Shown: positions 1 to 64,000 of the stretch, piece after piece | Position numbering within the stretch: the stretch's first letter is position 1 | Layout of the letters: each line of letters starts with the position of its first letter | Assembly (NCBI RefSeq): GCF_000214415.1 | Contig: NC_015562.1 | Location: 1,589,130-1,653,129 of the forward strand | Direction: 5' to 3' | Length of the DNA stretch: 64,000 nt | Origin: Methanotorris igneus Kol 5 | GTDB taxonomy: Archaea; AGJL01; Methanococci; Methanococcales; Methanococcaceae | Program-made: the position numbers and the translations under genes | Notes under the pieces: model-generated | Databases searched by the model: none | Told to the model about the DNA's origin: nothing | Seen by the model: the letters and a program-made list of their open reading frames with translations, nothing else

Positions 1-27
1 TATTAAACCAAATCTTATTCAATAAAT

Positions 28-40
28 AAATATATAAATG
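28..40 (+). promoter_or_regulatory. possible TATA box upstream of rps12
   Basis: AAATATATAAATG is a plausible archaeal TATA element about 110 bases before rps12. The whole 1-147 stretch is AT-rich and shows no gene. In relatives rps12 often follows RNA polymerase genes, so this could equally be an internal spacer. Confidence 0.3.
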
Positions 41-147
41 AAACTAAATGATGAACATGAATATAAGTTATAATTGGAACTACTAAAAATAAAAATAAGA
101 AATTAAAAAACATTAAAATTAAAAAACAATCGTAAAATGGTGAGAAG

Positions 148-594
148 ATGTCAGGAAGTAAATCACCAAGAGGGGAATTTGCTGGAAGAAAGTTAAGATT
201 GAAAAGAAAGAAATGTAGATGGCATGACTACAACTATGTCAGAAGAGTATTGAGATTAAAAGAAAAATATGACCCATTAGAAGGAGCTCCAATGGCAAGA
301 GGAATTGTTATTGAAAAAGTTGGTTTAGAGGCAAAGCAGCCAAACTCTGCTATTAGGAAGTGTGTTAGAGTTCAGTTAATCAAAAACGGTAGAGTTGTTA
401 CAGCATTCTGTCCAGGAAACCACGCTATAAACTTCATTGATGAACACGATGAAGTTATTATTGAAGGTATTGGGGGACCAAAAGGGCCAAGAGCAAAAGG
501 GGACATTCCAGGAGTTAAATATAAGGTCATTATGGTCGGTAAGAACTCATTAAGAGAGCTCGTTAGAGGAAGACAAGAAAAAGTTAAAAGATAA
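148..594 (+). CDS. rps12: 30S ribosomal protein uS12 (S12P)
   Basis: This is the decoding-centre protein of the small ribosomal subunit. The 148-residue length fits the archaeal/eukaryotic (S23-like) form. Visible hallmarks are the basic N-terminus, the [10 protein letters not shown] segment at about residues 62-72, and the [15 protein letters not shown] and [18 protein letters not shown] loops that line the A site. GGTGAGA lies just before the ATG. It is the first gene of an rps12-rps7-EF-2 string and is followed after 12 bases by rps7, so co-transcription is expected. Confidence 0.97.
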
Positions 595-606
595 ATTTGG
601 GGTGAG

Positions 607-1179
607 ATGTTGGAAGAAATTAAAATATTTGGTAAGTGGGATCCTACAGAGGTTGTTGTTAGAGATCCAAGTTTAAGAAGATACATAAACTTAACACCAA
701 TTTATGTTCCACACACAGCAGGTAGATTTACAAAGAAACAATTTGATAAAGCTAAAATGAGCATTGTTGAGAGATTAGCAAACAAAATAATGAGAAAGGA
801 ACACAACACTGGAAAAAAACTCAAAGCATTAAAAATTGTTGAAGAAGCATTTGAAATTATTGAAAAAAGAACAAAACAAAACCCAATCCAAGTTTTAGTT
901 GATGCCTTAGAAAACGCTGGTCCAAGAGAAGAAACAACAAGAATCTCCTATGGTGGAATTACTTACTTACAATCTGTTGACTCATCACCATCAAGAAGAT
1001 TAGATATTGCTTTAAGAAACATCGCATTAGGTGCATGGCAGGCATCACACAAAAACAAAAAGAGCATTGCTGAATGCTTAGCAGAAGAAATAATTGCTGC
1101 TGCAAAAGGAGACATTCAAAGAAGCTTCGCTGTCAGGAAAAAAGAAGAAACAGAAAGAGTTGCTCAATCAGCAAGATAA
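607..1179 (+). CDS. rps7: 30S ribosomal protein uS7 (S7P)
   Basis: This is the 16S rRNA head-domain organiser of the small subunit. The 190-residue length matches archaeal S7. It carries the typical [34 protein letters not shown] block and ends with the [10 protein letters not shown] and [17 protein letters not shown] helices that bind rRNA and mRNA. The start ATG is preceded by GGGGTGAG. It sits 12 bases behind rps12 and about 160 bases before EF-2, the usual archaeal str-operon order. Confidence 0.97.
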
Positions 1180-1338
1180 TCAATATGTTTTATATTTTTC
1201 CAATTTAGCTTTTTCAATTAACTCTTTTATCTCAAAAATAAAAAATAAAAATTTAAAACTATGTCTATAATCCAAATAAAATACTAAATAAAAAACAACA
1301 AAACAAAAAGTAAAAATAATTAGGTGAGGGATGAGATT

Positions 1339-3522
1339 ATGGGTAGAAGAGCAAAGATGATTGAAAAAATTAAAACCTTAATGGAGCAACACGACAGAAT
1401 TAGAAACATTGGGATTTGTGCTCACATTGACCACGGTAAAACAACATTATCCGATAACTTATTGGCTGGAGCAGGAATGATTTCAAAAGATTTAGCAGGA
1501 GAGCAGTTAGCATTGGACTTTGATGAGGAAGAGGCACAAAGAGGTATTACAATTTACGCTGCAAACGTTTCAATGGTTCACACCTACGAAGGTAAAGATT
1601 ACTTAATTAACTTAATCGACACCCCAGGGCACGTTGACTTCGGTGGGGACGTTACAAGAGCAATGAGAGCAATTGATGGAACAATTGTCGTCGTTTGTGC
1701 AGTAGAAGGTGTAATGCCACAGACAGAAACTGTTTTAAGACAAGCATTGAGAGAAAAAGTAAAACCTGTCTTATTCATCAACAAAGTTGACAGATTAATC
1801 AACGAGTTAAAATTAACACCAGAAGAATTACAAAACAGATTCATGAAAATCATTACCGATGTAAACAACTTAATTAAGAAAATGGCTCCAGAAGAATTCA
1901 AAGACAAATGGCTTGTTAACGTCATGGATGGAAGTGTTGCATTTGGTTCAGCATACAACAACTGGGCAATTTCAGTTCCATTCATGCAAAAGAGTGGAAT
2001 AACATTCAAAGACATTATTGAATACTGCGAACAAGACAAACAAAAAGAACTTGCTGAAAAAGCTCCATTGCATGAAGTAGTTTTAGACATGGTTATTAAG
2101 CACTTACCAAACCCAGTTGAGGCACAAAAATACAGAATTCCAAACATCTGGAAAGGAGACCTCAATTCAGAAATTGGTAAAGCAATGCTCAACTGTGATC
2201 CAAACGGTCCATTGGCAGGAGTTATTACAAAAATTATCATGGACAAACACGCTGGACCTGTTTCAGCATGTAGATTGTTCAGTGGAAGATTAAGACAAGG
2301 GGACGAAATCTACTTAGTAACTTCAAAATCAAAAGCAAGGGCTCAGCAAGTTTCTGTCTTCATGGGTCCAGAAAGAATACAAGTAGATAGCGTTTCAGCA
2401 GGTAACATCTGTGCTATTACTGGATTAAAAGAGGCAACAGCAGGGGAAACGATCTGTTCACCAAACAACATAATTGAGCCACCATTTGAGGCAATTACCC
2501 ACGTTAGTGAGCCAGTTATTACAGTTGCTATTGAACCAAAGAACAACAAGGACTTGCCAAAATTAATTGAAGTATTAAGACAAATAGCAAGAGAAGACAA
2601 CACAGTAAAAGTTGAAATTAACGAAGAAACTGGAGAATACTTAATCAGCGGTATGGGAGAATTGCACATTGAAGTTATTACAAAAACAAAAATTGGAAGA
2701 GATGCAGGAATTGAGGTTGAAGTAGGTAACCCAATTGTTGTTTATAGAGAAACGGTAACTACACAATCACCAATAGTTGAAGGTAAGTCACCAAACAAAC
2801 ACAACAAACTCTACTTCGTTGTTGAACCATTAGAAGAGAGTGTCTTACAAGCATACAAAGAAGGTAAAATTAAAGATGAGGACTTCAAGAAGAGAACAAC
2901 ACCAGAAGTTGAGAAAGCATTAGTTGAGGCAGGATTGGACAAAGAAGAAGCTAAGAGGGTAATGTCCATCTATGAAGGAAACATGTTAATCAACATGACA
3001 AGAGGTATTATCCACTTAGACGAATCCAGAGAATTAATTATACAAGGATTCAAAGAGGCGGTAAGAAACGGTCCATTAGCAGCAGAAAAATGTCAAGGAG
3101 TTAAGGTTAAGTTAGTAGATGCTATCTTCCACGAAGATGCAATCCACAGAGGTCCAGCACAATTAATTCCAGCAGTAAGGTTTGGTATCAGAGATGCGAT
3201 AATGCAAGCAAAACCAGTATTATTAGAGCCAATGCAAATGGTATTCATCAGCACACCACAAGACTACATGGGAGACGCAATAAGAGAAATCAGCAACAGA
3301 AGAGGACAAATATTAGATATGGAGCAAGAAGGGGACATGGCAATTATCAAAGCAAAATGTCCAGTTGCAGAGATGTTTGGATTCGCTGGAGCAATTAGGG
3401 GAGCTACCCAAGGTAGATGTCTCTGGAGTATAGAGTTTGCTGGATTCGAAAAAGTACCGCCTGAATTACAGGATCAATTAATAAAACAAATAAGAGAAAG
3501 AAAGGGATTGAAAGTTGAATAA
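1339..3522 (+). CDS. fusA: translation elongation factor 2 (aEF-2)
   Basis: This is the GTPase that drives ribosomal translocation. From the ATG at 1339 it is 727 residues, full length for aEF-2. AHIDHGKTT (G1), RGITI (switch I), DTPGH (G3) and NKVD (G4) are visible, and the C-terminal domains end in [17 protein letters not shown]. The diphthamide-loop region [15 protein letters not shown] is present, so the modified histidine is expected. An upstream in-frame GTG at 1324 exists, but AGGTGAG lies at 1322-1328, correctly spaced for the ATG at 1339, so that start is preferred. Confidence 0.97.
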
Positions 3523-3592
3523 TTAAAAATAGGTTGTGCTCTATTTGAATTTTAACATAATCCTAACTTCTTTCAAAATTTTATTGTGATTA

Positions 3593-3787
3593 TAGTCGTA
3601 TGCGTTAGAGATTGAAATGAACTATTGGTAAATTCTTAAAGATTTATTCCTTATTTCAAATTTTAAGGAAGGATAATGATTATTTAAAAATTCACTAATG
3701 TATAAATAAGTTTAAAAATCCACTGCAACCTTCGGTTGCAGGGAAGTTGAATAACCGTAGGTTATTCAACTATTCCGCACACGACTA
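3593..3787. mobile_element. MITE-like element 1 (TAGTCG ends, TA duplication)
   Basis: The ends are inverted repeats: TAGTCGTATGCG at the left and CGCACACGACTA at the right, each flanked by TA. No reading frame is inside. The right half holds two small palindromes, CTGCAACCTTCGGTTGCAG and GTTGAATAACC..GGTTATTCAAC. It separates EF-2 from EF-1A, which are normally close neighbours. A further right-end-like sequence (CCGCAAACGACCATA) lies just downstream at about 3809-3823. Confidence 0.75.
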
Positions 3788-3917
3788 TAAATAACTTACA
3801 AAAATTCCGCAAACGACCATACCCCACCATAAAATATATATACCACTTCCTACTATTCACTATTTACCAAATTTTTCCGAATGATAAAATTATTTTCTAA
3901 TTTTGTGAACTGTTACT

Positions 3918-3935
3918 TACATTTTTATATGGCTA
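3918..3935 (+). promoter_or_regulatory. TATA-type promoter for EF-1A
   Basis: CATTTTTATATGGCTATAA is a TATA-like stretch about 75 bases before the EF-1A start. It lies downstream of the MITE-like insertion, so EF-1A and rps10 probably have their own promoter. Inferred from sequence only. Confidence 0.45.
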
Positions 3936-4005
3936 TAAATGACAATAATTAAATAAAGTAAAGAAAAAAGTAAAAGTTAAAAAATAAAAATGGAGGTCGT
4001 GGAAT

Positions 4006-5292
4006 ATGGCAAAACAAAAGCCAGTATTAAACGTTGCATTCATTGGACACGTTGACGCAGGTAAGTCAACAACAATTGGAAGACTCTTATACGACAGTGG
4101 AGCAATTGACCCACAAGTTTTAGAAAAATTAAAAAGAGAAGCTGCAGAAAAAGGTAAAGCAGGATTCGAGTTTGCTTACGTTATGGACGGTTTAAAAGAA
4201 GAGAGAGAAAGAGGGGTTACAATCGACATTGCTCACAAGAAATTCGAAACTCCAAAATACGAAATTACAATTGTCGACTGTCCTGGACACAGAGACTTCA
4301 TTAAAAACATGATTACTGGAGCTTCACAAGCAGACGCTGCTATATTAGTCGTTGACGTAAACGACCACAAAACAGGTATCCAACCACAAACAAGAGAACA
4401 CATGTTCTTAGCAAGAACATTAGGTATCAACCAAATTGCAGTTGCAATTAACAAGATGGACACTGTAAACTACAGCCAAGAAGCTTACGAAGCAATGAAA
4501 AAGATGCTCTCAGAACAATTATTGAAAATCTTAGGATACAACCCAGACAACATTGACTTTATCCCAGTTGCGTCATACCATGGAGACAACGTTGTTAAAA
4601 AATCAGACAAAATGCCATGGTACAATGGACCAACATTAGTTGAAGCATTAGACAAATTCAACCCACCAGAAAAACCAACAAACTTACCATTAAGAATCCC
4701 AATCCAAGACGTTTACTCAATTACAGGGGTCGGTACAGTTCCTGTTGGTAGAGTAGAAACAGGTATCTTGAAACCAGGAGACAAAGTTATATTCGAACCA
4801 GCAGGAGTTCAAGGAGAAGTCAAATCCATCGAAATGCACCACGAACAAATCTCACAAGCAGAGCCTGGAGACAACATTGGTTTCAACGTAAGAGGTGTCA
4901 GTAAGAAAGATATTAAGAGAGGAGACGTTTGTGGACACCCAGACAACCCACCAACAGTTGCAGAAGAATTCACAGCACAAATCGTTGTCTTACAACACCC
5001 AACAGTCATTACAGTTGGTTACACACCTGTCTTCCACGCACACACAGCACAAGTTGCATGTACATTCACAGAAATCTTGAAGAAGTTGAACCCAGCAACT
5101 GGTGAAGTTATAGAAGAAAATCCAGACTTCATTAAAGCTGGAGATGCTGCAATCATCAAAGTCAGACCAACAAAACCAATGGTTATTGAAAACGTAAAAG
5201 AAATCCCACAACTCGGAAGATTCGCTATCAGAGATATGGGTATGACAATCGCAGCAGGTATGGCAATCGATGTTAAAGCAAAAAACAAATAA
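4006..5292 (+). CDS. tuf: translation elongation factor 1-alpha (aEF-1A)
   Basis: This GTPase delivers aminoacyl-tRNA to the ribosome. The 428 residues contain GHVDAGKST (G1), DCPGHRDF (G3), NKMD (G4) and the three-domain layout of aEF-1A/eEF1A, with the domain-2 segment [20 protein letters not shown] strong GGAGGTCG ribosome-binding site precedes the ATG. Codon use is strongly biased to AAC, GAC, TAC, TTC and ATC compared with neighbours, as expected of a very highly expressed gene. It is followed by rps10. Confidence 0.98.
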
Positions 5293-5302
5293 ATTAGCTT
5301 AA

Positions 5303-5334
5303 TTTCCTCTTTTCTTTTTATTTTTTTATATTTA
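5303..5334 (+). terminator. T-rich termination tract after EF-1A
   Basis: Runs of T (CTCTTTTCTTTTTATTTTTTTAT) follow EF-1A and resemble archaeal oligo-T terminators. They may give partial termination before rps10. Confidence 0.45.
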
Positions 5335-5374
5335 CACCTCTTTTTAAACACTTAAAAAATGAAGGGGGATGAGT

Positions 5375-5680
5375 ATGCAAAAAGCAAGAATAAAATTGAG
5401 TGGTACAAACCACAAAGAATTGGATGAAGTTTGTAGGCAAATAAAAGCAATTGCAGAAAAAACAGGAGTTGACATATCAGGACCTATACCATTACCAACA
5501 AAAGTATTGAAAGTTGTAACAAGAAAAGCACCAGATGGAGAAGGTTCTGAGACCTATGAAAGATGGTACATGAAAATACACAAGAGATTAATTGACATTG
5601 AAGCAGATGAAAGAACATTAAGACACATTATGAAAGTCAAAATACCAGACTCAGTTCAAATAGAAATTCAGTTCAAATAA
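5375..5680 (+). CDS. rps10: 30S ribosomal protein uS10 (S10P)
   Basis: This is a small-subunit head protein. From the ATG at 5375 it is 101 residues starting [10 protein letters not shown], the usual archaeal S10 start; an ATG two codons upstream (5369) lies inside the GGGGGATGAG ribosome-binding region. Recognisable blocks are [30 protein letters not shown] and the C-terminal [10 protein letters not shown]. It follows EF-1A as in most archaeal str operons. Confidence 0.97.
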
Positions 5681-5693
5681 GGTCTTTTTTGGG

Positions 5694-5762
5694 CGTTTAA
5701 TTTTGCAAAAGCCCATTAAACGGTTGCAATCCAATTTAGGGATTGCAACAATTTTCTTTTTT
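5694..5762 (+). terminator. double-hairpin terminator after rps10
   Basis: Two stem-loops follow rps10: CGTTTAAT..ATTAAACG, then GTTGCAATCC..GGATTGCAAC, ending in AATTTTCTTTTTT. This is the clearest terminator-like structure in the window. The rest of 5763-6054 is AT-rich with no gene seen. Confidence 0.55.
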
Positions 5763-6054
5763 AATATTAATTTTTTGGATTAATTATCAGTTTTTTGTTG
5801 ATTGTCTATTTTGATGATGCACTTTTCATAATTTTGCTAATTTATTATTTTTGCCTAAAATTTTGTTATAAGATTTATAAATTTCATTATATTGATGAAG
5901 AAGTCATAAACCTGCAGTAACTGATAGAACTATAATATATAGTAGTGATGATGAAATTAACATAAAAACATAATAATTATAAATTTTTTATTTCTTTTTC
6001 AGTGAATTCATCATTTTCCATTCCTACCACTAAAATAAAAAAAGAAAAAGGGGA

Positions 6055-7386
6055 TTAATCAAACTTCTCCAGAGCGTCCTCAGCAGCGAGAGCCAATGGC
6101 TCATTTACCATTGAGACGGGTGGGGCATAGCAGAACTCCATATTTGCTAATTCATCTGCTTTAACCCCTTTGAATATTGCTATTGACATGGCATCGATTC
6201 TCTCAGCGACTCTCTCTCCACCAACGATTTGGCATCCAACTACTCTTTTATCTTTATCAAAAATCATCTTGATTTCTATTGGTTTTCCTCCTGGGTAGTA
6301 TCTTGCTCTTGTTAGTGCTTTGCATCTTCCAATAACTATTGGAATGCCATTTTGGTTTGCAGATAAAGCACTTAGACCCACCCCTCCAATTTCCAAGTCT
6401 CCTATTTTTGAAACCATTGCATTTAAAACTGGATTGAACTCTGCCTTTATTCCAACTATATTCTTTGCTGCAACCTTTCCTTGCCTTACTGCGGTGGTTC
6501 CAAATGGAGACATTGTCACCTGTTTTGTTACAAAGTCAACAACTTCAACACAATCTCCAACGGCGTAGATATTTGGAATAGAGGTTTGCATCTTTTCATC
6601 GACTTTTATTGCCCATTTTCCAATTTCACATCCTGCCTTTTTAGCCAATTCGATATTTGGTCTTACGCCAGTAGCCATAATAACCATATCTGCCTCAATG
6701 ACTTTATTATCAACAACAACACCCTCAACTTTGTCCTTACCGACGATTTTCTCGACTGGCTTATTTAAAATAATCTTGATTCCTTCTTTTTCCAAATATT
6801 CCTTAACCTTCTCAGCCATATCTGGATCTAATGCCCTTGGCAATACCTGCGGAGCCATCTCTACAACTGTAACATCCAAACCTCTCTTTTTGAAGGCATA
6901 GGCCATCTCTAATCCAATAGCTCCAGCACCAGCAACAACAACACTGTTTGATTTTTTAGCGTATTCATCAATTTTCATTCCATCTTCAACAGTTCTAACT
7001 GTAAATACTCCTTCCAAATCTTTCCCCTCAATTGGAGGGACAAATGGTGTTCCTCCTGTTGCAAGAACAAGATAATTGTAATCTAATTCAAACTTTTCTC
7101 CATCTTTTTCATAAACAACCTTATTTTCTTTTGAGTTTACATCAACAACTTTTGCCTTAGTAATTATGTCAATGTTTCTTTCTTTTTTGTAGTCCTCTGG
7201 TGTGTGCATTATTATATCTTCAAATGATTTTATCTCTCCTTCAATAACATAAGGTATAGCACATGGAGAATAAGCAACGTGCCTATCCATTGTGATTACG
7301 ACGATCTCCATATCCTTGTCGTATTTTCTTATCGTTGAAGCTGTTGTCAATCCTCCTGCTCCGCTACCAACTATTACCGTCCTCAT
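6055..7386 (-). CDS. nox: NADH oxidase / CoA-disulfide reductase-like flavoprotein
   Basis: This is a pyridine nucleotide-disulfide oxidoreductase of the Nox/CoADR class, probably cytosolic and acting in oxygen or thiol defence. The N-terminal FAD fold GSGAGG is at residues 8-13, the single redox-active Cys sits in YSPCAIPYV near residue 42, the NAD-binding fold GAGAIGLE near 150-160, and the second FAD motif in TSIPNIYAVGDC near 280. The C-terminal dimerisation domain is complete, 443 residues in all. AAGGTGAAC precedes the start. It stands alone between repeat-rich spacers. Oxidase versus CoA-disulfide reductase cannot be decided here. Confidence 0.85.
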   Translation of the reverse strand: MRTVIVGSGAGGLTTASTIRKYDKDMEIVVITMDRHVAYSPCAIPYVIEGEIKSFEDIIMHTPEDYKKERNIDIITKAKVVDVNSKENKVVYEKDGEKFELDYNYLVLATGGTPFVPPIEGKDLEGVFTVRTVEDGMKIDEYAKKSNSVVVAGAGAIGLEMAYAFKKRGLDVTVVEMAPQVLPRALDPDMAEKVKEYLEKEGIKIILNKPVEKIVGKDKVEGVVVDNKVIEADMVIMATGVRPNIELAKKAGCEIGKWAIKVDEKMQTSIPNIYAVGDCVEVVDFVTKQVTMSPFGTTAVRQGKVAAKNIVGIKAEFNPVLNAMVSKIGDLEIGGVGLSALSANQNGIPIVIGRCKALTRARYYPGGKPIEIKMIFDKDKRVVGCQIVGGERVAERIDAMSIAIFKGVKADELANMEFCYAPPVSMVNEPLALAAEDALEKFD

Positions 7387-7502
7387 TTGTTCACCTTTAT
7401 TCTTTTTAATTCTAAATTAATGATAAAATTAAAATAAAAAAATTAAGATAAATATAAATTAATGTTTCATAAGTTTTTATCAACTCGCTAATATCTCTAC
7501 AT

Positions 7503-7657
7503 GAAACTTTAAGAAAGTTAAGCAAAACCTTTGTCGGTTTTGCAGCTCGAACCTTACGGTTCGATTAGGCGAAATCAAAGATTTAGTTGAATAACTACGT
7601 TATTCAACTTCCCTGCAACCGAAGGTTGCAGTGGACGCTGCTCGAACCTTCGGTTCG
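7503..7657. repeat. cluster of five miniature palindromes
   Basis: Successive short stem-loops lie almost end to end: GCAAAACC..GGTTTTGC, TCGAACC..GGTTCGA, TTGAATAAC..GTTATTCAA, CTGCAACC..GGTTGCAG and CTCGAACC..GGTTCGA. The same modules recur in other spacers of this window. They do not encode protein and are not followed by T tracts. Confidence 0.7.
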
Positions 7658-7677
7658 ATTTCATCAAAGGGGTGCAT

Positions 7678-8031
7678 TGCCGTTTGAAACTGTTTAATTT
7701 TTCATTGACGAATGTGGACATTAATGTATTTTCGTTTTCGAAATTTTTATATATGCGTTTATATACATGTAAATATAAGGATGATGCCTCTGATGAAGGT
7801 GGATACTGGAGACCTAAGGAGGCGGACTTTACTGAGTGTTAAACCTTATGGGCGGAGTCGGGGTTCTCCCGGAGCGAAGCGACGGGAACTTAAAAACCGT
7901 TAGGTTTTTATGTCCGTGACAGGGATGGAGACCGATGATATGTTCCCGATGAACCCAGAGGGAACTGAGGCCGATGACATCCAAGTCCAACGTGGGCATT
8001 TGTCTATGATTGTTCACGTTGGACAGACCCC
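7678..8031 (+). mobile_element. tnpB-less IS605/IS607-type element with orphan omega-RNA region (copy A)
   Basis: The left end GCCGTTTGAAACTGTTT matches the left end of the solo tnpB element at 48577. The right part matches the last ~200 bases of the IS607 element at 14-16 kb, including the tnpB-tail/RNA segment, the stem-GATGAACCCAGAG-stem motif and a terminal hairpin (GTCCAACGTG..CACGTTGGAC) ending ACAGACCCC. No tnpA and no TnpB catalytic region remain. A near-identical inverted copy lies at 38380-38727. A small open frame in it is only the decayed tnpB tail. It probably encodes a structured RNA. Confidence 0.75.
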
Positions 8032-8051
8032 TCGCTATGCTTGGCAATGCT

Positions 8052-8555
8052 TCATAGATCGCTATCCAATTCACTAATATCTTTACATACACAAAACTCA
8101 CATAATGAATATTCATTTTTTTGCTTATTTTTAACTGGGCAGTAATAAGTATTTCCCTTTTTTATAATTTTCTTTTTTCCAGGGAACACTAAATTTTCGG
8201 GATGAATTGGCTTTTTCGCAATGAAGATTAAGTAAGGGGCTATAATCTTAGACAACCTTATAAATGCATCTTCATTTTCACTGTTCATTTTTTTAAAACT
8301 TTCTATTCTCTCAATTAATTTTTCTAACTTTTCTTCATCAATTTCGAAGGATTCTACTGAGTTTTTATCTCTATTCTTAATTTCATTTAAAACATTATAG
8401 AAATACATTCCAAGTGATTCTAAAAATTCATTTCTATATTGAGGGGGAAGGTATTTTGCATCATTCTCCATGAAACACCTTGCTTTCATCATATCGTATA
8501 TGCTAAATTCTTTGGCTTCTTTTTTTAGTTTTTTGAATAACTCTCTACTATTCAT
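8052..8555 (-). CDS. DUF2115 (UPF0305) family protein
   Basis: A conserved protein of unknown function found mainly in methanogens. The 167 residues are largely helical and charged, and the C-terminus carries a Cys cluster (YYCPVKN..YSLCEFCVCKD) that could bind metal. The start follows AGGGAG. Its 3' end abuts copy A of the orphan RNA element, whose right flank overlaps its last codons. No function is assigned. Confidence 0.6.
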   Translation of the reverse strand: MNSRELFKKLKKEAKEFSIYDMMKARCFMENDAKYLPPQYRNEFLESLGMYFYNVLNEIKNRDKNSVESFEIDEEKLEKLIERIESFKKMNSENEDAFIRLSKIIAPYLIFIAKKPIHPENLVFPGKKKIIKKGNTYYCPVKNKQKNEYSLCEFCVCKDISELDSDL

Positions 8556-8644
8556 AGAACTCCCTTTTTAAAATAATTTTTTAAAATAATTACACGCTTC
8601 AATTTATCAAAGATAGATAAAAAATAAAAATTTCATTAAAATGT

Positions 8645-9241
8645 TTATCCAAAGATTCTTTCAATTACAAAACCAGCCAGTGCAACTAAGACCCCACCAA
8701 TAACCATTTTTAGCCCAGCTACTATAAGGTTTTCCCGTGAGATTTTTCCAATAAACATCCCAAGTGCAAATAATATTGCAAGTGTTATTGCTATGGCTAC
8801 AAACACAGCAATTCTTGGCTCGAATACAAAAAAGGGCACAACTGGGAGCATTGAACCAAGCATAGTTGATATTCCATCCACAAATCCACATATTATTGTT
8901 TCATGCACGGCCTGTTTGTAAAATATTGTTTTCTTTAAATATCCATTTTCTTTTAGTAGGGATCTTTCTTGCATTTCCCTCTCTTTTTCTAAGGATGCTT
9001 TCTCAGCAGTTAAAGCACCTAATATGTTTGAGAGCCCATTTGCAATTCCTCCACCAATCCCAGCAGAAATGATTAATGATGGTTCTCCACTACTTGCCCC
9101 AATAACAACACCCAGAGTAGATAATGAACCGTCTATAATTCCTCTTACAACATACCTAAGTTTTGTTTCATTTAATTCAAATTTAAATTTTTTAAAAACT
9201 CGCGACAGTGGGGATTGTTCATCATCGTTGTTCAATTCCAC
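8645..9241 (-). CDS. VIT/CCC1-like membrane protein
   Basis: A 198-residue integral membrane protein resembling the VIT1/CCC1 family of iron/manganese transporters. The first membrane segment contains GIIDGSLSTLGVVIGASSG, and the second half repeats a similar FVDGISTMLGSMLPVVP motif. Two further hydrophobic helices follow near residues 140-195. The start is GTG at 9241, directly after AGGAGGGCTG. It is the only gene of its unit. Metal transport is inferred from the family, not shown. Confidence 0.65.
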   Translation of the reverse strand: MELNNDDEQSPLSRVFKKFKFELNETKLRYVVRGIIDGSLSTLGVVIGASSGEPSLIISAGIGGGIANGLSNILGALTAEKASLEKEREMQERSLLKENGYLKKTIFYKQAVHETIICGFVDGISTMLGSMLPVVPFFVFEPRIAVFVAIAITLAILFALGMFIGKISRENLIVAGLKMVIGGVLVALAGFVIERIFG

Positions 9242-9348
9242 CAGCCCTCCTAAGTTATATAAAATAATATATCCAAACAGTATAAAAATTTATCCTTATG
9301 GCATGTCTATATGGGACATTTGTAAAATAAAGAATACTTTGAGAGTTT

Positions 9349-9573
9349 TTAATCCCTTGCAATTTTTACTATGCTTTCTCCCATGCTATAATTGACAAAT
9401 AAGTCATCTAAGGCATTTTTTAATGAGCCAATTGAATGTGTTTCAATATAAACCTCCATGTTATTTTGTTTGCAGTTTACTTTTATTATAATGCCCTCAC
9501 TGGTGTTATCTACTTTTAAACTCTCACAGATTTCTTCCTTTGAAGGAATATTCATCTTAAATCTAACTTTCAT
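9349..9573 (-). CDS. pcc1: KEOPS complex subunit Pcc1
   Basis: A small (about 74-residue) dimerising subunit of the KEOPS complex, which makes t6A at position 37 of tRNAs. The alternating beta-alpha pattern and the C-terminal IGSLKNALDDLFVNYSM segment fit Pcc1. The start ATG at 9573 (or 9576) overlaps the end of the upstream PP-loop gene, so the two are translationally coupled; GAGGGAG sits immediately before it. An upstream TTG (9585) is possible but less likely. Confidence 0.7.
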   Translation of the reverse strand: MKVRFKMNIPSKEEICESLKVDNTSEGIIIKVNCKQNNMEVYIETHSIGSLKNALDDLFVNYSMGESIVKIARD

Positions 9574-10426
9574 CATCTCCCTCAAAATTAATTTTTAGTC
9601 CTCTTCTTTTTAACTCTTCATAAACTTCTTTTGGAACTTTTGGACATTCTAATGCCTTCATGGCTTTTTCTCTACTTATTAAACCAAACCTCACCATTGC
9701 GGATATTCTATCAAACTCAAAACTAAACCCGTATTTTTTATAAAATCTTTCCAATGCAACGCCCAATACCAAACAGTTTGTTGTATAACCTCCTAAATTT
9801 GGTTTTTTCCATGGAAGTTTTTTTAATATATTATACCTTTCTTCTTCTGTTAATCTGTAGGGAGCCAACAACCTAACCATTTTTATTCCTTCCTTCATTT
9901 CCCTAATTGCAGTGGTTCCAAATGGAAGTTCATGACCTGTTATAATAACATCAATGTCCATAAGTTTTGCAATCCTCCAAATTTCTCTCATATTCCACTC
10001 AGAACATTTCCTACATGGGGATTCTCCTTTGTTCAATGCCTCTTCAAATAATTTGGTGTAATCTCTCTGTAATACAATCCAGTCAACTCCCAAATGTCTT
10101 GTTACATTGTAGCAATTTTCTATTGCTTCTTTTGCAAGGTATTTGTTATCTACTGTGACGCAGAGAGGATTTAAATTGAATTTTTCTTTAGCCAAATACA
10201 ATGCCACAACACTGTCCTTTCCTCCAGAGAGGGCAACGATGCAGTGGTATCTTTTGTTTATTCTTTTTTTGCTTAAGAACTCTTCAACTTCCTTTTTCAT
10301 TTTTTCAAAATCCCTTGGATATTTTAAAGTTACTATGCACTCTTTGCATAACTTTTTTCCTTCGTAATCGTATATCTTTCTTGTTTTGCTTGTATGGAGA
10401 CACATTTCACATTTAACCTCTTCCAT
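9563..10426 (-). CDS. PP-loop ATPase, tRNA-thiolation-like
   Basis: An ATP-pyrophosphatase with the PP-loop motif VALSGGKDSV at about residues 64-73. An N-terminal Cys pair-pair (CEMC..CKEC, residues 6-30) looks like a zinc site. A central CRKC near residue 138 resembles catalytic or cluster cysteines of TtcA/Ncs6/TtuA enzymes. The length is 287 residues. It overlaps pcc1, a tRNA-modification gene, by a few bases, which supports a role in tRNA modification. The exact substrate is not determinable; amidotransferase-type PP-loop enzymes are an alternative. Confidence 0.6.
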   Translation of the reverse strand: MEEVKCEMCLHTSKTRKIYDYEGKKLCKECIVTLKYPRDFEKMKKEVEEFLSKKRINKRYHCIVALSGGKDSVVALYLAKEKFNLNPLCVTVDNKYLAKEAIENCYNVTRHLGVDWIVLQRDYTKLFEEALNKGESPCRKCSEWNMREIWRIAKLMDIDVIITGHELPFGTTAIREMKEGIKMVRLLAPYRLTEEERYNILKKLPWKKPNLGGYTTNCLVLGVALERFYKKYGFSFEFDRISAMVRFGLISREKAMKALECPKVPKEVYEELKRRGLKINFEGDDES

Positions 10427-10602
10427 GCTATCACGTTTTTTATGTAATTAAAAATTAAAATACAACAAAATTTAAATACTTTGATTACTTTAAAATTTTG
10501 TGGATTTTTTATAGAGCAATGTTATTAAAGTTATTAAAAAAAGTTATTAAAAATAGATGACTTGAAACTATTAATATAACAATATCACTTTTTTAGTATT
10601 TA

Positions 10603-10718
10603 TAGTCGTTTGTGTTATGAGTGGAGTCATAATTATCTAATGAAATTTACAAATTATTTATTGTTCTTTTGAAATTTTATCGTGATAGAATAAGTGCAAA
10701 GAATTCCAAAAACGACTA
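10603..10718. mobile_element. MITE-like element 2
   Basis: Starts TAGTCGTTTGTG and ends AAAAACGACTA, each flanked by TA. It is 116 bases with no coding potential. It lies in the 350-base spacer between the divergent PP-loop and U32 genes; the remainder of that spacer is AT-rich with nothing else recognised. Confidence 0.6.
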
Positions 10719-10779
10719 TATTTTTTATAGTTAAAGACAATTTAAAATTTTTAAGATTTAAAGTTAATTTGGTGAGATT

Positions 10780-12000
10780 ATGGTTGAACTTCTATCACCT
10801 GCAAGGGATTTGGCATGTTTAACAGCGGCAATAAAGAATGGGGCAGATGCAGTATATTGTGGATTGAAAGATTTGAATATGAGAATAACTGCTAAGAACT
10901 TTGAAAGAGATGAGTTAAAAGAAGGAGTTAAATTTGCACATGACAATAATAAAAAACTCTATCTATGCACGAACACCGTAATTTATGAAAATGACTTAAA
11001 GAAATTGGAGGAGATTTTTGATTTTGCAAATAGTGTTGAGGTTGATGCTGTAATCGTTAGTGATTTGGGAGCGATGCAATTAGCGAGAGAGTATGGTTTA
11101 AAGGTTCATGCAAGCGTTCAGTGCAATATAACAAATTCATTGGCAGCAAAGTTTTACTCAAAATTTGCAAAGAGAGTTATTTTATCAAGAGAACTTACAT
11201 TAAACCAAATTAAGGAAATTAGGGAAAATTTAAGGAAGGATGGCATTAATTTGGAGTTGGAAGGGTTTGTTCATGGGGCGTTGTGTGTTGCTGTAAGTGG
11301 GAGATGTTTTTTAAGTTCTTATCTATTCAATAGACACGCAAATTGTGGGGATTGTTTGCAGCCATGTAGGAGAAAGTGGAAACTCATAAATGAGCATGTT
11401 GATGGAACTCATGAAGTTGTTTGTGAGGGCAAGTATCTTTTATCACCAAAGGACTTGTGTATGATTGAGTACATCCCTCAACTTATGGAAGTTTTAGATT
11501 GCTTTAAGATTGAAGGGAGAGCAAAGAATGCTGATTATGTTATGAGAGTAACAAAGATTTATAGAGAAGCAATAGATTCTGTTTTAGATGGAACATACAA
11601 AGAAAAATTACCTTATTTTAAAAAGGAACTTGAAAAGGTATATAATAGGGGTTATGATACTGGGTTCTATTTCAGAGATATTAACAAATCTCACGATTTC
11701 CAATATGAAAAGGAAGGCAATATTTCCAAATACAAAAAAATTGAAGTTGGAAGAGTAGTGAATTACTACAAGAAGATTGGAGTTGCGGAGATTAAACTTA
11801 TAAATGATTTGAGAGTTGGAGACACGATTCTAATCATTGGTAAAACCACAGGTTGTGTGGAGGAGGTTGTAAAATCAATGCAAATAAACCATAAAAATGT
11901 TGAAATTGGTAGGAAAGGAGAAAATGTTGGAGTAAAGTTGAATCATGTTGTTAGAGAGGGGGATAAAGTATTTGTTCTACTTCCATCCCACAATGGCTGA
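10780..12000 (+). CDS. peptidase U32 family protein
   Basis: A 406-residue U32 protein. Bacterial relatives act in tRNA or rRNA base hydroxylation and prephenate-dependent chemistry, and some were first called collagenases. The N-terminal TIM-barrel-like region begins ELLSPARDLACLTAAIKNGADAVYCG. The family Cys signature follows at about residues 165-205 (EGFVHGALCVAVSGRCFLSS, then NCGDCLQPCRRKW) and probably binds an iron-sulfur cluster. A C-terminal beta domain (LRVGDTILIIGKTTG) is present. GGTGAGATT precedes the ATG. The substrate is unknown. Confidence 0.8.
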   Translation: MVELLSPARDLACLTAAIKNGADAVYCGLKDLNMRITAKNFERDELKEGVKFAHDNNKKLYLCTNTVIYENDLKKLEEIFDFANSVEVDAVIVSDLGAMQLAREYGLKVHASVQCNITNSLAAKFYSKFAKRVILSRELTLNQIKEIRENLRKDGINLELEGFVHGALCVAVSGRCFLSSYLFNRHANCGDCLQPCRRKWKLINEHVDGTHEVVCEGKYLLSPKDLCMIEYIPQLMEVLDCFKIEGRAKNADYVMRVTKIYREAIDSVLDGTYKEKLPYFKKELEKVYNRGYDTGFYFRDINKSHDFQYEKEGNISKYKKIEVGRVVNYYKKIGVAEIKLINDLRVGDTILIIGKTTGCVEEVVKSMQINHKNVEIGRKGENVGVKLNHVVREGDKVFVLLPSHNG

Positions 12001-12002
12001 TT

Positions 12003-12683
12003 TTATCCCAAGATATCCACAATCATACCATCCTTCATTTTTACAATTTTTGTAGCATATTTTGTATATTCCAACTCATGAGTAACCATTACTATTGTTA
12101 TTCCTTCATCATGGAGATTTTTTAATATATCCATTATCTGCTGGCTTCTTTTACTATCTAAGTTTCCTGTTGGTTCATCAGCAAATATTATTTTTGGATT
12201 ATTGGCTAAAGCCCTTGCTATGGCAACTCTTTGCTGCTGCCCACCACTTAACTGATAAGGATAATAATACAACCTGTCACCTAAATCAACAGATTCAAGT
12301 AGTTGTTTTGCCCTTCTTTTTCTATAATTCTTGCTGTATCCTTCAAGCATCATTGGAAGTTCCACATTTTCTAAGGCAGTTAGTGAATTTATTAAATAAA
12401 ACTGTTGAAATATAAAACCACTTATCTTCCTTCTAAATCTGGCTCTCTCATTTTCACTCATTCTTGTAGTTTTTTTGTTGTTTATGTATAGATTTCCTTT
12501 ATCTGGAGTATCTAACAATCCCAAGATATTTAATAAAGTAGATTTACCACAACCACTTGGACCTATTATTGCTACAAACTCACCCTCTTCTATCTTTAAA
12601 TTAATGCCCTTTAAAACTACTGTCTTAGCCTCTCCTTTTCCATAAGATTTCCATATATTCTCTGCCTCAATAAATGACATCAT
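12003..12683 (-). CDS. LolD/MacB-type ABC transporter ATP-binding protein
   Basis: A 226-residue nucleotide-binding domain of the MacB/LolD class, related to the structurally known MJ0796 type. Walker A is GPSGCGKST near residue 40, the Q-loop is FIFQQF, the signature LSGGQQQR near 140, Walker B IIFADEPTG and the H-loop MVTHE. The ATG at 12683 overlaps the permease stop (ATGA), so the two genes are coupled. It powers the FtsX-like permease encoded upstream. Confidence 0.9.
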   Translation of the reverse strand: MMSFIEAENIWKSYGKGEAKTVVLKGINLKIEEGEFVAIIGPSGCGKSTLLNILGLLDTPDKGNLYINNKKTTRMSENERARFRRKISGFIFQQFYLINSLTALENVELPMMLEGYSKNYRKRRAKQLLESVDLGDRLYYYPYQLSGGQQQRVAIARALANNPKIIFADEPTGNLDSKRSQQIMDILKNLHDEGITIVMVTHELEYTKYATKIVKMKDGMIVDILG

Positions 12684-13870
12684 GGACCCCTTAATGTTTC
12701 TATAGGATCTAATTTTGCCCCTTTTCTTGCAGGGAAAAATCCACTAACAATCCCAACAATAAATGAAAACAATAAAACCCCAACAATCAACTCCCATGAT
12801 ATCCAAGCCTTAACCATTCCATAACCCATATTCTTAGCAGCAATTTCTATGATTTTGGCTATAATTAATCCAATAACCAACCCTATTATTCCCCCAAATA
12901 AACCTAAAAATCCAGATTCCACCATAAATATTGCTAAGATTGTTGTAGTTTCTGCTCCAAGGGCCTTTAAGATACCAATGTCTTTCCTTCTTTCAAGTAT
13001 GCTCATATACATGGTGTTTGATATTCCAACAGCACCAACCAATAGAGATATCCCTGCAATCCCAACCACAAATAAAGTTAGCACATCCAATATTCCCCCT
13101 AAGGATTTGGCAAGTTGGTCTGATGTCAAGACACTAAAATCATCATTTCCTATGGATTTTTTTAATGCATTTTTTATATCTTCTACAACTTTTTTTACAT
13201 CTTCTCCTTTTTTCACCTTTACCATCATATAGTTATACTCTCCCTTTTTGTTTAGCAATTCTTCACCAACTTTTAGTGGAATTATTATTATATTATCATC
13301 TTGAGGATTACCAACCTGATTCATAATTCCAACAATTCTAAACCTCTTACCATTTATAACAATCCTATCCCCAACCTTTAATTTTTTACTAAATAGATTA
13401 TTTGCCACACCATAACCAACAACACATTTATACTTATCTCCATCTGATAACCATCTACCTTTCTCAATACCATAACCTCCAACATCCTCATAAACTGACT
13501 TTAATGCCGAAGGTTCAGCATAAAATAGGTTTGCAAATCTCTCTTCCCTACCAAATTTAACATTCATCCCACCATACCAACCATACAAAACCTTATCCAC
13601 ACCTTTAACATCCATAACTGCTTTAACATCTTTATATTTAAAATAGTGCATTGGTGGAACTCCAAAATGTTTTATTGGAAGTATCTGTATTTTGTTTGCT
13701 CCTAATTTTGATGTTTCTTCTTGGATGTAATTTTGGACACCATAGCCCAATGAGATTAGGCTAACCATAGCTGTTATTCCTATAACAATACCAATTATTG
13801 TCAATATACTTTGGGTTTTCTTTTTTGTCAAATTTTTTCCAGCAAATGCAATGATGTCAATAAATTTCAT
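12680..13870 (-). CDS. MacB/FtsX-type ABC transporter permease
   Basis: A 396-residue permease with the MacB layout: an N-terminal membrane helix (SILTIIGIVIGITAMVSLISLG), a large extracytoplasmic MacB_PCD domain (about 45-260), and three C-terminal helices ending FFPARKGAKLDPIETLRGP. The ATG at 13870 follows GGTGGAGAT; an in-frame GTG three codons earlier is less likely. It pairs with the ATPase at 12003 and is divergent from a COG1361-type secreted protein across the IS607 element. Such trios occur in methanogens and may export or release lipoprotein-like substrates. Confidence 0.85.
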   Translation of the reverse strand: MKFIDIIAFAGKNLTKKKTQSILTIIGIVIGITAMVSLISLGYGVQNYIQEETSKLGANKIQILPIKHFGVPPMHYFKYKDVKAVMDVKGVDKVLYGWYGGMNVKFGREERFANLFYAEPSALKSVYEDVGGYGIEKGRWLSDGDKYKCVVGYGVANNLFSKKLKVGDRIVINGKRFRIVGIMNQVGNPQDDNIIIIPLKVGEELLNKKGEYNYMMVKVKKGEDVKKVVEDIKNALKKSIGNDDFSVLTSDQLAKSLGGILDVLTLFVVGIAGISLLVGAVGISNTMYMSILERRKDIGILKALGAETTTILAIFMVESGFLGLFGGIIGLVIGLIIAKIIEIAAKNMGYGMVKAWISWELIVGVLLFSFIVGIVSGFFPARKGAKLDPIETLRGP

Positions 13871-14121
13871 TATCTCCACCAGATGTGTTATAGTTTATAC
13901 TTTTTAAACTAAATAAGTATATACTCAATTTATGCTTAAAGAAGATATAACATCATCTAATCAAAAACAACATAACCACATATCAACTAATAAAAAATAC
14001 AAAATTGGCAAGCATTTAATATTTTTAACAAATCCGCCCTTTAATGTTTTTTTATTGTTGTTTCTTTTAGCAAGATCTTAAAGATTTAACATATTTTGGT
14101 AAAACCTTTTTTTTAGGTTTT
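13871..14121. other. AT-rich spacer upstream of the ABC permease and IS607 element
   Basis: No gene is seen. It contains AT-rich promoter-like sequence for the leftward permease gene (TTTAAAAAGTATAAAC around 13895-13912) and, at its right edge, a hairpin AAAACC..GGTTTT that abuts the left end of the transposon. Confidence 0.4.
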
Positions 14122-14176
14122 GCCTTCCGAAACTGTTATATATTGGATGAGTGTTAGTTATTATTGGTGAGTAAGT

Positions 14177-14806
14177 ATGAGTTTAGAAAGACTATATACG
14201 ATGAAGGAAGCTTGTGAATTGTTAGGAGTTCATATAAAAACACTGCAAAGATGGGATAGAGAGGGAAAGATAAAGTGTGTTAGAACTGTGGGGGGAAAGA
14301 GGAGGGTTCCAGAGAGTGAAATAAAACGAATATTAGGAATTAAAGATAAAGAACAAAGAAAAATTATCGGCTATGCAAGGGTTTCATCTAACACACAAAA
14401 AGACGATTTAGAAAGGCAAATAGACGCGATAAAATCATACGCAAAAGATAGGGACTGGAATATAGAGATATTAAAAGATGTTGGTAGTGGATTAAGCGAA
14501 AAAAGAAAAAACTACAGAAAACTTTTAAAAATGGTTATAAACCGGGAGGTTGAGAAAGTAATAATTGCCTATCCAGATAGATTGACAAGATTTGGCTTTG
14601 AAACATTAAAAGAATTCTTTAAATCTTACGGAACGGAGGTAATCGTTATTAATAAGAAATGTAAGGCTCCACAAGAAGAGTTAGTAGAAGATTTAATAAC
14701 CATTATCTCCTATTTCGCAAGAAAATTATACGGAATGCGTTCCCACAAATATAAAAAACTTATAAAGACAGTTAAAGAAATTGTGGGCGAGAATAATGCA
14801 AAATAA
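14177..14806 (+). CDS. tnpA: IS607-family serine recombinase (TnpA)
   Basis: A 209-residue transposase. Residues 1-55 form a MerR-like helix-turn-helix ([27 protein letters not shown]). A resolvase-type catalytic domain follows, with the nucleophilic serine in IIGYARVSS, then LERQ and the [17 protein letters not shown] arginine region. It ends with the coiled C-terminus typical of IS607 rather than a long resolvase HTH. GGTGAGTA precedes the start. It overlaps tnpB by about 11 bases. Confidence 0.92.
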
Positions 14807-16076
14807 AAACAAACTTCCATCCGAAATCGTATTAACTTACAAGATTAAACATAATTACGATTTAAAAAACTTGTTAGATGGATTTATGAGTACCTCTCAG
14901 AAAGCAGTTGATATTATCTGGGAAAATATCAACTGGAAAGAAAAACAAGTTAAACATCGATTTAAATCTAAAAATAAATACAAATACTACACAACCACCC
15001 GATTAATCCCAGAAATTCCAAAAGATAAGGATTTCAAAAGAGAACTAAGAAATTATTTACTAAATGGATGGAATTTTGCTTCTCATTATGTTGATGGAGC
15101 TATTAAAGTGGCTTATTCAACAATAGAGAGTTGGAAATCGAATTATTTAGATGGTAAAAGAAAAAGAAATAAACCGACATTTAAAAGACCTTTTGTTAGA
15201 GTTAAAAATACCCTAATAAAATACGATAAAGAAAATGGAACGATAAGGATAACGATAAAAGCGAGGAGAGAGTATTTAATCTTAGATATTAAAAATGAAT
15301 GGTTTTTCGAAAAAATTAAAGGTTTTGACATTGGAGAGATAATATTAAAAGACAGTGAAGCATTAATAACCTTTAAAAAACCTTTAAATATATTTGATAA
15401 AAAAGTCGTTATCGGTGTAGATAGCAATCTAAAATCCTTAGATTTATTCCATCCAGAAGAAGGGTGGATTAGAATTGATTTATCTGAACTGCGTAGAATA
15501 AAGAATGTTTATGATGTTATTATCGATAAGTTAAAGTCGATTTATAAAAAAGCCCCAAAAAGAATCAGTATCTTGCTAAAAAAGTATTATAATAGGAGAA
15601 AAAATCGAGTTGAAGATTTTATTAACAAATTAACCTCCCAATTGTCAAAGCTTTTCCCAGATGCAATTTTTATCTTTGAGGATTTGGATAAGCCCAATAT
15701 GTATAAAAATTCGAACTTTAACAGAGATTTAGATAGAACGAGTTGGAGAGAGATAGCGAAAAAGTTAGAGTATAAGAGTATTGTTTTTTACGTTAATCCT
15801 CACTATACTTCAAAAACCTGTCCTATATGCGGGAGTAAAATGGAGTCCCAAGAGGGACAGGTTGTAAAATGTGAAAAATGTGGAGTTTTCAATAGGCAGT
15901 TCGTCGGCTCTTTTAATATCTTTAAAAGAGGAGTTAAATTAGTTAAAAAACTCTTAGGCGGAGTTGGGGTTCTCCCGGAGCGAAGCGACGGGAACTTAAA
16001 AACCGTTAGGTTTTTATGTCCGTGGCTGGGGTGGAGGTCGATGATTTACTCTCCAATGAACCCAGAGGAGAGTTGA
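14796..16076 (+). CDS. tnpB: TnpB, RNA-guided nuclease homologue (non-canonical RuvC-III)
   Basis: A 426-residue TnpB from the ATG at 14796 (an earlier TTG at 14781 lies inside tnpA). RuvC-I Asp is in [12 protein letters not shown], RuvC-II Glu in [10 protein letters not shown], and the zinc ribbon is [15 protein letters not shown]. The segment that normally reads DRDxNAAxNI is [11 protein letters not shown] here, so the usual third catalytic Asp is missing. The last ~28 residues come from a frame shifted by a 47-base palindromic insertion (15971-16017), so this tail is not native. Family TnpBs cut DNA guided by an RNA from the element's 3' end; whether this copy cuts is doubtful. Confidence 0.85.
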
Positions 16077-16169
16077 GACCGATGTCACCCAAGTTCATCG
16101 TGAGGGTTAATTTAAGCGGAAGCACTTTTATTCACATTTACTCCTAAATCCTCACGATGGACAGACCCC
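15955..16169 (+). ncRNA. putative omega/reRNA of the IS607 element
   Basis: The 3' part of tnpB and its downstream sequence are GC-rich and strongly self-complementary: CCCG..CGGG, AAAAACC..GGTTTTT, CTCTCC-AATGAACCCAGA-GGAGAG, and a long terminal stem. The same structure without tnpB is kept at 7.7 and 38.4 kb. In the family such transcripts run to the element's right end and take their guide from the flanking DNA. RNA boundaries are inferred. Confidence 0.6.
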
Positions 16170-16261
16170 GCATATCTGGTTAGTGTAGAGATTGTAGAAT
16201 AATTATATATTTATAATAGTTTGAAATTGTAATAATAAATATCATATATGTGGGTGAAGTT

Positions 16262-17464
16262 ATGTTAAAAAAGATATTCTTTATTTTAATGATTGCCATA
16301 TTTGTTGCAAATACCTACGCATTAACAATAGATAACCCGCAGTATAGGGTTGATAGATCAACTCCCACAGACAAATACCCAAATGTCATTCATCCTGGGG
16401 ATGATGTAGATGTGTGGTTTAAAATAACAAATGACTATGACTACAACTTAAAGGATATAACTGTTACTATAAAACCCTATTATCCATTTGAGATAAAGCA
16501 AGTTAATCCAACAAAAGGTGTTGCTAAAATCTCACATCTAAACTCTGGAGAGAGTGATATAGTACATTTTAGGCTTCATGTGGATGAAAACGCATGTTCT
16601 CAGGATTATAAGATATGTGTAAATGTTGTGGCAACTGAATATGACAAAAAAGAAATAATAAACAAAATAAATATATCAAAAATCTATTACCTTCCAGTTT
16701 ATGGTGTTGCCAACTTTGAGGTTTTCTTGGATAATTATTCAATAACCCAATCAAAATTAAAAGATATCAAAATCATCATAAAAAACATGGGTACGGGCAT
16801 TGCAAAGGATACATCTGTTAGGTTGGTAGGGAATGAGAATGTTGATGTTGTAGGACCAACACAATTCTACTTAGGAACCATCTACCCTAAAGGAAGTGTG
16901 GGAATTTTTACCAAAATATATGCAAAAAATGATATTAAAGATGGAGTATATCCAATATATGTATCAATTTTTTGGATTGGAGAGGATGGGGTTTTATATA
17001 ACACAACAATACCAATAAACATAAGAGTTACAATTAAACCATACAACAACAGTATCTTCATATATCTTGATGGATGTAAATATGTTGATGGAAAATATGA
17101 GATTGATATAGGCGTGGCAAATAGAGGATCAATCCCTTTAAGACATTGTGTTTTGACAATTAAAGGATTAAAATTAGATAGAAATGTTAATTATATTGGA
17201 GATTTGGATGAAGATGACTATGAAGTAGTTTCCTTTACAACAGATAAGGCAATAAATAAAACCACAGAAATAACAACCTTGTTATCTTACTTTGATGATT
17301 ATCACAATGAATATAAAGTTATTAAAAAGTTGGTTGTATATCCAAAAAAAGTAGAAAAATCAAATAATTTATTGGTTTATTATATCTTTGGAGTAATAGT
17401 GGTTTTAATTTTACTCTATATGGTTCTTAAAAAAATCAGGAAAAAAGAGGAATTTGGTGCATAA
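16262..17464 (+). CDS. COG1361/S-layer-like secreted membrane-anchored protein
   Basis: A 400-residue envelope protein. An N-terminal signal peptide (MLKKIFFILMIAIFVANTYA) is followed by several Ig/NEW3-like beta domains, with repeated N-F-type motifs such as WFKITNDYDYNLKDITVTI and IIIKNMGTGIAKDTSVRL. A C-terminal membrane anchor (YYIFGVIVVLILLYMVL) and a basic tail end it. GGTGAAGTT precedes the ATG at 16262; an upstream GTG (16250) is less likely. Homologues sit beside MacB-like transporters in methanogens, so it is probably the partner of the divergent permease, now separated by the IS607 element. Confidence 0.75.
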   Translation: MLKKIFFILMIAIFVANTYALTIDNPQYRVDRSTPTDKYPNVIHPGDDVDVWFKITNDYDYNLKDITVTIKPYYPFEIKQVNPTKGVAKISHLNSGESDIVHFRLHVDENACSQDYKICVNVVATEYDKKEIINKINISKIYYLPVYGVANFEVFLDNYSITQSKLKDIKIIIKNMGTGIAKDTSVRLVGNENVDVVGPTQFYLGTIYPKGSVGIFTKIYAKNDIKDGVYPIYVSIFWIGEDGVLYNTTIPINIRVTIKPYNNSIFIYLDGCKYVDGKYEIDIGVANRGSIPLRHCVLTIKGLKLDRNVNYIGDLDEDDYEVVSFTTDKAINKTTEITTLLSYFDDYHNEYKVIKKLVVYPKKVEKSNNLLVYYIFGVIVVLILLYMVLKKIRKKEEFGA

Positions 17465-17605
17465 TATACGTTAAAATTTGGAATTACCTTATCAAATTTT
17501 TAATGAAGGATAAAATGCATAAATAACCTTAAATTCTGTATAGATCATAAATAGAACTTACGTATATTCTTAAAATTAAAAAATATAATGCAATAAATTT
17601 AAAAA

Positions 17606-18229
17606 TTATTTTTTAAATCTTTTATCTAAAATGTTATGAACTATAACTATGCAGTGGTCTGCATGCAGTTCCAATGGAGATAAAGAGACCTTTTCTGCTC
17701 CGATATCTTCCAAAAATTTCTCATCCTCTTCCCCAATACCAATATGATCCCCCAAAACAAACATAACGTCTTCATTTTCGTTAATCTTAACATTTTCAAA
17801 ATCTTTTCCCTCTTTATGCAAATATAAAATTCTTTTTCCTTCATTCTTTTTCTCCAAAATGATATCTCTAAACTCTTTTTTAGCAACATAAATTCCTGGT
17901 GTGGACTCTGTCCATTCAGTTTTTTTATTTTCGGGGGTTTCTTCAAATTTTTTTAGTGCCTTTTTTATAAATATGGCTATATTTCTCTCATCTGGGGAAA
18001 CTTTTTTTAATTCATTTCCAACAAACTTCAATGCCACTGGTGGATTTGGCTCTCCATAAAAAACGGCATAGAAAATAACATCTCTCCTAATGTCATGGGA
18101 CAAAAAGAACGCGCTACTTACACATCTACAAACCAAATCTAACCTCCCACAACTTCCTGGAAGGTCTTTTAAATTTATGTTTGAGGAGGTTATTGTTTTA
18201 TTTGCCTTAAAAATAAATTCTCTCAACAT
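17606..18229 (-). CDS. trmY: tRNA (pseudouridine(54)-N(1))-methyltransferase TrmY
   Basis: A SPOUT-class enzyme that methylates pseudouridine 54 in the tRNA T-loop to m1-psi using SAM. The 207 residues match the TrmY/DUF358 family: [36 protein letters not shown] at the start, [14 protein letters not shown] near 160, and the knotted SAM-site end [26 protein letters not shown] precedes the start. It is last in a leftward run with azlD and azlC, one base from azlD, perhaps by chance. Confidence 0.92.
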
Positions 18230-18230
18230 T

Positions 18231-18542
18231 TCACCTCAAAATTACATTTAGTATTAAATGAACAATCACTCCAATTAATATTGAAATTCCAAAATTTTCC
18301 CATTTTTTATATGATAGGAATACAAATATTAAAGCAATTATACTTATACTTAAACTTTCCAACTTAATTGGAAAAGACACTAACGAAGTAACAAAAAGTG
18401 CAGAAATAATGGCAGATGATGAATAGGCAAAAAATTCATTAACACCTTTTAATTTTTTAAATCTTTTATTAAATATTATTGGCAACAATCTCATTAAATA
18501 TGTCCCAATTGAGACAACCAATATTGCTAAATAATGTTTCAT
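18231..18542 (-). CDS. azlD: AzlD-type branched-chain amino acid exporter small subunit
   Basis: A 103-residue protein with four hydrophobic helices ([62 protein letters not shown]). This is the AzlD (LIV-E H subunit) pattern, with the conserved TYLMRLLP motif. It follows azlC by 13 bases and should form the two-subunit exporter with it. Confidence 0.85.
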
Positions 18543-18555
18543 GTTATCCCAAATC

Positions 18556-19188
18556 TTATTTTATTTTTAACACTACCAACGGGCTTAAAATGCCCGCAAC
18601 CAATATACCAATTGATGGATAACCAAAATAATAAAACACCAATGCAACAACTCCTCCAACTATTGCCGATGAACCTAATTTTTTAATATTTGGGATTAAT
18701 AAGATGAAATACAATGCCGTTAATGAAAATAACAAAGAAGGGGCGATAATTTCATTGGATAATAAAATATCTCCTCCAAAAATTCCCACCAATGTCCCCA
18801 AAATCCATGACAAATAACTCCCAACCTCCAAACCTAATATATATTTTTCATCCTTTTCCTTTGAGACTATGGAAGAGGCAAAAACCTCATCTGTCAACCC
18901 AAATGCAGTTATAAACTGCTTTTTTAACTCAAACTTCTGGGAAATGAGATAGCCATAAATTATATGTCTTAAGTTTAAAATTAAGGCAACAGATACCGCA
19001 TCAATAACTGAATAAGGTAATAGAGAAATTAAAGCAAACTGACTCGCCCCTGCGAATATTAAGCATGACATGAGCAATATCTCAACCTTACTAAACCCCA
19101 AAGCCAATGCAGAGACACCAAAAGTAATGGCAACTGGTAAATAACCAATAGCAATTGGAAAACTCCCAATTAACCCTCTTTTAAACAT
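18556..19188 (-). CDS. azlC: AzlC-type branched-chain amino acid exporter large subunit
   Basis: A 210-residue polytopic membrane protein of the AzlC family. The start GLIGSFPIAIGYLPVAITFGVSALALGFS and the LIFAGASQFALISLL motif near residues 45-58 are diagnostic. The NLRHIIYGY and TDEVFASS motifs follow. It lies between the XRE-cupin regulator and azlD, so substrate-dependent control of export is likely. The substrate (branched-chain amino acids) is inferred from the family. Confidence 0.88.
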   Translation of the reverse strand: MFKRGLIGSFPIAIGYLPVAITFGVSALALGFSKVEILLMSCLIFAGASQFALISLLPYSVIDAVSVALILNLRHIIYGYLISQKFELKKQFITAFGLTDEVFASSIVSKEKDEKYILGLEVGSYLSWILGTLVGIFGGDILLSNEIIAPSLLFSLTALYFILLIPNIKKLGSSAIVGGVVALVFYYFGYPSIGILVAGILSPLVVLKIK

Positions 19189-19197
19189 ATTCCCAAC

Positions 19198-19743
19198 CTA
19201 AAATAAACTTTTAATTTTCACAATTTCCATTGGAGGATAAATCACCACAACAATTGCTGAAACCTCCTCATCCAATGCCTTATAGATATGTGGAACATCT
19301 CCACAAAATTCAATCTCTTCCCCAACCTTCAAACATTTTGGAGAACTTTTAGAGCCAACAACCATCTTTCCCTTAATAACCAAAACTTTCTCAATAACTC
19401 CTTTTTTGTGCGGTTTTGCTTCTCTAACACTATTTGGCTTTAATTTCATTAAATAAACCTCAATTTTTGGTTTTCCTTCTGATTGCTCTATTAGTTTAAT
19501 AGTTATCCCAAATTCATCGACTTCATTAAATTCTTTTGGTAGTAACTCTCCAAAAGAAACATTTAATGCATCTGCTATTGCCCATAGCGTTGAAATTGTT
19601 GGATTTGCATTTCCAGATTCTATGCTTGATAACGTTGATTTTGAGATTTTAGCAAGTTCTGCAAGTTTGGATAATGATATTCTTTTCTCTTTTCTTAATT
19701 TTGATATCTTCTCTCCAATAATTTTTGAGATGTTGTTGTTCAT
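19198..19743 (-). CDS. XRE-family regulator with cupin domain
   Basis: A 181-residue transcription factor. Residues 1-65 are an XRE helix-turn-helix (ISLSKLAELAKISKSTLSSIESGNANPTISTLWAIADALNVSFGELL), and residues 100-180 a small cupin sensor domain (KGVIEKVLVIKGKMVVG..FCGDVPHIYKALDEE). The ATG at 19743 is chosen because translation from 19785 would run through the operator palindrome and TATA region. It is first in the unit with azlC and azlD and probably controls that exporter and itself. Confidence 0.82.
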   Translation of the reverse strand: MNNNISKIIGEKISKLRKEKRISLSKLAELAKISKSTLSSIESGNANPTISTLWAIADALNVSFGELLPKEFNEVDEFGITIKLIEQSEGKPKIEVYLMKLKPNSVREAKPHKKGVIEKVLVIKGKMVVGSKSSPKCLKVGEEIEFCGDVPHIYKALDEEVSAIVVVIYPPMEIVKIKSLF

Positions 19744-19765
19744 TATATCACACATTTTGTTATTA

Positions 19766-19798
19766 TTGTTCGTAATATAGAACAAAGAATATATAAAG
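19766..19798 (-). promoter_or_regulatory. promoter and palindromic operator of the XRE-cupin/azlCD unit
   Basis: Reading leftward, a TATA-like CTTTATATATTC (19787-19798) is followed by the perfect inverted repeat TTGTTC-N8-GAACAA (19766-19785), just before the regulator start. Its place over the expected start of transcription suggests autorepression. Confidence 0.6.
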
Positions 19799-19832
19799 TT
19801 TTCCTTTTTGTTGTTGAATGTAAAAAATAGTT

Positions 19833-20519
19833 TTATCTAAAATATTCTAAAAATCTTCTTAATTCATTAAGTTCTTCTGATTCAAAGTTCCAATAACCTT
19901 TTTCTGCTCCAACACCAACAGAATAAACAATCTCTGGCATAATTGATAAATATGCTAACGCTTTTGCTTTTGCGATATTTCTAATTATCCCATTGGAATT
20001 CGAAAAATTGTTTCTGTAAAATCCTCTCTGCTTAAAGTACTCATAACTTTCAAAGAACCTCTTAACAGAGCCATTATTATATAAATTTTTAGCACACTCA
20101 ATTAAGTTATCAACACACTGAATTAAAGGACAATTTTTAACAGTCCTTATACACAAATCTTCTAACATTCCATTTTCAAAATTACCTGGCATGATATAAA
20201 CCCCAATTCTTGGATATCCATCAGAAAAAACATACATTTTTTGTGGTGGCTTTAAACCCACATTTCTTAGAATATCACAAACACTTTGAAAAGATGTGTG
20301 TGAATTGTTATCTGCATCAATAATAATTCCAAAAATATTCACATTTCTAAAATTAGAATCTCTGACCCAAACTTTCAATCTGTTTTTAAGGTTATTTTTT
20401 CCATCGTATTTTAAAATTTGAACATCGGATATACCTAAAAAATTTAAAAATTCTTTGAAAAATCTTTTTTCGTCTTCCCCTTCAACAATAAGTATCTTTC
20501 CTTTCGTTATTTTCTCCAT
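19833..20519 (-). CDS. DUF3226 TOPRIM-like protein, partner of AAA ATPase
   Basis: A 228-residue protein whose N-terminus looks like a TOPRIM fold: KILIVEGEDEKRFF supplies the acidic Glu (residues 8-18), and GIIIDADNN near 60-66 supplies the DxD pair. OLD-family and AriB-type nucleases share this arrangement. The ATG at 20519 overlaps the ATPase stop (TAATG) and follows GGAGATGAGG, so the two genes are tightly coupled; an earlier in-frame GTG lies in the ATPase. It is probably the effector nuclease of a two-gene defence module. The function is inferred. Confidence 0.65.
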   Translation of the reverse strand: MEKITKGKILIVEGEDEKRFFKEFLNFLGISDVQILKYDGKNNLKNRLKVWVRDSNFRNVNIFGIIIDADNNSHTSFQSVCDILRNVGLKPPQKMYVFSDGYPRIGVYIMPGNFENGMLEDLCIRTVKNCPLIQCVDNLIECAKNLYNNGSVKRFFESYEYFKQRGFYRNNFSNSNGIIRNIAKAKALAYLSIMPEIVYSVGVGAEKGYWNFESEELNELRRFLEYFR

Positions 20520-21628
20520 TACCTCATCTCCCACTTCATTTTAATCGCTTCTTTAATTGTTTCTCTATCATAATCAATAGCTTTCAACTCATTTTCATAT
20601 CTCTCTATTCTATACAACCTTATATCAACCCCTTCTTCTGCATCATTCTCATGAACATTGCTAAATGCTTCTATACATTCCCATGAATGTGTTGTTGCAA
20701 ATATCTGAACGTTAAATTTCTTTGATGCTTCAAAAATCCCCTTCCATAAAATTTCTAATGACGAATAATGCAAACCATTTTCTATTTCATCGATAAATAC
20801 GAACCCACCCTTTGCATTATATATTGCTGATAAAATAATCAATAATTTTAGAATTCCATCACCCATTACATTTATTGGTATAAGTTTTTTAACACCTACA
20901 TCACAATATATAATGCCGTCTGCCCCAATTCTCAAATCTTTTATAGATGGTTCTATTTCTTGTAATATTTCTATTATTTCGCCAATTTCTTTTGAAATTT
21001 GAAGTTTATTTAACCACCCTGCTATATCATTCATATCCATCTTTGGTGATAAATATACTGATTTTTGTTCTTTTGTTAAGCTAGCTATTTGAGAAATTCT
21101 AACTCCCACAGGAAAAGGAACAACAGATTCTATACTATTATTTTCTTTAATTACAATCTTATTTTTTAATCTTTCTCCCCTTTCCCAAATAGACACTTCA
21201 TAACATTTTTCATCGGTTATATTAGAACCTTCAAATGTTATGTAATTTAAATGTAATCCTCCAATTGGAAAACCACCAATATTCTCATCGTATCTAATCT
21301 TACTTTCATCTATGTAATTTATAGTAAGTTCTTTTTTCTTATATGAATTTATAAAACCTTCAATCTTAACTGGAATGTCAGTATCCATATTATTAAAAAT
21401 TGTCAATAATGCGTTGTTAAAAACTTCTGAATCTATATACATTTTCCTAAAATTTCTAATATTAACTAAATTTAAAATCGACATAGGATTACTTAGTAAA
21501 TAAATCCCTTCAAGAACTGATGTCTTACCGCAATTGTTTTTACCAACAAATAAATTAACTTTTTTTAAATCATCAATTTCAAGATTATTTATACTCCTAA
21601 ATGAGTTAATTATAACTTTTTTAAACAT
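20519..21628 (-). CDS. AAA/OLD-like ATPase of a two-gene defence-type module
   Basis: A 369-residue ABC/SMC-like ATPase of the AAA_15/AAA_21 group. It begins FKKVIINSFRSINNLEIDDLKKVNLFVGKNNCGKTSVLEGIYLL (Walker A GKNNCGKTS at about 28-36). Walker B is GGFVFIDEIENGLH near 275-288, followed by the FATTHSWE switch. It overlaps a DUF3226 TOPRIM-like gene. The pair recalls PARIS (AriA-AriB) or a split OLD nuclease, where the ATPase senses phage protein and releases the nuclease. No phage genes are nearby. Confidence 0.75.
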   Translation of the reverse strand: MFKKVIINSFRSINNLEIDDLKKVNLFVGKNNCGKTSVLEGIYLLSNPMSILNLVNIRNFRKMYIDSEVFNNALLTIFNNMDTDIPVKIEGFINSYKKKELTINYIDESKIRYDENIGGFPIGGLHLNYITFEGSNITDEKCYEVSIWERGERLKNKIVIKENNSIESVVPFPVGVRISQIASLTKEQKSVYLSPKMDMNDIAGWLNKLQISKEIGEIIEILQEIEPSIKDLRIGADGIIYCDVGVKKLIPINVMGDGILKLLIILSAIYNAKGGFVFIDEIENGLHYSSLEILWKGIFEASKKFNVQIFATTHSWECIEAFSNVHENDAEEGVDIRLYRIERYENELKAIDYDRETIKEAIKMKWEMR

Positions 21629-21664
21629 TTACATCACCCCAATAACAAAAAGAAAAATTATAGT

Positions 21665-22963
21665 TTATAATGCCTTCTCAAATGCAATCATCGCACTTAA
21701 TACTTTTTGGTCTTCAAATGGCTTTGCCTGAATTTGCAATCCAACTGGAATACCATTTACATCCCCGCATGGCACAACTCCAGCACAGATTCCACAGATG
21801 TTTGTTGGGACTGTTAAAACATCGTAAGCATACATTTCCATTGGACTCAATTTTTCTCCTAATTTGTGTGGTAATTTTGGAACTGTTGGGCCAACTATAA
21901 CATCAACATCTTTGAGGATTCTCATCATCTCCTTTCTCATAACATTTCTTGCTTGCAGTGCTCTTTTGTAGTATTTACCACTGTATTCTTTTTCACTGAT
22001 GTGTTTTCCAATCAATATTCTCCTCAAAACCTCTTCTCCACAAACTTCTTCTATTCTGTAACCATACCTTCTCCCATCATACTTTCTTGTTGCAGAGAAA
22101 AACTCCACATAGTTAATTAAGTAGTAGGTTGGCAATGCTAAATCAACATACTTATAACTCAACTCAACGATTTCGCAACCCAAATCTCCAAATACTTCAA
22201 TGCCTTTCTCTATCTTATCCCTAATCTTATCATCGGCAACTTCCATAAATTCCTTAACGACACCAACCTTGTAGTTGCTGATATCTTCCTTTTCAAATTT
22301 TGGTGTTTCTACTGTTGTTGAATCACTTGGATCTTTCCCTTTTATTATATTTGTTAATAATAAGGCATCTTCAGCGTTCTTTGTTATAGGCCCTATTTGA
22401 TCAAAACTCATTGCTAAATCACAAAGCCCCTGCCTACTAACAACTCCATAAGATGGCTTAAATCCAACAACTCCACAATGTGAGGCAGGATTTCTAATAC
22501 TTCCCCCAGTATCGCTTCCAAGTGCCATGTCACAGAGGTCAGCGGCAACAGCGGCAGCACTTCCTGAACTACTTCCCCCTGGGATTCTATCTTCTGCCTT
22601 TGGGTTTTTTGTTGGGCCGTAATATGATGTTTCTCCACTACTTCCACATGCAAATTCATCCATATTTGTCATTCCAATTATTAAGGCCCCATTTGCCTTT
22701 AACTTTTTAATGACTGTTGCATCATAAGGGGCTATATAATTTTCAAGTGTTTTTGATGCACATGAGATAGTATAGCCCTTAACGTTGATATTGGCCTTAA
22801 CTGCAATAATTTTACCGTATAATGGTTTATCTTTTAATTTTTCATTTTTTTCTAATTCTTCTGCCTCTTTTAAGACTCTCTCTTTGTTAACTTCAATGTA
22901 TGCATTGATATCCTTCATTTTTTCAATTTTTTCCAAATACTCCTGAACTCTTTCAACAATCAT
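21665..22963 (-). CDS. gatA: Glu-tRNA(Gln)/Asp-tRNA(Asn) amidotransferase subunit A
   Basis: The glutaminase subunit of GatCAB, which amidates misacylated tRNA. The 432 residues contain the amidase triad: the Lys in GKIIAVKANINVKG (about 48-60), the cis-Ser in GSDTGGSIRNPA, and the Ser nucleophile in the GGSSSGSAAAVAADL region (about 128-152). The C-terminal NICGICAGVVPCGDVNGIPVGLQIQAKPFED block is complete. GGTGATTGC precedes the start. gatC and gatB are not adjacent, which is common in archaea. Confidence 0.95.
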   Translation of the reverse strand: MIVERVQEYLEKIEKMKDINAYIEVNKERVLKEAEELEKNEKLKDKPLYGKIIAVKANINVKGYTISCASKTLENYIAPYDATVIKKLKANGALIIGMTNMDEFACGSSGETSYYGPTKNPKAEDRIPGGSSSGSAAAVAADLCDMALGSDTGGSIRNPASHCGVVGFKPSYGVVSRQGLCDLAMSFDQIGPITKNAEDALLLTNIIKGKDPSDSTTVETPKFEKEDISNYKVGVVKEFMEVADDKIRDKIEKGIEVFGDLGCEIVELSYKYVDLALPTYYLINYVEFFSATRKYDGRRYGYRIEEVCGEEVLRRILIGKHISEKEYSGKYYKRALQARNVMRKEMMRILKDVDVIVGPTVPKLPHKLGEKLSPMEMYAYDVLTVPTNICGICAGVVPCGDVNGIPVGLQIQAKPFEDQKVLSAMIAFEKAL

Positions 22964-23188
22964 GCAATCACCATTTTTGTTAAGATTTGTGCTTATGTGC
23001 GTTTAAAAATGATAATCATACCAAAACCTTTGTTTAAATTTTTATTACATTAAATTTCCACACAAAACTATACAAAAACTATTAAATAAATATTGAGCAT
23101 AAAAATTTATCGAAAAGCAAATTAATTACTTTTGGGTTCTTATATGATATAAATATTTTTCATAAATTTAAACTTGTCTTTTTTATTT

Positions 23189-24955
23189 TTATTCATCAAC
23201 ATAGTAGTACTCTCCAATTTCTTTTTGGTATAAATCTCTTTGACTTCCTTCCTTATTTGCCCTTGGCCTTCCTGTATCCGGGTCTCTTCTGAATGTTATT
23301 CCCATCTCTTTTAGGAAGATATTTGCCCCATCTCTCTTATTCATTGGTGATGAACCTTTTCCGTATCTTCCTGGTTCTCCACTGAATACTATGAATCTAT
23401 CTGATATGTAATCTTGGAATAATATGTCATGGTCAACGACAAACATTGCCGCTTCCTTCTCATCCGCCATTCTCCTTATAACTTTGGATACGCTCAACCT
23501 TTGCTCAACATCCAAGAATGCTGATGGCTCGTCAATTAAATAAACATCTGCATCTTTGCTCAAACATGCCGCAATAGCAACCCTCTGCAATTCCCCACCA
23601 GACAAATCTTTAACGTTCATATCCAACAATTTCTCCAGTTGTAATGGCTTAATTATCTCTGATTTGTAGTAGGATGAGTTTATGTTCGTTATTGATGATA
23701 AAAGCTCCTCAACTGTTCCATCATAGTCGGGGGTTATGTATTGTGGCTTGTAGGATATCTTAATATCTCCCTCAACATTTCCTTCATCTGGCTCAATAAT
23801 CTTTGCCAACAACTTAACAAATGTTGTCTTTCCTATGCCATTAGGCCCTAAAATACCAATGACTTCCCCTTTATAAATTTCTCCACCTTCAACTTCCAAC
23901 TTAAAGCCATCCAATGCCTTTGACATTTTTGAATATTTCAGCAATAGAGGCCTGTTAGATGTATCTAATGGTGGCCTTTTCTCAAACTTTATTGGCTCTT
24001 TTCTAAACTTTATGTTCTCCTCCTTCAAATGCCCATCTAAATATGCATTAATTCCAACTCTAACTCCCCTTGGATGGGAAACAATACCATAAGCAGAAGG
24101 AACCCCATAGACAATGTGTATATAGTCAGATAAATAATCCAAAACAATCAAATCATGCTCTACAACAACAACATGTCCATCTAATTCCCTTATTGTTCTT
24201 GCAGCATTGAACCTCTGCTTAACATCAAGCCATGATGTTGGCTCGTCAAAGTAATAGACATCTCCCTTCCTCAAACATGCAGCGGCAATAGCAACTCTCT
24301 GCAATTCTCCACCACTCAACTGGCTCAATTCCCTATCCAAAATATTCTTTAAATCAAGTTTTTCTATAATCTCATCCAACTTCTCCTTTTCATCAATCCT
24401 CTTTAAGATATCAATAACCTTCCCTTTAACAACCTTTGGCAAAACATCCACATACTGGACTTTGTGAATAACCTTAATCTCCTTATTTTTTAATTTTTCA
24501 AAGTAGTTCTGCAACTCTGTCCCTGCAAAGTGCTTTATAACCTTGTCATAAGATGGTTCTTCATCCAATTTGCCTAAATTTGGTATTAACTCCCCACTCA
24601 ATATCCTCAAAATCGTAGATTTCCCAACACCGTTAGGCCCCAAAATACCGACAACTCCTTCTCTTGGAACAACTAAACCATACAATCTAAATCTATTTTT
24701 CCCATAAGAGTGCACTATCTTATCCTCACTCAATTCCTCCGGTAAACCGATGATGGATATGGCGTTAAATGGACATCTCTTAGTGCAGATTCCACAACCA
24801 CTACAAAGTTCCTCTGATATTACTGGCTTTCCTAAGCTTTCATCCATTACAATGGTCTCTTCCCCCATCCTTACGCCCGGGCAGTATTTGATGCATTCCA
24901 TTGCACATTTCTTTGGCTGACATCTGTCGTAATCAATAATTGCTAATCTTGACAT
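23189..24955 (-). CDS. ribosome recycling ATPase ABCE1 (RLI)
   Basis: This twin-ATPase splits ribosomes after termination with aRF1/aPelota. The 588 residues begin with a ferredoxin-like domain holding two [4Fe-4S] motif sets (CQPKKCAMECIKYCPG and CSGCGICTKRCPF). Two nucleotide-binding domains follow (Walker A GPNGVGKST and GPNGIGKTT; LSGGELQRVAIAA in each) with the hinge EPIKFEKRPPLDTSNRP region. GAGGTGATTAA precedes the start. It is monocistronic and flanked downstream by AT-rich sequence (22964-23188) with no gene. Confidence 0.97.
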   Translation of the reverse strand: MSRLAIIDYDRCQPKKCAMECIKYCPGVRMGEETIVMDESLGKPVISEELCSGCGICTKRCPFNAISIIGLPEELSEDKIVHSYGKNRFRLYGLVVPREGVVGILGPNGVGKSTILRILSGELIPNLGKLDEEPSYDKVIKHFAGTELQNYFEKLKNKEIKVIHKVQYVDVLPKVVKGKVIDILKRIDEKEKLDEIIEKLDLKNILDRELSQLSGGELQRVAIAAACLRKGDVYYFDEPTSWLDVKQRFNAARTIRELDGHVVVVEHDLIVLDYLSDYIHIVYGVPSAYGIVSHPRGVRVGINAYLDGHLKEENIKFRKEPIKFEKRPPLDTSNRPLLLKYSKMSKALDGFKLEVEGGEIYKGEVIGILGPNGIGKTTFVKLLAKIIEPDEGNVEGDIKISYKPQYITPDYDGTVEELLSSITNINSSYYKSEIIKPLQLEKLLDMNVKDLSGGELQRVAIAACLSKDADVYLIDEPSAFLDVEQRLSVSKVIRRMADEKEAAMFVVDHDILFQDYISDRFIVFSGEPGRYGKGSSPMNKRDGANIFLKEMGITFRRDPDTGRPRANKEGSQRDLYQKEIGEYYYVDE

Positions 24956-25012
24956 TTAATCACCTCATTATATTTTATAACCAGAGAGACATCTCGCTTT
25001 ACTTGGCATCCA

Positions 25013-25112
25013 TACCATTTGGATGCAACCAAACCGTAAGGTTCGGGCTGCATCCACTGCAACTGTAGTTGCAGGGAAGCTGAATAATCATAAATTATTC
25101 AACTAAACTGTA
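25013..25112. repeat. cluster of miniature palindromes
   Basis: Contains CATCC..GGATG, AACC-GTAA-GGTT, CTGCAAC..GTTGCAG and TTGAATAAT..ATTATTCAA in the order seen in other spacers, upstream of the ABCE1 gene. The remaining spacer up to 25300 is AT-rich and holds no gene that I can see. Confidence 0.6.
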
Positions 25113-25300
25113 ATTTTTGCTCAACCTTTTTAAGGTTGCATTGCTAACCTTGACATTAAATTATCTCATTTCAATTCTGTTTTGAAAAATAAATTATTTG
25201 AGTTTCAAATTATGGACATCCTAAAAGAGTTTTTTGAACGATTTAGTTTTAATTGTTTAATTATTGATATTTTTTATTAATTCTCAATTTAATTGTTTGG

Positions 25301-25810
25301 TTAATTTGATGCGACCTTTTTTAAATTTTGTTGTTTTTTGATATAGTTGGTTAATCCTCCCGCTTCTAAGATTTCTCTTTCTATGCCTTTTGGTGTTTCG
25401 CAGTTTAGGGTGATTTTATCGTTTATTATAATCTTCTCATTTTCCAAGTCAACTTCAATAACGTCCCCATCTTTAACGTGTTTGGTAATACCCTTACAAA
25501 CTATTGGAATTAACCCAATGTTTATTGCATTCCTGTAAAAGATTCTTGCAAAACTCTCTGCTATAACTGCTTTTATTCCGCAATATTTTATTGCTATTGG
25601 TGCTTGCTCCCTACTCGAACCACAACCAAAATTCTCCCCAGCAACAATAACATCCCCCTCTTTAACCTTCTTCGGAAAATCCTCATCAATCCCAGCCATA
25701 CAGTGGGAAGCAAGTTCATAAACATCTGTAGTTCTTAAATATGGCCCTGGAATGATTGCGTCAGTATCAACATCATCCCCAAAAACATGAGCTCTACCCC
25801 TAATCTTCAT
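25301..25810 (-). CDS. hacB: homoaconitase/3-isopropylmalate dehydratase small subunit
   Basis: The small (swivel) subunit of an aconitase-family hydro-lyase. From the ATG at 25810 (GGTGATATT before it) it has 169 residues with [20 protein letters not shown] and the hallmark [22 protein letters not shown]. The YLRT loop at about residues 24-27 is the motif described for methanogen homoaconitase (coenzyme B 2-oxosuberate pathway), against a different YL motif in the leucine-pathway paralogue, so HacB is preferred over LeuD. The large subunit is not in the window. An upstream GTG-type extension is unlikely. Confidence 0.8.
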
Positions 25811-25906
25811 AATATCACCATTTATTCTTTTTGTGGAAGATTGTATCATTATTAAAATTATTTTATACCAGAAATAGATAGATCCAAAATTTTAATTTTA
25901 AGAAAT

Positions 25907-26037
25907 TAGTCGTTTGCGGATTTTGTAATTTATTTTATATTATTCTATAAATTTCAAAAAGATATGGCGTCCTTAAATTTGGTAGTGCTTATACTCCCAT
26001 AACATTTGGTTATGATCATTTATAACACAAACGACTA
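25907..26037. mobile_element. MITE-like element 3
   Basis: Left end TAGTCGTTTGCGG and right end ACAAACGACTA followed by TA; 131 bases, no coding potential. It contains the CATAACATTTGGTTATG palindrome. The left flank reads AT rather than TA, so the duplication there has decayed. Confidence 0.55.
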
Positions 26038-26089
26038 TATTATATTATAAAAGTGATTAAGAGTGAGTTAAAAAATAAGGATATACGGC

Positions 26090-26365
26090 AAAACCCTTTG
26101 GGTTTTGCCATTAATTTTTAAACTTATTTATATATCAATGAATTTTCAAATAACCTTTATCCTTTCTTAAAATTTGAAATAACACATTAATCCTTAAAAA
26201 TTTACCAAATTATACGGCAAAACCTAAAGGTTTTGCCAAAAGAGGCACTGCCGAGCGTAGCGAGGCAGTGCATCCGATTTGGATGAAACCTTTTTTAAAG
26301 GTTTCTTTCCGAATTATACGGCAAAATCCAAAGGATTTTGCCAAATTTTCTAACGCACACGACTA
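26090..26365. repeat. composite palindrome block ending in a MITE right end
   Basis: Three GGCAAAA(C/T)CC..GGGTTTTGCC-type hairpins (about 26093, 26216, 26321), a GCACTGCC-GAGCGTAGCGA-GGCAGTGC hairpin (about 26244-26270) and AAACC..GGTTT occur here. The interior shares ATTTTTAAACTTATTTATAT and the CTTAAAATTTGAAATAA stretch with MITE copy 6 at 55 kb, and the right edge is CGCACACGACTATA. It looks like an old MITE filled by later palindrome insertions. Confidence 0.55.
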
Positions 26366-26374
26366 TAATAGGAT

Positions 26375-27085
26375 TTAATCCTTTTTCAATTTATCCCTAA
26401 AAACACACATTAACGTGTTTGCTTCTTTTCCACTTATGAATGCCCTACTTATAATCCTTTTAAAGATGACTTTGCATAAATCTTTCCTATAATCTGGAAT
26501 ATTTGATTTATCTACGAATTCATTAAATAACTTAATTAGTATCTCCTTTTCCAATTTTGATGCCACTCTCATTTTAACATTATATGGGATTTCTTTTTCA
26601 TGTTCAACCCTTGTAACATAAAGTTCATACAGAATTACAGCAACAGCATGGGACACATTCATTATAGGGTATTCCTCTGATGTTGGAATAGAAACCAACA
26701 AATCACACAACTCCAATTCTTCATTAGTTAAACCATCATCTTCCCTACCAAAAACAATTCCTACTTTTCCTTCAATTTCCAAACTCCTCTTTGCAAATTC
26801 TCTTGGTGTAATTGGAACTCTCTTCAAATTCCTATCTCCACCAATTGCACCAGATGTCGCTACAACAAAATCAATATCTTCTATCGCATCCTTTAAACTG
26901 TTGTAAAATTTTGCATTGTCTAAGATGTCTTTTGCATGAACTGCCCTGATGTATGCTTCTTTATCTAAAATATCTCTATTTCCAACAATCCTCAATTCCT
27001 TAACTCCAAAATTTTTCATATTTCTTGCAATTGCTCCTACATTTCCACTATATTTTGGATTTACAAAGATTACTATTGGCTCCAT
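26375..27085 (-). CDS. trmJ: tRNA (cytidine-2'-O-)-methyltransferase TrmJ-like
   Basis: A SPOUT (SpoU) 2'-O-methyltransferase of 236 residues. The N-terminal motif VFVNPKYSGNVGAIARNMKNFGV is at about 5-27, the motif-2 block GIVFGREDDGLTNEEL near 108-123, and the SAM-knot motif ISIPTSEEYPIMNVSHAVAVILYEL near 130-155. TrmJ methylates position 32 of the tRNA anticodon loop. GGTGTTTAT precedes the start. It heads a leftward region with nob1 upstream. Confidence 0.85.
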   Translation of the reverse strand: MEPIVIFVNPKYSGNVGAIARNMKNFGVKELRIVGNRDILDKEAYIRAVHAKDILDNAKFYNSLKDAIEDIDFVVATSGAIGGDRNLKRVPITPREFAKRSLEIEGKVGIVFGREDDGLTNEELELCDLLVSIPTSEEYPIMNVSHAVAVILYELYVTRVEHEKEIPYNVKMRVASKLEKEILIKLFNEFVDKSNIPDYRKDLCKVIFKRIISRAFISGKEANTLMCVFRDKLKKD

Positions 27086-27115
27086 ATAAACACCAAATTG
27101 TTTTTCTTTTATTCT

Positions 27116-27502
27116 TTATTTTCTTTTTTTATTTTTTTTTCTTAATTTGTAATAATGATACTCAACAGTTTTTAAAGGAATACTTGTTATCTCAGCAATT
27201 TCCTTTGGATGCTTATCCATGTATTTTTTAATGAGTTCGTCTTTGTTTGTAGGCCTTCCACATTTTGCATCTATACTTTTAACTTCAACGCCTATCTCTT
27301 TTAACGCATTTATAATTTTCTTTGATGTTCGTTGATATTTTGATTTTGGAAGGTATATTTTGTCAATTTCCCAATTCTCTAAAAGTTCAATTACAACGTC
27401 TCTATTCAATTCCTGATTAATATAGACCTCATTATCGTCCATTTCAGTTTCTTTTATCTTTTTTATCAAATCTTCCTTTGATTTTGCTCTTATATATTTC
27501 AT
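27116..27502 (-). CDS. DUF1699-like archaeal protein
   Basis: A 128-residue protein with an N-terminal alpha/beta region and, near residues 100-125, a helix-turn-helix-like KEIAEITSIPLKTVEYHYYKLRKK. The very basic tail KKNKKRK suggests nucleic-acid binding. It begins three bases after nob1 and is probably co-transcribed with it. The resemblance to DUF1699 is from memory and only moderately sure; the function is unknown. Confidence 0.5.
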   Translation of the reverse strand: MKYIRAKSKEDLIKKIKETEMDDNEVYINQELNRDVVIELLENWEIDKIYLPKSKYQRTSKKIINALKEIGVEVKSIDAKCGRPTNKDELIKKYMDKHPKEIAEITSIPLKTVEYHYYKLRKKNKKRK

Positions 27503-27505
27503 AAC

Positions 27506-28033
27506 TTACCACATTTTTTTCTTTTTCTTTCTTTTAGCCTTATGTTTTTTTCTTAACCTGCCTTTGACCATTTTTCTCTCCAAAATCCCTCCACAAATCT
27601 CACAGACATCTTCCTCGTGTTCCATTGGGTACATTTTTTTACAGCCTTTACAAACCTTTCTCCATATAAACTCCTCTTTAACACCCTCTGTAATTATTGA
27701 CCTCACTTCAACACCAAGTTTTCTCGCAACATTTTGAATACCATAATCATCAGTATATAAAACTCCATCTAAATCCAATGCCAATGCTAAAATGCCAATA
27801 TCTGCCTCAGATAAAGCATCTCCAGTTTTTGAAACCATATCTTTTACTTTTAATATATTCTTAACACTTGGTTCCATGGCCTTTAACTTTCCAAGATTTA
27901 GAGATTGCTTAACAATTTCTGCCCGCGATTCAACCTCACTGATGATGTCGTATGTTGTATAATGTTCCCCTTCCTCTAAAATAGGATTGTAATCATGAAT
28001 AAACGCTGAAGCATCTAAAATTTTAGGTTTCAT
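27506..28033 (-). CDS. nob1: rRNA maturation endonuclease Nob1
   Basis: A PIN-domain nuclease that trims the 3' end of pre-16S rRNA. From the ATG at 28033 (AGGTGGTTTTT before it) it has 175 residues. PIN acidic residues are visible in ILDASAFIHD (start), LSEADIGILALA and YTDDYGIQNVA. A zinc ribbon (CKGCKKMYP..CEICGG) sits at about 128-152, and a Lys/Arg-rich tail ends it. This is the standard archaeal Nob1 layout. Confidence 0.92.
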   Translation of the reverse strand: MKPKILDASAFIHDYNPILEEGEHYTTYDIISEVESRAEIVKQSLNLGKLKAMEPSVKNILKVKDMVSKTGDALSEADIGILALALDLDGVLYTDDYGIQNVARKLGVEVRSIITEGVKEEFIWRKVCKGCKKMYPMEHEEDVCEICGGILERKMVKGRLRKKHKAKRKKKKKMW

Positions 28034-28293
28034 AAAAACCACCTTTAGAAATTACTTTAAAAAAATTAAAATCTCAAAAAATTTAAAATCTTATATGAAT
28101 TTATAATTAATTTGGAACTTTTGATTTATTCTGTTATTAACCATTAGTCGATAAAATTAATAGTCACTACCCACATTATTTAAAAACATTTAAAAAACTA
28201 ACAACCTAATAACATTCTTTGCTTTTTTTATTTTTCATATTTTTTAAACATAATACATAATAATAAATACCATTAAACCTTTTTGGTGATGTT

Positions 28294-29610
28294 ATGGAGT
28301 TAAATGAAAAAAATAATATTCTTGATTTATCATCATTTAGGATGATTACTGGCGTGAAAAGTAAAGATAACAAATTAATTTTGGAAATTAACAAAAATTA
28401 CGAGTGCGAGGTAGAAATTCCATACAATGTGGATATAGAGGACGACAAGATTATAATAAACGAACATCCACTCAAAGTAGAAAATATAAAAAGGGGGATA
28501 TTAAATTTAATATCACTTAGTATTTCCCAAAATTTGGTAAATAAGATAACCAATAGAAGAACATACTACATAGCTCCTCCAATTCCTCTCATAGGACACA
28601 CTGCATTTGGTTTAATAGATAGGGGAACAAACATTATCCAAGTTAGAGGCTTGAGTGGGTGTAATATAAACTGCCCATTCTGTTCTGTTGATGAAGGGAA
28701 ACATTCCAAAACAAGAAAAAATGATTACTATGTTGATGTTGATTATTTGGTTGAAGAATATAAAAAGATTGTTGAGTTTAAGGGAAACAAGTTCATCGAG
28801 GCACATTTAGATGGGCAGGGAGAGCCTACCCTATACTACCCTTTGGCAGATTTAGTTCAAAATCTAAGCGAAATAAATAAGGAAGGGAAAGGTATTGTAT
28901 CGATGCAAAGTAATGGAGTAGGTTTGACATACAAGATGATTGATGAGTTGGAAGAAGCAGGGCTGCATAGGATTAATTTGTCAATTAATGCATTAGATGA
29001 AAAGATGGCAAAAATCTTAGCTGGAAGAAAGGATTACAATATTGAGAAGATTTTAGATATTGCCGAATATATAAAGAATTCAAAGATACACTTGTTAATA
29101 GCCCCAATTCTATTGCCAAATGTGAATGATGAGGAAGTTAAGAAAGTTATTGATTACGCCATAGAGTTAGACCAAAGAATTCCGCAAAATGTCATAAACC
29201 CAATAACTAACAAAAAAGACCCAATATTGGGAGTTCAGTTGTGTTTGATTTATCAGTTTGGTAGAAGGGTAAAGAAGATGAAAATTTGGGAATTTAAAAA
29301 ATTCTACAAATTATTGAAGGATTATGAAGCCCAATATGGGGCAAAGGGTATTGATGTTAAATTAAAACTCCACCCAAGTGATTTTGGAACACATAGAAGA
29401 AAGAAACTCCCATGCCCTTTTAAGGTGGGAGAGGTTGTTAATGTAGATGTTGTTATGGATGGGAGGATTAAGGGAGAGGTCATAGGTGTTGCAAAGAACC
29501 GAATAGTTCAAATAATAAATTGTAAAAATGAACATAAATTAATTGGAAACAACATAAGGGTTAAAATTTTAAGGACAAAAGATAACATCATAGTTTCAAC
29601 GCCAGTATAA
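28294..29610 (+). CDS. radical SAM protein with C-terminal TRAM domain
   Basis: A 438-residue radical SAM enzyme. The cluster motif CNINCPFCS (CxxxCxxC) lies near residues 124-132, followed by the GQGEP motif (LDGQGEPTL) typical of SAM binding. The C-terminal ~65 residues (PCPFKVGEVVNVDVVMDGRIKGEVIGVAKNRIV) form a TRAM domain, usually RNA-binding. This combination is common in archaea and suggests RNA or tRNA modification, but the reaction is not known. The start follows GGTGATGTT. It is monocistronic with an AT-rich spacer on each side. Confidence 0.8.
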   Translation: MELNEKNNILDLSSFRMITGVKSKDNKLILEINKNYECEVEIPYNVDIEDDKIIINEHPLKVENIKRGILNLISLSISQNLVNKITNRRTYYIAPPIPLIGHTAFGLIDRGTNIIQVRGLSGCNINCPFCSVDEGKHSKTRKNDYYVDVDYLVEEYKKIVEFKGNKFIEAHLDGQGEPTLYYPLADLVQNLSEINKEGKGIVSMQSNGVGLTYKMIDELEEAGLHRINLSINALDEKMAKILAGRKDYNIEKILDIAEYIKNSKIHLLIAPILLPNVNDEEVKKVIDYAIELDQRIPQNVINPITNKKDPILGVQLCLIYQFGRRVKKMKIWEFKKFYKLLKDYEAQYGAKGIDVKLKLHPSDFGTHRRKKLPCPFKVGEVVNVDVVMDGRIKGEVIGVAKNRIVQIINCKNEHKLIGNNIRVKILRTKDNIIVSTPV

Positions 29611-29765
29611 TATCTATTTGCGTAAAATAACTTAATTTTATCAATGATTAAATAATGTATTTAATTAATGTCTTAGGTATAATTTTAATAAAAGCCATTA
29701 TTAATTTAAAATTTATTGCGTAATGTGTAATATCAAAATTTCGCAAATGATTATAATCTCAATAA

Positions 29766-29786
29766 TAACATTTAAATATATGAACC
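29766..29786 (+). promoter_or_regulatory. TATA-type promoter for mobB
   Basis: AACATTTAAATATATGAACC fits an archaeal TATA box about 40-50 bases before the mobB start. The spacer before it (29611-29765) has no gene; a weak MITE-end-like CGCAAATGATTATAA sits at 29743-29757. Confidence 0.45.
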
Positions 29787-29823
29787 TTATATTATAATCA
29801 TGTTCAATATAAGATGTGATACC

Positions 29824-30501
29824 ATGAGGATTATTGGAGTTATAGGTCCTAAAAATTCTGGAAAAACAACCCTTATCTGCGAACTTTTAAAAAAACTCCC
29901 ATTTAAAGCAGCAGTTATAAAACACACATGTAAAGACATTGATGTTGACGCTGAAGGAACGGACTCTTATAAATTAAAGCAATTCTCAAACACAACAGTT
30001 TTTTCTACAAACAAAGGGACTGCATTTTATAAAGATAAGTTGTCTCTTGAAGAAATTTTATCAAAAATAGATGAAGATTTTGTTATTGTTGAAGGGTTCA
30101 AAGAAGAACTCTCAAAATTAAATATACCAAAAATAGTTATGATTAAAGGTAATGAAGGTTTAGAACTTATTGACGAACACACCATAACGGTTATAAAGGA
30201 TTACGACTATGATGTTGAGGATGTATTAAAACTCGTTTTGGAAAAGGCTACTGTACCATCGTTCAACTTAAATTGTAAACACTGTGGTTATGACTGTAAA
30301 TCTTTTGTAAGTGCTGTTGTTAAAGGAGAGGCGAAATGGAATGACTGCGTTTTGTCCAGTGGTATAAAAATTGTTGTAAATGGGAAGATTATCCCTGCGA
30401 ATCCATTCGTCTCAAAAATAATAAAAAACACCATAAAAGCAATGATTGAAACCCTAAAAGGTGTTGATAAACCAAAAAACATTGAAATTAAAATTGATTA
30501 A
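29824..30501 (+). CDS. mobB: MobB-like GTP-binding protein with Cys-rich C-terminal domain
   Basis: Molybdopterin-guanine dinucleotide synthesis adaptor; it binds GTP and helps MobA. The P-loop GPKNSGKTTL is at about 8-17 and the family motif VIKHTCKDIDVDAEGTDSYKLKQFSN follows at 33-58. A C-terminal domain carries CKHCGYDCKSF..WNDC (about 158-185), a possible iron-sulfur or zinc site seen in methanogen MobB proteins. The ATG at 29824 with GTGAT before it is preferred to one at 29800. The methanogen needs it for molybdo/tungsto formylmethanofuran and formate dehydrogenases. Confidence 0.8.
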   Translation: MRIIGVIGPKNSGKTTLICELLKKLPFKAAVIKHTCKDIDVDAEGTDSYKLKQFSNTTVFSTNKGTAFYKDKLSLEEILSKIDEDFVIVEGFKEELSKLNIPKIVMIKGNEGLELIDEHTITVIKDYDYDVEDVLKLVLEKATVPSFNLNCKHCGYDCKSFVSAVVKGEAKWNDCVLSSGIKIVVNGKIIPANPFVSKIIKNTIKAMIETLKGVDKPKNIEIKID

Positions 30502-30561
30502 ACTTTGATTAAATCTTATAAAAATTAAATTAAAGTTACAAAAAATAAAGGAGGGTAAAAT

Positions 30562-30840
30562 ATGGACAATGGAAAATACGAAGCTATGGCTGAGGTATTT
30601 AAAGCATTTGCAGACCCAACAAGATTAATGATTTTGAAGTTATTAACTGAAAATGAGAGTATGTGCGTATGTAAAATTATTGATGAGTTAAAGAAACCAC
30701 AACCCACAATATCTCACCACTTAAATATCTTAAAAAAGGCAGGTATTATAAAGGCAAAAAAAGAAGGAACTTGGAACTACTACTACATTGTAAATCCAAA
30801 AGTTAAGGAATTAATTCAAATGATTGATGAAATTCTATAA
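30562..30840 (+). CDS. ArsR-family metal/metalloid-responsive repressor
   Basis: A 92-residue winged-helix repressor (MAEVFKAFADPTRLMILKLLTENESMCVCKIIDELKKPQPTISHHLNIL). The MCVC motif in the alpha-3 helix at about residues 34-37 matches the As/Cd-type thiolate sensor site of ArsR/SmtB proteins. GGAGGGTAAA precedes the ATG. It is 60 bases behind mobB with its own strong ribosome-binding site. The gene it controls is not evident; no arsenic pump is adjacent. Confidence 0.85.
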   Translation: MDNGKYEAMAEVFKAFADPTRLMILKLLTENESMCVCKIIDELKKPQPTISHHLNILKKAGIIKAKKEGTWNYYYIVNPKVKELIQMIDEIL

Positions 30841-30928
30841 GAAACTTTTAGAAAAAGCTTATCAAAAAGAATTATTTCCTTCCTACATAATTAAGCAAAA
30901 CAGTTCTTCACTTTGCTTCGGTTAAATA

Positions 30929-31194
30929 TAGTCGTGTGCGTTGTAGAATAGCCATATATGGAAAGATTCTCATTGCTTTTTTTAACTTTTAGTTCGATTT
31001 TGCAATTTTCTGATTTTTCAATATTTAAGTTTTCAAGAATTTTTATGTGAATAATTTTATAAATAGATAAGCTCTTAGAAAATTTGATAATATCAATACC
31101 TTAAATATTTTGTTTGGGATTATAGTCGTGTGCGGAATTAATATATAGCAAAACCCAGAGTTTTGCCGTTAATTTTTAAACTTATTTTATAATC
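30929..31194. mobile_element. two MITE left ends, the second cut by an IS
   Basis: TATAGTCGTGTGCGTTG at 30927 and TATAGTCGTGTGCGGAATT at 31121 are left ends in the same orientation, with no matching right ends. The second continues into a GCAAAACCCAGAGTTTTGC hairpin and ATTTTTAAACTTATTTTATAAT, as in other copies. It stops exactly where the IS5-like element begins at 31195. Confidence 0.55.
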
Positions 31195-32218
31195 AGAGGT
31201 TGTCGAAAAATACGAATACTATAAATAATAGTAATAATAATTATGAGCGGCAGAAAAACCAAAAGAAAAGGATACTGGAAAGCCTACGATAAGAGGTTTA
31301 AGATATTCAATATTAAGTACACTTATGATTTTGTTTCATTTATTATAAATATTTTACTTCCATATAAAGAAAAACGCAAAGTAGGAAGGCCTTTAGCTAT
31401 AAGTTACAATGAATATATAGCTACTCTAATAATAAAACACATTTTTAGAATTAGTTTAAGAGATTTAGAAACTCTTTCCGATTATTTACATAAAAAGCAT
31501 ATAGATAGCTCCACATACGGAAAAGCTTTTCAGAGGATTAAAATAAGCGATTTAACTAAAATAATCGTTGGATTACACTTAATTATTGCTAATTCGTTAA
31601 AATCATCGGTTATAATTTACATAGCTGATTCCACTGGAGTCCATTTATTAAGAGTGTATTGTGAAAGAATCAGAGTTGTGAATAATGAAATAAAAAAGGT
31701 AAAGTATCGGGTTTTTGACAAAATGCACGTATTAGCTTGCTATTATAAAGATTATGGATTAATTTCGATTGTTATGGTAAAATGGGATAATGGATATAGT
31801 TCAGACAGTAAAAACTTACTAAAAATGATAAAATCTTTAGATTTTGTGAAAGGTGCGATAATATTGTTGGATGGTGGTTACGATGATGAAGATTTACTTA
31901 GAGAGTTGTTATCCATAGACCTCATTCCAATAGTTAAAACAAAAGAGTTTAAATGGGATTACGGTATTTCTAAAATCAGAAAGAAAGTTAAAAAATTGTT
32001 TGATAAGAAACTGTATAAAATTAGAGGGGTAATAGAAGCGATATTTGGAGGGCTAAAAACTAAATTTAGATTAACTCTAAATGAAAAACTACCTGAAAGT
32101 AGATGTAGAGCTACTTTAGCAGTAGCAATCGTTCATAATATTTTAACACTAATGAGAGTTATTAGTATTAGAGAGTAATATTTAAATTCATTGATGAAAT
32201 AATTTTTCGACAACCTCT
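31195..32218 (+). mobile_element. IS5-superfamily insertion sequence
   Basis: Perfect terminal inverted repeats AGAGGTTGTCGAAAAAT (31195-31211) and its complement (about 32202-32218) enclose one transposase gene; total about 1.02 kb. It has inserted into a MITE-like repeat. No obvious target duplication is visible at the borders I chose. Confidence 0.85.
31243..32178 (+). CDS. IS5-like DDE transposase
   Basis: A 311-residue transposase with a basic N-terminus and the DDE_Tnp_1 fold. The first Asp is in VIIYIADSTGVH (about residue 124), the second in IILLDGGYDDE (about 206), and the Glu in the Y(2)R(3)E(6)K signature YKIRGVIEAIFGGLK (about 265-280). It appears intact. The start is ATG at 31243, only 48 bases inside the left repeat. 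Confidence 0.88.
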   Translation: MSGRKTKRKGYWKAYDKRFKIFNIKYTYDFVSFIINILLPYKEKRKVGRPLAISYNEYIATLIIKHIFRISLRDLETLSDYLHKKHIDSSTYGKAFQRIKISDLTKIIVGLHLIIANSLKSSVIIYIADSTGVHLLRVYCERIRVVNNEIKKVKYRVFDKMHVLACYYKDYGLISIVMVKWDNGYSSDSKNLLKMIKSLDFVKGAIILLDGGYDDEDLLRELLSIDLIPIVKTKEFKWDYGISKIRKKVKKLFDKKLYKIRGVIEAIFGGLKTKFRLTLNEKLPESRCRATLAVAIVHNILTLMRVISIRE

Positions 32219-32470
32219 CTTTGTCTTTAAACTATATTAAGGAACACATTGGATAATATAATTAATTTTTTATTCAGACAACAGGATAATACACTATAGA
32301 CACGATCTTTTAGTTGTTTTTTATAGCCATATTTTTTTTACTATAGTCTTGGACAAAAATATTTGGAATATTAACGTTATTAAATTTTTCTAAAAGTTTA
32401 TGTTGTTGGATGAAAATGGGGAGTCAGAAATTACACACTTGTTAAATTTTATTGAAAAGATAGTATCCTA
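32219..32470 (+). pseudogene. decayed sequence with possible 3' gene remnant
   Basis: Between the IS and the broken gene, one frame reads NVIKFF, a stop, then KFMLLDENGESEITHLLNFIEKIVS ending TAA at 32471 and overlapping the next ATG (TAATG). The HLLNFIEKIV ending resembles the C-terminus of small Ras-like GTPases, but the evidence is thin. The left half (32219-32340) shows nothing recognisable. Confidence 0.3.
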
Positions 32471-33508
32471 ATGCCGCTAAGTGAGATTTTAGAAATAAAC
32501 TTGGTAATTTTTGATAAAATGGGTAAAATGTTATTTAGGACAGAAGCATCTGGAAAATTATATGCCATTAAGGAAAAATTTGAATGCTTAATAGAAAAAT
32601 CTGAAGAAATTAACAAGACAATATTTTTTGAAGATGAGGTTCTGTTTGTAATTCCACTTCATGGGGTCTGTCCATCGTGAGGATTTAGGAGTAAATGTGA
32701 ATAAAAGTGCTTCCGCTTAAATTAACCCTCACGATGGACTTGGGTGACATTGGCCTCAACTCTCCTCTGGGTTCATTGGAGAGTAAATCATCGACCTCCA
32801 CCCCAGTCACGGGTACCCCGATTCCGCCTAAGAGTTTTTTAACTAATTTAACTCCTCTTTTAAAGATATTAAAAGAGCCGACAAACTGCCTATTGAAAAC
32901 TCCACATTTTTCGCATGTTACAACCTGTCCCTCTTGGGACTCCATTTTACTCCCGCATACGGGACAGGTTTTTGAAGTATAGTGAGGATTAACGTAAAAA
33001 ACAATACTCTTATATTTTAGCCTTTTTGCAATCTCTCTCCAACTCGTTCTATCCAAATCTTTGTTAAAGTTTGAATTTTTATACATATTGAGCTTATCCA
33101 AATCCTCAAAGATAAAAACTGCATTTGGAAAGAGTTTAGATAGCTGGGAAGTTAATTTATTAATAAAATCTTCAACTCGATTTTTTCTTCTATTATAATA
33201 CTTTTTTAGCAAGATACCAATTCTTTTTGGGGCTTTTTTATAAATCGACTTTAACTTATCGATAATAACATCATAAACCTTCTTTATTCTATGCAGTTCA
33301 GATAAGTCAACTCTAATCTACCCTTCCTCTGGATGGAATAAATCTAAGGATTTTAGATTGCTATCTACACCGATAACGACTTTTTTATCAAATATATTTA
33401 AAGGTTTTTTAAAGGTTATTAATGCTTCACTGTCTTTTAACGAATCACTTATATATGCTTATGAAGATGTCAAAAAATTTATAAACTCTGTTTATAAATA
33501 TAATTAAT
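32471..33508 (+). pseudogene. small gene interrupted by a tnpB remnant
   Basis: The 5' part (32471-32662) encodes MPLSEILEINLVIFDKMG.. and ends ..FFEDEVLFVIPLHG exactly at the transposon edge. Past the remnant, 33441-33508 reads ESLIYAYEDVKKFINSVYKYN and a stop. The alternating beta-strand and final amphipathic helix resemble roadblock/longin-type small proteins that accompany GTPases; this is an inference. The insertion plus deletion makes it non-functional unless rejoined. Confidence 0.5.
32663..33440 (-). pseudogene. truncated tnpB with intact right end and RNA region
   Basis: Closely matches the 3' two-thirds of the IS607-element tnpB (from its residue ~185 on), in inverse orientation. 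The N-terminal part, tnpA and the left end are missing; the junction is at 33440/33441. A Trp codon is mutated to TAG at 33318-33320 (the CTA on the plus strand). It keeps the RuvC-II Glu, the zinc Cys and the [11 protein letters not shown] variant. Unlike the 14.8-kb copy it lacks the 47-base palindrome and so shows the native tail [19 protein letters not shown]. The right-end hairpin (32663-32735) is intact. Confidence 0.85.
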
Positions 33509-33625
33509 TTGTTTAATAAATATTATAAGACTCTATCTATAAAAAGAAAAAGTAAAAAAATAAATAAAAATAAATTTAATTTAAATAATTTAATTTTAGT
33601 TCTTTTAGACAGTTGGGGGAACAAT

Positions 33626-36600
33626 ATGACAATGGTTTATGATAGTAAAGATATGGATATAACTAAATTAGTAAATTCAGATAGTTGGAAAGATAGGATT
33701 AAAGCTGCTATGCTAATTTCTGAAATAGAAGATAGAGAGGAAATAAAAAAAAGAATAGTGGATATTTTTAAACTTTTGCGTGATGAGAATTTACTCGTAA
33801 GGATAAATATGATAAATTCACTTAAAAAACTTATTCTAAAATATCCTGATATACTGAAACCACTAATTCCAGAGATTCATGCTTTAGCACATACTAAAAA
33901 TAAAATGTTAGCATCAAATGTTAAATCTTTAATTGAATTAATCCCTCCACAATTAATACAAGAAGTGGTAATTGATGCAACTAACAAGCTCTACTCTGCA
34001 AATGGTTTAGATAGGGCCGTGAGATTATGGATTCTTTCCACTATTTCTCTGACATCACCAGAGTATCTTAAAAATTCGTTACCTGAACTAATGGCAACAT
34101 CCATAAACGATAGATATGAATTGTTACAGATGTTTGCTTTATCTATAATTGAGGAATTTAAAGAAAAAGAAATGAGTATGGTACTTGATAAGTTAAATAT
34201 GATATTTCCTTGCCATATAGTAAAAAGTGATTGGAGTTTAGATAGTGAAAGTTATGATGAACTAATATATGCTCTAATGAAAAGATATTTTGGGAAAATA
34301 ACAAAAGATGATCTCAAAAAGGTTCTAAATTTTATAGATTATAAAGATTTATTAGTCAAATTGTTATCAATAGCAATACTCAAAGAAAATGCTGAGATGT
34401 TGTGGGAGATTTTGGATGACTGGGAAATTGAAACATTAATAGCAAAATTGATGAAAAATTTAAATAGTAGATATTGGACTGTAAAAACTGTATCTTTACT
34501 ATCTCTTGCAGAGATTCTAACGTCATGCACCAGGGATAAAGAACCAAATTGGAACGAATCTATAGAAAGATACTTATCAACACTCGTATTGAAATCAAGT
34601 GAACTTTTGAGAATTAGTTTTATAACCAAAGCTTATGCATTAGATGCATTAGCAATTATCTACAAAAGATCTAATTCACCAGAAGTAAGAACAAAAATAG
34701 AAGAATTAATTGAAAATGTCAATATTAAAGAAATTTTAAAAGAGCATTATATATCATACTTTAAGGGCATTTCCTTAATTGTAAAATTAAAAGGAGAAGA
34801 TATTGTAAATTACCTAACTCCTGAAATCCATCCATATATAGATATTGACTTCATAGAAGAACTGAGATCAGAAAATCCATTAAATTATGGTGGCATATTT
34901 AGAGAGATCGAGTTGGGAGCAAACAGTGATGATTGGTTAGATAGATGTGTAAATATTAAACTTTTAGGGAATGCACTATATGCGCTACCTTCATTTGCGG
35001 AGGTTTATGCTCAACAAATAAAAGCACTCTTAACAGACCCTGTATGGATGACTAGGTCGACATCAGTATGGGCTTTGAGAATAGTAAATTATGTTAAGGG
35101 GTTAAATTTCACAAAAGAGGATTACTTAGATTTATTTGAGTATGCCGATGATTGGTATTGGACAGTTAGATGGGAGTATTTAATGTTGTTTCTTGAAGTA
35201 ATTAAGAAGGATCCAGAGATACTTGAAGATGATGGATTGAGAAATGCTCTACTTTCCGTAATAACAACTAAGTATTTAACTGATAAAAGCCATACTATAA
35301 GAAAAATGTGTAGATATATACTACAAAAAATCCCTGGAACTGAAGAGATATTGAATTATTTTAGTAAAGATTACGCAAGTAGGTATAAAATCCTACAAAG
35401 TATGGTAGAAAATCCCGCATTAAGAAAAAGTGCATTTATAAGATTAAAAATTAGATTAAGAAAGGCTATAAAAAGTAACAACGAAGAAATGATAAAAAGA
35501 CTCTTAGAGTTTGTAAATGGAAAATATTATAAAGAGACATCATATATTCTCCATGAATTGGTATTGTTATATGATAAATACAAAATTGCAAAAGACATGG
35601 TTGATACAATAAAAGCAGAATATCCTGAAATTATACAACATAGAATGGATCTATTACATAGAATGCTAAGTGAACTCATAGTTGTTAAAAGAAGGAGTGC
35701 TTTGAGGGAATTAAAAGCATATGTGGAAATTGGTATTCCAATAACTGAAAAAATCTTAAATAGATTAAAAGAAATGGTCGTATATGACGTTGTTGACCCC
35801 ACTATCGTAAAACTTACAATATATATACTTGAAAAGGTTGGTGATGACGAAGCCAAACAACTCATTAAAGAAAGAAAAGAACTTATTGATGTTGGTAAAG
35901 ACTATTCATTAGAATTAGGAAACGTACTTAAAGGTAAATCAGCCACATGGCATAGCGTTTATGGTTTAATTGAACACATGCCAGATGATAGATTATTAAA
36001 TTTGGACTTGGATTTGATGGAATTGTTACATATCTTATCCAAAAAAGATACTGGTATAATATTAAAAGTCAGAATTATAGATTTTATTATTAGAACAATT
36101 AAAACGGATGATGAAAACTTTAGTAAAGTTATTGAAGACAATTATGATGACATATTTAATATAATTTTTGAATTAATGAATTGTGAGTACTATCTTGTGT
36201 CAGAAAGAGCCACAAGACTCATGAAAACAATATTACTAAAATATCCACTACTATTTAGAAGATGGATTTTCAAAAAGTTGTCAAGATCAGAGAATAATAA
36301 AAAATACATTGCACTTGTAAAGAAATTATTGGAAGATCCAAATCCAGACATTAAATTGGAGGGATTGTATGTTATTGAATGTCTAATAAATAGGGAATAC
36401 TCTGATATGGCATGTTCATTTATTTATGAAATGTTGGGGGCATTAGGTGATGAGAAATGGGAAGTGAAGAAGAAATCATTAGACCTTATTTTGAGTTTAG
36501 ACATTAATGATGAAGAAATTGTAGATAATATTGTTTACAAAATTATAAAATTATTAAAATTGAAAGATACAGAAGAAGATTTTAAAATATACTTACTTAG

Positions 36601-36754
36601 GTTGTTGAATCAACTACCTACATCAAAAAAATACTGCAAAGAGGTTTTGGATGTTTTAAGTGAGTTTAAGGAATCTCATGACCCATACATAGCAGAAATT
36701 GCCAAAAGTATTATAAAAAAGTACTCAAAAGAAAATTCAGAAGTTGATTTATAG
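33626..36754 (+). CDS. large HEAT-like repeat protein
   Basis: A 1042-residue, almost wholly alpha-helical protein made of HEAT/ARM-like repeats throughout (for example SWKDRIKAAMLISEIEDREE, LVRINMINSLKKLILKYPD, YWTVKTVSLLSLAEIL, WLDRCVNIKLLGNALYALP, NPDIKLEGLYVIECL). No signal peptide, membrane segment or catalytic motif is seen. The ATG at 33626 follows TTGGGGGAAC; the 39 residues upstream in frame are unlikely coding. It probably works as a protein-binding scaffold in the cytoplasm. It follows directly the interrupted small gene, with which it may have formed an operon. Confidence 0.75.
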   Translation: MTMVYDSKDMDITKLVNSDSWKDRIKAAMLISEIEDREEIKKRIVDIFKLLRDENLLVRINMINSLKKLILKYPDILKPLIPEIHALAHTKNKMLASNVKSLIELIPPQLIQEVVIDATNKLYSANGLDRAVRLWILSTISLTSPEYLKNSLPELMATSINDRYELLQMFALSIIEEFKEKEMSMVLDKLNMIFPCHIVKSDWSLDSESYDELIYALMKRYFGKITKDDLKKVLNFIDYKDLLVKLLSIAILKENAEMLWEILDDWEIETLIAKLMKNLNSRYWTVKTVSLLSLAEILTSCTRDKEPNWNESIERYLSTLVLKSSELLRISFITKAYALDALAIIYKRSNSPEVRTKIEELIENVNIKEILKEHYISYFKGISLIVKLKGEDIVNYLTPEIHPYIDIDFIEELRSENPLNYGGIFREIELGANSDDWLDRCVNIKLLGNALYALPSFAEVYAQQIKALLTDPVWMTRSTSVWALRIVNYVKGLNFTKEDYLDLFEYADDWYWTVRWEYLMLFLEVIKKDPEILEDDGLRNALLSVITTKYLTDKSHTIRKMCRYILQKIPGTEEILNYFSKDYASRYKILQSMVENPALRKSAFIRLKIRLRKAIKSNNEEMIKRLLEFVNGKYYKETSYILHELVLLYDKYKIAKDMVDTIKAEYPEIIQHRMDLLHRMLSELIVVKRRSALRELKAYVEIGIPITEKILNRLKEMVVYDVVDPTIVKLTIYILEKVGDDEAKQLIKERKELIDVGKDYSLELGNVLKGKSATWHSVYGLIEHMPDDRLLNLDLDLMELLHILSKKDTGIILKVRIIDFIIRTIKTDDENFSKVIEDNYDDIFNIIFELMNCEYYLVSERATRLMKTILLKYPLLFRRWIFKKLSRSENNKKYIALVKKLLEDPNPDIKLEGLYVIECLINREYSDMACSFIYEMLGALGDEKWEVKKKSLDLILSLDINDEEIVDNIVYKIIKLLKLKDTEEDFKIYLLRLLNQLPTSKKYCKEVLDVLSEFKESHDPYIAEIAKSIIKKYSKENSEVDL

Positions 36755-36807
36755 GGGGATTTTTTTATATTGTATTGCAACATAAATTTTAAAATTTTAC
36801 AAAATTA

Positions 36808-37123
36808 TAGTCAAGTGCATTATATAGTCGTGTGCGTTAGAAATTGGAATAAAGTGTTAGTAAATTTTTAAAGATTTATGACTTATTTAAAATTTTTTGG
36901 CAAAACTGAAAGTTTTGCCGTATATTTTAAGAAAGGATAAGGACTATTTGGAAATTCATTGGTATATAAATAAGTTTAAAAATCCACTGCAACCTTCGAT
37001 TGCAGGGAAGTTGAATAACTATATTATTCAACTATTCCGCACACGACTATAATTAAACTAAAACTGCAATAAATTTTAACGGCAAAATCAAAGGTTTTGC
37101 CGTATGTCTTCTGCACATGACTA
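36808..37123. mobile_element. nested MITE-like elements (one inside another)
   Basis: The outer pair is TAGTCAAGTGCA at 36808 and TGCACATGACTA ending 37123, each flanked by TA. The inner pair is TAGTCGTGTGCG at 36825 and CGCACACGACTA ending 37049, also flanked by TA. Removing the inner copy leaves an outer copy of about 90 bases with a GGCAAAATCAAAGGTTTTGCC hairpin. The inner copy carries the CTGCAACC/GGTTGCAG-like and TTGAATAA modules of element 1. No coding potential. Confidence 0.7.
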
Positions 37124-37201
37124 TAAATATCCAAATTTACATTAAAAGTTATTAGAGATTTTAAATAAGATTGCTAATAAAAAATACATTTGGTGAAATC
37201 T

Positions 37202-38239
37202 ATGTTCTTCAACAGAGAAAAAGAAATAAAAGAAATTCTATCTATTATAGAGAGTGAGCCAAACTTTATCTATTTTCTTTATGGACCTATTAATAGTGGA
37301 AAAACAGCTTTAATAAATGAAGTTATTAATAAATTAGGAAAAGATTATGTGGTTTTCTATTTTGATTTGAGAGAGATTTTTATCTCTAAGTATGATGATT
37401 TTATAGAAGTGTTATTTGAAGAGTATGAAGAGGGTAATATATTAGAGTTAATTAAAAGCTTAATAAAAGACAGCTCAGTAATTTATAGCTTTCCCATTCC
37501 TAAAAATACTTTAGAGAAATTATTAGATAATAAAAAACCAAAGAACGTGTTTAAATATATAACTAATATTTTATTAGAGATTAAAAACTCTGGAAAGAAA
37601 CCAATAATTATATTAGATGAGCTACAGAAAATAGGAGATTTAAAAATAAATGGCTATTTGATTTATGAGCTATTTAACTACTTTATTAGCTTAACCAAAC
37701 ATAAACGCCTATGCCATGTGTTTTGTTTAAGCTCTGATTCTCCGTTTATAGAGAAAATTTATAGCCAAGCTATATTAGATGATAGAGCAGATTATATTTT
37801 AATAGATGATTTTGATAAAGAAAAAGCTTATGAGTTTATGGATTTTCTCTCAGAGAGAATTTTAAATAGATCTCTCTCTAAAGAAGAGAAAGAGTTAATC
37901 TATAGCTATGTAGGTGGAAAGCCAGTTTTAATAATAAAGGTAATGAATAGATTAAAATCTGATGAGTTAGAGAATGTTTTAAACTACTTGCTTAAAGATA
38001 CTAGGCAAAGGCTAAAATACTTCTTAGAAGATGTAAAAGAAGAGAATAAAGAGTTATATAAAGAGATAATAAAAGCTTTAAGTTTATTTAAAAATAACTA
38101 TGAAATAGAGGATATAAAAATAAATAAAAGAATTAGAGAGTTATTAGTTAAGAAAAATATTCTCTTTTTAGATCCTATAGATGGAATTTTGAAACCACAG
38201 AGTTTTTTAATCTGGAAAGCTATAAAAGAGTTTATTTAA
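37202..38239 (+). CDS. archaeal ATPase (MJ-type, pfam01637-like)
   Basis: A 345-residue STAND-like P-loop ATPase of the family expanded in Methanocaldococcus. The start is [18 protein letters not shown]; Walker A is [14 protein letters not shown] (about 28-41), Walker B is [14 protein letters not shown] (about 138-151), followed by the [13 protein letters not shown] sensor and a winged-helix-like C-terminus. The ATG at 37202 follows GGTGAAATCT; a TTG and a GTG upstream are in frame. Its cellular role is unknown. It is flanked on both sides by repeats, in accessory DNA. Confidence 0.8.
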
Positions 38240-38379
38240 ATCTTAATCTCTACATATAACATATAATCTAATAGACCGTGTAATATAGAGTGTATATTAG
38301 ATTTGTTAATCAATATTTTTAAATTAGTGAGTGGTATTTTTCACCACTCACACTTCTTAAAAGTATATAAGAAGAAATA

Positions 38380-38727
38380 GGATCTGTCCAACGTGAACAA
38401 TCATAGACAAATGTCCACGTTGGACTTGGATGTCATCAGCCTCAGTTCCCTCTGGGTTCATCGGGAACATATCATCGGTCTCCATCCCTGTCACGGACAT
38501 AAAAACCTAACGGTTTTTAAGTTCCCGTCGCTTCGCTCCGGGAGAACCCCAACTCCACCCATAGGTTTAACACTCAGTAAAGTCCGCCTCCTTAGGTCTC
38601 CAGTATCCACCTTCATCAGAGGCATCATCCTTATAGTTATATATATAAACTCATATATAAAAATTTTGAAAACGAAAATACATTAATGTCCACATTCGTC
38701 AATGAAAAATTAAACAGTTTCAAACGG
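38380..38727 (-). mobile_element. tnpB-less IS605/IS607-type element with orphan omega-RNA region (copy B)
   Basis: Inverse-oriented, near-identical copy of 7678-8031. It keeps the left end GCCGTTTGAAAC (38716-38727), the 47-base palindromic module (38499-38545), the GATGAACCCAGAG stem motif and the terminal hairpin GTCCAACGTG..CACGTTGGAC (from about 38385). It has inserted next to a GGCAAAATCC hairpin that belongs to a MITE-like right end (ACATGACTATA at 38761). No protein is encoded. The spacer 38240-38379 shows nothing else. Confidence 0.75.
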
Positions 38728-38800
38728 CAAAATCCAAAGGTTTTGCGTATGTCTTCTACACATGACTATAATTTTAAATAGTTGTTGGGATGGGTTTGTT

Positions 38801-39604
38801 ATGTCAATTATAAGCTGCACAACCCTGTTCTTTTGGGAATACCCAATTGAGGAAATAGCAGATATATTTAAAAGTGTAGGATTGAAAAGTATGGAGTTTT
38901 TTCCTGAAAACCCAGAATTTTGGGATAAGAGATTTGATGAGGACTATTTAAAAGAGATAAAATCCATTCTATCAAAATTTTATTTAACTATTCACGCTCC
39001 ATACATTGAGTTAAATCCATCTTCTACAAACCCTTATATCCAAGAGGCTACTATTAAGGAGACTCTTTGGGCGATAGATTTGGCTAACTTTTTAGGGGCA
39101 GAGGTTTTGACAATCCACCCTGGAAAAAGACCTACAAAAAGACCGCCTACTATGGAAGAATATGAAAAATTTTATCACTATTTGGATGTTTGCATACCGT
39201 ATGCAGAAGAGAAATCCGTTACTCTTTCCCTCGAAAATATGCCAAAACTTGTTAATTATATATGCCACTCCGTTGAAGAAATAAAACAGATTATTGAAAG
39301 ATACAGGATTGGACTTACTCTTGACTTTGCACATGCGAAAGAAAATGCGGAAAGATTTGTTGAAGAATTGCATGAATATATAAAAAATACCCATATTTCT
39401 GGAGTTTGTGATGGTAGGGAACATTACCCCCTATATCACTCCCAGATAGATTTTTCCCCATATATAAAAAAGTTGGTTGATTATGGATATAAAGGTAGTT
39501 TGGTTATTGAGATAAATGATTTAAATTACAATAAAGAATTATCAAAAGAAGAAAAAATTTCGGAATTATTAAAAGAAATTGAATATTTGGAAAAACTAAT
39601 ATGA
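38801..39604 (+). CDS. AP-endonuclease-2/xylose isomerase-like TIM-barrel protein
   Basis: A 267-residue sugar-phosphate isomerase/epimerase-fold protein. Metal-ligand-type motifs are visible: FYLTIHAPYIELNPSS (about 62-77), EVLTIHPGKR (about 105-114), VTLSLENMPK (about 145-154), LTLDFAHA (about 180-187) and LVIEIND near the end. The ATG at 38801 is preferred to a codon 13 residues upstream. It may be an isomerase or an endonuclease IV relative; the substrate is unknown. asnB follows after 14 bases, so they are likely co-transcribed. Confidence 0.75.
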   Translation: MSIISCTTLFFWEYPIEEIADIFKSVGLKSMEFFPENPEFWDKRFDEDYLKEIKSILSKFYLTIHAPYIELNPSSTNPYIQEATIKETLWAIDLANFLGAEVLTIHPGKRPTKRPPTMEEYEKFYHYLDVCIPYAEEKSVTLSLENMPKLVNYICHSVEEIKQIIERYRIGLTLDFAHAKENAERFVEELHEYIKNTHISGVCDGREHYPLYHSQIDFSPYIKKLVDYGYKGSLVIEINDLNYNKELSKEEKISELLKEIEYLEKLI

Positions 39605-39618
39605 TTGAGTGAGGGAGT

Positions 39619-41154
39619 ATGTGCTCGATAAGTGGTATAATTATAAAAGATGAGGAAGACCCGCGTAGTTTGAGGAGAGATATTTCTAAATATTTATTAA
39701 CAATGATGAAAATCTTGAAACATAGGGGCCCTGATGCATCGGGAATGTTGGTAGATGATGAAGTTATATACTTCAAGGATTTTGAGGACGTTGAAAAGAG
39801 CATCATCGCAGATTTTGGATTTGGGCATAATAGGTTGGCTATTGTAGGTTCTGCAACTCAACCAATCCCAAATGAAGATGAGAGTTTGTGGGTTATATGT
39901 AATGGGGAAATATACAATTACATTGAGTTGAGAGAAGATTTATCAAACCATGACTTTAAAACAGATACGGATTCAGAAGTTATTGTCCATGCGTATGAAG
40001 AAGATATGTTGAATGAACTTGATGGGGATTATGCATTTGCAATATATGACAAAAATAATAGCACCTTAATTTTAAGGAGAGATACTTTTGGAGTTAAACC
40101 GCTATTTTATTTGGATAGGGATGGTTATTTTGCATTTGCTTCTGAAAGAAAGGCGTTATGGTATTTATTGAGGGAAATTGAAGGAATTGATGGAAGTCCA
40201 AAACATCTAAATGAATACATAAATAGATTAAGCCCAAATAGTGAACTGATCTATTACTTAGAGGATAATAAATACACCATAACAAACAATATTGAAAAAT
40301 TAAGGTTTGATTATTTAAAATACAAGTCCTATGAGACATGCAAAAAAGAACTTGACAATGCATTATGGAGGGCAGTTTGGAAGAGAACAAGGGGTATTGA
40401 GAGGGTTGGGATTATCTATTCCGGTGGAGTTGATAGCACATTGGTTGCAAAGATGGCATCTGAGTATTGTGAGGTTATTCTATACACAGTAGGCACGGAA
40501 GAAAGTGAAGACATAAGATATGCAGAGAGAGCGGCAAGGGATATGGGATTAAAACTTAGAAAGAAGATTATAAAGGAAGAAGAATATGAAAGATACATTT
40601 TTGAGGTTGCAAAGGCAATAGATGAACTTGATTTGATGAAGATTGGGGTGGGTATCCCAATATACATCGCATCTGAGATGGCAAGAGAGGACAATATAAA
40701 GGTTGTTTTATCTGGTCAAGGAGCAGATGAGTTGTTTGGGGGATATAGCAGATATGAAAGAATTTTAAGAGAGAAAGGAGAAGAAGAACTAAAAAAAGCA
40801 CTATTGAATGACGTCATGAACATCTATAAGGTTAATTTGGAGAGGGATGACCACTGCACAATGGCAAATAGTGTGGAGTTGAGGGTTCCATTTTTGGATA
40901 AGGATGTTGTGAGGGTTGCTTTATCAATTCCAGTAACCTATAAAATGGATGAGATGAGAAAGAGGATTTTAAGGGATATAGCATCAAAATACATCCCAGA
41001 CTATATAGCATATAGACCAAAAAAAGCCGCTCAGTATGGAAGTGGCAGTGAAAAGATGATATTTAAAGTTGCAAGAAAATATGGATATTCAAAAAAAGAA
41101 GTAAATAAATTCTTTGAAGAAGTTGTTTTGAAGAAGATAAACGAGACCTTATAA
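39619..41154 (+). CDS. asnB: asparagine synthetase (glutamine-hydrolysing)
   Basis: A 511-residue AsnB-type enzyme. Cys2 (after Met removal) is the glutaminase nucleophile (MCSISGIII), with RGPDASG, FGHNRLAIV and NGEIYNY in the N-terminal domain. The synthetase PP-loop YSGGVDSTLVAK is near residue 275, and LSGQGADELFGGY and ELRVPFLDKDVV lie in the C-terminal domain. GAGTGAGGGA precedes the ATG. It is probably in one unit with the TIM-barrel gene upstream. Confidence 0.93.
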   Translation: MCSISGIIIKDEEDPRSLRRDISKYLLTMMKILKHRGPDASGMLVDDEVIYFKDFEDVEKSIIADFGFGHNRLAIVGSATQPIPNEDESLWVICNGEIYNYIELREDLSNHDFKTDTDSEVIVHAYEEDMLNELDGDYAFAIYDKNNSTLILRRDTFGVKPLFYLDRDGYFAFASERKALWYLLREIEGIDGSPKHLNEYINRLSPNSELIYYLEDNKYTITNNIEKLRFDYLKYKSYETCKKELDNALWRAVWKRTRGIERVGIIYSGGVDSTLVAKMASEYCEVILYTVGTEESEDIRYAERAARDMGLKLRKKIIKEEEYERYIFEVAKAIDELDLMKIGVGIPIYIASEMAREDNIKVVLSGQGADELFGGYSRYERILREKGEEELKKALLNDVMNIYKVNLERDDHCTMANSVELRVPFLDKDVVRVALSIPVTYKMDEMRKRILRDIASKYIPDYIAYRPKKAAQYGSGSEKMIFKVARKYGYSKKEVNKFFEEVVLKKINETL

Positions 41155-41161
41155 TTTTAGT

Positions 41162-43018
41162 TTACCTCACCCTGTTTATTATATTATCTACCCTATTCTT
41201 TATATCTACCTGTTCAATCAATCTTTCAACATTTATTGAGATTTCTTTTATACATCCATCTTTTTCTACTTTTATTGTGTGTGTTCCTCCAATTTTAAAT
41301 GTGTGATATACTACACCATTATTATCTGTTGTTCTCCTTATTGTACCATCAATAATTACTGTAGCCCCTTCTACTGGATTTCCATTTTCATCTACAACTT
41401 GTATAGTCACTCTATCTCCAACTTTTATTTCATTTGGATAGCATGTTATGTATAACTGTTTTAATTCGGGTTTTTGTATTGGTTGTTCTTCTTGCTGATT
41501 TTCACCAATTCTATTGATTACAACATTATTTATTTTATTATTTTCACTATCTTTATTTTCATTGTTTTCAATTCCAAATTTCTCCTTTAGTTCATTAATA
41601 CTTACATTTTTCTTTTCTTCAAATGGAATATTCATTGGAGGAATATTGAATTTTTTAATTTCATCTATGTAAGCAACCCCCTTTATTAATAAAGTGATTT
41701 TATCGTTTTTTGCTAATCTTATTAAGTTAATTATTACTTTTTTATTTTGTAATTTTACATGGGTATCTATTGGAGTAGATGTTGCCTTGTAAATATGAAT
41801 GTTTTCTCCTTCACCTTCACCTAATAGTTTTTCACTTAAAATAAACTTCTCTCCATTGTCTGCATAAACATAATACTTAATTTTGCTTATATCAATGTCA
41901 ATTGGATTTGGATTATCAACTATGAGCTTAACATTTAGATAAAGATTTTCTAAGTCAGTTCCTTCAAACTCAACATCATCTACAGTCACATTTGGTTTTT
42001 TAAAGTCTTTTATTGTAAATCCTATTCCTAGTTTATTTTTGGCAGTCTCTGCCATTTTAATCATATTATCAGTTATTGGGATTTCTTTAGTATTCTCAAA
42101 TGGTATTTTTAATTCTGAAATTCCATATTTCTTTATACCTTCTATATCTATAGAACCTTCAATTTTAACAGTTATTTTTTTGCTGTCTTTGTTGCTCAAT
42201 ATAGCATTTACAACATCTTCATTTGATATATTTACATCAACATATATTGGTGTGGAGATTCCGCCTTTAATTGTGGCGGTATTATGTAATTTTGCACTTC
42301 CAAAGTAATGCTTACCATCTTTATCGTAGTAATATGCATGAACTGCAATATCTTTAAGATTAATATCAATTGGATTCGGGTTTTCAACGATAAGCCTTAC
42401 ATTTAATTTTGTATTTTTGAAATCTTCACTGATTCCTTCAAACTCAACGTCATCTACAGTTACATTTGGTTTTTTGAAATCTTCTATTGAGAATCCAATG
42501 CCCATCTTTTTTGCAGTTTCTAAATAAGAAACAACATTCTCTGGAAGTTGAACTGTTTGTTTTGTTTTAAATGGAACATCAATACTTGTAATTTTTAAAT
42601 CAACATTTGCAGAACCATCAATTTCTAAGGTTATTTTGTTATCTTTGCTATTTTCCAAAGCTTTTATTAACTCTTTATTGGAAAGTGCAATTGGAATATC
42701 TATTGTGGTTTTTCCACTTCTAATGTCGATATTGGCTTTTTCTCCATGACCTAAATATTTTGGATTTCCATTATTATCTATGTAATAAATGTCAAATACA
42801 ATTTTATTGACATGAACACCAATTGGATTTGGGTTATCTATTATAAGTTTGACATTTAGATTGGTTGTATCATAATTTACTCCTTTAAAATCTAAACTAT
42901 CAACACTAAATGTTGGTTCTTTTAATTTACCATTTACACATCCACAATTTATAACACTAACTATTACCAAACTAAAAACCATTAGTAATACCTTTCCCAC
43001 TTTCTTCAACTTTACCAC
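41162..43018 (-). CDS. secreted/lipoprotein-like protein with three WHy (LEA14) domains
   Basis: About 618 residues. The N-terminus has a signal sequence ending VSVINCGCVNG, which suggests a lipid-anchored Cys. Three tandem WHy/LEA_2 domains follow at about 30-155, 170-315 and 335-480; each has the (V/L)DNPNPI motif (IIDNPNPIGVHV, IVENPNPIDINL, IVDNPNPIDIDI). A C-terminal Ig-like domain (YITCYPNEIKVGDRVTIQVVDENGNPVEGA) ends it. The start is GTG at 43018 or TTG at 43009, the latter better spaced from AGGTGG. It is convergent with asnB. Probably an envelope stress or structural protein; the role is inferred. Confidence 0.75.
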   Translation of the reverse strand: MVKLKKVGKVLLMVFSLVIVSVINCGCVNGKLKEPTFSVDSLDFKGVNYDTTNLNVKLIIDNPNPIGVHVNKIVFDIYYIDNNGNPKYLGHGEKANIDIRSGKTTIDIPIALSNKELIKALENSKDNKITLEIDGSANVDLKITSIDVPFKTKQTVQLPENVVSYLETAKKMGIGFSIEDFKKPNVTVDDVEFEGISEDFKNTKLNVRLIVENPNPIDINLKDIAVHAYYYDKDGKHYFGSAKLHNTATIKGGISTPIYVDVNISNEDVVNAILSNKDSKKITVKIEGSIDIEGIKKYGISELKIPFENTKEIPITDNMIKMAETAKNKLGIGFTIKDFKKPNVTVDDVEFEGTDLENLYLNVKLIVDNPNPIDIDISKIKYYVYADNGEKFILSEKLLGEGEGENIHIYKATSTPIDTHVKLQNKKVIINLIRLAKNDKITLLIKGVAYIDEIKKFNIPPMNIPFEEKKNVSINELKEKFGIENNENKDSENNKINNVVINRIGENQQEEQPIQKPELKQLYITCYPNEIKVGDRVTIQVVDENGNPVEGATVIIDGTIRRTTDNNGVVYHTFKIGGTHTIKVEKDGCIKEISINVERLIEQVDIKNRVDNIINRVR

Positions 43019-43170
43019 CTTGCAAAATTTTAATTTATCTCTAAAGATTTCAGATATTTATTTTTTTCTATCCATATATTTAAATCTTACAATAAAATAA
43101 TAAAATAAAAAATGTTATAAAGGATGTTACTTAAATTTTAGCCATATCCAAAAAAATAAAAAGTGAAACA

Positions 43171-43872
43171 ATGAAAGCGGTTGATATAAATAGGATAGAT
43201 AATGAGGAAGGAATAAAGAGATTAAAAAAAATGGGATGGTTTGGAGCAATCTATACGCAATATCATGATGAATTTGATGAAGAAAAGTTAAATAAGGTTA
43301 TTGAACTTGGGGAGCAATATGGCCTAAAAATTTACAGTGGGATAAAGATAAGGACTCAATCTTCAAAAGAGCTTAGAAATTTAGTGAGGAAATACAGAAA
43401 TAGATTTCATCTCGTTTTAGTTGAGGGGGGAGTTGAAAAGGTAAATAGAAGTGCTTTGGAAATGCATGATGTTGATATCTTATCAACTCCAGAATTAAAC
43501 AGAAAGGATAGTGGTATAGATCATGTTCTCGCGAGGTTAGCAAGTGTGCATAGGGTTGCAATAGAGTTGAATTTTAATGAGGCATTAACGGCAAAAAATT
43601 ACGAAAGAGCAAGGATTTTGATGGCATTTAGGAGAAATTTGAAATTGGCAAAGAAATTTGATGCTCCTGTTGTAATTTCAAGTGATGCAAATGACATCTA
43701 CACCATAAAATCCCCATACGATTTAAGAGCTTTTTTAAACACGTTAGTAGAGCCAGAATATGCAAAAAAGATAATTGAGACCACATATAAAATAGCAGAG
43801 TATAGGGCATATCTAAAAAAGAAAAATGTTGTTAGATTTGGTGTGGAGATTGTTGAAGACGATGAAGTATAG
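43171..43872 (+). CDS. rnp3: ribonuclease P protein component 3 (Rpp30)
   Basis: A TIM-barrel protein subunit of archaeal RNase P that pairs with Pop5 to assist 5' tRNA maturation. The 233 residues include HLVLVEGGVEKVNRSALEMHDVDILSTPEL, the GIDHVLARLA motif and VVISSDANDIYTIKSPYDL. The spacing before the ATG is AT-rich with a weak site. It is monocistronic. Confidence 0.92.
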   Translation: MKAVDINRIDNEEGIKRLKKMGWFGAIYTQYHDEFDEEKLNKVIELGEQYGLKIYSGIKIRTQSSKELRNLVRKYRNRFHLVLVEGGVEKVNRSALEMHDVDILSTPELNRKDSGIDHVLARLASVHRVAIELNFNEALTAKNYERARILMAFRRNLKLAKKFDAPVVISSDANDIYTIKSPYDLRAFLNTLVEPEYAKKIIETTYKIAEYRAYLKKKNVVRFGVEIVEDDEV

Positions 43873-43948
43873 TCACTATTATTAATTCAAATAAAAATTT
43901 CTAAAAGTTAAGAACAATTAAGGAAATTTTAACGTAAACAACTTTATA

Positions 43949-43972
43949 CGGCAAAACCCTTGGGTTTTGCCA
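43949..43972. repeat. GGCAAAACC palindrome
   Basis: A single GGCAAAACCC-TT-GGGTTTTGCC hairpin lies between the converging rnp3 and unknown membrane-protein genes. It is the same module as elsewhere in the window. It could terminate transcription but lacks a T tract. Confidence 0.55.
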
Positions 43973-43985
43973 TTTATTTTATAAG

Positions 43986-45380
43986 TTAATCAATCTCATG
44001 TGTTGCTAAATACTCTTCTAAAACCTTTCTTTTTCTGTATTCTAAGATTTTCTTTCCAATGTAGATTCCAAATATCACTGCAAACAATACAATCCAAAAC
44101 GGTATTGGAAAACCAAGTACTTTATAATGCATAAGTTCATGTTCTTTTCCTGACAACAGCAGTAAAATATGTATTGCTTCCAAAGCATAGACACCAAAGA
44201 TCCCAGCCTCAAGCAACTCCATTGCCTCTCCAATTGCTACTTGGTGCTTTACACTCTCTGCCAACTGGTTTGAGATTTTACTCTGCAAGTTGTCTGATAA
44301 GGTAGTTAATAACCTTGTTAAACTTGTCGCAAGTTCTAAATTACTCTTTATGGCATTTTCAATCTCAATTATTCTGTTATTTAATTTTTTAAGTTTATTT
44401 TTTGCATTTATCATTTTTAACAATCTTGCATCTTCCCCAGTGAATTTTGATAGGAATTTTTCTTCATTCATTAAACTTGAAATTTCTTTTAAATATCCAC
44501 TAACAATTTCAATAACTGCCAGTTCTTTGTCTATTTCACTCAACTCATTCCTTAACTTAGTTATTGTTTCTACGTCTATTTTTCCTGTTAAAATATTGCT
44601 TAATCTCTCCAATCGTGTGCTGATGTTGTTCAACTTAAAGAATAAATCTTGAGAGCTTTGAACCACCGACCTTATGAAGGAATAACATGATATAAAGTTC
44701 TCAAATTTTTTTGGATTTGGATGCATTAGTAACATTCCAAACTCGCCAAATATTAACTTACCTTCACCAATATCAATAATTCTCTTAACATTTCCAATAA
44801 CTTGCCTCACTTCTGCAAGGGTGTTTTCATTTATCTCAAAAATTGTCTCTGTTAGTATTGAAACGTGTTTATAAACCTTATACTGTCCATATAATGTCTC
44901 AATTATATACCTTTGGGATGATGCTATCAAGGATTTTATCATTTTTGACGTATCCATAATCATCTCAGGTATTATAAAGGCAAGGTTGTCGAGGCTGATA
45001 TATACTTCTTCATCTCCCGCACTTTCAATTTCAGAGGCATAAATACATCTTCCCAAATAGTCAACATAAATAAAGACGTCCTTTTCTTGGAAAATTCCTT
45101 CCTTTTCAAAATTCACCTCTGCTATAAATTTTACATACATCTCTGGTTCAAAATCAATTATATTAACTTTTGTATAGTATTTTGATGTTTTAAAAACAGG
45201 TTCTATTGTAGAGATGTTATCTACGACCTCTGTGAAATATTTAACTCTCTTTTTTTGATACTCTTTTAAGGTAACCCTATCAATAAATTCAGTCATATAG
45301 TTTTTCCCAAAGGGAATCCATTCAGTTATAACAACTTTTGGATTTTTTAATTTGACAAAATGAGTAAATGTTTTACTCAT
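43986..45380 (-). CDS. unrecognised coiled-coil protein with C-terminal membrane anchor
   Basis: I do not recognise this 464-residue protein. The first ~200 residues are mixed alpha/beta. Residues ~230-390 are helical and coiled-coil-like with many Leu/Ser/Asn (LNNISTRLERLSNILTGKIDVETITKLRNEL..). Near 395-445 are hydrophobic segments (AIHILLLLSG, FPIPFWIVLFAVIFGIYIG) and a basic tail. The topology recalls CorA/DUF-type anchored proteins or a membrane-tethered signalling component. Its start overlaps the stop of the 168-residue gene upstream, so the two are coupled and probably form a complex. Confidence 0.65.
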   Translation of the reverse strand: MSKTFTHFVKLKNPKVVITEWIPFGKNYMTEFIDRVTLKEYQKKRVKYFTEVVDNISTIEPVFKTSKYYTKVNIIDFEPEMYVKFIAEVNFEKEGIFQEKDVFIYVDYLGRCIYASEIESAGDEEVYISLDNLAFIIPEMIMDTSKMIKSLIASSQRYIIETLYGQYKVYKHVSILTETIFEINENTLAEVRQVIGNVKRIIDIGEGKLIFGEFGMLLMHPNPKKFENFISCYSFIRSVVQSSQDLFFKLNNISTRLERLSNILTGKIDVETITKLRNELSEIDKELAVIEIVSGYLKEISSLMNEEKFLSKFTGEDARLLKMINAKNKLKKLNNRIIEIENAIKSNLELATSLTRLLTTLSDNLQSKISNQLAESVKHQVAIGEAMELLEAGIFGVYALEAIHILLLLSGKEHELMHYKVLGFPIPFWIVLFAVIFGIYIGKKILEYRKRKVLEEYLATHEID

Positions 45381-45883
45381 AAAGAAACACCCAATATATA
45401 ACTTTTTGACTTGTAGGGGACAGTTCCAAGTTTTGTGATATCTATTCTTAAATCATCTCCCTTTTTAGATTTTATTACAATGCCATTGTCAGTTAATTCC
45501 ACTGGTTTAACTTTCCCATCTTCAATTAAAACTTTATCAATTTCCTCTTTATTTGGGAAATCGTATTCTACAAGTTTTGCTATTCTATATCCTTTAACTG
45601 GAATGTTGAGACCTCTTGTGGATAACAAAATCTCATAGATATATTCATTATCAAGTAAGTAATCCAAATCATTCATTGCCTCATAAGATATGTTGATGTA
45701 AATTGGTTTATCATCCCACATATATGGACTCGGTGAATAATCGTAAGGTTCATCAAAAACACCATTTTTAATAAAAAAATATATTAAAGCAAACAATACT
45801 TCTTGCCTTATCCACGAGTCTCTATTGTTGTGGGTGTAAAGGTAAATTAAATAGTGTAATCTTTTTTGGTTGTTTGTTAGCAT
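45377..45883 (-). CDS. unrecognised protein coupled to the coiled-coil membrane protein
   Basis: A 168-residue protein without a recognised family. A helical N-terminus (NNQKRLHYLIYLYTHNNRDSWIRQEVLFALIYFFIKNGVF) resembling a winged-helix start is followed by a beta-rich domain (PVKGYRIAKLVEYDFP..VELTDNGIVIKSKKGDDLRIDI). The ATG at 45883 lies just after the thpR stop and follows GTGGTAG; a GTG at 45892 would overlap thpR. It overlaps the next gene by 4 bases, so function with the membrane protein is likely. Confidence 0.65.
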   Translation of the reverse strand: MLTNNQKRLHYLIYLYTHNNRDSWIRQEVLFALIYFFIKNGVFDEPYDYSPSPYMWDDKPIYINISYEAMNDLDYLLDNEYIYEILLSTRGLNIPVKGYRIAKLVEYDFPNKEEIDKVLIEDGKVKPVELTDNGIVIKSKKGDDLRIDITKLGTVPYKSKSYILGVSL

Positions 45884-45885
45884 AA

Positions 45886-46401
45886 CTACCACTCTTTAAT
45901 TACTTCATATATTGGCCCATTTGGGGTTAGGGTACTTTTCATCAACTTTATGCTTTTGACCTCAAATTCCCCAATGTCTATTTTTCTGTGTTTTTCAATT
46001 TTATCCTTCAATGCCTTTTTATTTTCAATGAACTTCACCCTTCCAATAGTTACGTGTGGGACGTATTCCCTTTCTTTTTTAAATCCAATCTCTGAAAGTT
46101 TTTCATCAACTTCTTTAAATAAATCAACTAAATTTGTAGCTCCTAACCAGATAACTCTTATATAATTTTCGTTTGGAAAGACACCAATGTTTTTAATCTT
46201 TACTTTAATTGGGCTTATTGATAAATCCAAATTTTTAATTTTTTCTACTATTTCCTCATCAATCTCTCCAAGGAATTTGATGGTTATATGTAAGTTTTCT
46301 TTCTCTACCAACTTTATGCCCTTAATTTTAAAATGCTTTTTCACTTCCTCTATTTTGTCTTTTATCTCCTCTGGCAAATCAATAGCTATGAAGCACCTCA
46401 T
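45886..46401 (-). CDS. thpR: RNA 2',3'-cyclic phosphodiesterase (ThpR/LigT)
   Basis: A 2H phosphoesterase of 171 residues. The two HxTx motifs are HITIKFLG near residue 38 and HVTIGRVKF near residue 123, and the start MRCFIAIDLPEEIKDKI is typical. It opens 2',3'-cyclic phosphates to 2'-phosphates on RNA, historically called 2'-5' RNA ligase. It leads a tight leftward run with two unknown genes and follows the Trm112-like gene after 34 bases. Confidence 0.93.
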   Translation of the reverse strand: MRCFIAIDLPEEIKDKIEEVKKHFKIKGIKLVEKENLHITIKFLGEIDEEIVEKIKNLDLSISPIKVKIKNIGVFPNENYIRVIWLGATNLVDLFKEVDEKLSEIGFKKEREYVPHVTIGRVKFIENKKALKDKIEKHRKIDIGEFEVKSIKLMKSTLTPNGPIYEVIKEW

Positions 46402-46435
46402 TTTATCCCTTTATTTTATTTTTTAAATTTTTAAA

Positions 46436-46597
46436 TTATTTTTTCATTTTTTTTAACAATATCGGGATTCCATCAACAATGTCAAATGTTTTTTTGCAAG
46501 ATTTGCATATTAGTTGGTTTTTTTCTTTTATGTATTCTAAATCTCCACCACAATAGGGACATTGAAGGATATTTAAATACTTCTCTATCCAATCCAT
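46436..46597 (-). CDS. Trm112-like small zinc-ribbon protein
   Basis: A 53-residue protein: MDWIEKYLNILQCPYCGGDL.. then ..LICKSCKKTFDIVDGIPILL. The Cys pairs CPYC and CKSC and the final DGIPILL are the Trm112/UPF0434 pattern; Trm112 activates several tRNA, rRNA and release-factor methyltransferases. GGTGAGGTT precedes the ATG. It lies just upstream of thpR and could share its transcript. Short but well supported. Confidence 0.75.
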   Translation of the reverse strand: MDWIEKYLNILQCPYCGGDLEYIKEKNQLICKSCKKTFDIVDGIPILLKKMKK

Positions 46598-46827
46598 AAC
46601 CTCACCAAAACATACAAATTAAATTTATATAATAAAAAATTTCACATTAATTACAATTTAGCCATTAATGGAAAATTATATATTTATTTTTTTAAGAAAG
46701 TTAATTATGTATCCTAAGATGATAAATATTAATGGTTTTTTAGCAAATACTACAAAGTCATATCCAAATATTTAACATATAGATGGGCTAAATTATGACA
46801 CAAACATAACTTTGAGAGGAGAGACCC

Positions 46828-48282
46828 ATGGGATTTTTAGATAGTATAAGGAAGATTTTTAAAAAATCACCAAAGATACATTATGCAAAATCTCAAACAG
46901 TTGATTTAATTGAATTAAAGAGAAACCCCTACTATATTGTGGCGTCAGTTGAATTAGGTAATACTACAACAAAAGCCATCATTACGGCAACAAACATGGA
47001 CACTGGAAAAACCTATATTGTGAGCAAATATGTAAAAATGACAAGGGACGTTAGAAAACCAAAGAAGGGAGAGGAAGTTTTTGGGAAAACATTATGGGGT
47101 GTTGAATTAACAAAAGAAGCAGTTGCAGATATGGTTAAGGAGGTTTTGTTGAAGGCCCTCGAAAAAGGAAATCTAACAATAAATGACTTACATTTCGTCG
47201 TTAGGAGCACTGGAGTCACAGCTGGCTTTGCATCTCCTGAGGAAGTTGGGGCGATGATTATTGCATTGGCAGATGGGTGTTTAAAGGCAGGAGTTCCTCC
47301 ATCAAAGATGGCACCTGCAATGTCAAAAAACCAATTGCCAAAACCTTTTGATGAATACAGTTTGATGGACAAGGTAATATTTGATGGGGCTGTTACTGGT
47401 GTTCTCCCTCCAACGGGGAAGGAAGTTGTTGCAAATGAGATGGAGGGTGAGCTTGTTACAGCAGGTATAAAAGTTGGAAGTAAATGGACAGAAGTTGACT
47501 TCAGAAATCCATGTATGAGTATTGACTTTGGAACTACATTGGCAGGAAGAATAACCAATGATACTCTACCTTACGCAAAGGTCATTGGAAATTTGTGTGG
47601 TTTGGCTGGGGCTATTGCTGACAGTATTGCAAGAGGTTCTGGATTAGTTAGTAGAGATAAAGGAGCGGCTTTAGACATAGCAAAGAAATGTGGCGACAAA
47701 CCAAATAAAGAACTTGCAGAAGAATATGCAGAAAAAGCCCACAAATATATAATAATTGATGAAGTTCCACCAAATGTTGACAGATTTGGAACTGTTCCAG
47801 TAAATCCAGAGGCGGCAAAAAAGGCAGGAACAACTTTAATTGGGTGTGATGTTGGGAAAAATGGAAGTGACTTGCCAAAATTAGAGGAAATTGGGAAGAG
47901 AATTGTTGAGGAGTGCAATGTTTCAACCCTGCTTTATACTTTAGATTTGGTTTCTGCAGAAATAGCAAAGAGGTTAGTTGAATTCGCATATAAGAAAGGA
48001 CTTGTCAATGAAAAAACTGCAATAGGCATAACAGGGAGAGCAGGAATTACTGGAGAAAAACCAAGATTAATAATAGAGAAACTTAAAGAGTTGGATATTT
48101 GGGATAATGTTGAAAGCAATGTTGTATTTGTTGAAGATGGGCTGGCCTTAGGGGCAAGTGTTATGGCAAGATGTATGAACTGCCTTGGAACGCCAAAAGT
48201 TCCAATTGGGGGTAATAGAGGAGGGGGTTGCATTTTGGGCCTAAGGAGAAAATGGCAAAAAGAGAGAGGTATGATCAGATAA
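46828..48282 (+). CDS. methanogenesis marker protein 14
   Basis: A 484-residue protein restricted to methanogens, in the family called methanogenesis marker 14. It has an actin/hexokinase-like ASKHA-type beginning (YYIVASVELGNTTTKAIIT), a second phosphate-type motif CMSIDFGTTLAGRI, and a Gly/Cys-rich end (NRGGGCILGLRRKW). ATP-dependent activation of a methanogenic enzyme is a plausible role by resemblance to reductive activators but is unproven. GAGGAGAGACCC precedes the ATG. It is monocistronic. Confidence 0.88.
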   Translation: MGFLDSIRKIFKKSPKIHYAKSQTVDLIELKRNPYYIVASVELGNTTTKAIITATNMDTGKTYIVSKYVKMTRDVRKPKKGEEVFGKTLWGVELTKEAVADMVKEVLLKALEKGNLTINDLHFVVRSTGVTAGFASPEEVGAMIIALADGCLKAGVPPSKMAPAMSKNQLPKPFDEYSLMDKVIFDGAVTGVLPPTGKEVVANEMEGELVTAGIKVGSKWTEVDFRNPCMSIDFGTTLAGRITNDTLPYAKVIGNLCGLAGAIADSIARGSGLVSRDKGAALDIAKKCGDKPNKELAEEYAEKAHKYIIIDEVPPNVDRFGTVPVNPEAAKKAGTTLIGCDVGKNGSDLPKLEEIGKRIVEECNVSTLLYTLDLVSAEIAKRLVEFAYKKGLVNEKTAIGITGRAGITGEKPRLIIEKLKELDIWDNVESNVVFVEDGLALGASVMARCMNCLGTPKVPIGGNRGGGCILGLRRKWQKERGMIR

Positions 48283-48576
48283 CAAATATATATGTTAAAA
48301 AGTTTAAAACACTCATCATTACTTATAGCAAACAACTTTTACCATTAATTTTTACCTCATTTATGAACAACACAAAAAATACCAAACTAAAAAAAAAACA
48401 GTCAAAATAACAATAATAGGCAAATTTTTGGCAAAATCCAAGGTTTTGCCGTAAATAATCCTAAAAAACCTTAAAAATAACGCTTTAAAGGACAATTTGT
48501 TAAAAATATTAACAAATGTTTGCTTAAATTTTTTATCCAGTTGATATATAGATGGGTCTAATTTTTTACATGCACC
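48283..48576. other. AT-rich spacer with one palindrome
   Basis: Holds a GGCAAAATCC-AA-GGTTTTGCC hairpin at about 48429-48449 and otherwise no gene or structure that I can support. Confidence 0.4.
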
Positions 48577-48696
48577 GCCGTTTGAAACTGTTTAATTATA
48601 CATAGACATTTATGAACATTTGTGAGTAAATATTGAAGAAATTTTTAAATATTTGATAATACTATAATCCTACTAAAAAAACAAACAACGATTACT

Positions 48697-49935
48697 ATGC
48701 CCAATAAGACAAAATCAAAAGGGACTCAGGAATTATCCTATCAAGTCGTTCTATCTTACAAAGTTAGTCACAACTATCCACTTAAAACGTTCTTAATCGA
48801 ATGCAAAGATAAGTTAAACGAATGCATAGACATGATTTGGAATAACATAGAATACACTAAAAAAGATAAACCAAAATTGCCAAAATCAAACGAATTCAAA
48901 AGAAATCTAAGAAACAAACTCTTAGAAAATTGGAGTTATGCCTCTCACTACATCGATGGGATTATAAAAACCTCCTATTCCATCCTACAAAGTTGGGCTT
49001 CGAACTACAAAAGAGGTTATAGAACTAAAACAAAACCAGTAGTAGAGAGGTTATTCGTTAGAGTTAAAACAACCCTAATAAAATACGACAAAGAAAGAGC
49101 GGAGATAAGAATAACGATAAAACCAAGAAAAGAGTATTTAACCTTAAACATCAAAAATGAATGGTTCTTCGATAAGGTTAAGGACTTAACAATTGGAGAA
49201 ATTATTTTAAAGGAAAATGAAGCGTTTTTAACCTTCAAAGATAATCTAAACTATTCAGACAAAGATATAATCGTTGGAGTAGATAGCAATCTAAAATCCC
49301 TCGACTTATTCCATCCGATAGAGGGTTGGATAAGGATAGATTTAACCGAATTACACCGACTTAAAGAAGTTTATGATAAAAAGATTGATGGGCTTAAAAA
49401 ACTGCTTAAAAAATGTCCTTTAAGAGTTTTGAGAAAGATAAATAGGTTATTCGAAAGAAGGAGAAATAGGGTTAAGGACTTTTTACACAAACTTACAACA
49501 CAATTATCTCGACTATTTCCGGATGCAATTTTTGTCTTCGAGGATTTGAATAAGAGAAGGATGTATAAAAATAAACACTTCAATAGAAGAATAGATAGAG
49601 CGAATTGGAATGGAATAATCGAAAAAATAAGTTATAAGGCGGTTGTTATCTTAGTTAATCCTGCCTACACTTCAACGACCTGTCCTATATGCGGGAGTAG
49701 AATGGAGTCCCAAGAAGGGCAGGTTGTTTGCTATAATTGTTCAAACTCTTTTAATCGCCAAGTAGTTGGCTGTTTTAATATTTTTAAACGAGGTTTGGGT
49801 GCAATCAAAAGATTTATGGGTGGCTCTGGGGTTACCACGACAGGGGCAGAGGTCTCTGCTAAGGGACTGATGACGCCCAATCCCAACGTAGTTTATTATG
49901 TGGATTTAAATGGCAAATATCTTAAATGTATATAA
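48697..49935 (+). CDS. tnpB: TnpB of the solo element (non-canonical RuvC-III)
   Basis: A 412-residue TnpB. RuvC-I Asp is in [13 protein letters not shown], RuvC-II Glu in FVFEDLNKRRM, and the zinc ribbon is CPICGSRM..VVCYNCSN. The third catalytic position is again altered: FNRQVVGCFNIFKRG in place of DRDxNAAxNI. The tail GVTTTGAEVSAKGLMTPNPNVVYYVDLNG is encoded by the right-end structure and resembles the native tail of the 32.7-kb pseudogene. The frame is intact. Activity as a nuclease is uncertain; RNA-guided binding remains possible. Confidence 0.85.
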   Translation: MPNKTKSKGTQELSYQVVLSYKVSHNYPLKTFLIECKDKLNECIDMIWNNIEYTKKDKPKLPKSNEFKRNLRNKLLENWSYASHYIDGIIKTSYSILQSWASNYKRGYRTKTKPVVERLFVRVKTTLIKYDKERAEIRITIKPRKEYLTLNIKNEWFFDKVKDLTIGEIILKENEAFLTFKDNLNYSDKDIIVGVDSNLKSLDLFHPIEGWIRIDLTELHRLKEVYDKKIDGLKKLLKKCPLRVLRKINRLFERRRNRVKDFLHKLTTQLSRLFPDAIFVFEDLNKRRMYKNKHFNRRIDRANWNGIIEKISYKAVVILVNPAYTSTTCPICGSRMESQEGQVVCYNCSNSFNRQVVGCFNIFKRGLGAIKRFMGGSGVTTTGAEVSAKGLMTPNPNVVYYVDLNGKYLKCI

Positions 49936-49967
49936 TTGTCCATATTTGACTACGTTGGGAGAACCCC
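49740..49967 (+). ncRNA. putative omega/reRNA of the solo tnpB element
   Basis: GC-rich, self-complementary end of the element overlapping the tnpB 3' end, including GCAGAG..CTCTGC and the CCCAACGTAG terminal stem. It is placed by analogy to the structured 3' end of the other copies; exact ends unknown. The spacer 49968-50137 holds only a degenerate GGCAAAACC hairpin. Confidence 0.45.
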
Positions 49968-50137
49968 ACAAACTATTTATGGGTAATCTTGAATTAACAT
50001 GAGCGAATTTTAATTATTGTGATTAGTGCTGTAATTCGTAGAACGATATAATAATGTAATACATAATCGATATATCCAAATTTAGCATAAATGGCAAAAC
50101 CGAAGGTTTTTACCACATATTTTTTAAAGGTGAGACA

Positions 50138-50629
50138 ATGCATGAAGGTATTAGTGATATTAAGTATGGTGTAATAACAGTAAGCGACAGTAGATATAAT
50201 GAAATGTTAAAAGGTAATAATAAAGTTGAAGATAAATCAGGTGAACTTTTAAAAAATGAGTTAAATGCTATATTCCATGCCCTAATCCCTGACAACAAAG
50301 ATATGATAAAAGGGGTTATAGACCATGTTATAGATTTTTTTGATGTTGACTGCATTGTTATAACAGGAGGGACAGGTATATCTAAGAGAGACACTACACC
50401 AGATGTATTGAAAGAAATTTTTGAGAAGGAGTTGGAAGGATTTAAAATAATTTTCCACAAAATAAGTTATGAAGAAATAGGGACAGCAACAATCTTATCA
50501 AGAGCCACGGCTGGAATTTATAAGGGTAGAGTTATATATGCTCTTCCAGGTTCAGTAAATGCATGTAAAACAGCCTTAAAAATTATAAAAAAAGAGACAG
50601 GACATATTTTAAAGCATGTTAGGGAATAA
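50138..50629 (+). CDS. moaB: molybdenum cofactor biosynthesis protein MoaB
   Basis: A 163-residue MoaB/MogA-type enzyme that adenylylates molybdopterin. The family signature CIVITGGTGISKRDTTPDVLKE is at about residues 70-90, with SYEEIGTATILSRATAGIYKGRVIYALPGS near 110-140. GGTGAGACA precedes the ATG. Together with mobB at 29.8 kb it supports molybdo/tungstopterin use by this methanogen. It is followed by a CooC-like gene. Confidence 0.92.
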   Translation: MHEGISDIKYGVITVSDSRYNEMLKGNNKVEDKSGELLKNELNAIFHALIPDNKDMIKGVIDHVIDFFDVDCIVITGGTGISKRDTTPDVLKEIFEKELEGFKIIFHKISYEEIGTATILSRATAGIYKGRVIYALPGSVNACKTALKIIKKETGHILKHVRE

Positions 50630-50677
50630 AGAGAATAAATTAAATTTAATTAAATTAAATTGTAGTTGGTGAAAATA

Positions 50678-51436
50678 ATGACAAAAATCATAGCAATAAG
50701 CGGAAAAGGTGGAACTGGAAAAACCATGTTTTCAACTTTATTGATAAAGGCATTATCCAAAAAAACAAACAGTATTTTAGTTATTGATGCAGATCCAGAC
50801 TCAAATTTACCAGAAACACTTGGAGTTGAAGTTGAAAAGACAGTTGGAGATATAAGGGAGGACTTAAAGAAGTTAGTTGAAGAGAACAAATTACCTCCCG
50901 GAATAACAAAGCAGGATTATTTAGAAGGAAAGGTTTATGAGATTATAGTTGAGACAGAGAACTTTGATTTACTTGTTATGGGAAGACCAGAGGGAAGTGG
51001 ATGCTATTGCAGTGTAAATAATTGGCTTAGGCAGATAATAGATACTCTCGCAAAGTCTTATGAGTATGTTGTTATAGATACTGAAGCTGGATTGGAGCAT
51101 TTGAGTAGGAGAACTACTCAAAACGTTGATTTAATGATTGTTGTTACAGATGCATCAAAGAGAGGTATTGGAACTGCAAAAAGGATAAAAAAACTTGCAA
51201 ATGAACTGGAAGTTAAATTTAAAGATATATATGTTGTGGCAAATAAGGTAAATGAAGAAAATGAAAAAATTGTTGAAGAATATGCAAAAGAGTTAGGATT
51301 AAATTTAATTGGAAAACTACCCTATAACAAAGAAATAGCTGAATATGATTTAAAGGGAAAACCATTGTTTGATCTGCCAGATAACAATGAAGTTTATAGA
51401 AAAGTGGAGGAAATTGTAGAAAAATGGATTATATAA
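50678..51436 (+). CDS. cooC: CooC-like nickel-insertion ATPase for CO dehydrogenase
   Basis: A MinD/ParA-type ATPase of 252 residues with the deviant Walker A SGKGGTGKT (about 8-16) and IDADPDSNLPETLGV. The PEGSGCYCSVNNWLRQ segment (about 108-123) carries the CxC Ni-binding pair of CooC. Such proteins load nickel into CODH/acetyl-CoA synthase. The ATG at 50678 follows TTGGTGAAAATA; a TTG or GTG upstream is less likely. No CODH gene is adjacent. Confidence 0.88.
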   Translation: MTKIIAISGKGGTGKTMFSTLLIKALSKKTNSILVIDADPDSNLPETLGVEVEKTVGDIREDLKKLVEENKLPPGITKQDYLEGKVYEIIVETENFDLLVMGRPEGSGCYCSVNNWLRQIIDTLAKSYEYVVIDTEAGLEHLSRRTTQNVDLMIVVTDASKRGIGTAKRIKKLANELEVKFKDIYVVANKVNEENEKIVEEYAKELGLNLIGKLPYNKEIAEYDLKGKPLFDLPDNNEVYRKVEEIVEKWII

Positions 51437-51790
51437 TCTGTTAAATTCTGTTAAAATAAACTGAGATAAAAAATTTAATAGGTTCGCTCATGTTCATTCG
51501 GGATTGCCTATATAAATAGTGTGCTGTTATTGTGGTTTTGCAGATAGCACATAAAAATTATCAATGGTAAAACTTGTTTGCTATAAGTAATGATGTTTGC
51601 GGATGAGCATAATCATTATAAACCCTAAGTTAAAATTAAAAGATTAATTTAAGGGTCAGAGGGGTTTGACTAAGCTGTTAAGGGGTTGAGTAAAAGTATA
51701 GAGGCGGGTTAGAGAGCGATGAACAATTATTTAAGAGATTAAGGGGAAAAATAATTTTTTATTTTTTAAAATAAAATTTAAGGTGAGATA

Positions 51791-51916
51791 ATGGTTTTCA
51801 AATTCATTAAAAAATTATCTGGAGTGGATAAAAAGTTAGTTAGTGAAGGCGATAAACTATTTAGTAAGTGCGAGTATATAAACGTTTATGTTCATTTTAG
51901 ATTACCTGATGTATAG
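51791..51916 (+). pseudogene. short 5' gene fragment
   Basis: A good start (AAGGTGAGATA-ATG) opens a 41-residue frame MVFKFIKKLSGVDKKLVSEGDKLFSKCEYINVYVHFRLPDV that then stops. EGDKLFSKCEY resembles the first helix of a TPR protein. It looks like the head of a decayed gene. Around it, 51437-51790 contains some G-rich sequence (51655-51735) with no gene I can support. Confidence 0.4.
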
Positions 51917-52037
51917 GGTGTGTTTATTTTTATGGTTGTAGGGTTGGGGTATATAAATGAGTCTATAAATAAACCCTCCAAACAAAAATCCAAACATCAG
52001 ATAATCATAATTGAGAATGAGCGAGCCTCATTATTTC

Positions 52038-52215
52038 TCCGTTCTGGTTATCCGCTACTTTTGAAACATACGAAACTGTCGTAGCGGATAACCTTCCACC
52101 CTCCCATCTTCATTGGGTGGCTTTCGGGGGGAACGGAAACTCCCCACATCTTCATGACTTTCAGCAGTCTCCATTCGGGCTTAAGACCCCACATATCGGA
52201 GACTGTACTGTCATA
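52038..52215 (-). ncRNA. diverged orphan right end / omega-RNA-like locus (copy C)
   Basis: A GC-rich island in AT-rich DNA. Read leftward it has a CAGTCTCC..GGAGACTG stem, a GGGG..CCCC stem, CCACCC-AATGAAGATGGGA-GGGTGG (the same stem-AATGAA motif as the other elements), and finally a perfect 12-base terminal stem GTTATCCGCTAC..GTAGCGGATAAC (52047-52092) followed by CAGAACGG. This layout parallels the right ends at 16.1, 32.7 and 8.0 kb, but no tnpB is attached. An unrelated small RNA gene on either strand is the alternative. Confidence 0.45.
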
Positions 52216-52273
52216 AATAATTAATATTTCATGATATATAAAAATTACGCTACTCGAAAATACACAAACTTTG

Positions 52274-52363
52274 CGCTTGTTGCTATCTATGAAACAGCCC
52301 TAATTGTGATTATGTGGGGAAAGTATTTAAATATTTCGTTTGTTGCTATCTATGAAATAGCCC
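52274..52363. repeat. direct repeat pair, 63-base period, at the purL 3' end
   Basis: CGYTTGTTGCTATCTATGAAAYAGCCC occurs at 52274-52300 and 52337-52363, 25 of 27 bases identical (both differences C/T). The second copy contains the purL stop codon and last codons. Only two copies are present. Confidence 0.6.
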
Positions 52364-54546
52364 ATGAATCTTGGGAATGCCTCTTTATATGCTTTTGCTA
52401 ATTTTTCAACTTCTAAGTTAATTAACTCTTTTCCATCCAACTTTATAGTTAATTTGTTTCCTTTCACTTTTCCAATGACATATCCTTTTGTTTCTTTTAA
52501 GACCTCCTCAACATGCCTCTCATCAACTGCCAAAATTATTCTTCCAGATGTTTCTGAGAATAATAATATATCTTCTCTCAAATTGTTTTTGTTGTATTCA
52601 CTTAAATCTAATTCCGCCCCTATATTATTGTTTATGCAGAGTTTTGCAATAGCGACAGCCAATCCACCTCTTGAGCAATCTACTGCTTCATTTACAATAC
52701 CTTTGTTTATTAATTTAACAACGCTGTTGTATATTTCTTTTTCTTTTTCCAAATCAACTCTTGGAACAATTCCCTCCTCTGTGTTGTGGATAACTTTGTA
52801 GTATTCGCTTCCTCCCATTTCATCCTTAGTTTCATTTGTGATGATTAAAACATCTCCTTCCTTAATCTTGTTAAATACTCCTGGAACCTTTTCAACATCC
52901 TCTACAATTCCAACAACCGCTATGGCAGGTGTTGGGTTTATTGGGTAATCTTTATCATCAATTATTGTCTCATTGTATAAACTTACGTTTCCTCCAACAA
53001 CTGGGATATCAAAGAACTCAGCAGCATCTGCCAAACCTTTAACACACTCTTTTAATTGCCAGTATCTTTCAGGCCTCTCTGGATTTCCAAAGTTCAAGTT
53101 GTCGAGCATTGCAATTGGCTTAGCCCCTACTGTTGCTAAATTCCTAACACTTTCTGCAACTGCATTAACTGCCCCAACATAAGGATTTAGTTTGCAGTAT
53201 GTTGAGTTACAGTCAGCAGTTAATGCAATACCCTTTGGATATGCCTCAACTAACCTTAAAACTGCAGCATCTTTTCCTGGTTTTACAACAGTCCTTATTT
53301 GAACTTCATGGTCATATTGTTGATAAATCCACTCTTTTGAGCAAATATTTGGGCTTTCAAGCAATTTTAATAAAACTTCATTCAAGTCCTCTGGCATTTT
53401 TATTTTTTCTTTGTCATCCTTTTTCTCTTTTAAATCCTCTTTTTCTTCTCTATGTAATAATGGTGCCTCACAAAGTAAATCTAAAGGTAAATCAACGACA
53501 ACTTCTCCTTTATACTTTGCCACTATTCTTTTTGTGTCTGTTGTTTTTCCTATCACTGATGCAGGTAACTCATACTTTTCAAATATCTTAATAATCTCTT
53601 CCTCTGCTCCTGGCTTAACTGCTAAGAGCATCCTCTCCTGGCTCTCTGAAACCATAATTTCGTATGGTGTCATTCCCTCTTCTCTTAAAATAACGTTTTC
53701 TAAATAAAGCTCTGCCCCAACACCTCCACCATAACACATCTCTGAGCATGCTGATGTTATTCCTGCTGCTCCTAAATCCTTCATTGCCTTAACTTTTCCT
53801 GTTTTGCATGCCTCTAAAACCGCATCAATTAAACACTTCTCTGTAAATGCATCTCCAATTTGGACACTTGGTCTGTCTTCTTCACTCTCACTTGTTAAGT
53901 CCTTTGAAGCAAATGAGGCCCCACCAATACCATCTCTTCCTGTTGAACCAACTAAAATTAAGGATAATCCCGGTTCTCTTGCTTTTCCGGTTATTATTTC
54001 ATTTTCCTTAACCAACCCTATACACACAACATTAACTAAGTTGTTGTAGTCGAATGAACTATCAAACTCACACTCTCCTCCAACGGTAGGAACTCCAATT
54101 CTATTCCCATAATCCCCAATACCTTTAACAACACCTTCAATGAGCCATCTTACTTTATCTTTTTCTTTTCCATTTATATCTCCAAACCTCAATGGGTCTA
54201 ATAATGCTATTGGTTGTGCTCCCATTGATAAAATATCTCTCACAATTCCTCCAACTCCTGTTGCTGCCCCGTTGTATGGATCTATGTATGATGGGTGGTT
54301 GTGGCTTTCCATAGCCAATGCTATACATAAATCTCCATCAACTCTAACTATAGCCGCATCATCTCCAGGACCAACAACTATATTTTTGTTGTCTTCCTTT
54401 ATTGTTTTTGCAAACATTCTTAACAATGCTTTTGAAGACCTGTAAGCACAGTGCTCACTCCATAAGTTCTCAAACATTCCGATTTCTACATCATTTGGCT
54501 TTCTTCCCAATTTTTCCTCAATATATTTCAAATCATTTAAGTCCAT
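52327..54546 (-). CDS. purL: phosphoribosylformylglycinamidine synthase subunit II
   Basis: The ATP-dependent FGAM synthetase of purine biosynthesis (small PurL type, works with PurS and PurQ). From the ATG at 54546 (GAGGAGGAAGAGT before it) it has 739 residues. Visible are the N-terminal LYSP-type region [19 protein letters not shown], the first substrate/ATP block [11 protein letters not shown], and the duplicated half starting near 400 with [16 protein letters not shown] and the Ser/Gly-rich [13 protein letters not shown]. The C-terminal residues [11 protein letters not shown] come from a direct repeat and probably extend the native end. purS and purQ are not adjacent. Confidence 0.93.
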
Positions 54547-54982
54547 ACTCTTCCTCCTCATTCCTTATAAATGCTTATAAAAAATCAGTTTGTAGTAAAA
54601 TCATAATTACTCATCAAGTTTTTTAATTTTTTCTAAGGTGTTACCGTAGTTTCCATCAAACATATAAATATATAACTACATCAATATACTTTAAATATTA
54701 AAATCTCAACATCATAATACCAATATCGTCTGCAAAATTTATAAATATTTAAATACGTGATGGGAATTAGTGTTAATCATAAATCTAAATTATCAAAAAT
54801 ATTATTTCAGCATTTTAATAAAAAAGTTTATATATCTCTAACTTTATTGAAAATTAGTTGTTAATTTAATATTAATAAGTTTTAGTTAAACTTTTTGTTT
54901 AATTTATTAAAGTGGAAATATATTTATTTTTATTGTAGGGATATTTTGGATATAGGGGGGAGAATGAAGATATCAATAATGC
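54547..54982. other. AT-rich spacer, no gene
   Basis: Very AT-rich intergenic DNA between the leftward purL and the hepT remnant. I see no gene, repeat or structured RNA in it. Confidence 0.4.
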
Positions 54983-55310
54983 ATGCCTGAAATTGACGTT
55001 GATCTTGTAAACAGAAAGCTTGCTGAAATTATAGTCGTGTGCGAATTTTTAAACTTATTTATATATTAATGAATTTCTAAATAACATTTATCCATCCTTA
55101 AAATTTGAAATAAGCTTTATCAATAGCATATTTTCAATTTTTAGTGCACGACTATAAACAACTACTTGGTGAACTCAAAGACATCGTTAAATTAGGCTTG
55201 GAAAAATTTTTATCTGACTCATACATTAGGATGTTTCAGATCTGGAGGAGTTTATTAAGGAGGTAAGGGATTATGTTGGTAAGCAAGGAAAAAATAAAGA
55301 AAAAGATTAA
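54983..55310 (+). pseudogene. hepT: hepT (HEPN toxin) pseudogene split by a MITE and internally deleted
   Basis: The N-terminal part MPEIDVDLVNRKLAEI runs into MITE copy 6. Removing the MITE and one TA restores the frame to ..RKLAEIKQLLGELKDIVKLGLEKFLSDSYI, a typical HepT (DUF86) start. The centre, including the expected RNase motif, is missing near 55225-55240. The C-terminal DLEEFIKEVRDYVGKQGKNKEKD remains in another frame and overlaps mntA. HepT is the RNase toxin of the HepT-MntA system; this copy cannot be active. Confidence 0.7.
55032..55154. mobile_element. MITE-like element 6, inserted in hepT
   Basis: TAGTCGTGTGCG at the left and TGCACGACTA at the right with TA on both sides; 123 bases. 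Its interior TTTTTAAACTTATTTATATAT and CTTAAAATTTGAAATAA are shared with the block at 26.1 kb. Because the host frame is recognisable, this copy fixes the duplicated target as TA. Confidence 0.8.
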
Positions 55311-55665
55311 GGAAATTCTGGCTGAAAAAGATGAGGTCATCTTTGCATATCTTCACGGCAGTTTCAACGAGATTTACTTCAGAGATGTTGATATTGCAGT
55401 TTATGTTGACGAGAACAAGGTAGGGGATTTTTTGGATTATGAACTAAAGATCTCTGCGGAGATTGAAAAAACTGTAAGATTGCCTGTTGATGTTAAAGTC
55501 CTGAATTCTGCACCACTGAGCTTTAAGTATAGGGCTATTAAGGGCGAACTCTTGATCAGTAAGAACGAAGAAGTTAGGTTAAGATTCATAGAGAGGGTTT
55601 TAATGGAATACTTGGACTTCAAACCTATAGAAGAGAAAATAATAGAGGAAATTTTAACGGTATAA
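55273..55665 (+). CDS. mntA: MntA-type nucleotidyltransferase antitoxin
   Basis: A 130-residue minimal nucleotidyltransferase. The active-site pattern is YLHGSFNEIYFRDVDIAVYVDE (GS..DxD, about residues 26-47). In HepT-MntA modules the enzyme AMPylates and silences the HEPN RNase. AAGGAGGT before the ATG at 55273 is a near-perfect ribosome-binding site lying in the hepT C-terminal codons. Here the toxin is destroyed, leaving an orphan antitoxin. Confidence 0.8.
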   Translation: MLVSKEKIKKKIKEILAEKDEVIFAYLHGSFNEIYFRDVDIAVYVDENKVGDFLDYELKISAEIEKTVRLPVDVKVLNSAPLSFKYRAIKGELLISKNEEVRLRFIERVLMEYLDFKPIEEKIIEEILTV

Positions 55666-55705
55666 CATTTAGGATATCAAGTGAATAATTTTTATGTGTG
55701 GTATT

Positions 55706-56056
55706 ATGGCTGTTGCATTACCTAAGTTATATGAGTTAATACTTAAAAAGGTTAAGAATGAAAAAGAAGCAAAAGAGATTTATGATATTATTTTGGAATT
55801 GAATAAGGAAAATAAAATCATAATTAAAAATGAGTTAAAAGATGAGTTAAAAAATGAGTTAGCTACAAAAGAAGATATCTACATTTTAGAAGAAAAAATG
55901 AATGTAATGGAAGAACGATTAATGAGATATGTAGATAATAAATTCAACCAGTTGGATAAAAAAATAACGGTTGGTTTTGTAATTATAATACTACTGTATA
56001 TATTAACTAATCCTAATGCTATAGAGTTGATAAAATTGTTATTTGGATTAAAATAA
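55706..56056 (+). CDS. coiled-coil protein with C-terminal membrane segment
   Basis: A 116-residue protein (from the ATG at 55706). It has an N-terminal helix region, a charged coiled coil (NELKDELKNELATKEDIYILEEKMNVMEERLMRYVDNKFNQLDKKI, about 45-95), and one hydrophobic helix GFVIIILLYILTNPNAIELIKLLFG. The layout resembles DUF1640/CCDC90-like small proteins, often found near toxin-antitoxin or mobile genes. No function is assigned. Confidence 0.6.
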   Translation: MAVALPKLYELILKKVKNEKEAKEIYDIILELNKENKIIIKNELKDELKNELATKEDIYILEEKMNVMEERLMRYVDNKFNQLDKKITVGFVIIILLYILTNPNAIELIKLLFGLK

Positions 56057-56184
56057 CGATAAATATGCTAATTTAAGATTACTTGTGTAGAAAGGTATAA
56101 ACAACTTTAACCCAATAAAAACACGAACACTAGAAATTTTAACGATATAATGTATATTTGGTTAATTTAGGAAGGTGATTAGAA

Positions 56185-56388
56185 ATGTCATTAGATAATT
56201 TAGTTTCAGTTATTATTCCCACTTACAATTCAGAAAAAACTATTGGTATATGTTTAGAATCTATAAAAAATCAAACTTATAAAAATATTGAAATAATTGT
56301 TGTTGATAAATTTTCTAACGATAATACTGTTGAAATTGCTAAGAAATATACTGATAAAGTTTTTGTTATAAATGCTAAAGAAATGTGA
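56185..56388 (+). pseudogene. 5' fragment of a family-2 glycosyltransferase
   Basis: A 67-residue piece beginning [43 protein letters not shown], the standard GT2 start, then stopping before the catalytic DxD. GGTGATTAGAA precedes the ATG. The following 56389-56481 shows no continuation. It is a truncated glycosyltransferase upstream of the intact dolichol-phosphate mannose synthase-like gene. Confidence 0.75.
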
Positions 56389-56481
56389 ATAAAAGAACTG
56401 TAGAAAAAAATTTGTTTGATGTGTATATTAGTTTAAAAAATTCTGCAATAACTATAAATAAGTTTGAAGAGGGATACATTG

Positions 56482-57540
56482 ATGAAAGTGTCTATAGTTG
56501 TCCCCACATACAACGAAGCCGAAAATATAAAGAAATTGATACCTTTATTAGATTCTGTTTTGAAGGATTATAATCATGAGATTATAATTGTAGATGATAA
56601 CAGCCCGGATGGAACAGCTGAGGTTGCTAAGAAGTTGACTGAGAAATATCCAGTTAAGGTTATTGTAAGAGAAAAAAAGTTAGGGTTAGCTTCAGCAATT
56701 CTTGAAGGAATAAAAAGCGCTAGAGCAGAATTAGTTGTTGTGATGGATGCTGATTTACAACATCCTCCAGAGTATGTTTTAGAACTTCTTAAGAATTCTA
56801 ATGGTTACGATATCGTAATAGCTTCTAGATACGTTAAGGGCGGCGAAATAGAGGGTTGGAGCATTTTCAGAAAGGTAATATCAAAGGGTGCTTCTCTGTT
56901 AGCCAAGATCATGCTACCCAAAATTAGAAAGATAAAAGATCCAGAATCAGGCTTCTTTTTAGTTAGAAGAAGTAAAATATTAGCCATTGCAGATAAAATA
57001 AATCCAACTGGTTTTAAGTTTTTACTGGAAGTATTATGTGTTGGAGACTTCAAGGTTAAGGAAATTCCTTATACTTTTAGACCAAGAGAACATGGAAAAA
57101 GTAAATTTAACTTTAAAGAAGTTATTAACTACATAAAATTACTTTTAAGACTTTCAGATTACAGAGTGATTAAGTTCGGTATAGTTGGTGCTACTGGAAT
57201 TGTTGTTAACGAAGGTTTACTTTACATTTTAGTTTTGTTGGGTTGTCCTCTGTATATTGCAAGCCTCGTAGCAATTGAATCTTCAATTCTCTCAAACTTT
57301 ATTCTAAACGATTTATGGACATTTAAAGATAGGAAAGAAGGTTCATTCATCTCAAGATGTCTGAAATATCATGGAGCTGTAGCCTTAGGAGCCGTAGTTA
57401 ATTTCATAACTTTACTGGCCCTGGTTTCTTTGGGAGTTCATTATTTAATAGCAAATTTAATAGGAATATCTTTAGGTTTCGTTGTAAATTATATTGGAAG
57501 TGAGGTGGTAGTGTGGTCAAGATGGGGAAGAAATTTTTAG
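56482..57540 (+). CDS. dolichyl-phosphate mannose synthase-like GT2 fused to GtrA domain
   Basis: 352 residues from the ATG at 56482 (GAGGGATACATTG before it). Residues 1-230 are a GT2 domain (VSIVVPTYNEAENI, IIVDDNSPDGT, VVMDADLQHPPE with the DxD, YVKGGEIEGWS, PTGFKFLLEVL). Residues 235-350 form a four-helix GtrA-like membrane domain (FGIVGATGIVVNEGLLYILV..). This is the archaeal DPM1 architecture; it would make dolichyl-phosphate mannose for glycosylation of surface proteins. It overlaps the next membrane gene. Confidence 0.85.
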   Translation: MKVSIVVPTYNEAENIKKLIPLLDSVLKDYNHEIIIVDDNSPDGTAEVAKKLTEKYPVKVIVREKKLGLASAILEGIKSARAELVVVMDADLQHPPEYVLELLKNSNGYDIVIASRYVKGGEIEGWSIFRKVISKGASLLAKIMLPKIRKIKDPESGFFLVRRSKILAIADKINPTGFKFLLEVLCVGDFKVKEIPYTFRPREHGKSKFNFKEVINYIKLLLRLSDYRVIKFGIVGATGIVVNEGLLYILVLLGCPLYIASLVAIESSILSNFILNDLWTFKDRKEGSFISRCLKYHGAVALGAVVNFITLLALVSLGVHYLIANLIGISLGFVVNYIGSEVVVWSRWGRNF

Positions 57541-58787
57541 TTGGCATAACAAGTATAATAACGAAACTGAAAGGTAAACAATCAAGAATGAGAAATAAAG
57601 AGAGTTCTAATAGAAATTTAGAGAGAATTTTTAAATTCTTTCTTGCAATCTTGCTTTTTAAGTACTCTCTTGAGTTTTATTGGACTGGATTATTGACTTA
57701 TCCATGGGATATAGCTTTAATGATGAGTATGCATTTCATTGCGGTGCTTCTCTTAATAGATAGCGTTCTAGAAATATTTAATACAAGCTTTCTTAGTTAT
57801 ATTGGAGCTGGATTATTACTAAGCAGTGTTCTTGTTCTGTTCACAGTTTACTTTAAAGAACCACACTTTGGTACAGATGGAATTCTCTTCTCTAGGTATG
57901 CGATAGATCTGCTCTTCAATGGTGAGAATCCCTACTCACACTCTATGCTCCCAGCATATGAAAAATATGGGTTAAATTATCGGTGGACCACACCTACTCT
58001 CGAAGGGGGTATAGTTGATAGGTTCAGTTATCCCCCTTTGGGCTTCCTAATATTTATTCCCCTTTTTCTCTTGGGTATTCCGGACTTAAACGCAACAACA
58101 ATACTTTTCTTTGTTCTTACCTTATTGTTCCTATGCTACGAAGCAAGAAGACTATGGCTTCTTCCAGTAATAGTAATGTTTCTAGACCCAAACCTTTTTC
58201 TTTTCTCGGTTGGGGGCGTCTATGACATAATATGGGTTTTCTTTCTCCTGCTTGCAATGAAATTTTTCTATGAGAAACAAAGGGTTCTTTCAGCTGTTTT
58301 TCTCGGGCTTGCAATTTCAGTTAAACAAACACCTGCACTTACAATTCCATTTATCTTGATATATTTACTTAAAGCATCTGGGATGAAAGATACTTTTAAG
58401 TATGCCCTTACAGTCGGAGCGACTTTTATTATTATAAGCCTACCTTTTCTTTTATGGGATCCCAAATCTTACTTGGCAGGGGTGCTAGCTCCTCTCTCTG
58501 GAATTATGCATGGAATGGGATTAGCTTCCCTCGTCTATTTTGGGCATATTAACCTTCACCCAGCGTTCTTTAGGGTGGCGGTGAGTGTGATCCTTGCGAC
58601 ACTTTTGGCTCTTTACTGGATAAATTTTGACAAGCTGAAGCACTCATGCTGGTTCATGCCTATGCTTATTCTATGGTTTCACATGAGGAGTTTGCAGAAC
58701 TATTTTATCTCTTTTGTGCCAGTAGCAATGTATATTTTTATTCTATGGCAAAAAGGTAAGATTAGAGGGATCAAGCATGAAGATTAA
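57513..58787 (+). CDS. polytopic GT-C-like membrane glycosyltransferase
   Basis: A 424-residue membrane protein with about ten hydrophobic helices. The motif FGTDGILFSRYAIDLLFNGENPYSHSM in the first large loop and GIVDRFSYPPLGFLIFIP resemble GT87/mannosyltransferase-type GT-C enzymes. It starts GTG at 57513 with GAGGTGG before it, inside the previous gene, so translation is coupled. It probably uses the lipid-linked sugar made by the upstream synthase. Leu codons CTT/CTC are more common here than in core genes, which hints at transfer. Confidence 0.65.
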   Translation: MVKMGKKFLVGITSIITKLKGKQSRMRNKESSNRNLERIFKFFLAILLFKYSLEFYWTGLLTYPWDIALMMSMHFIAVLLLIDSVLEIFNTSFLSYIGAGLLLSSVLVLFTVYFKEPHFGTDGILFSRYAIDLLFNGENPYSHSMLPAYEKYGLNYRWTTPTLEGGIVDRFSYPPLGFLIFIPLFLLGIPDLNATTILFFVLTLLFLCYEARRLWLLPVIVMFLDPNLFLFSVGGVYDIIWVFFLLLAMKFFYEKQRVLSAVFLGLAISVKQTPALTIPFILIYLLKASGMKDTFKYALTVGATFIIISLPFLLWDPKSYLAGVLAPLSGIMHGMGLASLVYFGHINLHPAFFRVAVSVILATLLALYWINFDKLKHSCWFMPMLILWFHMRSLQNYFISFVPVAMYIFILWQKGKIRGIKHED

Positions 58788-59829
58788 GAAGAGACTCAAC
58801 CCCAAAATTCTCAATGCTATAATCCTTGGTTGTTGTGGTATAGCACTCATTGCTAGCGCCCTATACTACTCTAATCAAAATCTTAAAGTAGAAATAGAAC
58901 TGTTTTCTGCTAATGACACCCATGAAATATATCGATACGATGAGCTTACTATTAGACTTAAGAATCTCGAATCTTTTACGATCAATCCAATCTTCTTTAT
59001 AAATAACGGTGTTGACAAGAAATCTTGGGATATTGTTACTGGACCCAAAAGTTTGAAGTCTGGAGAGGAGGCCATTTATGTTCTTAGGGCACCAGATGCG
59101 GATGTTGCTATAGAGGCGAATAAAAGCTTCTATATAGAGGTTAGAGATTTATCTACAGGTTTTTCATCGTTTTCCCAACACTATAAGCTTTCATCTCTTC
59201 GCTTCCCAGGTATTCAGAACCCAAGCTTCTATTATTGGACATACGACCCTACCAAGAATATACACAAGCCATTCGCTTGGGATGCAACATGGTGGAAGAT
59301 CGAGAAAGGAGAGGTAGCTGTACTAGAGAAAAAAGAGAATGCTGTTTACTTGGCTGTAAGCAACCTAACAAGGAAAAGTGGTAGTTGGCTAATGAGCGGA
59401 GTCCAGCAAGCTGTAGATTTCCCAAAGAAGTTGAGAATTGTTGTAAAACCTATGTTTAGTACTCCGATATCAAAATATCCTCCTTATGCGGCAGGTATCG
59501 AATTAGCAGACGGAAACAAAAGAGTTTGGATCGTGTTTACGAATGAAACAGACGAGCCAATACTTTTGAAGAGGTATGGAGAACTTACGTACGCACTTTA
59601 CTTTGTTCCTACAAAAATTGGTAAGTGGAACAATATCACAGTAAATGTAGAGAGTATCTACAAAGAGATGGGTTGGAATTTACCTCCTAAAATTCTAGTA
59701 AAAAGAGAAGGAAATTTGTTGAAAATTAGAGAAGTAAATCTTTTAGCGTTTGTTGCTTGCTATCCCGGAAGTGAATGTAAAAAATTTGAAGTTTATTATA
59801 AGCTAATTAAATGTGAAGAGCGCCTTTAA
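58777..59829 (+). CDS. unrecognised membrane-anchored extracytoplasmic protein
   Basis: 350 residues: a basic N-terminus, one membrane helix (ILNAIILGCCGIALIASALYYS, about 11-32), then a beta-rich extracellular region with NLT/NIT-type glycosylation sites (AVSNLTRKSG, WNNITVNVES). I do not recognise the family. Its ATG overlaps the end of the GT-C gene (GCATGAAGATTAAG), so it belongs to the same unit and may act in glycan or envelope assembly. Confidence 0.6.
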   Translation: MKIKKRLNPKILNAIILGCCGIALIASALYYSNQNLKVEIELFSANDTHEIYRYDELTIRLKNLESFTINPIFFINNGVDKKSWDIVTGPKSLKSGEEAIYVLRAPDADVAIEANKSFYIEVRDLSTGFSSFSQHYKLSSLRFPGIQNPSFYYWTYDPTKNIHKPFAWDATWWKIEKGEVAVLEKKENAVYLAVSNLTRKSGSWLMSGVQQAVDFPKKLRIVVKPMFSTPISKYPPYAAGIELADGNKRVWIVFTNETDEPILLKRYGELTYALYFVPTKIGKWNNITVNVESIYKEMGWNLPPKILVKREGNLLKIREVNLLAFVACYPGSECKKFEVYYKLIKCEERL

Positions 59830-59877
59830 AGCAATGTCTTTAAGTCTTTGACTATCTCCTTTCACTTTGTAGAACTT

Positions 59878-61509
59878 TTATCTCTTTAGCTCAAATATCG
59901 ACATTTTACTATTTTCGTACTCTTTTTTAAATCTCTCATCCTTCTCTAACAGGTTTTTGAACAGTTTTGGATGTTCACCGGGGTAATAATCGTATATGGC
60001 TATATGAGTTGTGTTAAGCTTCTTATTTATCTTATAAAACTCATCTAAATCAATATTTCCAGTCCATTCCATAAGTCTTAGTTCTTGTATCTCTTTCCAG
60101 TGTTTAGTTCCCTCATCGTACCAACCGTTTGTAACTTCTTTTCCTGCATAAGCTGGAATTAAGTATGCGTGCCAATTCCAAAATCCAATCCCCCAAACTC
60201 TCTTAATATCTTCATTATATTTTATAAATTCCAATCCGTCTTTTAACTCTTTATCTAAGACAAAAGGCTTGAAGCTTGTATAGGCTTTAGTAAAAGCAGA
60301 AACATGATCAACAATCAAAATAATTAAGAATATTGCAAATAAAGCAACTATCACCTTCCGATTTTCAAATTTCTTCAAAACTCCATATAACGAGAAAGTT
60401 CCATAACCTGCTATAATAGAAAGGAATGGAACCATGTAAAACCAGAACCTTGCAACATCGAGCTGATTTGAAAATGGAATATATTTGTAAATAACAGTCG
60501 TTGTTCCAAAACTTACCAAAAAAAGTGTTAAAAAGCTCCAGAATATTGAAAGGGCATCTTTCGATCCTTTATAGTGTGCAAAAGCTCCGCCTATAACTCC
60601 AAGAAGAAGTAAAGTTATTCCAATATAAGAAGGATAAACGTGTAAGCCTATAAGATTTTTATCAAACATAGCCTTGAAGTAAAACTGCTTGGTGAAAAAC
60701 CAGCCACCTTCTAAAGGTCTTTTGAACCCTATTTCCCCTATTCCTTCCACGAACGGTAATAGCCACCAAGATGAAATTGCAAAACCTATAATTAAAGTGA
60801 TACTTAAAGCTTTTATAAAAATATTAATTCTCTCAAAATATAAAAGCTCTGCTAAAGTTAAAGCAATAAAAACTATTGCCAGTGCATATGCTGTTAGGTG
60901 GTGAGTTAAAATTGTTAGTCCAAAGCATACGCCAGCTAAGAGAGCATAACGAAGGTTTTCTGTTTTCACGCATCTCTTAAGGAAATATACCGTAAAGAGC
61001 ATAAAAGGTAAAGCACAGACAGTAGGGTACCATCCCCACAGACTGATAGAAGAAAACAGCGGATAAGAAGTCAAGAATAAAAATGAAGAGAAGAAAGAAC
61101 TCCACTCTCCCATTCCTATTTCTCTTGAAAGTAAATATACTGCGTATCCACAAAGGAAAAAGCTTAGAAATATAAAAATCTTATAAGCTAAGACTTCTCC
61201 AAAACCAAGAAATGAGAGAATACCAGCTGTCCAGTAGCTTAAAGGAGGATAATATTTGAACGGAGGATAACCACCATACCAATAAGGATCCCAGAAAGGT
61301 ACTTGCCCCTTTTCTATTAAAGATTTCGACACAAGCCAAATTTTTTCAAGGTGGCTTGGAGTGTCAACCCCTGGAGGGAGATTTGAATTTAAAAAGGGAT
61401 GGAGAACAATACTTGTAAGAAGGAAGAGTAGTAGAACTTTTGAATATACTTTAATACGTTTACCATAAAAAAGGAAGAGTTTATATGGTTTTTCTTTATT
61501 GTATAGCAT
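59878..61509 (-). CDS. large polytopic membrane protein, GT-C/PTPS-related type
   Basis: A 543-residue membrane protein with about 12 helices. The early loop NLPPGVDTPSHLEKIWLVSKSLIEKGQVPFWDPYWYGGYPPFKYYPPLSYW carries the Asp/His pattern of this archaeal GT-C-like group (6-pyruvoyl-tetrahydropterin synthase-related membrane proteins). The C-terminal ~130 residues are soluble (GFWNWHAYLIPAYAGKEVTNGWYDEGTK). It is convergent with the glycosylation cluster and probably functions with it. The precise reaction is unknown. Confidence 0.65.
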   Translation of the reverse strand: MLYNKEKPYKLFLFYGKRIKVYSKVLLLFLLTSIVLHPFLNSNLPPGVDTPSHLEKIWLVSKSLIEKGQVPFWDPYWYGGYPPFKYYPPLSYWTAGILSFLGFGEVLAYKIFIFLSFFLCGYAVYLLSREIGMGEWSSFFSSFLFLTSYPLFSSISLWGWYPTVCALPFMLFTVYFLKRCVKTENLRYALLAGVCFGLTILTHHLTAYALAIVFIALTLAELLYFERINIFIKALSITLIIGFAISSWWLLPFVEGIGEIGFKRPLEGGWFFTKQFYFKAMFDKNLIGLHVYPSYIGITLLLLGVIGGAFAHYKGSKDALSIFWSFLTLFLVSFGTTTVIYKYIPFSNQLDVARFWFYMVPFLSIIAGYGTFSLYGVLKKFENRKVIVALFAIFLIILIVDHVSAFTKAYTSFKPFVLDKELKDGLEFIKYNEDIKRVWGIGFWNWHAYLIPAYAGKEVTNGWYDEGTKHWKEIQELRLMEWTGNIDLDEFYKINKKLNTTHIAIYDYYPGEHPKLFKNLLEKDERFKKEYENSKMSIFELKR

Positions 61510-61679
61510 GTTTATTCACCCATAGTTTTTTCTTTATTTAGATTATTATCATTTGTTTTAACCCTTGTAAATTACCCCTCCAAAACACAGCACACCTAGG
61601 AATACACTTCATAAAAATAATTTAGTTTATGCTATAAAAATATTAACATCTTTTAGTATGAGAGACATAGATACTAAAA

Positions 61680-61911
61680 GCTAGAGTATTCAAAAGATTG
61701 GAAATTTGATGGAAAAGAACCTTTAAAGGCTTATGGTGTTGTTAATGCCTATAAATATGATGGAGAAAAAGAAATGAAAATAGTTTATGAAAGATTTTAT
61801 AAAATATGCCTACCATCTTATATAATTTCATTACTTGCCTTTATTTTGTGTATGGGTTATTTAGTTAAAAATAAGGTGTTAAATCATGGAAGATAAAATC
61901 TCAGAATATAG
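61680..61911 (+). pseudogene. 3' fragment of a membrane glycosyltransferase-like gene
   Basis: A frame without start reads LEYSKDWKFDGKEPLKAYGVVNAYKY..VYERFYKICLPSYIISLLAFILCMGYLVKN and stops at 61911. This is the usual C-terminal end (soluble W..DG..P.. segment plus last helix) of YfhO/GT-C-like proteins. The 5' part is missing. It overlaps the start of the next membrane gene. The spacer 61510-61679 shows nothing else. Confidence 0.5.
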
Positions 61912-62464
61912 GGAAATAGTTTTACAAACTTTTGTGATGTTGTTTATTATTTATGTCTTTATTCTTATATATAAACACTACAACCCCTACGCCCTACCAG
62001 GGGTAGAAAAGAGATTTTTGTATCTTTTGATAATATTGGGGGTTATAGTGATTATATTCTACATCCAAAAATTAAACAAATTACTAAACTTCATAATAAA
62101 TACATCAAACAAAATCTTTAAACCCATAATTTCACTATCTGTGGGGCAAAAATTTGTTTTATTGGCTATAATTTTTTTAATCACCTCTGCAATTGATCTT
62201 GCATTAAGTAAGGAGTATCTTGCAAACGTAGATGCTATGATAGCATACTATTTCCTAGTACTTGGTGTTTTAAATTTACTTTTTGAGTATGGAAGTGAAT
62301 CCTTTCCAAAATTACGAACATGTTTAAGCTTAATTATATTGAGCATATTAATTTACTATACTCCTCAAATTACGAAGTTGTATCCTAAAGCATACCTCAT
62401 CCCCATCATTATTGTCATCTTTATTCTAATTTTATCAAAAATTAAAATAAAGTTAATAAAATAA
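61886..62464 (+). CDS. unrecognised small polytopic membrane protein
   Basis: 192 residues with about six hydrophobic helices (VMLFIIYVFILIYKHY, LYLLIILGVIVIIFYIQ, FVLLAIIFLITSAIDLAL, AYYFLVLGVLNLLFEYG, LIILSILIYYTPQI, LIPIIIVIFILILSKI). No known motif. Its start lies inside the end of the upstream fragment, so it was probably the second gene of a glycan/envelope unit. It ends just before the IS481-type element. Confidence 0.55.
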   Translation: MEDKISEYREIVLQTFVMLFIIYVFILIYKHYNPYALPGVEKRFLYLLIILGVIVIIFYIQKLNKLLNFIINTSNKIFKPIISLSVGQKFVLLAIIFLITSAIDLALSKEYLANVDAMIAYYFLVLGVLNLLFEYGSESFPKLRTCLSLIILSILIYYTPQITKLYPKAYLIPIIIVIFILILSKIKIKLIK

Positions 62465-62469
62465 AGCAC

Positions 62470-63451
62470 TGTTGTATCCTGAAATTATTTCGTTGTTCAT
62501 GTTCATGTTATCACCTCTTTATTGCATTTGGTATTTTCGAAGTATACTTCGTATGGGGTTTTAAAACTTAATGAGCGGTGTGGTTTTATTTGGTTGTGCC
62601 ATTCAACGAATTCTTTCAGGTTGTTGAACTTGTCCAGTCGATATTCAACTTCCCTATTTATTCTTTCAACTTTTCCTATCGTTTGAGGGTGTCTGATTGA
62701 GGTTTTTATATGTAAAATTTCCCTTTCCATCAGGAACTTCTGGAATCTCGAGATTCCACCCCTTGCAGGGACGAATTGGGTTCCATTGTCAGTTAATATC
62801 TTTTTCGGCGTTCCATGCTTTTCAAAGCATTCTTCTAAAGCCGAGATAACAACGTCGGTTGTAGCTTCTTCGTAAATTCCAGCGTGTAGGATGAATCTAC
62901 TGTGATCATCAATTATTAACAGGAGATTATATCTAACTCCATCCACATCTACGATTTTAAAATCCATCTGCCACATTTCGTTAGGTTTTGAAGCGCTGAA
63001 TCGCTTTGGCTTTTTCTTTCTTTTCTTCTTTCTCTTGTGGGTGAGATCGAACTCCTTCAGTATAGTATATATACGATTATGAGGAATATGTATATTGTGC
63101 TTATTCTCTATGTATTTCTCTAAATGCACTGCACTGGTTCCTTTATACTCCTCAACTGCTTTAAGAACTAAATCAATTTCTTCCTTCGATATTTTCTTTG
63201 GCTTTCTACCCCTACGCTTTATCTTTGGAATTTCTCCGGTCTCTCTATATTCTTTCCATATTTGCTGAACTCTACGGGGGGTTACTCCAACTTTCTTAGC
63301 TATACGGCTGGTTTCAAAGCCCTTTTCTTTCCATCTAATGATTTTCCTAATCATTTTATCGTTAAGTTTTGCCCCCTTCATATTATTCTTATTATTAACA
63401 TTCCTCTTTTTATTACCTACTGATGCGAAATTATTTCGGGATACCACAACA
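62470..63451 (-). mobile_element. IS481-type insertion sequence
   Basis: The ends are imperfect inverted repeats beginning TGTTG and sharing ATCCYGAAATWATTTCG (left at 62470, right end at 63451). One leftward transposase gene fills the element. Length about 0.98 kb. No convincing target duplication was read. Confidence 0.75.
62503..63381 (-). CDS. IS481-like integrase-core transposase
   Basis: 292 residues from the ATG at 63381 (open frame continues upstream to a GTG at 63447). It has an N-terminal HTH_29/32-type region (SRIAKKVGVTPRRVQQIWKEYRETG), a basic linker (KRKKKRKKKPKRF), then the rve core. Catalytic residues are Asp in EMWQMDFKIVD, Asp in KILTDNGTQF and Glu in TIGKVERINRE. The C-terminal WHNQIKPHRSLSFKTPYEVY is typical of IS481/IS3 relatives. 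It appears intact. Confidence 0.85.
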   Translation of the reverse strand: MKGAKLNDKMIRKIIRWKEKGFETSRIAKKVGVTPRRVQQIWKEYRETGEIPKIKRRGRKPKKISKEEIDLVLKAVEEYKGTSAVHLEKYIENKHNIHIPHNRIYTILKEFDLTHKRKKKRKKKPKRFSASKPNEMWQMDFKIVDVDGVRYNLLLIIDDHSRFILHAGIYEEATTDVVISALEECFEKHGTPKKILTDNGTQFVPARGGISRFQKFLMEREILHIKTSIRHPQTIGKVERINREVEYRLDKFNNLKEFVEWHNQIKPHRSLSFKTPYEVYFENTKCNKEVIT

Positions 63452-63472
63452 GAAAAATATTTATATAATTAA
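63452..63472 (+). promoter_or_regulatory. TATA-type promoter beside the IS481 end
   Basis: AAATATTTATATAATTAAAAG lies immediately outside the IS right end and about 50-60 bases before the secreted-protein start. The IS therefore abuts, and may have replaced, upstream control sequence. Confidence 0.45.
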
Positions 63473-63516
63473 AAGTAAAAGTACCTTAGTATAATAAAAT
63501 GTGAGTGGTGTAAACC

Positions 63517-64000
63517 ATGATCAAAATTAAAAATAACAAATCCAATAAAACCATTATAAGTTTAATCATAACCATGATTTTAGCATCTATGTTAATATTA
63601 AGCCAAACTGCAGCAGTTTCGGTAACTTTAACTCCATCAAAACAAGAATGTAATGTTGGAGATGTAATTGATATAAACGCAAAAGTAGAGATACTCAGCA
63701 GTAAGGGGGAATGGGCAAATATAAAAAATATAACACTTAAAGTTGAAAAGGATGGAAAAGTAGATACTGTCCAAATTCCATTAACATTAGAACCTGGAAA
63801 AACTGTATTATCCAATAAACCCCTCTCAAATACAAGTAGTGAAGTAATTGAAGTTAAATTATTAAGCACCAATGCAGTGTATGGCTATGGATATGGTTAT
63901 AGTTATGTAAATGATAGCGGTTATGGGTATCTAAATTGGCATTATGGTTATGGATATGGCTATGGCTATAGTGGATATGGCTACAATGTTTTAAACTCTC
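63517..64000 (+). CDS. secreted protein with Gly/Tyr-rich tract (3' end outside window)
   Basis: An open frame from the ATG at 63517 runs off the window. It starts with a basic signal peptide (IISLIITMILASMLILSQTAAV), then a beta-sandwich domain of the COG1361/S-layer-associated type (VTLTPSKQECNVGDVIDINAKVEIL..). A tract rich in Gly-Tyr pairs follows (AVYGYGYGYSYVND, HYGYGYGYGYSGYGYN). GAGTGGTGTAAACC precedes the ATG. Probably a cell-surface structural protein; the rest is not seen. Confidence 0.65.
   Translation, partial: MIKIKNNKSNKTIISLIITMILASMLILSQTAAVSVTLTPSKQECNVGDVIDINAKVEILSSKGEWANIKNITLKVEKDGKVDTVQIPLTLEPGKTVLSNKPLSNTSSEVIEVKLLSTNAVYGYGYGYSYVNDSGYGYLNWHYGYGYGYGYSGYGYNVLNS

What the first reader, a model, noticed from the sequence alone, without database searches (positions are those of the whole stretch)
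7678..8031. Orphan omega-RNA-like element, copy A
A ~350-bp element keeps both ends of an IS605/IS607-type transposon and the complete structured 3' RNA region, yet has no protein gene. Selection or mobilisation has preserved the RNA part, so it could supply guide RNAs in trans to TnpB proteins encoded elsewhere, with a guide taken from its right flank (starting near 8032, which overlaps the DUF2115 3' end).
Basis: partly seen in the sequence, partly recalled or inferred. Interest (0 to 1): 0.75.

Follow-up and report, generated by a model that had tools for sequence, protein, structure and literature searches.

The report
Protein-less transposons carrying TnpB guide-RNA genes
This 352-bp piece of archaeal DNA is a tiny jumping element that has lost its proteins but kept the structured guide-RNA gene used by the nuclease-like protein TnpB, and 30 such orphans outnumber the 11 copies that still carry TnpB, which suggests that the RNA itself is what selection preserves.

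Summary
The element is 7680-8031 (352 bp): an IS607-type left end, an archaeal promoter-like TATA box, a structured RNA region and an intact right end, with no gene. The genome has 41 such RNA loci: 11 linked to tnpB and 30 orphans in three size families. Orphans also occur in relatives from two families, mostly in genomes that also encode this TnpB. The RNA fold is supported by compensatory changes, including among orphans alone. All sampled TnpB genes fold a further 5' hairpin (P0) from their zinc-ribbon codons. Two separately derived orphan families kept P0 while coding sequence on both sides was deleted; the MITE2 family lacks it. A near-identical copy interrupts a CBS-domain gene whose ortholog in a sister species is uninterrupted, so the family moved recently. 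The junction is one shared CC, as for IS607. Sites are G-CC in 36 of 38 cases, a candidate TAM. Most likely it is a MITE moved by TnpA in trans whose omega-RNA arms TnpB in trans against empty sites. Expression, TnpB binding and cleavage were not tested. These TnpBs have Gln in place of the canonical RuvC-III Asp, so cleavage is not assured. Standalone guide RNAs are already known in kind; this is a new variant.

The parts
7680..8031 (+). whole non-autonomous element (MITE1 family, copy A), 352 bp including the CC core at the left and CCCC at the right
   Evidence: copies share exactly this stretch; junction logic
7680..7745 (+). IS607-like left end CCGTTTGAAACTGTTTAATT..., shared with the TnpB-only elements (group B) and orphans of related genomes
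7746..7753 (+). archaeal TATA box TTTATATA preceded by CGAAATT; at position 67-69 of the element in MITE1, MITE2, the group B TnpB element and several orphans of relatives. Predicted start of transcription about 7774-7778
   Evidence: sequence; start site inferred
7783..7823 (+). P0 stem-loop (GAUGCCUC...GAGGC, inner AGGU/ACCU), matching in position and fold the tnpB zinc-ribbon coding sequence
7860..7865 (+). 5' strand of closing stem P1 (GGGGUU), pairs with 8026-8031
7867..7913 (+). optional 47-bp module (two hairpins), present or absent in members of several element families
7923..7982 (+). P3 (GGAUG/CAUCC, GACC/GGYY, GUUCCC/GGGAAC)
   Evidence: compensatory changes
7985..8024 (+). P4 terminal hairpin
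   Evidence: 9 of 14 pairs with compensatory change in the mixed set, 8 of 14 in orphans
8026..8031 (+). 3' strand of P1 and right end of the element (GACCCC)
8032..8051 (+). predicted 20-nt guide (right flank), half of a palindromic repeat; DUF2115 stop codon follows at 8052
   Evidence: position only
38380..38729 (-). orphan copy B, 97% identical, right end degenerate (GATCCT)
14177..14806 (+). tnpA of an autonomous IS607 element (serine recombinase with MerR helix-turn-helix)
   Evidence: Pfam
14781..16158 (+). tnpB and omega-RNA region up to the right end region of the autonomous element (group A)
48589..49970 (+). TnpB-only element (group B) with the same left end as the orphans, and its omega-RNA and right end

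Best explanation
The element is a miniature, non-autonomous IS607-type transposon that carries a complete omega-RNA gene. Shown: ends, CC junction, mobility of the family, conserved RNA structure, promoter-like box, and full-length relatives with tnpA and tnpB in the same genome. Inferred: TnpA from the full-length copies moves it. Transcription from its own TATA box gives an RNA of about 255 nt plus a guide read from the right flank. A TnpB made elsewhere takes this RNA and recognises the empty site (GCC next to the guide match). In a polyploid methanogen this would bias repair towards chromosomes that carry the element, so the orphan is kept and spread as an RNA-only selfish element.
For: Both ends and no gene. 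41 RNA loci in the genome, 30 without tnpB. P3/P4 compensatory changes: 16 of 29 pairs in the mixed set, 13 of 29 pairs and 86 cells in orphans alone against 34.9 in shuffles. P0: in nine orphans 103 of 108 possible pairs form, against 75.1 when arms are exchanged, 4 of 100,000 shuffles as high. P0 is present in all sampled TnpB genes and kept in two separately derived orphan families with deletions on both sides. TATA box at nearly the same place in orphans of different families. Insertion into a CBS gene against an uninterrupted ortholog. G before the CC core in 36 of 38 sites where 13.5% is expected. Every genome with four or more RNA loci also has this TnpB, decayed in one incomplete assembly. 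TnpB and reRNA expressed from separate plasmids form an active complex in ISDra2 (PMC8612924).
Against: No transcription, binding or cleavage data. MITE2, the largest orphan family here, has no P0, so P0 is dispensable for spread. The TnpBs have Gln at the canonical RuvC-III Asp in all 16 aligned proteins. A few genomes have one or two related RNA loci without this TnpB (G002, G007, G011, G013, G031). The G-CC preference could be a target preference of TnpA rather than a TAM. The P4 3' arm is also part of the transposon end, so its conservation is not only about RNA.
Confidence: 0.58

Rival explanations
1. Plain MITE: only the DNA ends matter, TnpA moves it, and the RNA region is a passenger left by deletion of the coding part.
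For: Only tnpA is needed for IS607 transposition (PMC6188088). Many copies are recent and nearly identical. The P4 arm lies in the right end. MITE2 has lost P0.
Against: Compensatory changes in P3 and P0, well away from the right end, within protein-less copies; independent orphan families all keep P1, P3 and P4, and two keep P0 between two deletions; conserved promoter position.
Confidence: 0.25
2. RNA-guided binder instead of nuclease: these TnpBs (Asp, Glu, then Gln in place of the third acid) bind but do not cut. Orphan RNAs then direct binding next to insertion sites, for example to silence flanking genes or to block TnpA at empty or donor sites.
For: RuvC-III Asp replaced by Gln in all 16 proteins while the RuvC-I Asp and RuvC-II Glu are kept. 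TnpB-derived RNA-guided transcription factors (TldR) exist (PMC13418256, abstract).
Against: A conserved extra Asp in RuvC-I (KSLD) might compensate, and clades with rearranged RuvC-III are not expected a priori to be inactive (PMC10278001). Multicopy mobile elements with a different guide at each site look like selfish elements rather than regulators.
Confidence: 0.13
3. Orphan RNAs act as decoys that titrate TnpB, parasitising rather than using it.
For: 30 orphan loci against 11 tnpB-linked ones.
Against: The guide boundary and candidate TAM context are kept in orphans, which a decoy does not need.
Confidence: 0.04

Closest known systems
TnpB reRNA/omega-RNA of ISDra2 (PMC8612924) and of IS607 elements (RAGATH-18 derived, PMC11061315)
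   Same: Structured RNA at the 3' end of the element, ends at the right end, guide read from the right flank, overlaps tnpB in autonomous copies (as ISDra2 does)
   Different: Here most loci have no tnpB. The RNA extends to a P0 hairpin within the tnpB zinc-ribbon codons. No Rfam family matches. The candidate TAM is GCC, against AGGAG/GAGGG for the tested IS607 TnpBs and TTGAT for ISDra2
Standalone omega-RNAs of IscB (HEARO; my recollection of Weinberg 2009 and Altae-Tran 2021) and the 36% of RAGATH-18 RNAs not next to an IS607 TnpB (64% are adjacent, PMC11061315)
   Same: Guide-RNA loci without their protein gene
   Different: HEARO carries its guide at the 5' end and belongs to IscB. Here whole mobile families with both transposon ends, empty-site evidence and compensatory changes within orphans are shown in archaea
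IS607-family MITEs and other non-autonomous IS derivatives (my general knowledge)
   Same: Both ends kept, transposase gene lost, recent multicopy spread, CC core
   Different: They keep a promoter and a full guide-RNA scaffold far inside the ends
TnpB gene drive of IS200/IS605 in multicopy plasmids (PMC11870625)
   Same: Proposed logic: cleave element-free copies so that the element fixes in a multicopy replicon
   Different: There the IS carries tnpB itself; here the RNA-only element would borrow it, and the replicon would be a polyploid chromosome

Membership tests
IS607-type non-autonomous element (MITE) | both transposon ends present, no transposase gene | tested here: met
IS607-type non-autonomous element (MITE) | insertion at a GG/CC dinucleotide without target duplication | tested here: met
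   sister-species uninterrupted gene and palindromic repeat restored at one CC; IS607 rule from PMC6188088
IS607-type non-autonomous element (MITE) | a serine-recombinase TnpA with related ends encoded in the same genome | tested here: met
   tnpA at 14177-14806; at least four elements of about 2.0 kb with related ends
IS607-type non-autonomous element (MITE) | that TnpA actually moves it | not testable with these tools
   needs a transposition assay
TnpB omega-RNA/reRNA | structured RNA at the 3' end of tnpB reaching the right end of the element | tested here: met
   same helices in tnpB-bearing copies
TnpB omega-RNA/reRNA | conserved secondary structure | tested here: met
TnpB omega-RNA/reRNA | guide taken from the right flank next to a fixed motif at the left flank | tested here: inconclusive
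   right boundary constant and G-CC at left in 36/38, but no targeting assay
TnpB omega-RNA/reRNA | transcribed and bound by TnpB | not testable with these tools
   only a conserved TATA box
RAGATH-18 RNA | match to a described covariance model | tested here: inconclusive
   no Rfam 15 family matches except chance hits; whether RAGATH-18 is in that library was not checked
HEARO (IscB omega-RNA) | Rfam RF02033 match, guide at the 5' end | tested here: not met
   no match; variable flank after the conserved end is at the 3' side
TnpB nuclease (the trans partner) | canonical RuvC Asp-Glu-Asp triad | tested here: not met
   third residue is Gln in all 16 aligned proteins; first two kept

The most novel reading that the evidence does not exclude
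Long-lived lineages of RNA-only transposons exist in which selection acts on the guide RNA alone. They borrow both TnpA and TnpB in trans and home into element-free copies of a polyploid archaeal chromosome. Their TnpB partner forms part of the RNA scaffold from its own zinc-ribbon codons.
Probability: 0.35. Interest if true: 0.8.

Novelty: new variant of a known kind. Interest (0 to 1): 0.57.

Why it matters
If right, the unit of selection in TnpB systems can be the guide RNA gene alone. Orphan loci would form a natural multi-guide array addressed to one shared effector, comparable to CRISPR spacers dispersed by transposition. It gives a tractable test of whether TnpB protects elements that do not encode it, and an unusual case of protein codons (the zinc ribbon) apparently doubling as a guide-RNA domain.

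Tried and rejected
Rfam (gathering and E up to 10): no family. Exact left-end pattern in genome contigs: no hit, probably because the own genome is withheld and relatives differ. Direct empty-site comparison at copy A: the sister genome lacks the element, but the locus also differs by another insertion and duplication, so the junction had to be taken from another copy and from the palindromic repeat. Tree of the RNAs: orphans form one side of a branch with support 99 when P3 and P4 are used (four rows set apart: two recent MITE3 derivatives and two decayed rows), but P3 alone does not resolve this (5 changes, p-AU 0.49). A single ancient origin of all orphans is therefore not claimed; MITE1-like and MITE2-like orphans differ in P3 and may have separate origins. 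A match of the guide elsewhere: nine repeats differ from it by three bases; no regulatory meaning is claimed. Kink-turn reading of the UGAUGA in P0: no matching D-box, dropped. Structure prediction was not run, because no coordinates are returned with which to measure the active site.

Full report
Setting. The window is part of a single 1,854,197-bp contig. Relatives named in public records are Methanocaldococcus and Methanothermococcus; from memory the size fits Methanotorris igneus, which was not verified.

The element. Alignment of copies fixes the ends at 7680 and 8031. From left to right it has an IS607-like left end, a TATA box (7746-7753), a hairpin P0 (7783-7823), a closing stem P1 (7860-7865 with 8026-8031) that encloses an optional 47-bp module, P3 and P4, and the right end GGACAGACCCC. 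No protein gene is present. The whole RNA region folds with z = -3.5.

Copies in the genome. A covariance model of P3 and P4 finds 41 loci. tblastn of the upstream 2 kb links 11 of them to tnpB (six near-identical group A copies, one truncated, four group B) and 30 to none. Orphans fall into MITE1 (about 352 or 305 bp, 10 loci, one of which lacks the left part), MITE2 (mostly about 260 bp, 17 loci), MITE3 (about 410-430 bp, 2 loci) and one decayed locus.

Relatives. 19 of 41 genomes searched have the RNA and 15 have a TnpB of this family. Genomes with four or more RNA loci all have the TnpB, decayed in one incomplete assembly; G002, G007, G011, G013 and G031 have one or two loci and none. Orphans in the Methanocaldococcus-like genomes have the same left end, TATA position, P0, P1, P3 and P4.

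RNA structure. In a mixed set 16 of 29 pairs show changes on both sides, 94% of cells pair, and slid controls give 30-44%. In orphans alone, 13 pairs and 86 cells show such changes against 34.9 in shuffles. The second alignment was fitted to the model and leans towards it.

P0. Every sampled tnpB gene folds ACCUG(U/C)CC...GG(A/G)CAGGU from its zinc-ribbon codons (L197 shows the same sequence although the pattern missed it; L187 is a decayed gene with one changed base in the outer stem). TGC occurs with GGG, TGT with GGA or GGG, and TGC with GGA never; the sequences are related, so this is suggestive only. MITE1-type and MITE3 orphans keep P0, although coding sequence both upstream and downstream of it is gone and the distance to P1 is shorter. 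In nine orphans P0 arms match their own partners in 103 of 108 positions against 75 after exchange (arms were placed by hand). MITE2 lacks P0, so it is not essential for spread.

Mobility and target. A MITE1 copy (L126) splits a CBS-domain gene. Joining its flanks at one CC restores the frame, and the sister genome has the uninterrupted gene with no gap at that point. For element A the joined flanks restore a palindrome found at nine other places. IS607 inserts at GG without duplication (PMC6188088), which is CC on this strand. The base before CC is G in 36 of 38 own sites and 16 of 19 in relatives, against 13.5% of NCC trinucleotides in the window. A TAM is one reading; TnpA preference or insertion into hairpin repeats that end in GCC is another.

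The partner. TnpA is a MerR-type serine recombinase; TnpB has OrfB_IS605 and TNB domains. By alignment with ISDra2 TnpB the third RuvC acid is Gln in all 16 proteins, while the first Asp, the Glu and an extra Asp (KSLD) are invariant. Clades with rearranged RuvC-III are known and not presumed inactive (PMC10278001). Cleavage is therefore an open step in the proposed mechanism.

Mechanism. Best reading: TnpA moves the element, its promoter makes an RNA with a site-specific guide, TnpB supplied in trans uses it on empty copies of the site, and repair restores or spreads the element. The retention logic is that proposed for ISDra2 (PMC8612924) and shown as a drive in plasmids (PMC11870625). Polyploidy of methanogens is my background knowledge.

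Novelty. Standalone guide-RNA loci are known in kind: 36% of RAGATH-18 RNAs are not next to an IS607 TnpB (from the 64% figure in PMC11061315), and IscB omega-RNAs stand alone (memory). New here are the families of RNA-only IS607 elements in archaea, the compensatory changes within them, the zinc-ribbon-encoded P0, and their excess over tnpB-bearing copies. Searches of open-access papers found no description, but subscription papers were not covered.

Noticed in passing
window 7867-7913; also L031-L041, L125-L142, L155-L164, L174, L188: A 47-bp two-hairpin module sits at one fixed place in the RNA and is present in some and absent in other members of MITE1 and of both TnpB groups; it shifts the tnpB frame and changes the TnpB C-terminus. 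This suggests exchange of the module between elements.
   Followed up: partly
window 14781-16073 and 48697-49932 (TnpB): Invariant Gln replaces the canonical RuvC-III Asp in this TnpB family in all 16 proteins aligned; an extra Asp in RuvC-I is invariant.
   Followed up: partly
window 8032-8051 and joined flanks of element A; G000 copies at L234-L242: Element A split a palindromic repeat (GCACTGCCTCGCTACGCTCGGCAGTGC type) with nine other genomic copies, which match its guide with three mismatches next to GCC.
   Followed up: partly
left flanks of L005, L009, L018, L031, L150, L153: Several insertions lie right after hairpin repeats ending in GGTTTTGCC or GGATTTTGCC.
   Followed up: no
window 7483-7510 against 8069-8100: The 3' end of the DUF2115 gene seems partly duplicated on the far side of the inserted region, and the protein ends DSDL instead of the sister species' version.
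   Followed up: partly
window 7522-7660; also 3719-3772, 25019-25116, 36983-37034: Cluster of short inverted repeats to the left of element A, repeated elsewhere in the window.
   Followed up: no
L190-L192 (G029): These orphans carry a short inverted piece of tnpB between promoter and RNA, a trace of their origin from a TnpB element.
   Followed up: no
L135 (own genome): A group A element is inserted exactly at the CCCC right end of a group B-type element.
   Followed up: no

What the first reader, a model, noticed from the sequence alone, without database searches (positions are those of the whole stretch)
14796..16076. TnpB family lacking the canonical third RuvC aspartate
All three TnpB sequences (14.8, 32.7 and 48.7 kb) read FNRQ(F/V)VG(S/C)FNI where active TnpBs have DRDxNAAxNI; RuvC-I Asp, RuvC-II Glu and the zinc ribbon are kept. 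Known: some TnpB clades have relocated catalytic residues, and nuclease-dead TnpB-like proteins act as RNA-guided repressors. Either explanation makes this family worth testing, especially with orphan RNA loci nearby.
Basis: partly seen in the sequence, partly recalled or inferred. Interest (0 to 1): 0.75.

Follow-up and report, generated by a model that had tools for sequence, protein, structure and literature searches.

The report
TnpB nucleases with a relocated aspartate
[quoted passage not shown] rearranged sites of this class were already known in the literature.

Summary
The FNRQ motif is real: all three window copies and all eight further family copies in this 1.85-Mb archaeal genome carry it. 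The catalytic RuvC-III Asp is the second D of DRD (ISDra2 D361), so the change that matters is D to Q (Q368). The N (N366) is a freely varying position; close relatives read FDRQ.

Among 132 archaeal TnpBs the lost Asp and an Asp seven residues after the RuvC-I Asp (D216) exclude each other: RuvC-III Asp only 58, +7 Asp only 64, both 0, neither 10. A further phylum agrees in every readable pair. Correlated evolution is supported (p=1.3e-5; control with the N position p=0.27). A blind column scan ranks this column first, and three of the exceptions carry a Glu two residues away.

Best reading: an active IS607 TnpB whose third carboxylate moved from RuvC-III to RuvC-I strand 2. The genes are mobile and under purifying selection, and 24 stand-alone guide-RNA elements accompany them. 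Not shown: geometry and cleavage. RuvC-III-rearranged TnpBs (clade RIII-r4) are already named in the literature.

The parts
14122..16169 (+). IS607 element, subfamily A: left end GCC-TTCCGAAACTG, right end GACAGACCCC; likely guide starts at 16170
   Evidence: Right end shared with L002, L005, L006 and solo elements; the left end is degenerate against the solo consensus, so inferred
14177..14806 (+). tnpA, IS607-type serine recombinase (MerR-like HTH + Resolvase)
   Evidence: Pfam PF00239 4e-26, HTH_17 and MerR; overlaps tnpB start
14796..16076 (+). tnpB subfamily A, 426 aa: D209 (RuvC-I), D216 (+7, proposed relocated ligand), E295 (RuvC-II), C342/C345/C359/C362, N366-R367-Q368
   Evidence: PF07282 1.1e-11, PF01385 3.2e-7; alignment A4; AlphaFold2 model and Foldseek
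15414..15443 (+). RuvC-I codons [10 protein letters not shown]: catalytic D209 and the new D216
   Evidence: Sequence; column scan
15888..15899 (+). FNRQ codons; the RuvC-III catalytic slot is Q368, not N366
   Evidence: Alignment to ISDra2 D361 and literature
15930..16169 (+). Guide-RNA (omegaRNA) scaffold overlapping the tnpB 3' end, double hairpin from about 15974
   Evidence: 26-copy alignment A5 and consensus fold, 11 pairs with compensatory change
32663..33440 (-). 5'-truncated subfamily-A tnpB fragment with right end (pseudogene)
   Evidence: In-frame stop; PF07282 hit L008
48578..49967 (+). Element, subfamily B, without tnpA; likely guide starts at 49968
   Evidence: Left end GCCGTTTGAAACTG, right-end hairpin ending GAGAACCCC
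48697..49935 (+). tnpB subfamily B, 412 aa, same RuvC pattern ([10 protein letters not shown] / FEDL / FNRQ)
   Evidence: PF07282 9.7e-11, PF01385 1.3e-9
7680..8031 (+). Solo guide-RNA element (MITE-like, type A), no protein gene
   Evidence: Left end, hairpin, length and right end (L020)
38379..38727 (-). Solo guide-RNA element (MITE-like, type A), no protein gene
   Evidence: Hairpin, left end, length (L021)

Best explanation
The FNRQ TnpBs are most likely working RNA-guided DNA nucleases of archaeal IS607 transposons with a rebuilt RuvC site. The carboxylate normally supplied by RuvC-III (second Asp of DRD) is lost to Gln and replaced by an Asp on RuvC-I strand 2, seven residues after the RuvC-I catalytic Asp (D209, D216, E295). 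Guided by RNA made from the element's right end (scaffold ending GACCCC, then flanking sequence as guide), the enzyme would cut the empty site (GCC + guide) left after excision and so favour retention of the element. The 24 stand-alone scaffold elements would load the same enzymes in trans. Shown here: the motif, the mutual exclusion, correlated evolution, purifying selection, conserved RNA structure, element ends and one empty site. Inferred: metal binding by D216, cleavage, the TAM, trans use.
For: Mutual exclusion of +7 Asp and RuvC-III Asp in 132 proteins: 58 / 64 / both 0 / neither 10; a further phylum agrees in all readable pairs. Pagel test p=1.3e-5, control p=0.27. The pairing occurs in about five separate places of the tree. 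Blind column scan: D216 is the acid most gained (0.86 vs 0.00) while Q368 goes from 1.00 to 0.00 acid; three of four Q rows without +7 Asp have Glu at +5 (L090, L099, L136), seen in none of the 64 others; RuvC-I and RuvC-II acids kept in 99% of Q/H rows. dN/dS 0.07-0.23. IS607 tnpA upstream in many loci. Model: D209 on strand 204-210, D216 on the adjoining strand 214-219, Cas12f/TnpB fold. Guide RNA with 11 compensatory pairs.
Against: No coordinates were returned, so distances between D209, D216 and E295 were not measured; with a simple three-residue turn (211-213) D216 would face V208 rather than D209, so the register needs checking. Ten rows lack both acids: three have +5 Glu, four belong to a DRH clade (L058 and kin), L118 also lost the RuvC-II Glu, and L100 and L242 are unexplained. 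Tree support is uneven and the strict independent-pairs test is underpowered. I found no cleavage assay of this family; one study reports an active RuvC-II-rearranged TnpB but its text states none for RIII-r4.
Confidence: 0.77

Rival explanations
1. Nuclease-dead TnpB used as an RNA-guided DNA-binding repressor (TldR-like) or as a regulator of transposition.
For: The canonical RuvC-III Asp is absent from every copy; protein and guide RNA are conserved, as a binder would also need.
Against: The Asp gained at +7 exactly where the RuvC-III Asp is lost has no reason in a dead enzyme; the other acids and the zinc ribbon stay under constraint; multicopy mobile elements with tnpA rather than one host-linked gene.
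Confidence: 0.12
2. Asp and Glu alone suffice, with Gln or His at RuvC-III as a neutral ligand, and the +7 Asp serves another purpose (RNA processing, folding).
For: A canonical-looking clade (L058, L214, L229, L237) has DRH without +7 Asp; L100 and L242 lack both.
Against: 64 of 74 Q/H rows have the +7 Asp and three more a +5 Glu; Gln is a poor metal ligand (general chemistry).
Confidence: 0.08
3. Decay of inactive transposon copies.
For: One window copy is truncated; L065 and L073 have RuvC-I Asp to Tyr.
Against: Intact copies share the motif across subfamilies and phyla, with dN/dS 0.07-0.23.
Confidence: 0.03

Closest known systems
TnpB clade with RuvC-III rearrangement (RIII-r4), named in PMC10278001 after Altae-Tran et al. 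2023 (PNAS, not held)
   Same: TnpB whose RuvC-III motif departs from DRDxN; those authors say compensation is possible
   Different: I could not check whether these archaeal IS607 TnpBs are that clade, nor whether the RuvC-I +7 Asp was proposed there
Bacterial IS607 TnpB ISFba1 (PMC11061315)
   Same: IS607 context, guide RNA associated with the element, GG-containing TAM
   Different: Canonical D194-E290-D371, all needed; RAGATH-18 RNA, not found here
ISDra2 TnpB (PMC10097598)
   Same: Fold, zinc ribbon, RuvC-I Asp and RuvC-II Glu
   Different: Keeps D361 in DRD; IS200/IS605 element
Fanzor and pro-Fanzor TnpBs with relocated RuvC-II Glu (PMC10711439)
   Same: Precedent for a relocated RuvC carboxylate
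   Different: There the RuvC-II Glu moved to near the zinc finger; here the RuvC-III Asp to RuvC-I strand 2
Ghost Spu-1 elements of Fanzor (PMC10432273)
   Same: Element copies with ends but no nuclease gene
   Different: The archaeal copies keep a conserved guide-RNA scaffold

Membership tests
TnpB | RuvC domain with inserted zinc ribbon and WED/REC part | tested here: met
   PF07282 and PF01385 above cut-off; model matches Cas12f and TnpB structures
TnpB | D-E-D site with RuvC-III Asp (DRDxN) | tested here: not met
   Q368 stands in the slot of D361
IS607 transposon | Serine-recombinase tnpA next to tnpB; junction dinucleotide, no target duplication | tested here: met
   tnpA, relatives; one empty site GAT-GCC-GCA inferred against the intact gene in L288
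RIII-r4 clade of TnpB | Placement in the published tree | not testable with these tools
   Original paper not held
TldR (nuclease-dead TnpB-like repressor) | RuvC acids lost without replacement; non-mobile, host-linked gene | tested here: not met
   D and E kept, +7 Asp gained, multicopy with tnpA and MITEs; definition from memory
omegaRNA | Conserved structured RNA at the element's right end followed by a variable guide | tested here: met
   Conserved up to GACCCC, then variable; 11 compensatory pairs
omegaRNA | Transcribed and bound by TnpB | not testable with these tools
   No transcript or binding data

The most novel reading that the evidence does not exclude
An archaeal IS607 TnpB lineage has an active RuvC site whose third carboxylate moved to RuvC-I strand 2 (with a second solution, Glu at +5), a change that arose several times; and in this genome about ten such enzymes are shared by some 24 stand-alone guide-RNA elements, a multi-guide system that acts on every insertion site in trans.
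Probability: 0.4. Interest if true: 0.65.

Novelty: new variant of a known kind. Interest (0 to 1): 0.48.

Why it matters
It indicates that the RuvC site of TnpB and Cas12 relatives can be rewired at RuvC-III as well as at RuvC-II, names a testable residue (D216) and a control (N366), and warns against calling a TnpB dead because one motif is missing. It also gives thermophilic archaeal candidates whose scaffold, guide and likely TAM can be read from the genome.

Tried and rejected
Rejected: N for D as the key change (18 changes on the tree; no correlation with +7 Asp). Other gained acids (columns of E181 and K158) precede the RuvC domain and are weaker. The active SisTnpB1 of S. islandicus (D187, E271, D335; PMC10640517) could not be assigned to this family: its spacing fits neither TnpB group in the Sulfolobaceae-like genome G255. 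A viral-contig scan found no relative. The one genome-contig scan used a single protein and found two close relatives only. Rfam has no match above its thresholds. Independent-pairs tests were underpowered. The structure tool gives no coordinates, so no distance was measured.

Full report
WHAT IS THERE. The window lies in a single-contig archaeal genome of 1.85 Mb; the closest named relatives by protein are Methanocaldococcus and other Methanococci metagenome genomes. It holds three copies of one TnpB family: subfamily A with its IS607 tnpA (14177-16076), a truncated A fragment on the other strand (33.4-32.7 kb, in-frame stop), and subfamily B without tnpA (48697-49935). The genome has 11 such tnpBs (seven A including the fragment, four B, all FNRQ) and one canonical TnpB (IDRDLNAAINL, L001). 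A and B are 56-60% identical and share [18 protein letters not shown] and FNRQxVGxFNIFKRG.

WHICH RESIDUE MATTERS. In the alignment to ISDra2 TnpB the DRD motif is residues 359-361, and the published catalytic centre is D191, E278, D361 (PMC10097598). FNRQ therefore has Q368 in the catalytic slot and N366 in the slot of D359. Close relatives read FDRQ (L041, L043, L044, L049), so N is a side variation; Q is shared by all members of the family.

SEARCH FOR COMPENSATION. I collected homologues across archaeal phyla. In 132 non-redundant proteins: RuvC-III Asp with no Asp at RuvC-I +7, 58; RuvC-III Gln with +7 Asp, 53; His with +7 Asp, 11; both Asp, none; neither, 10. A further phylum, not used to find the pattern, agrees in all readable pairs: SLD with DRQ, SID or SVD with DRH, NVT or NIT with DRD. 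A scan of all columns, blind to position, ranks D216 first among acids gained in Q/H proteins (0.86 against 0.00), mirrored by Q368 (0.00 against 1.00). Three Q proteins lacking +7 Asp (L090, L099, L136) carry Glu at +5, two residues earlier on the same predicted strand, seen in none of the 64 proteins with +7 Asp. On a tree built without these columns, a dependent model of the two traits beats an independent one (lnL -39.5 against -53.4, p=1.3e-5); the first residue of DRD, as control, gives p=0.27. The pairing occurs in about five separate places of the tree, though support is uneven and the strict pairs test has too few pairs to decide.

STRUCTURE. The AlphaFold2 model (pLDDT 87.7, pTM 0.76) has strand 204-210 with D209, strand 214-219 with D216, strand 290-295 ending at E295, and a helix from 367 with Q368 at its start. 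Foldseek finds Cas12f and TnpB structures. Coordinates are not returned, so contact was not measured. With a simple three-residue turn D216 would face V208, so the true register must be inspected; this is the main gap.

ACTIVITY IS EXPECTED. dN/dS between copies and relatives is 0.07-0.23. The clade has IS607-type tnpA upstream in many loci, in other archaeal phyla too. This fits a working transposon nuclease better than decay or a fixed host repressor.

GUIDE RNA AND SOLO ELEMENTS. A double hairpin, CCGGAGCGAAGCGACGGGA (A) or TCGGAGCGAAGCGACGAGA (B), occurs 30 times in the genome: six times in tnpB 3' ends and 24 times in elements with no tnpB gene, two of them in the window (7680-8031 +, 38379-38727 -). 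They share ends GCCGTT(C/T)(A/G)AAAC and, mostly, GACAGACCCC. The aligned scaffold folds with 41 pairs, 11 with compensatory change, and pairs GGGGU with the terminal ACCCC just before the variable flank. No Rfam family matches. One solo element interrupts a CBS-domain gene; the intact gene in a same-genus genome implies the empty site GAT-GCC-GCA, so CC is the likely shared IS607 dinucleotide and G belongs to the target. G precedes CC in 23 of 24 solo elements, hence a likely TAM of GCC. Use of TnpB in trans by the solo RNAs is inference.

WHAT IS KNOWN. TnpB clades with RuvC-II or RuvC-III rearrangement (RII-r3, RII-r5, RIII-r4) are named, one RII-r5 member was shown active, and the authors say that compensation is possible (PMC10278001). 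Their source paper (PNAS 2023) is not held, so I cannot say whether this family is RIII-r4 or whether the RuvC-I Asp was noted. A relocated RuvC-II Glu in Fanzor is published (PMC10711439). Bacterial IS607 TnpB ISFba1 has the canonical triad (PMC11061315).

VERDICT. The family is best seen as IS607 TnpB with a relocated carboxylate, a variant of a known kind, with a sharp test: D216A against N366 mutants.

Noticed in passing
L028, L030, L032 (solo elements): Three solo guide-RNA elements carry a nested insertion (ends actatagttgtgtgcg...cgcacacaactata) inside the scaffold between the two hairpins, probably another small mobile element.
   Followed up: no
window 15974-16020 and tnpB 3' ends of L002-L012: About 46 bp with the double hairpin is present at the same place of some tnpB copies of both subfamilies and absent from others (L003, L007, L008, L009, L012), changing the C-terminus ([16 protein letters not shown]); the same form is in the same-genus genome (L062).
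   Followed up: partly
L018 (G000:C1:801842-802660): A solo element interrupts a CBS-domain gene that is intact in the same-genus genome (L288).
   Followed up: yes
window 31243-32178: DDE transposase (PF01609) next to the truncated tnpB fragment at 32.7 kb.
   Followed up: no
L058, L214, L229, L237: A canonical-looking TnpB clade with DRH in RuvC-III and no +7 Asp: histidine alone may replace the Asp there.
   Followed up: partly
L118, L100, L242: TnpBs lacking both acids (L118 also lacks the RuvC-II Glu): candidates for truly dead TnpB.
   Followed up: no

Follow-up and report, generated by a model that had tools for sequence, protein, structure and literature searches.

The 64-kb stretch of Methanotorris igneus Kol 5 DNA analysed here (the window) carries two copies, A and B, of a repeat of about 350 bp, together with a complete IS607-family element encoding TnpA and TnpB, a truncated tnpB remnant and a tnpB-only element (Table 1). 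A and B are 97.1% identical across their full length and lie in opposite orientations. Their short reading frames matched no Pfam family, and a coding role for these frames was dropped on that ground. The preliminary description, which saw here near-identical, inversely oriented copies of a protein-less element, is borne out in these respects; it overlooked the chief point, that the 350-bp repeat corresponds to the end of a TnpB element that specifies its RNA.

Table 1. Features of the window discussed in the text (positions are those of the window)
Feature	Position	Strand	Remarks
Copy A, whole element, 352 bp	7680..8031	+	
Complete IS607-family element, tnpA and tnpB	14123..16169	+	
tnpA, serine recombinase (MerR HTH and Resolvase)	14177..14806	+	1.4e-75 to solved M. 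jannaschii MJ0014
tnpB, RNA-guided nuclease family	14781..16076	+	3' end overlaps omegaRNA
omegaRNA domain of complete element	15957..16169	+	
Truncated tnpB remnant with omegaRNA end	32663..33440	-	
Presumed guide of copy B, 20 nt of host flank directly past right end	38359..38378	-	putative role, after the TnpB literature
Copy B, whole element from left to right end, 349 bp	38379..38727	-	CC core at 38726-38727
Putative omegaRNA/reRNA scaffold domain of copy B, 181 nt	38379..38559	-	ends at insertion core
Terminal hairpin beside guide	38386..38425	-	compensatory change in 9 of 11 counted pairs across the family
K-turn-like element GACC-GATGA..TGA-GGCT with stem	38438..38480	-	putative, modelled on the K-turn consensus
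Optional two-hairpin insert, about 47 nt	38497..38544	-	only within these elements
P0 hairpin region GCCTC..GAGGC	38574..38633	-	homologous to hairpin in tnpB zinc-finger codons
Two TATA-like boxes (TTTATATA)	38642..38661	-	presumed archaeal promoter
Imperfect host palindrome adjoining left end of copy B	38726..38747	.	
tnpB-only element, second TnpB type	48578..49967	+	left end nearly as in A and B

A DNA search of the M. igneus genome (1,854,197 bp, single contig) with B returned 45 places, nine of which are full-length copies. They occur in a longer form of about 350 bp (five copies, pairwise 97.1-99.4% identical) and a shorter form of about 304 bp (four copies, 94.7-100% identical); L014 and L015, both of 304 bp, are 100% identical and occupy unrelated sites. 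A sister protein-less family numbers 16 copies in the same genome, 13 of them about 260 bp long (93.4-99.2% identical over 78 pairs) and three with an additional nested insert. With three further protein-less relatives that have both ends (L018, L019 and L024), the genome holds 28 protein-less elements with both ends, as against about ten near-full tnpB genes. We compared the 400-bp flanks of 31 elements (62 flanks), all against all, and found them unrelated: the sole long match, 255 bp at 78%, is out of register with the junctions, and the rest are short repeats. Segmental duplication, which the preliminary description had set against transposition, is therefore excluded as the source of the copies. 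Its suggestion that a protein-less element moved recently between unrelated places holds, given identities of 97-100%, unrelated flanks and an empty site (see below). A search of a plasmid collection gave no match to the element copies; a plasmid of Methanocaldococcus sp. FS406-22 carries a related TnpB (80%).

All these protein-less elements have a 3' domain in common with the IS607-family TnpB elements of the same genome, and the last ~180 bp of A and B recur at the 3' end of the tnpB gene of the complete element. The TnpB of that element matches Pfam Cas12f1-like_TNB and OrfB_IS605, and shows weak but significant matches to solved TnpB. Near-full TnpA genes number four in the genome; TnpB matches number 36, about ten of them near-full, six being of one type and four of the tnpB-only type. 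A serine-recombinase TnpA is present in the related complete element and is not encoded by A or B. Having no encoded protein, B is thus an IS607 derivative and not a complete member of the family. The right end of A and B is shared with the complete IS607 element, whereas the left ends (GTTTGAAACTGTTTAA versus TTCCGAAACTGTTATA) have mainly GAAACTGTT in common. On this side A and B are closer to the tnpB-only type, which is without a tnpA of its own, than to the IS607 element having TnpA, and the cognate transposase is therefore uncertain.

Thirty-eight left-end junctions were tabulated. CC is found at all 38, preceded by G in 36 cases and by C in two. In the window, G precedes 604 of 4467 CC dinucleotides (13.5%), and the corresponding P for the G|CC junctions is about 3e-29. 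Right ends read GACAGACC-CC and are followed by host DNA; that of copy B is altered, with GATCCT where others have GACCCC, as a result of which the outer helix of the RNA described below has three wobble pairs. Insertion occurs at G^CC without target duplication, around a 2-bp GG/CC core of the kind expected of IS607. Transposition at GG without duplication has been reported for IS607 (PMC6188088); GG as read from the opposite strand is the CC found here on the transcript strand. Neither of the strict marks of a MITE, terminal inverted repeats and target duplication, was found: the two ends differ and the duplication is absent.

At locus L010, flanks joined by a single CC restore a frame of 140 codons, whose product has a Pfam CBS match from 83 to 138, spanning the joint at 102. 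The joined DNA aligns gap-free at the joint with that of a relative, G021, and orthologues are uninterrupted over residues 1-125 in 13 of 21 other family genomes, the M. igneus gene being split. The joined L010 sequence represents the empty site, a CBS gene restored by removal of the element. Comparison with G021 gave no empty site for copy B: the gene to one side of it is 82% like that of G021, but the region upstream of this gene does not align. The joined frame at L015 (180 aa) was dropped as proof of an empty site, with neither a Pfam match nor a relative in the 21 other family genomes. At L043 (G000:885369), a tnpB element splits what appears to be the start of an FAD-binding gene; the join reads VYKIA-VIGGGPAG, an FAD-binding motif recognised by eye. 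The CCCC at the right end of one TnpB-type element is itself the exact insertion site of a tnpB element (L022, G000:539574).

The preliminary description had also reported hairpins beside copy B and beside the IS607 element at 14.1 kb, and took them as a hint of target preference. Both hairpins are present: the left end of B adjoins an imperfect palindrome, GGCAAAATCC..GGTTTTGCG, and that of the IS607 element adjoins AAAACC..GGTTTTGCC. The preference, however, does not stand. GGCAAAAYC..GRTTTTGCC palindromes number 147 genome-wide (none in the reversed control) and, with one mismatch per arm allowed, six of 38 left ends adjoin one, the other 32 lying elsewhere. Against all GCC sites, with genes and intergenic regions pooled, 2.7-3.4% of sites are at palindromes and the six junctions appear enriched (P 0.0004-0.001). 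But most insertions are intergenic (23 of the 31 tested), and among intergenic GCC palindrome ends make up 18-20% of sites (176-200 kb sampled; 28% in the window alone). The expectation is then 6.4-7.0 palindrome-adjoining junctions among 36 (10.0 at the window-alone rate), a figure possibly about a quarter too high, the sample around elements being palindrome-denser than the genome mean (102-132 versus 79 per Mb), and still about 5 once corrected; six are seen (P of six or more, 0.64-0.73). The palindrome is the commonest kind of intergenic GCC and no preference is left. We accordingly reject targeting of the GGCAAAACC..GGTTTTGCC palindrome, which we regard as very improbable. The 147 palindromes often lie in close pairs, for example at 26073-26345 and 43936-43984, in the manner of a REP-like family.

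To describe the 3' domain as an RNA, we aligned 28 right-end sequences drawn from four families of the M. igneus genome, related genomes and one MAG. RNAalifold predicts three helices, in which 98.5% of 588 cells are paired versus 88.8% after shuffling, with 12 pairs changed on both sides (73 such cells). None of 500 shuffles equalled the RNA on paired cells or double changes, and slid controls paired at most 53.7% of cells; further standard pair types were in no excess over shuffles (349/500). The outer helix, GGGGTY/RACCCC, takes in the CC core of the insertion. This suggests a reason for which the IS607 core must stay CC here, namely that the outer RNA helix is closed by those bases. The structured RNA overlaps the 3' end of tnpB and continues to the right end, a structure and position that fit a putative TnpB omegaRNA/reRNA. 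Rfam provided no known family for the scaffold: the window gave no match at the gathering score, and four loci gave none at E 0.1. The two-hairpin insert is found at 30 genome places, all inside these elements and at the same RNA position, and its presence or absence varies within each of three families. An extra second-family RNA copy without this insert, with a P0-like hairpin upstream, was observed at L031 (G000:365152-365260).

A second covarying hairpin, P0, lies upstream of the RNA domain in many elements. Scored at the best register or match per sequence, with shuffles equally free, P0 has 229 of 240 cells paired over 30 sequences (shuffled maximum 209; 0/2000) and 126 of 136 over 17 protein-less sequences (shuffled maximum 120; 0/2000), where it is preserved with lineage-specific compensation. 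Of 61 distinct RNAs, 30 have the K-turn-like motif with its covarying stem, and in these stems 109 of 120 cells are paired (shuffled maximum 100), a count that likewise takes the best register or match per sequence and in which the shuffles did not have the same freedom. Compensatory changes are seen out to 180 nt and beyond, counted from the right end, and they differ among protein-less lineages of different genera. Further upstream, the M. igneus family of A and B and a Methanocaldococcus (G033) family each have two TTTATATA boxes, at element positions 67 and 79, and the sister family has one TTTATATA box at position 70. We infer from these TATA-like boxes an archaeal-type promoter for the RNA.

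A covariance model of the RNA domain was searched against 36 genomes of the class. Matches were obtained in 19 genomes, 44 in M. igneus and 67 elsewhere, and 40 of the latter regions were examined with their surroundings. No TnpB body is found upstream in 20 of these 40; one region, L165, is cut by a contig end, leaving 19 of 39. These loci are distributed as eight in G033, five in G028, three in G032, two in G035 and one in G021, L127 and L155 being without a clear left end and L162 being degenerate. Protein-less RNA loci therefore occur in at least five of the 18 other Methanococci genomes having the RNA. In one protein-less copy from G035 (L148), the terminal hairpin strand is duplicated at the right end.

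The identity of A and B as IS607 derivatives with a TnpB RNA is well supported. We consider it probable that they are non-autonomous derivatives mobilised in trans, each supplying TnpB with a guide derived from its own flank. What remains of each element is its left and right ends and, between them, a presumed archaeal promoter and a structured RNA. TnpA from the few complete IS607 elements would act in trans, excising and inserting copies by an exchange of 2 bp at CC, with G^CC as target and no duplication. Transcripts begun at the left end would cross the right end and continue into the host flank, and the right flank of each copy would act as its guide. TnpB, provided in trans, would cut the empty G^CC site after excision, and repair would restore the copy, as has been described for complete TnpB elements (PMC11870625). 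In this scheme, promoter activity, the action of TnpA in trans and, on the side of TnpB, its loading, its cutting and the retention of copies are predictions from sequence, and the weakest link is the left end of A and B with respect to the only TnpA found. We may also hypothesize, with chances that we judge to be even, that these are widespread guide-RNA-only transposons consisting of promoter, omegaRNA and ends, programmed by their flanks, equipped with a larger guide RNA, and dependent on borrowed TnpA to move and on borrowed TnpB, likewise in trans, to be retained in a homing-like way. The added 5' hairpin may then be the zinc-finger codon hairpin of tnpB, and the K-turn may recruit L7Ae.

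Alternatively, A and B may be ordinary deletion derivatives similar to MITEs or PATEs, mobile by virtue of their two ends, in which the RNA is a remnant or answers a need at the DNA level and guides nothing. TnpA alone reportedly suffices for IS607 movement (PMC6188088), and ORF-less, multi-copy derivatives of TnpB elements have been described in haloarchaea (PMC3119063). Moreover, recent copies give no sign of extra constraint on the RNA: the share of variable sites is no lower within the omegaRNA than in the part upstream of it (13/182 versus 15/173 in family f1, 14/156 versus 17/109 in f2 and 9/134 versus 6/169 in the G033 family, none significant), and present-day selection on the RNA is therefore not shown. 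Against a guideless remnant stand the compensatory changes so far from the right end, including those in P0 and the K-turn-like motif, their lineage-specific character between genera, and a TATA-like box at the same place in each family, and we regard this explanation as rather unlikely. A host-used or regulatory non-coding RNA, spread by transposition and kept for another role, would also bear a promoter and K-turns that bind L7Ae. The P. abyssi sRkB and sRkC RNAs, repeats with kinship to an OrfB 3' end, are reported to be expressed and to bind L7Ae (PMC3124441), and the K-turn-like motif in 30 of our 61 distinct RNAs agrees with such a role. Yet places and flanks differ among copies, copy number varies among genomes, and all 31 flank-derived guides compared differ from one another, as selfish movement predicts. 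A host function thus appears improbable, and mobilisation in trans with flank-derived guides is the reading that we retain.

Several parts of this picture are already known, the nearest precedents being the P. abyssi sRkB/sRkC RNAs, PATEs and ORF-less IStrons. Archaeal RNAs that have kinship to TnpB, encode no protein and possess promoters and K-turns are described in PMC3124441: sRkB and sRkC are, like the present elements, protein-less archaeal repeats with kinship to OrfB/TnpB 3' ends, and have a promoter about 24 nt upstream. Two of six loci are expressed according to that report, which, in the part drawn on here, does not treat them as mobile elements whose ends are mapped. The present elements, analysed as sequence, exist in 25 or more copies, some of them recent and near-identical, with their ends mapped and a core and an empty site identified. 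Deletion derivatives are also on record, as PATEs (PMC3119063) and as ORF-less IStrons (PMC4227781). PATEs of Haloquadratum, such as HqIRS71, are described as IS605-type elements with near-terminal DNA palindromes and a target of 4-6 bases (PMC3119063), whereas the elements studied here are of IS607 type, with a CC core and RNA covariation. The related TnpA is a serine recombinase, not the tyrosine transposase of IS605 elements with subterminal palindromes, and the only DNA palindrome at A/B-type ends is the right-end hairpin, which covaries as RNA. ORF-less IS607-type IStrons such as BcISt1 variants resemble our elements in multi-copy ORF loss and in IS607 ends (in A and B, mainly the right one); they are bacterial and contain a group I intron (PMC4227781), which is absent here, as there was no Rfam match in the window or the four loci.

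Further parallels are the reRNA of the IS607 TnpB of ISXfa1 and the RAGATH-18-derived reRNAs (PMC10711439, PMC11061315). As proposed here, those reRNAs are described as crossing the right end, with a fixed core nucleotide in the scaffold and the right flank as guide. They are bacterial, are encoded with TnpB and have GGG or AGGAG/GAGGG as TAM according to these reports, whereas our elements have GCC in the direction of transcription and a scaffold without Rfam match. There is also a report of circular omegaRNAs from archaea (PMC12558985). In the literature searched we met no such element with its ends, core and empty site mapped, and no precedent for its recent multi-copy spread, for the covarying RNA without Rfam match or for the presence in several genera.

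These elements offer a natural test of whether TnpB can act for elements lacking a tnpB gene. Should protein-less copies persist thanks to TnpB provided in trans, the omegaRNA would be a portable selfish module whose copy number can outgrow that of nuclease genes. The covarying RNA, absent from Rfam, would aid the annotation of many Methanococci repeats, among them stretches that can at present be read as no more than tnpB fragments. Finally, a nested insert with inverted ends ATAGTTGTGTGCG..CGCACACAACTAT was observed within the hairpin insert at L044:3084-3310, L045:2861-3087 and L046:2006-2284, and related pieces form the window repeats at 3660-3755 and 36924-37019.
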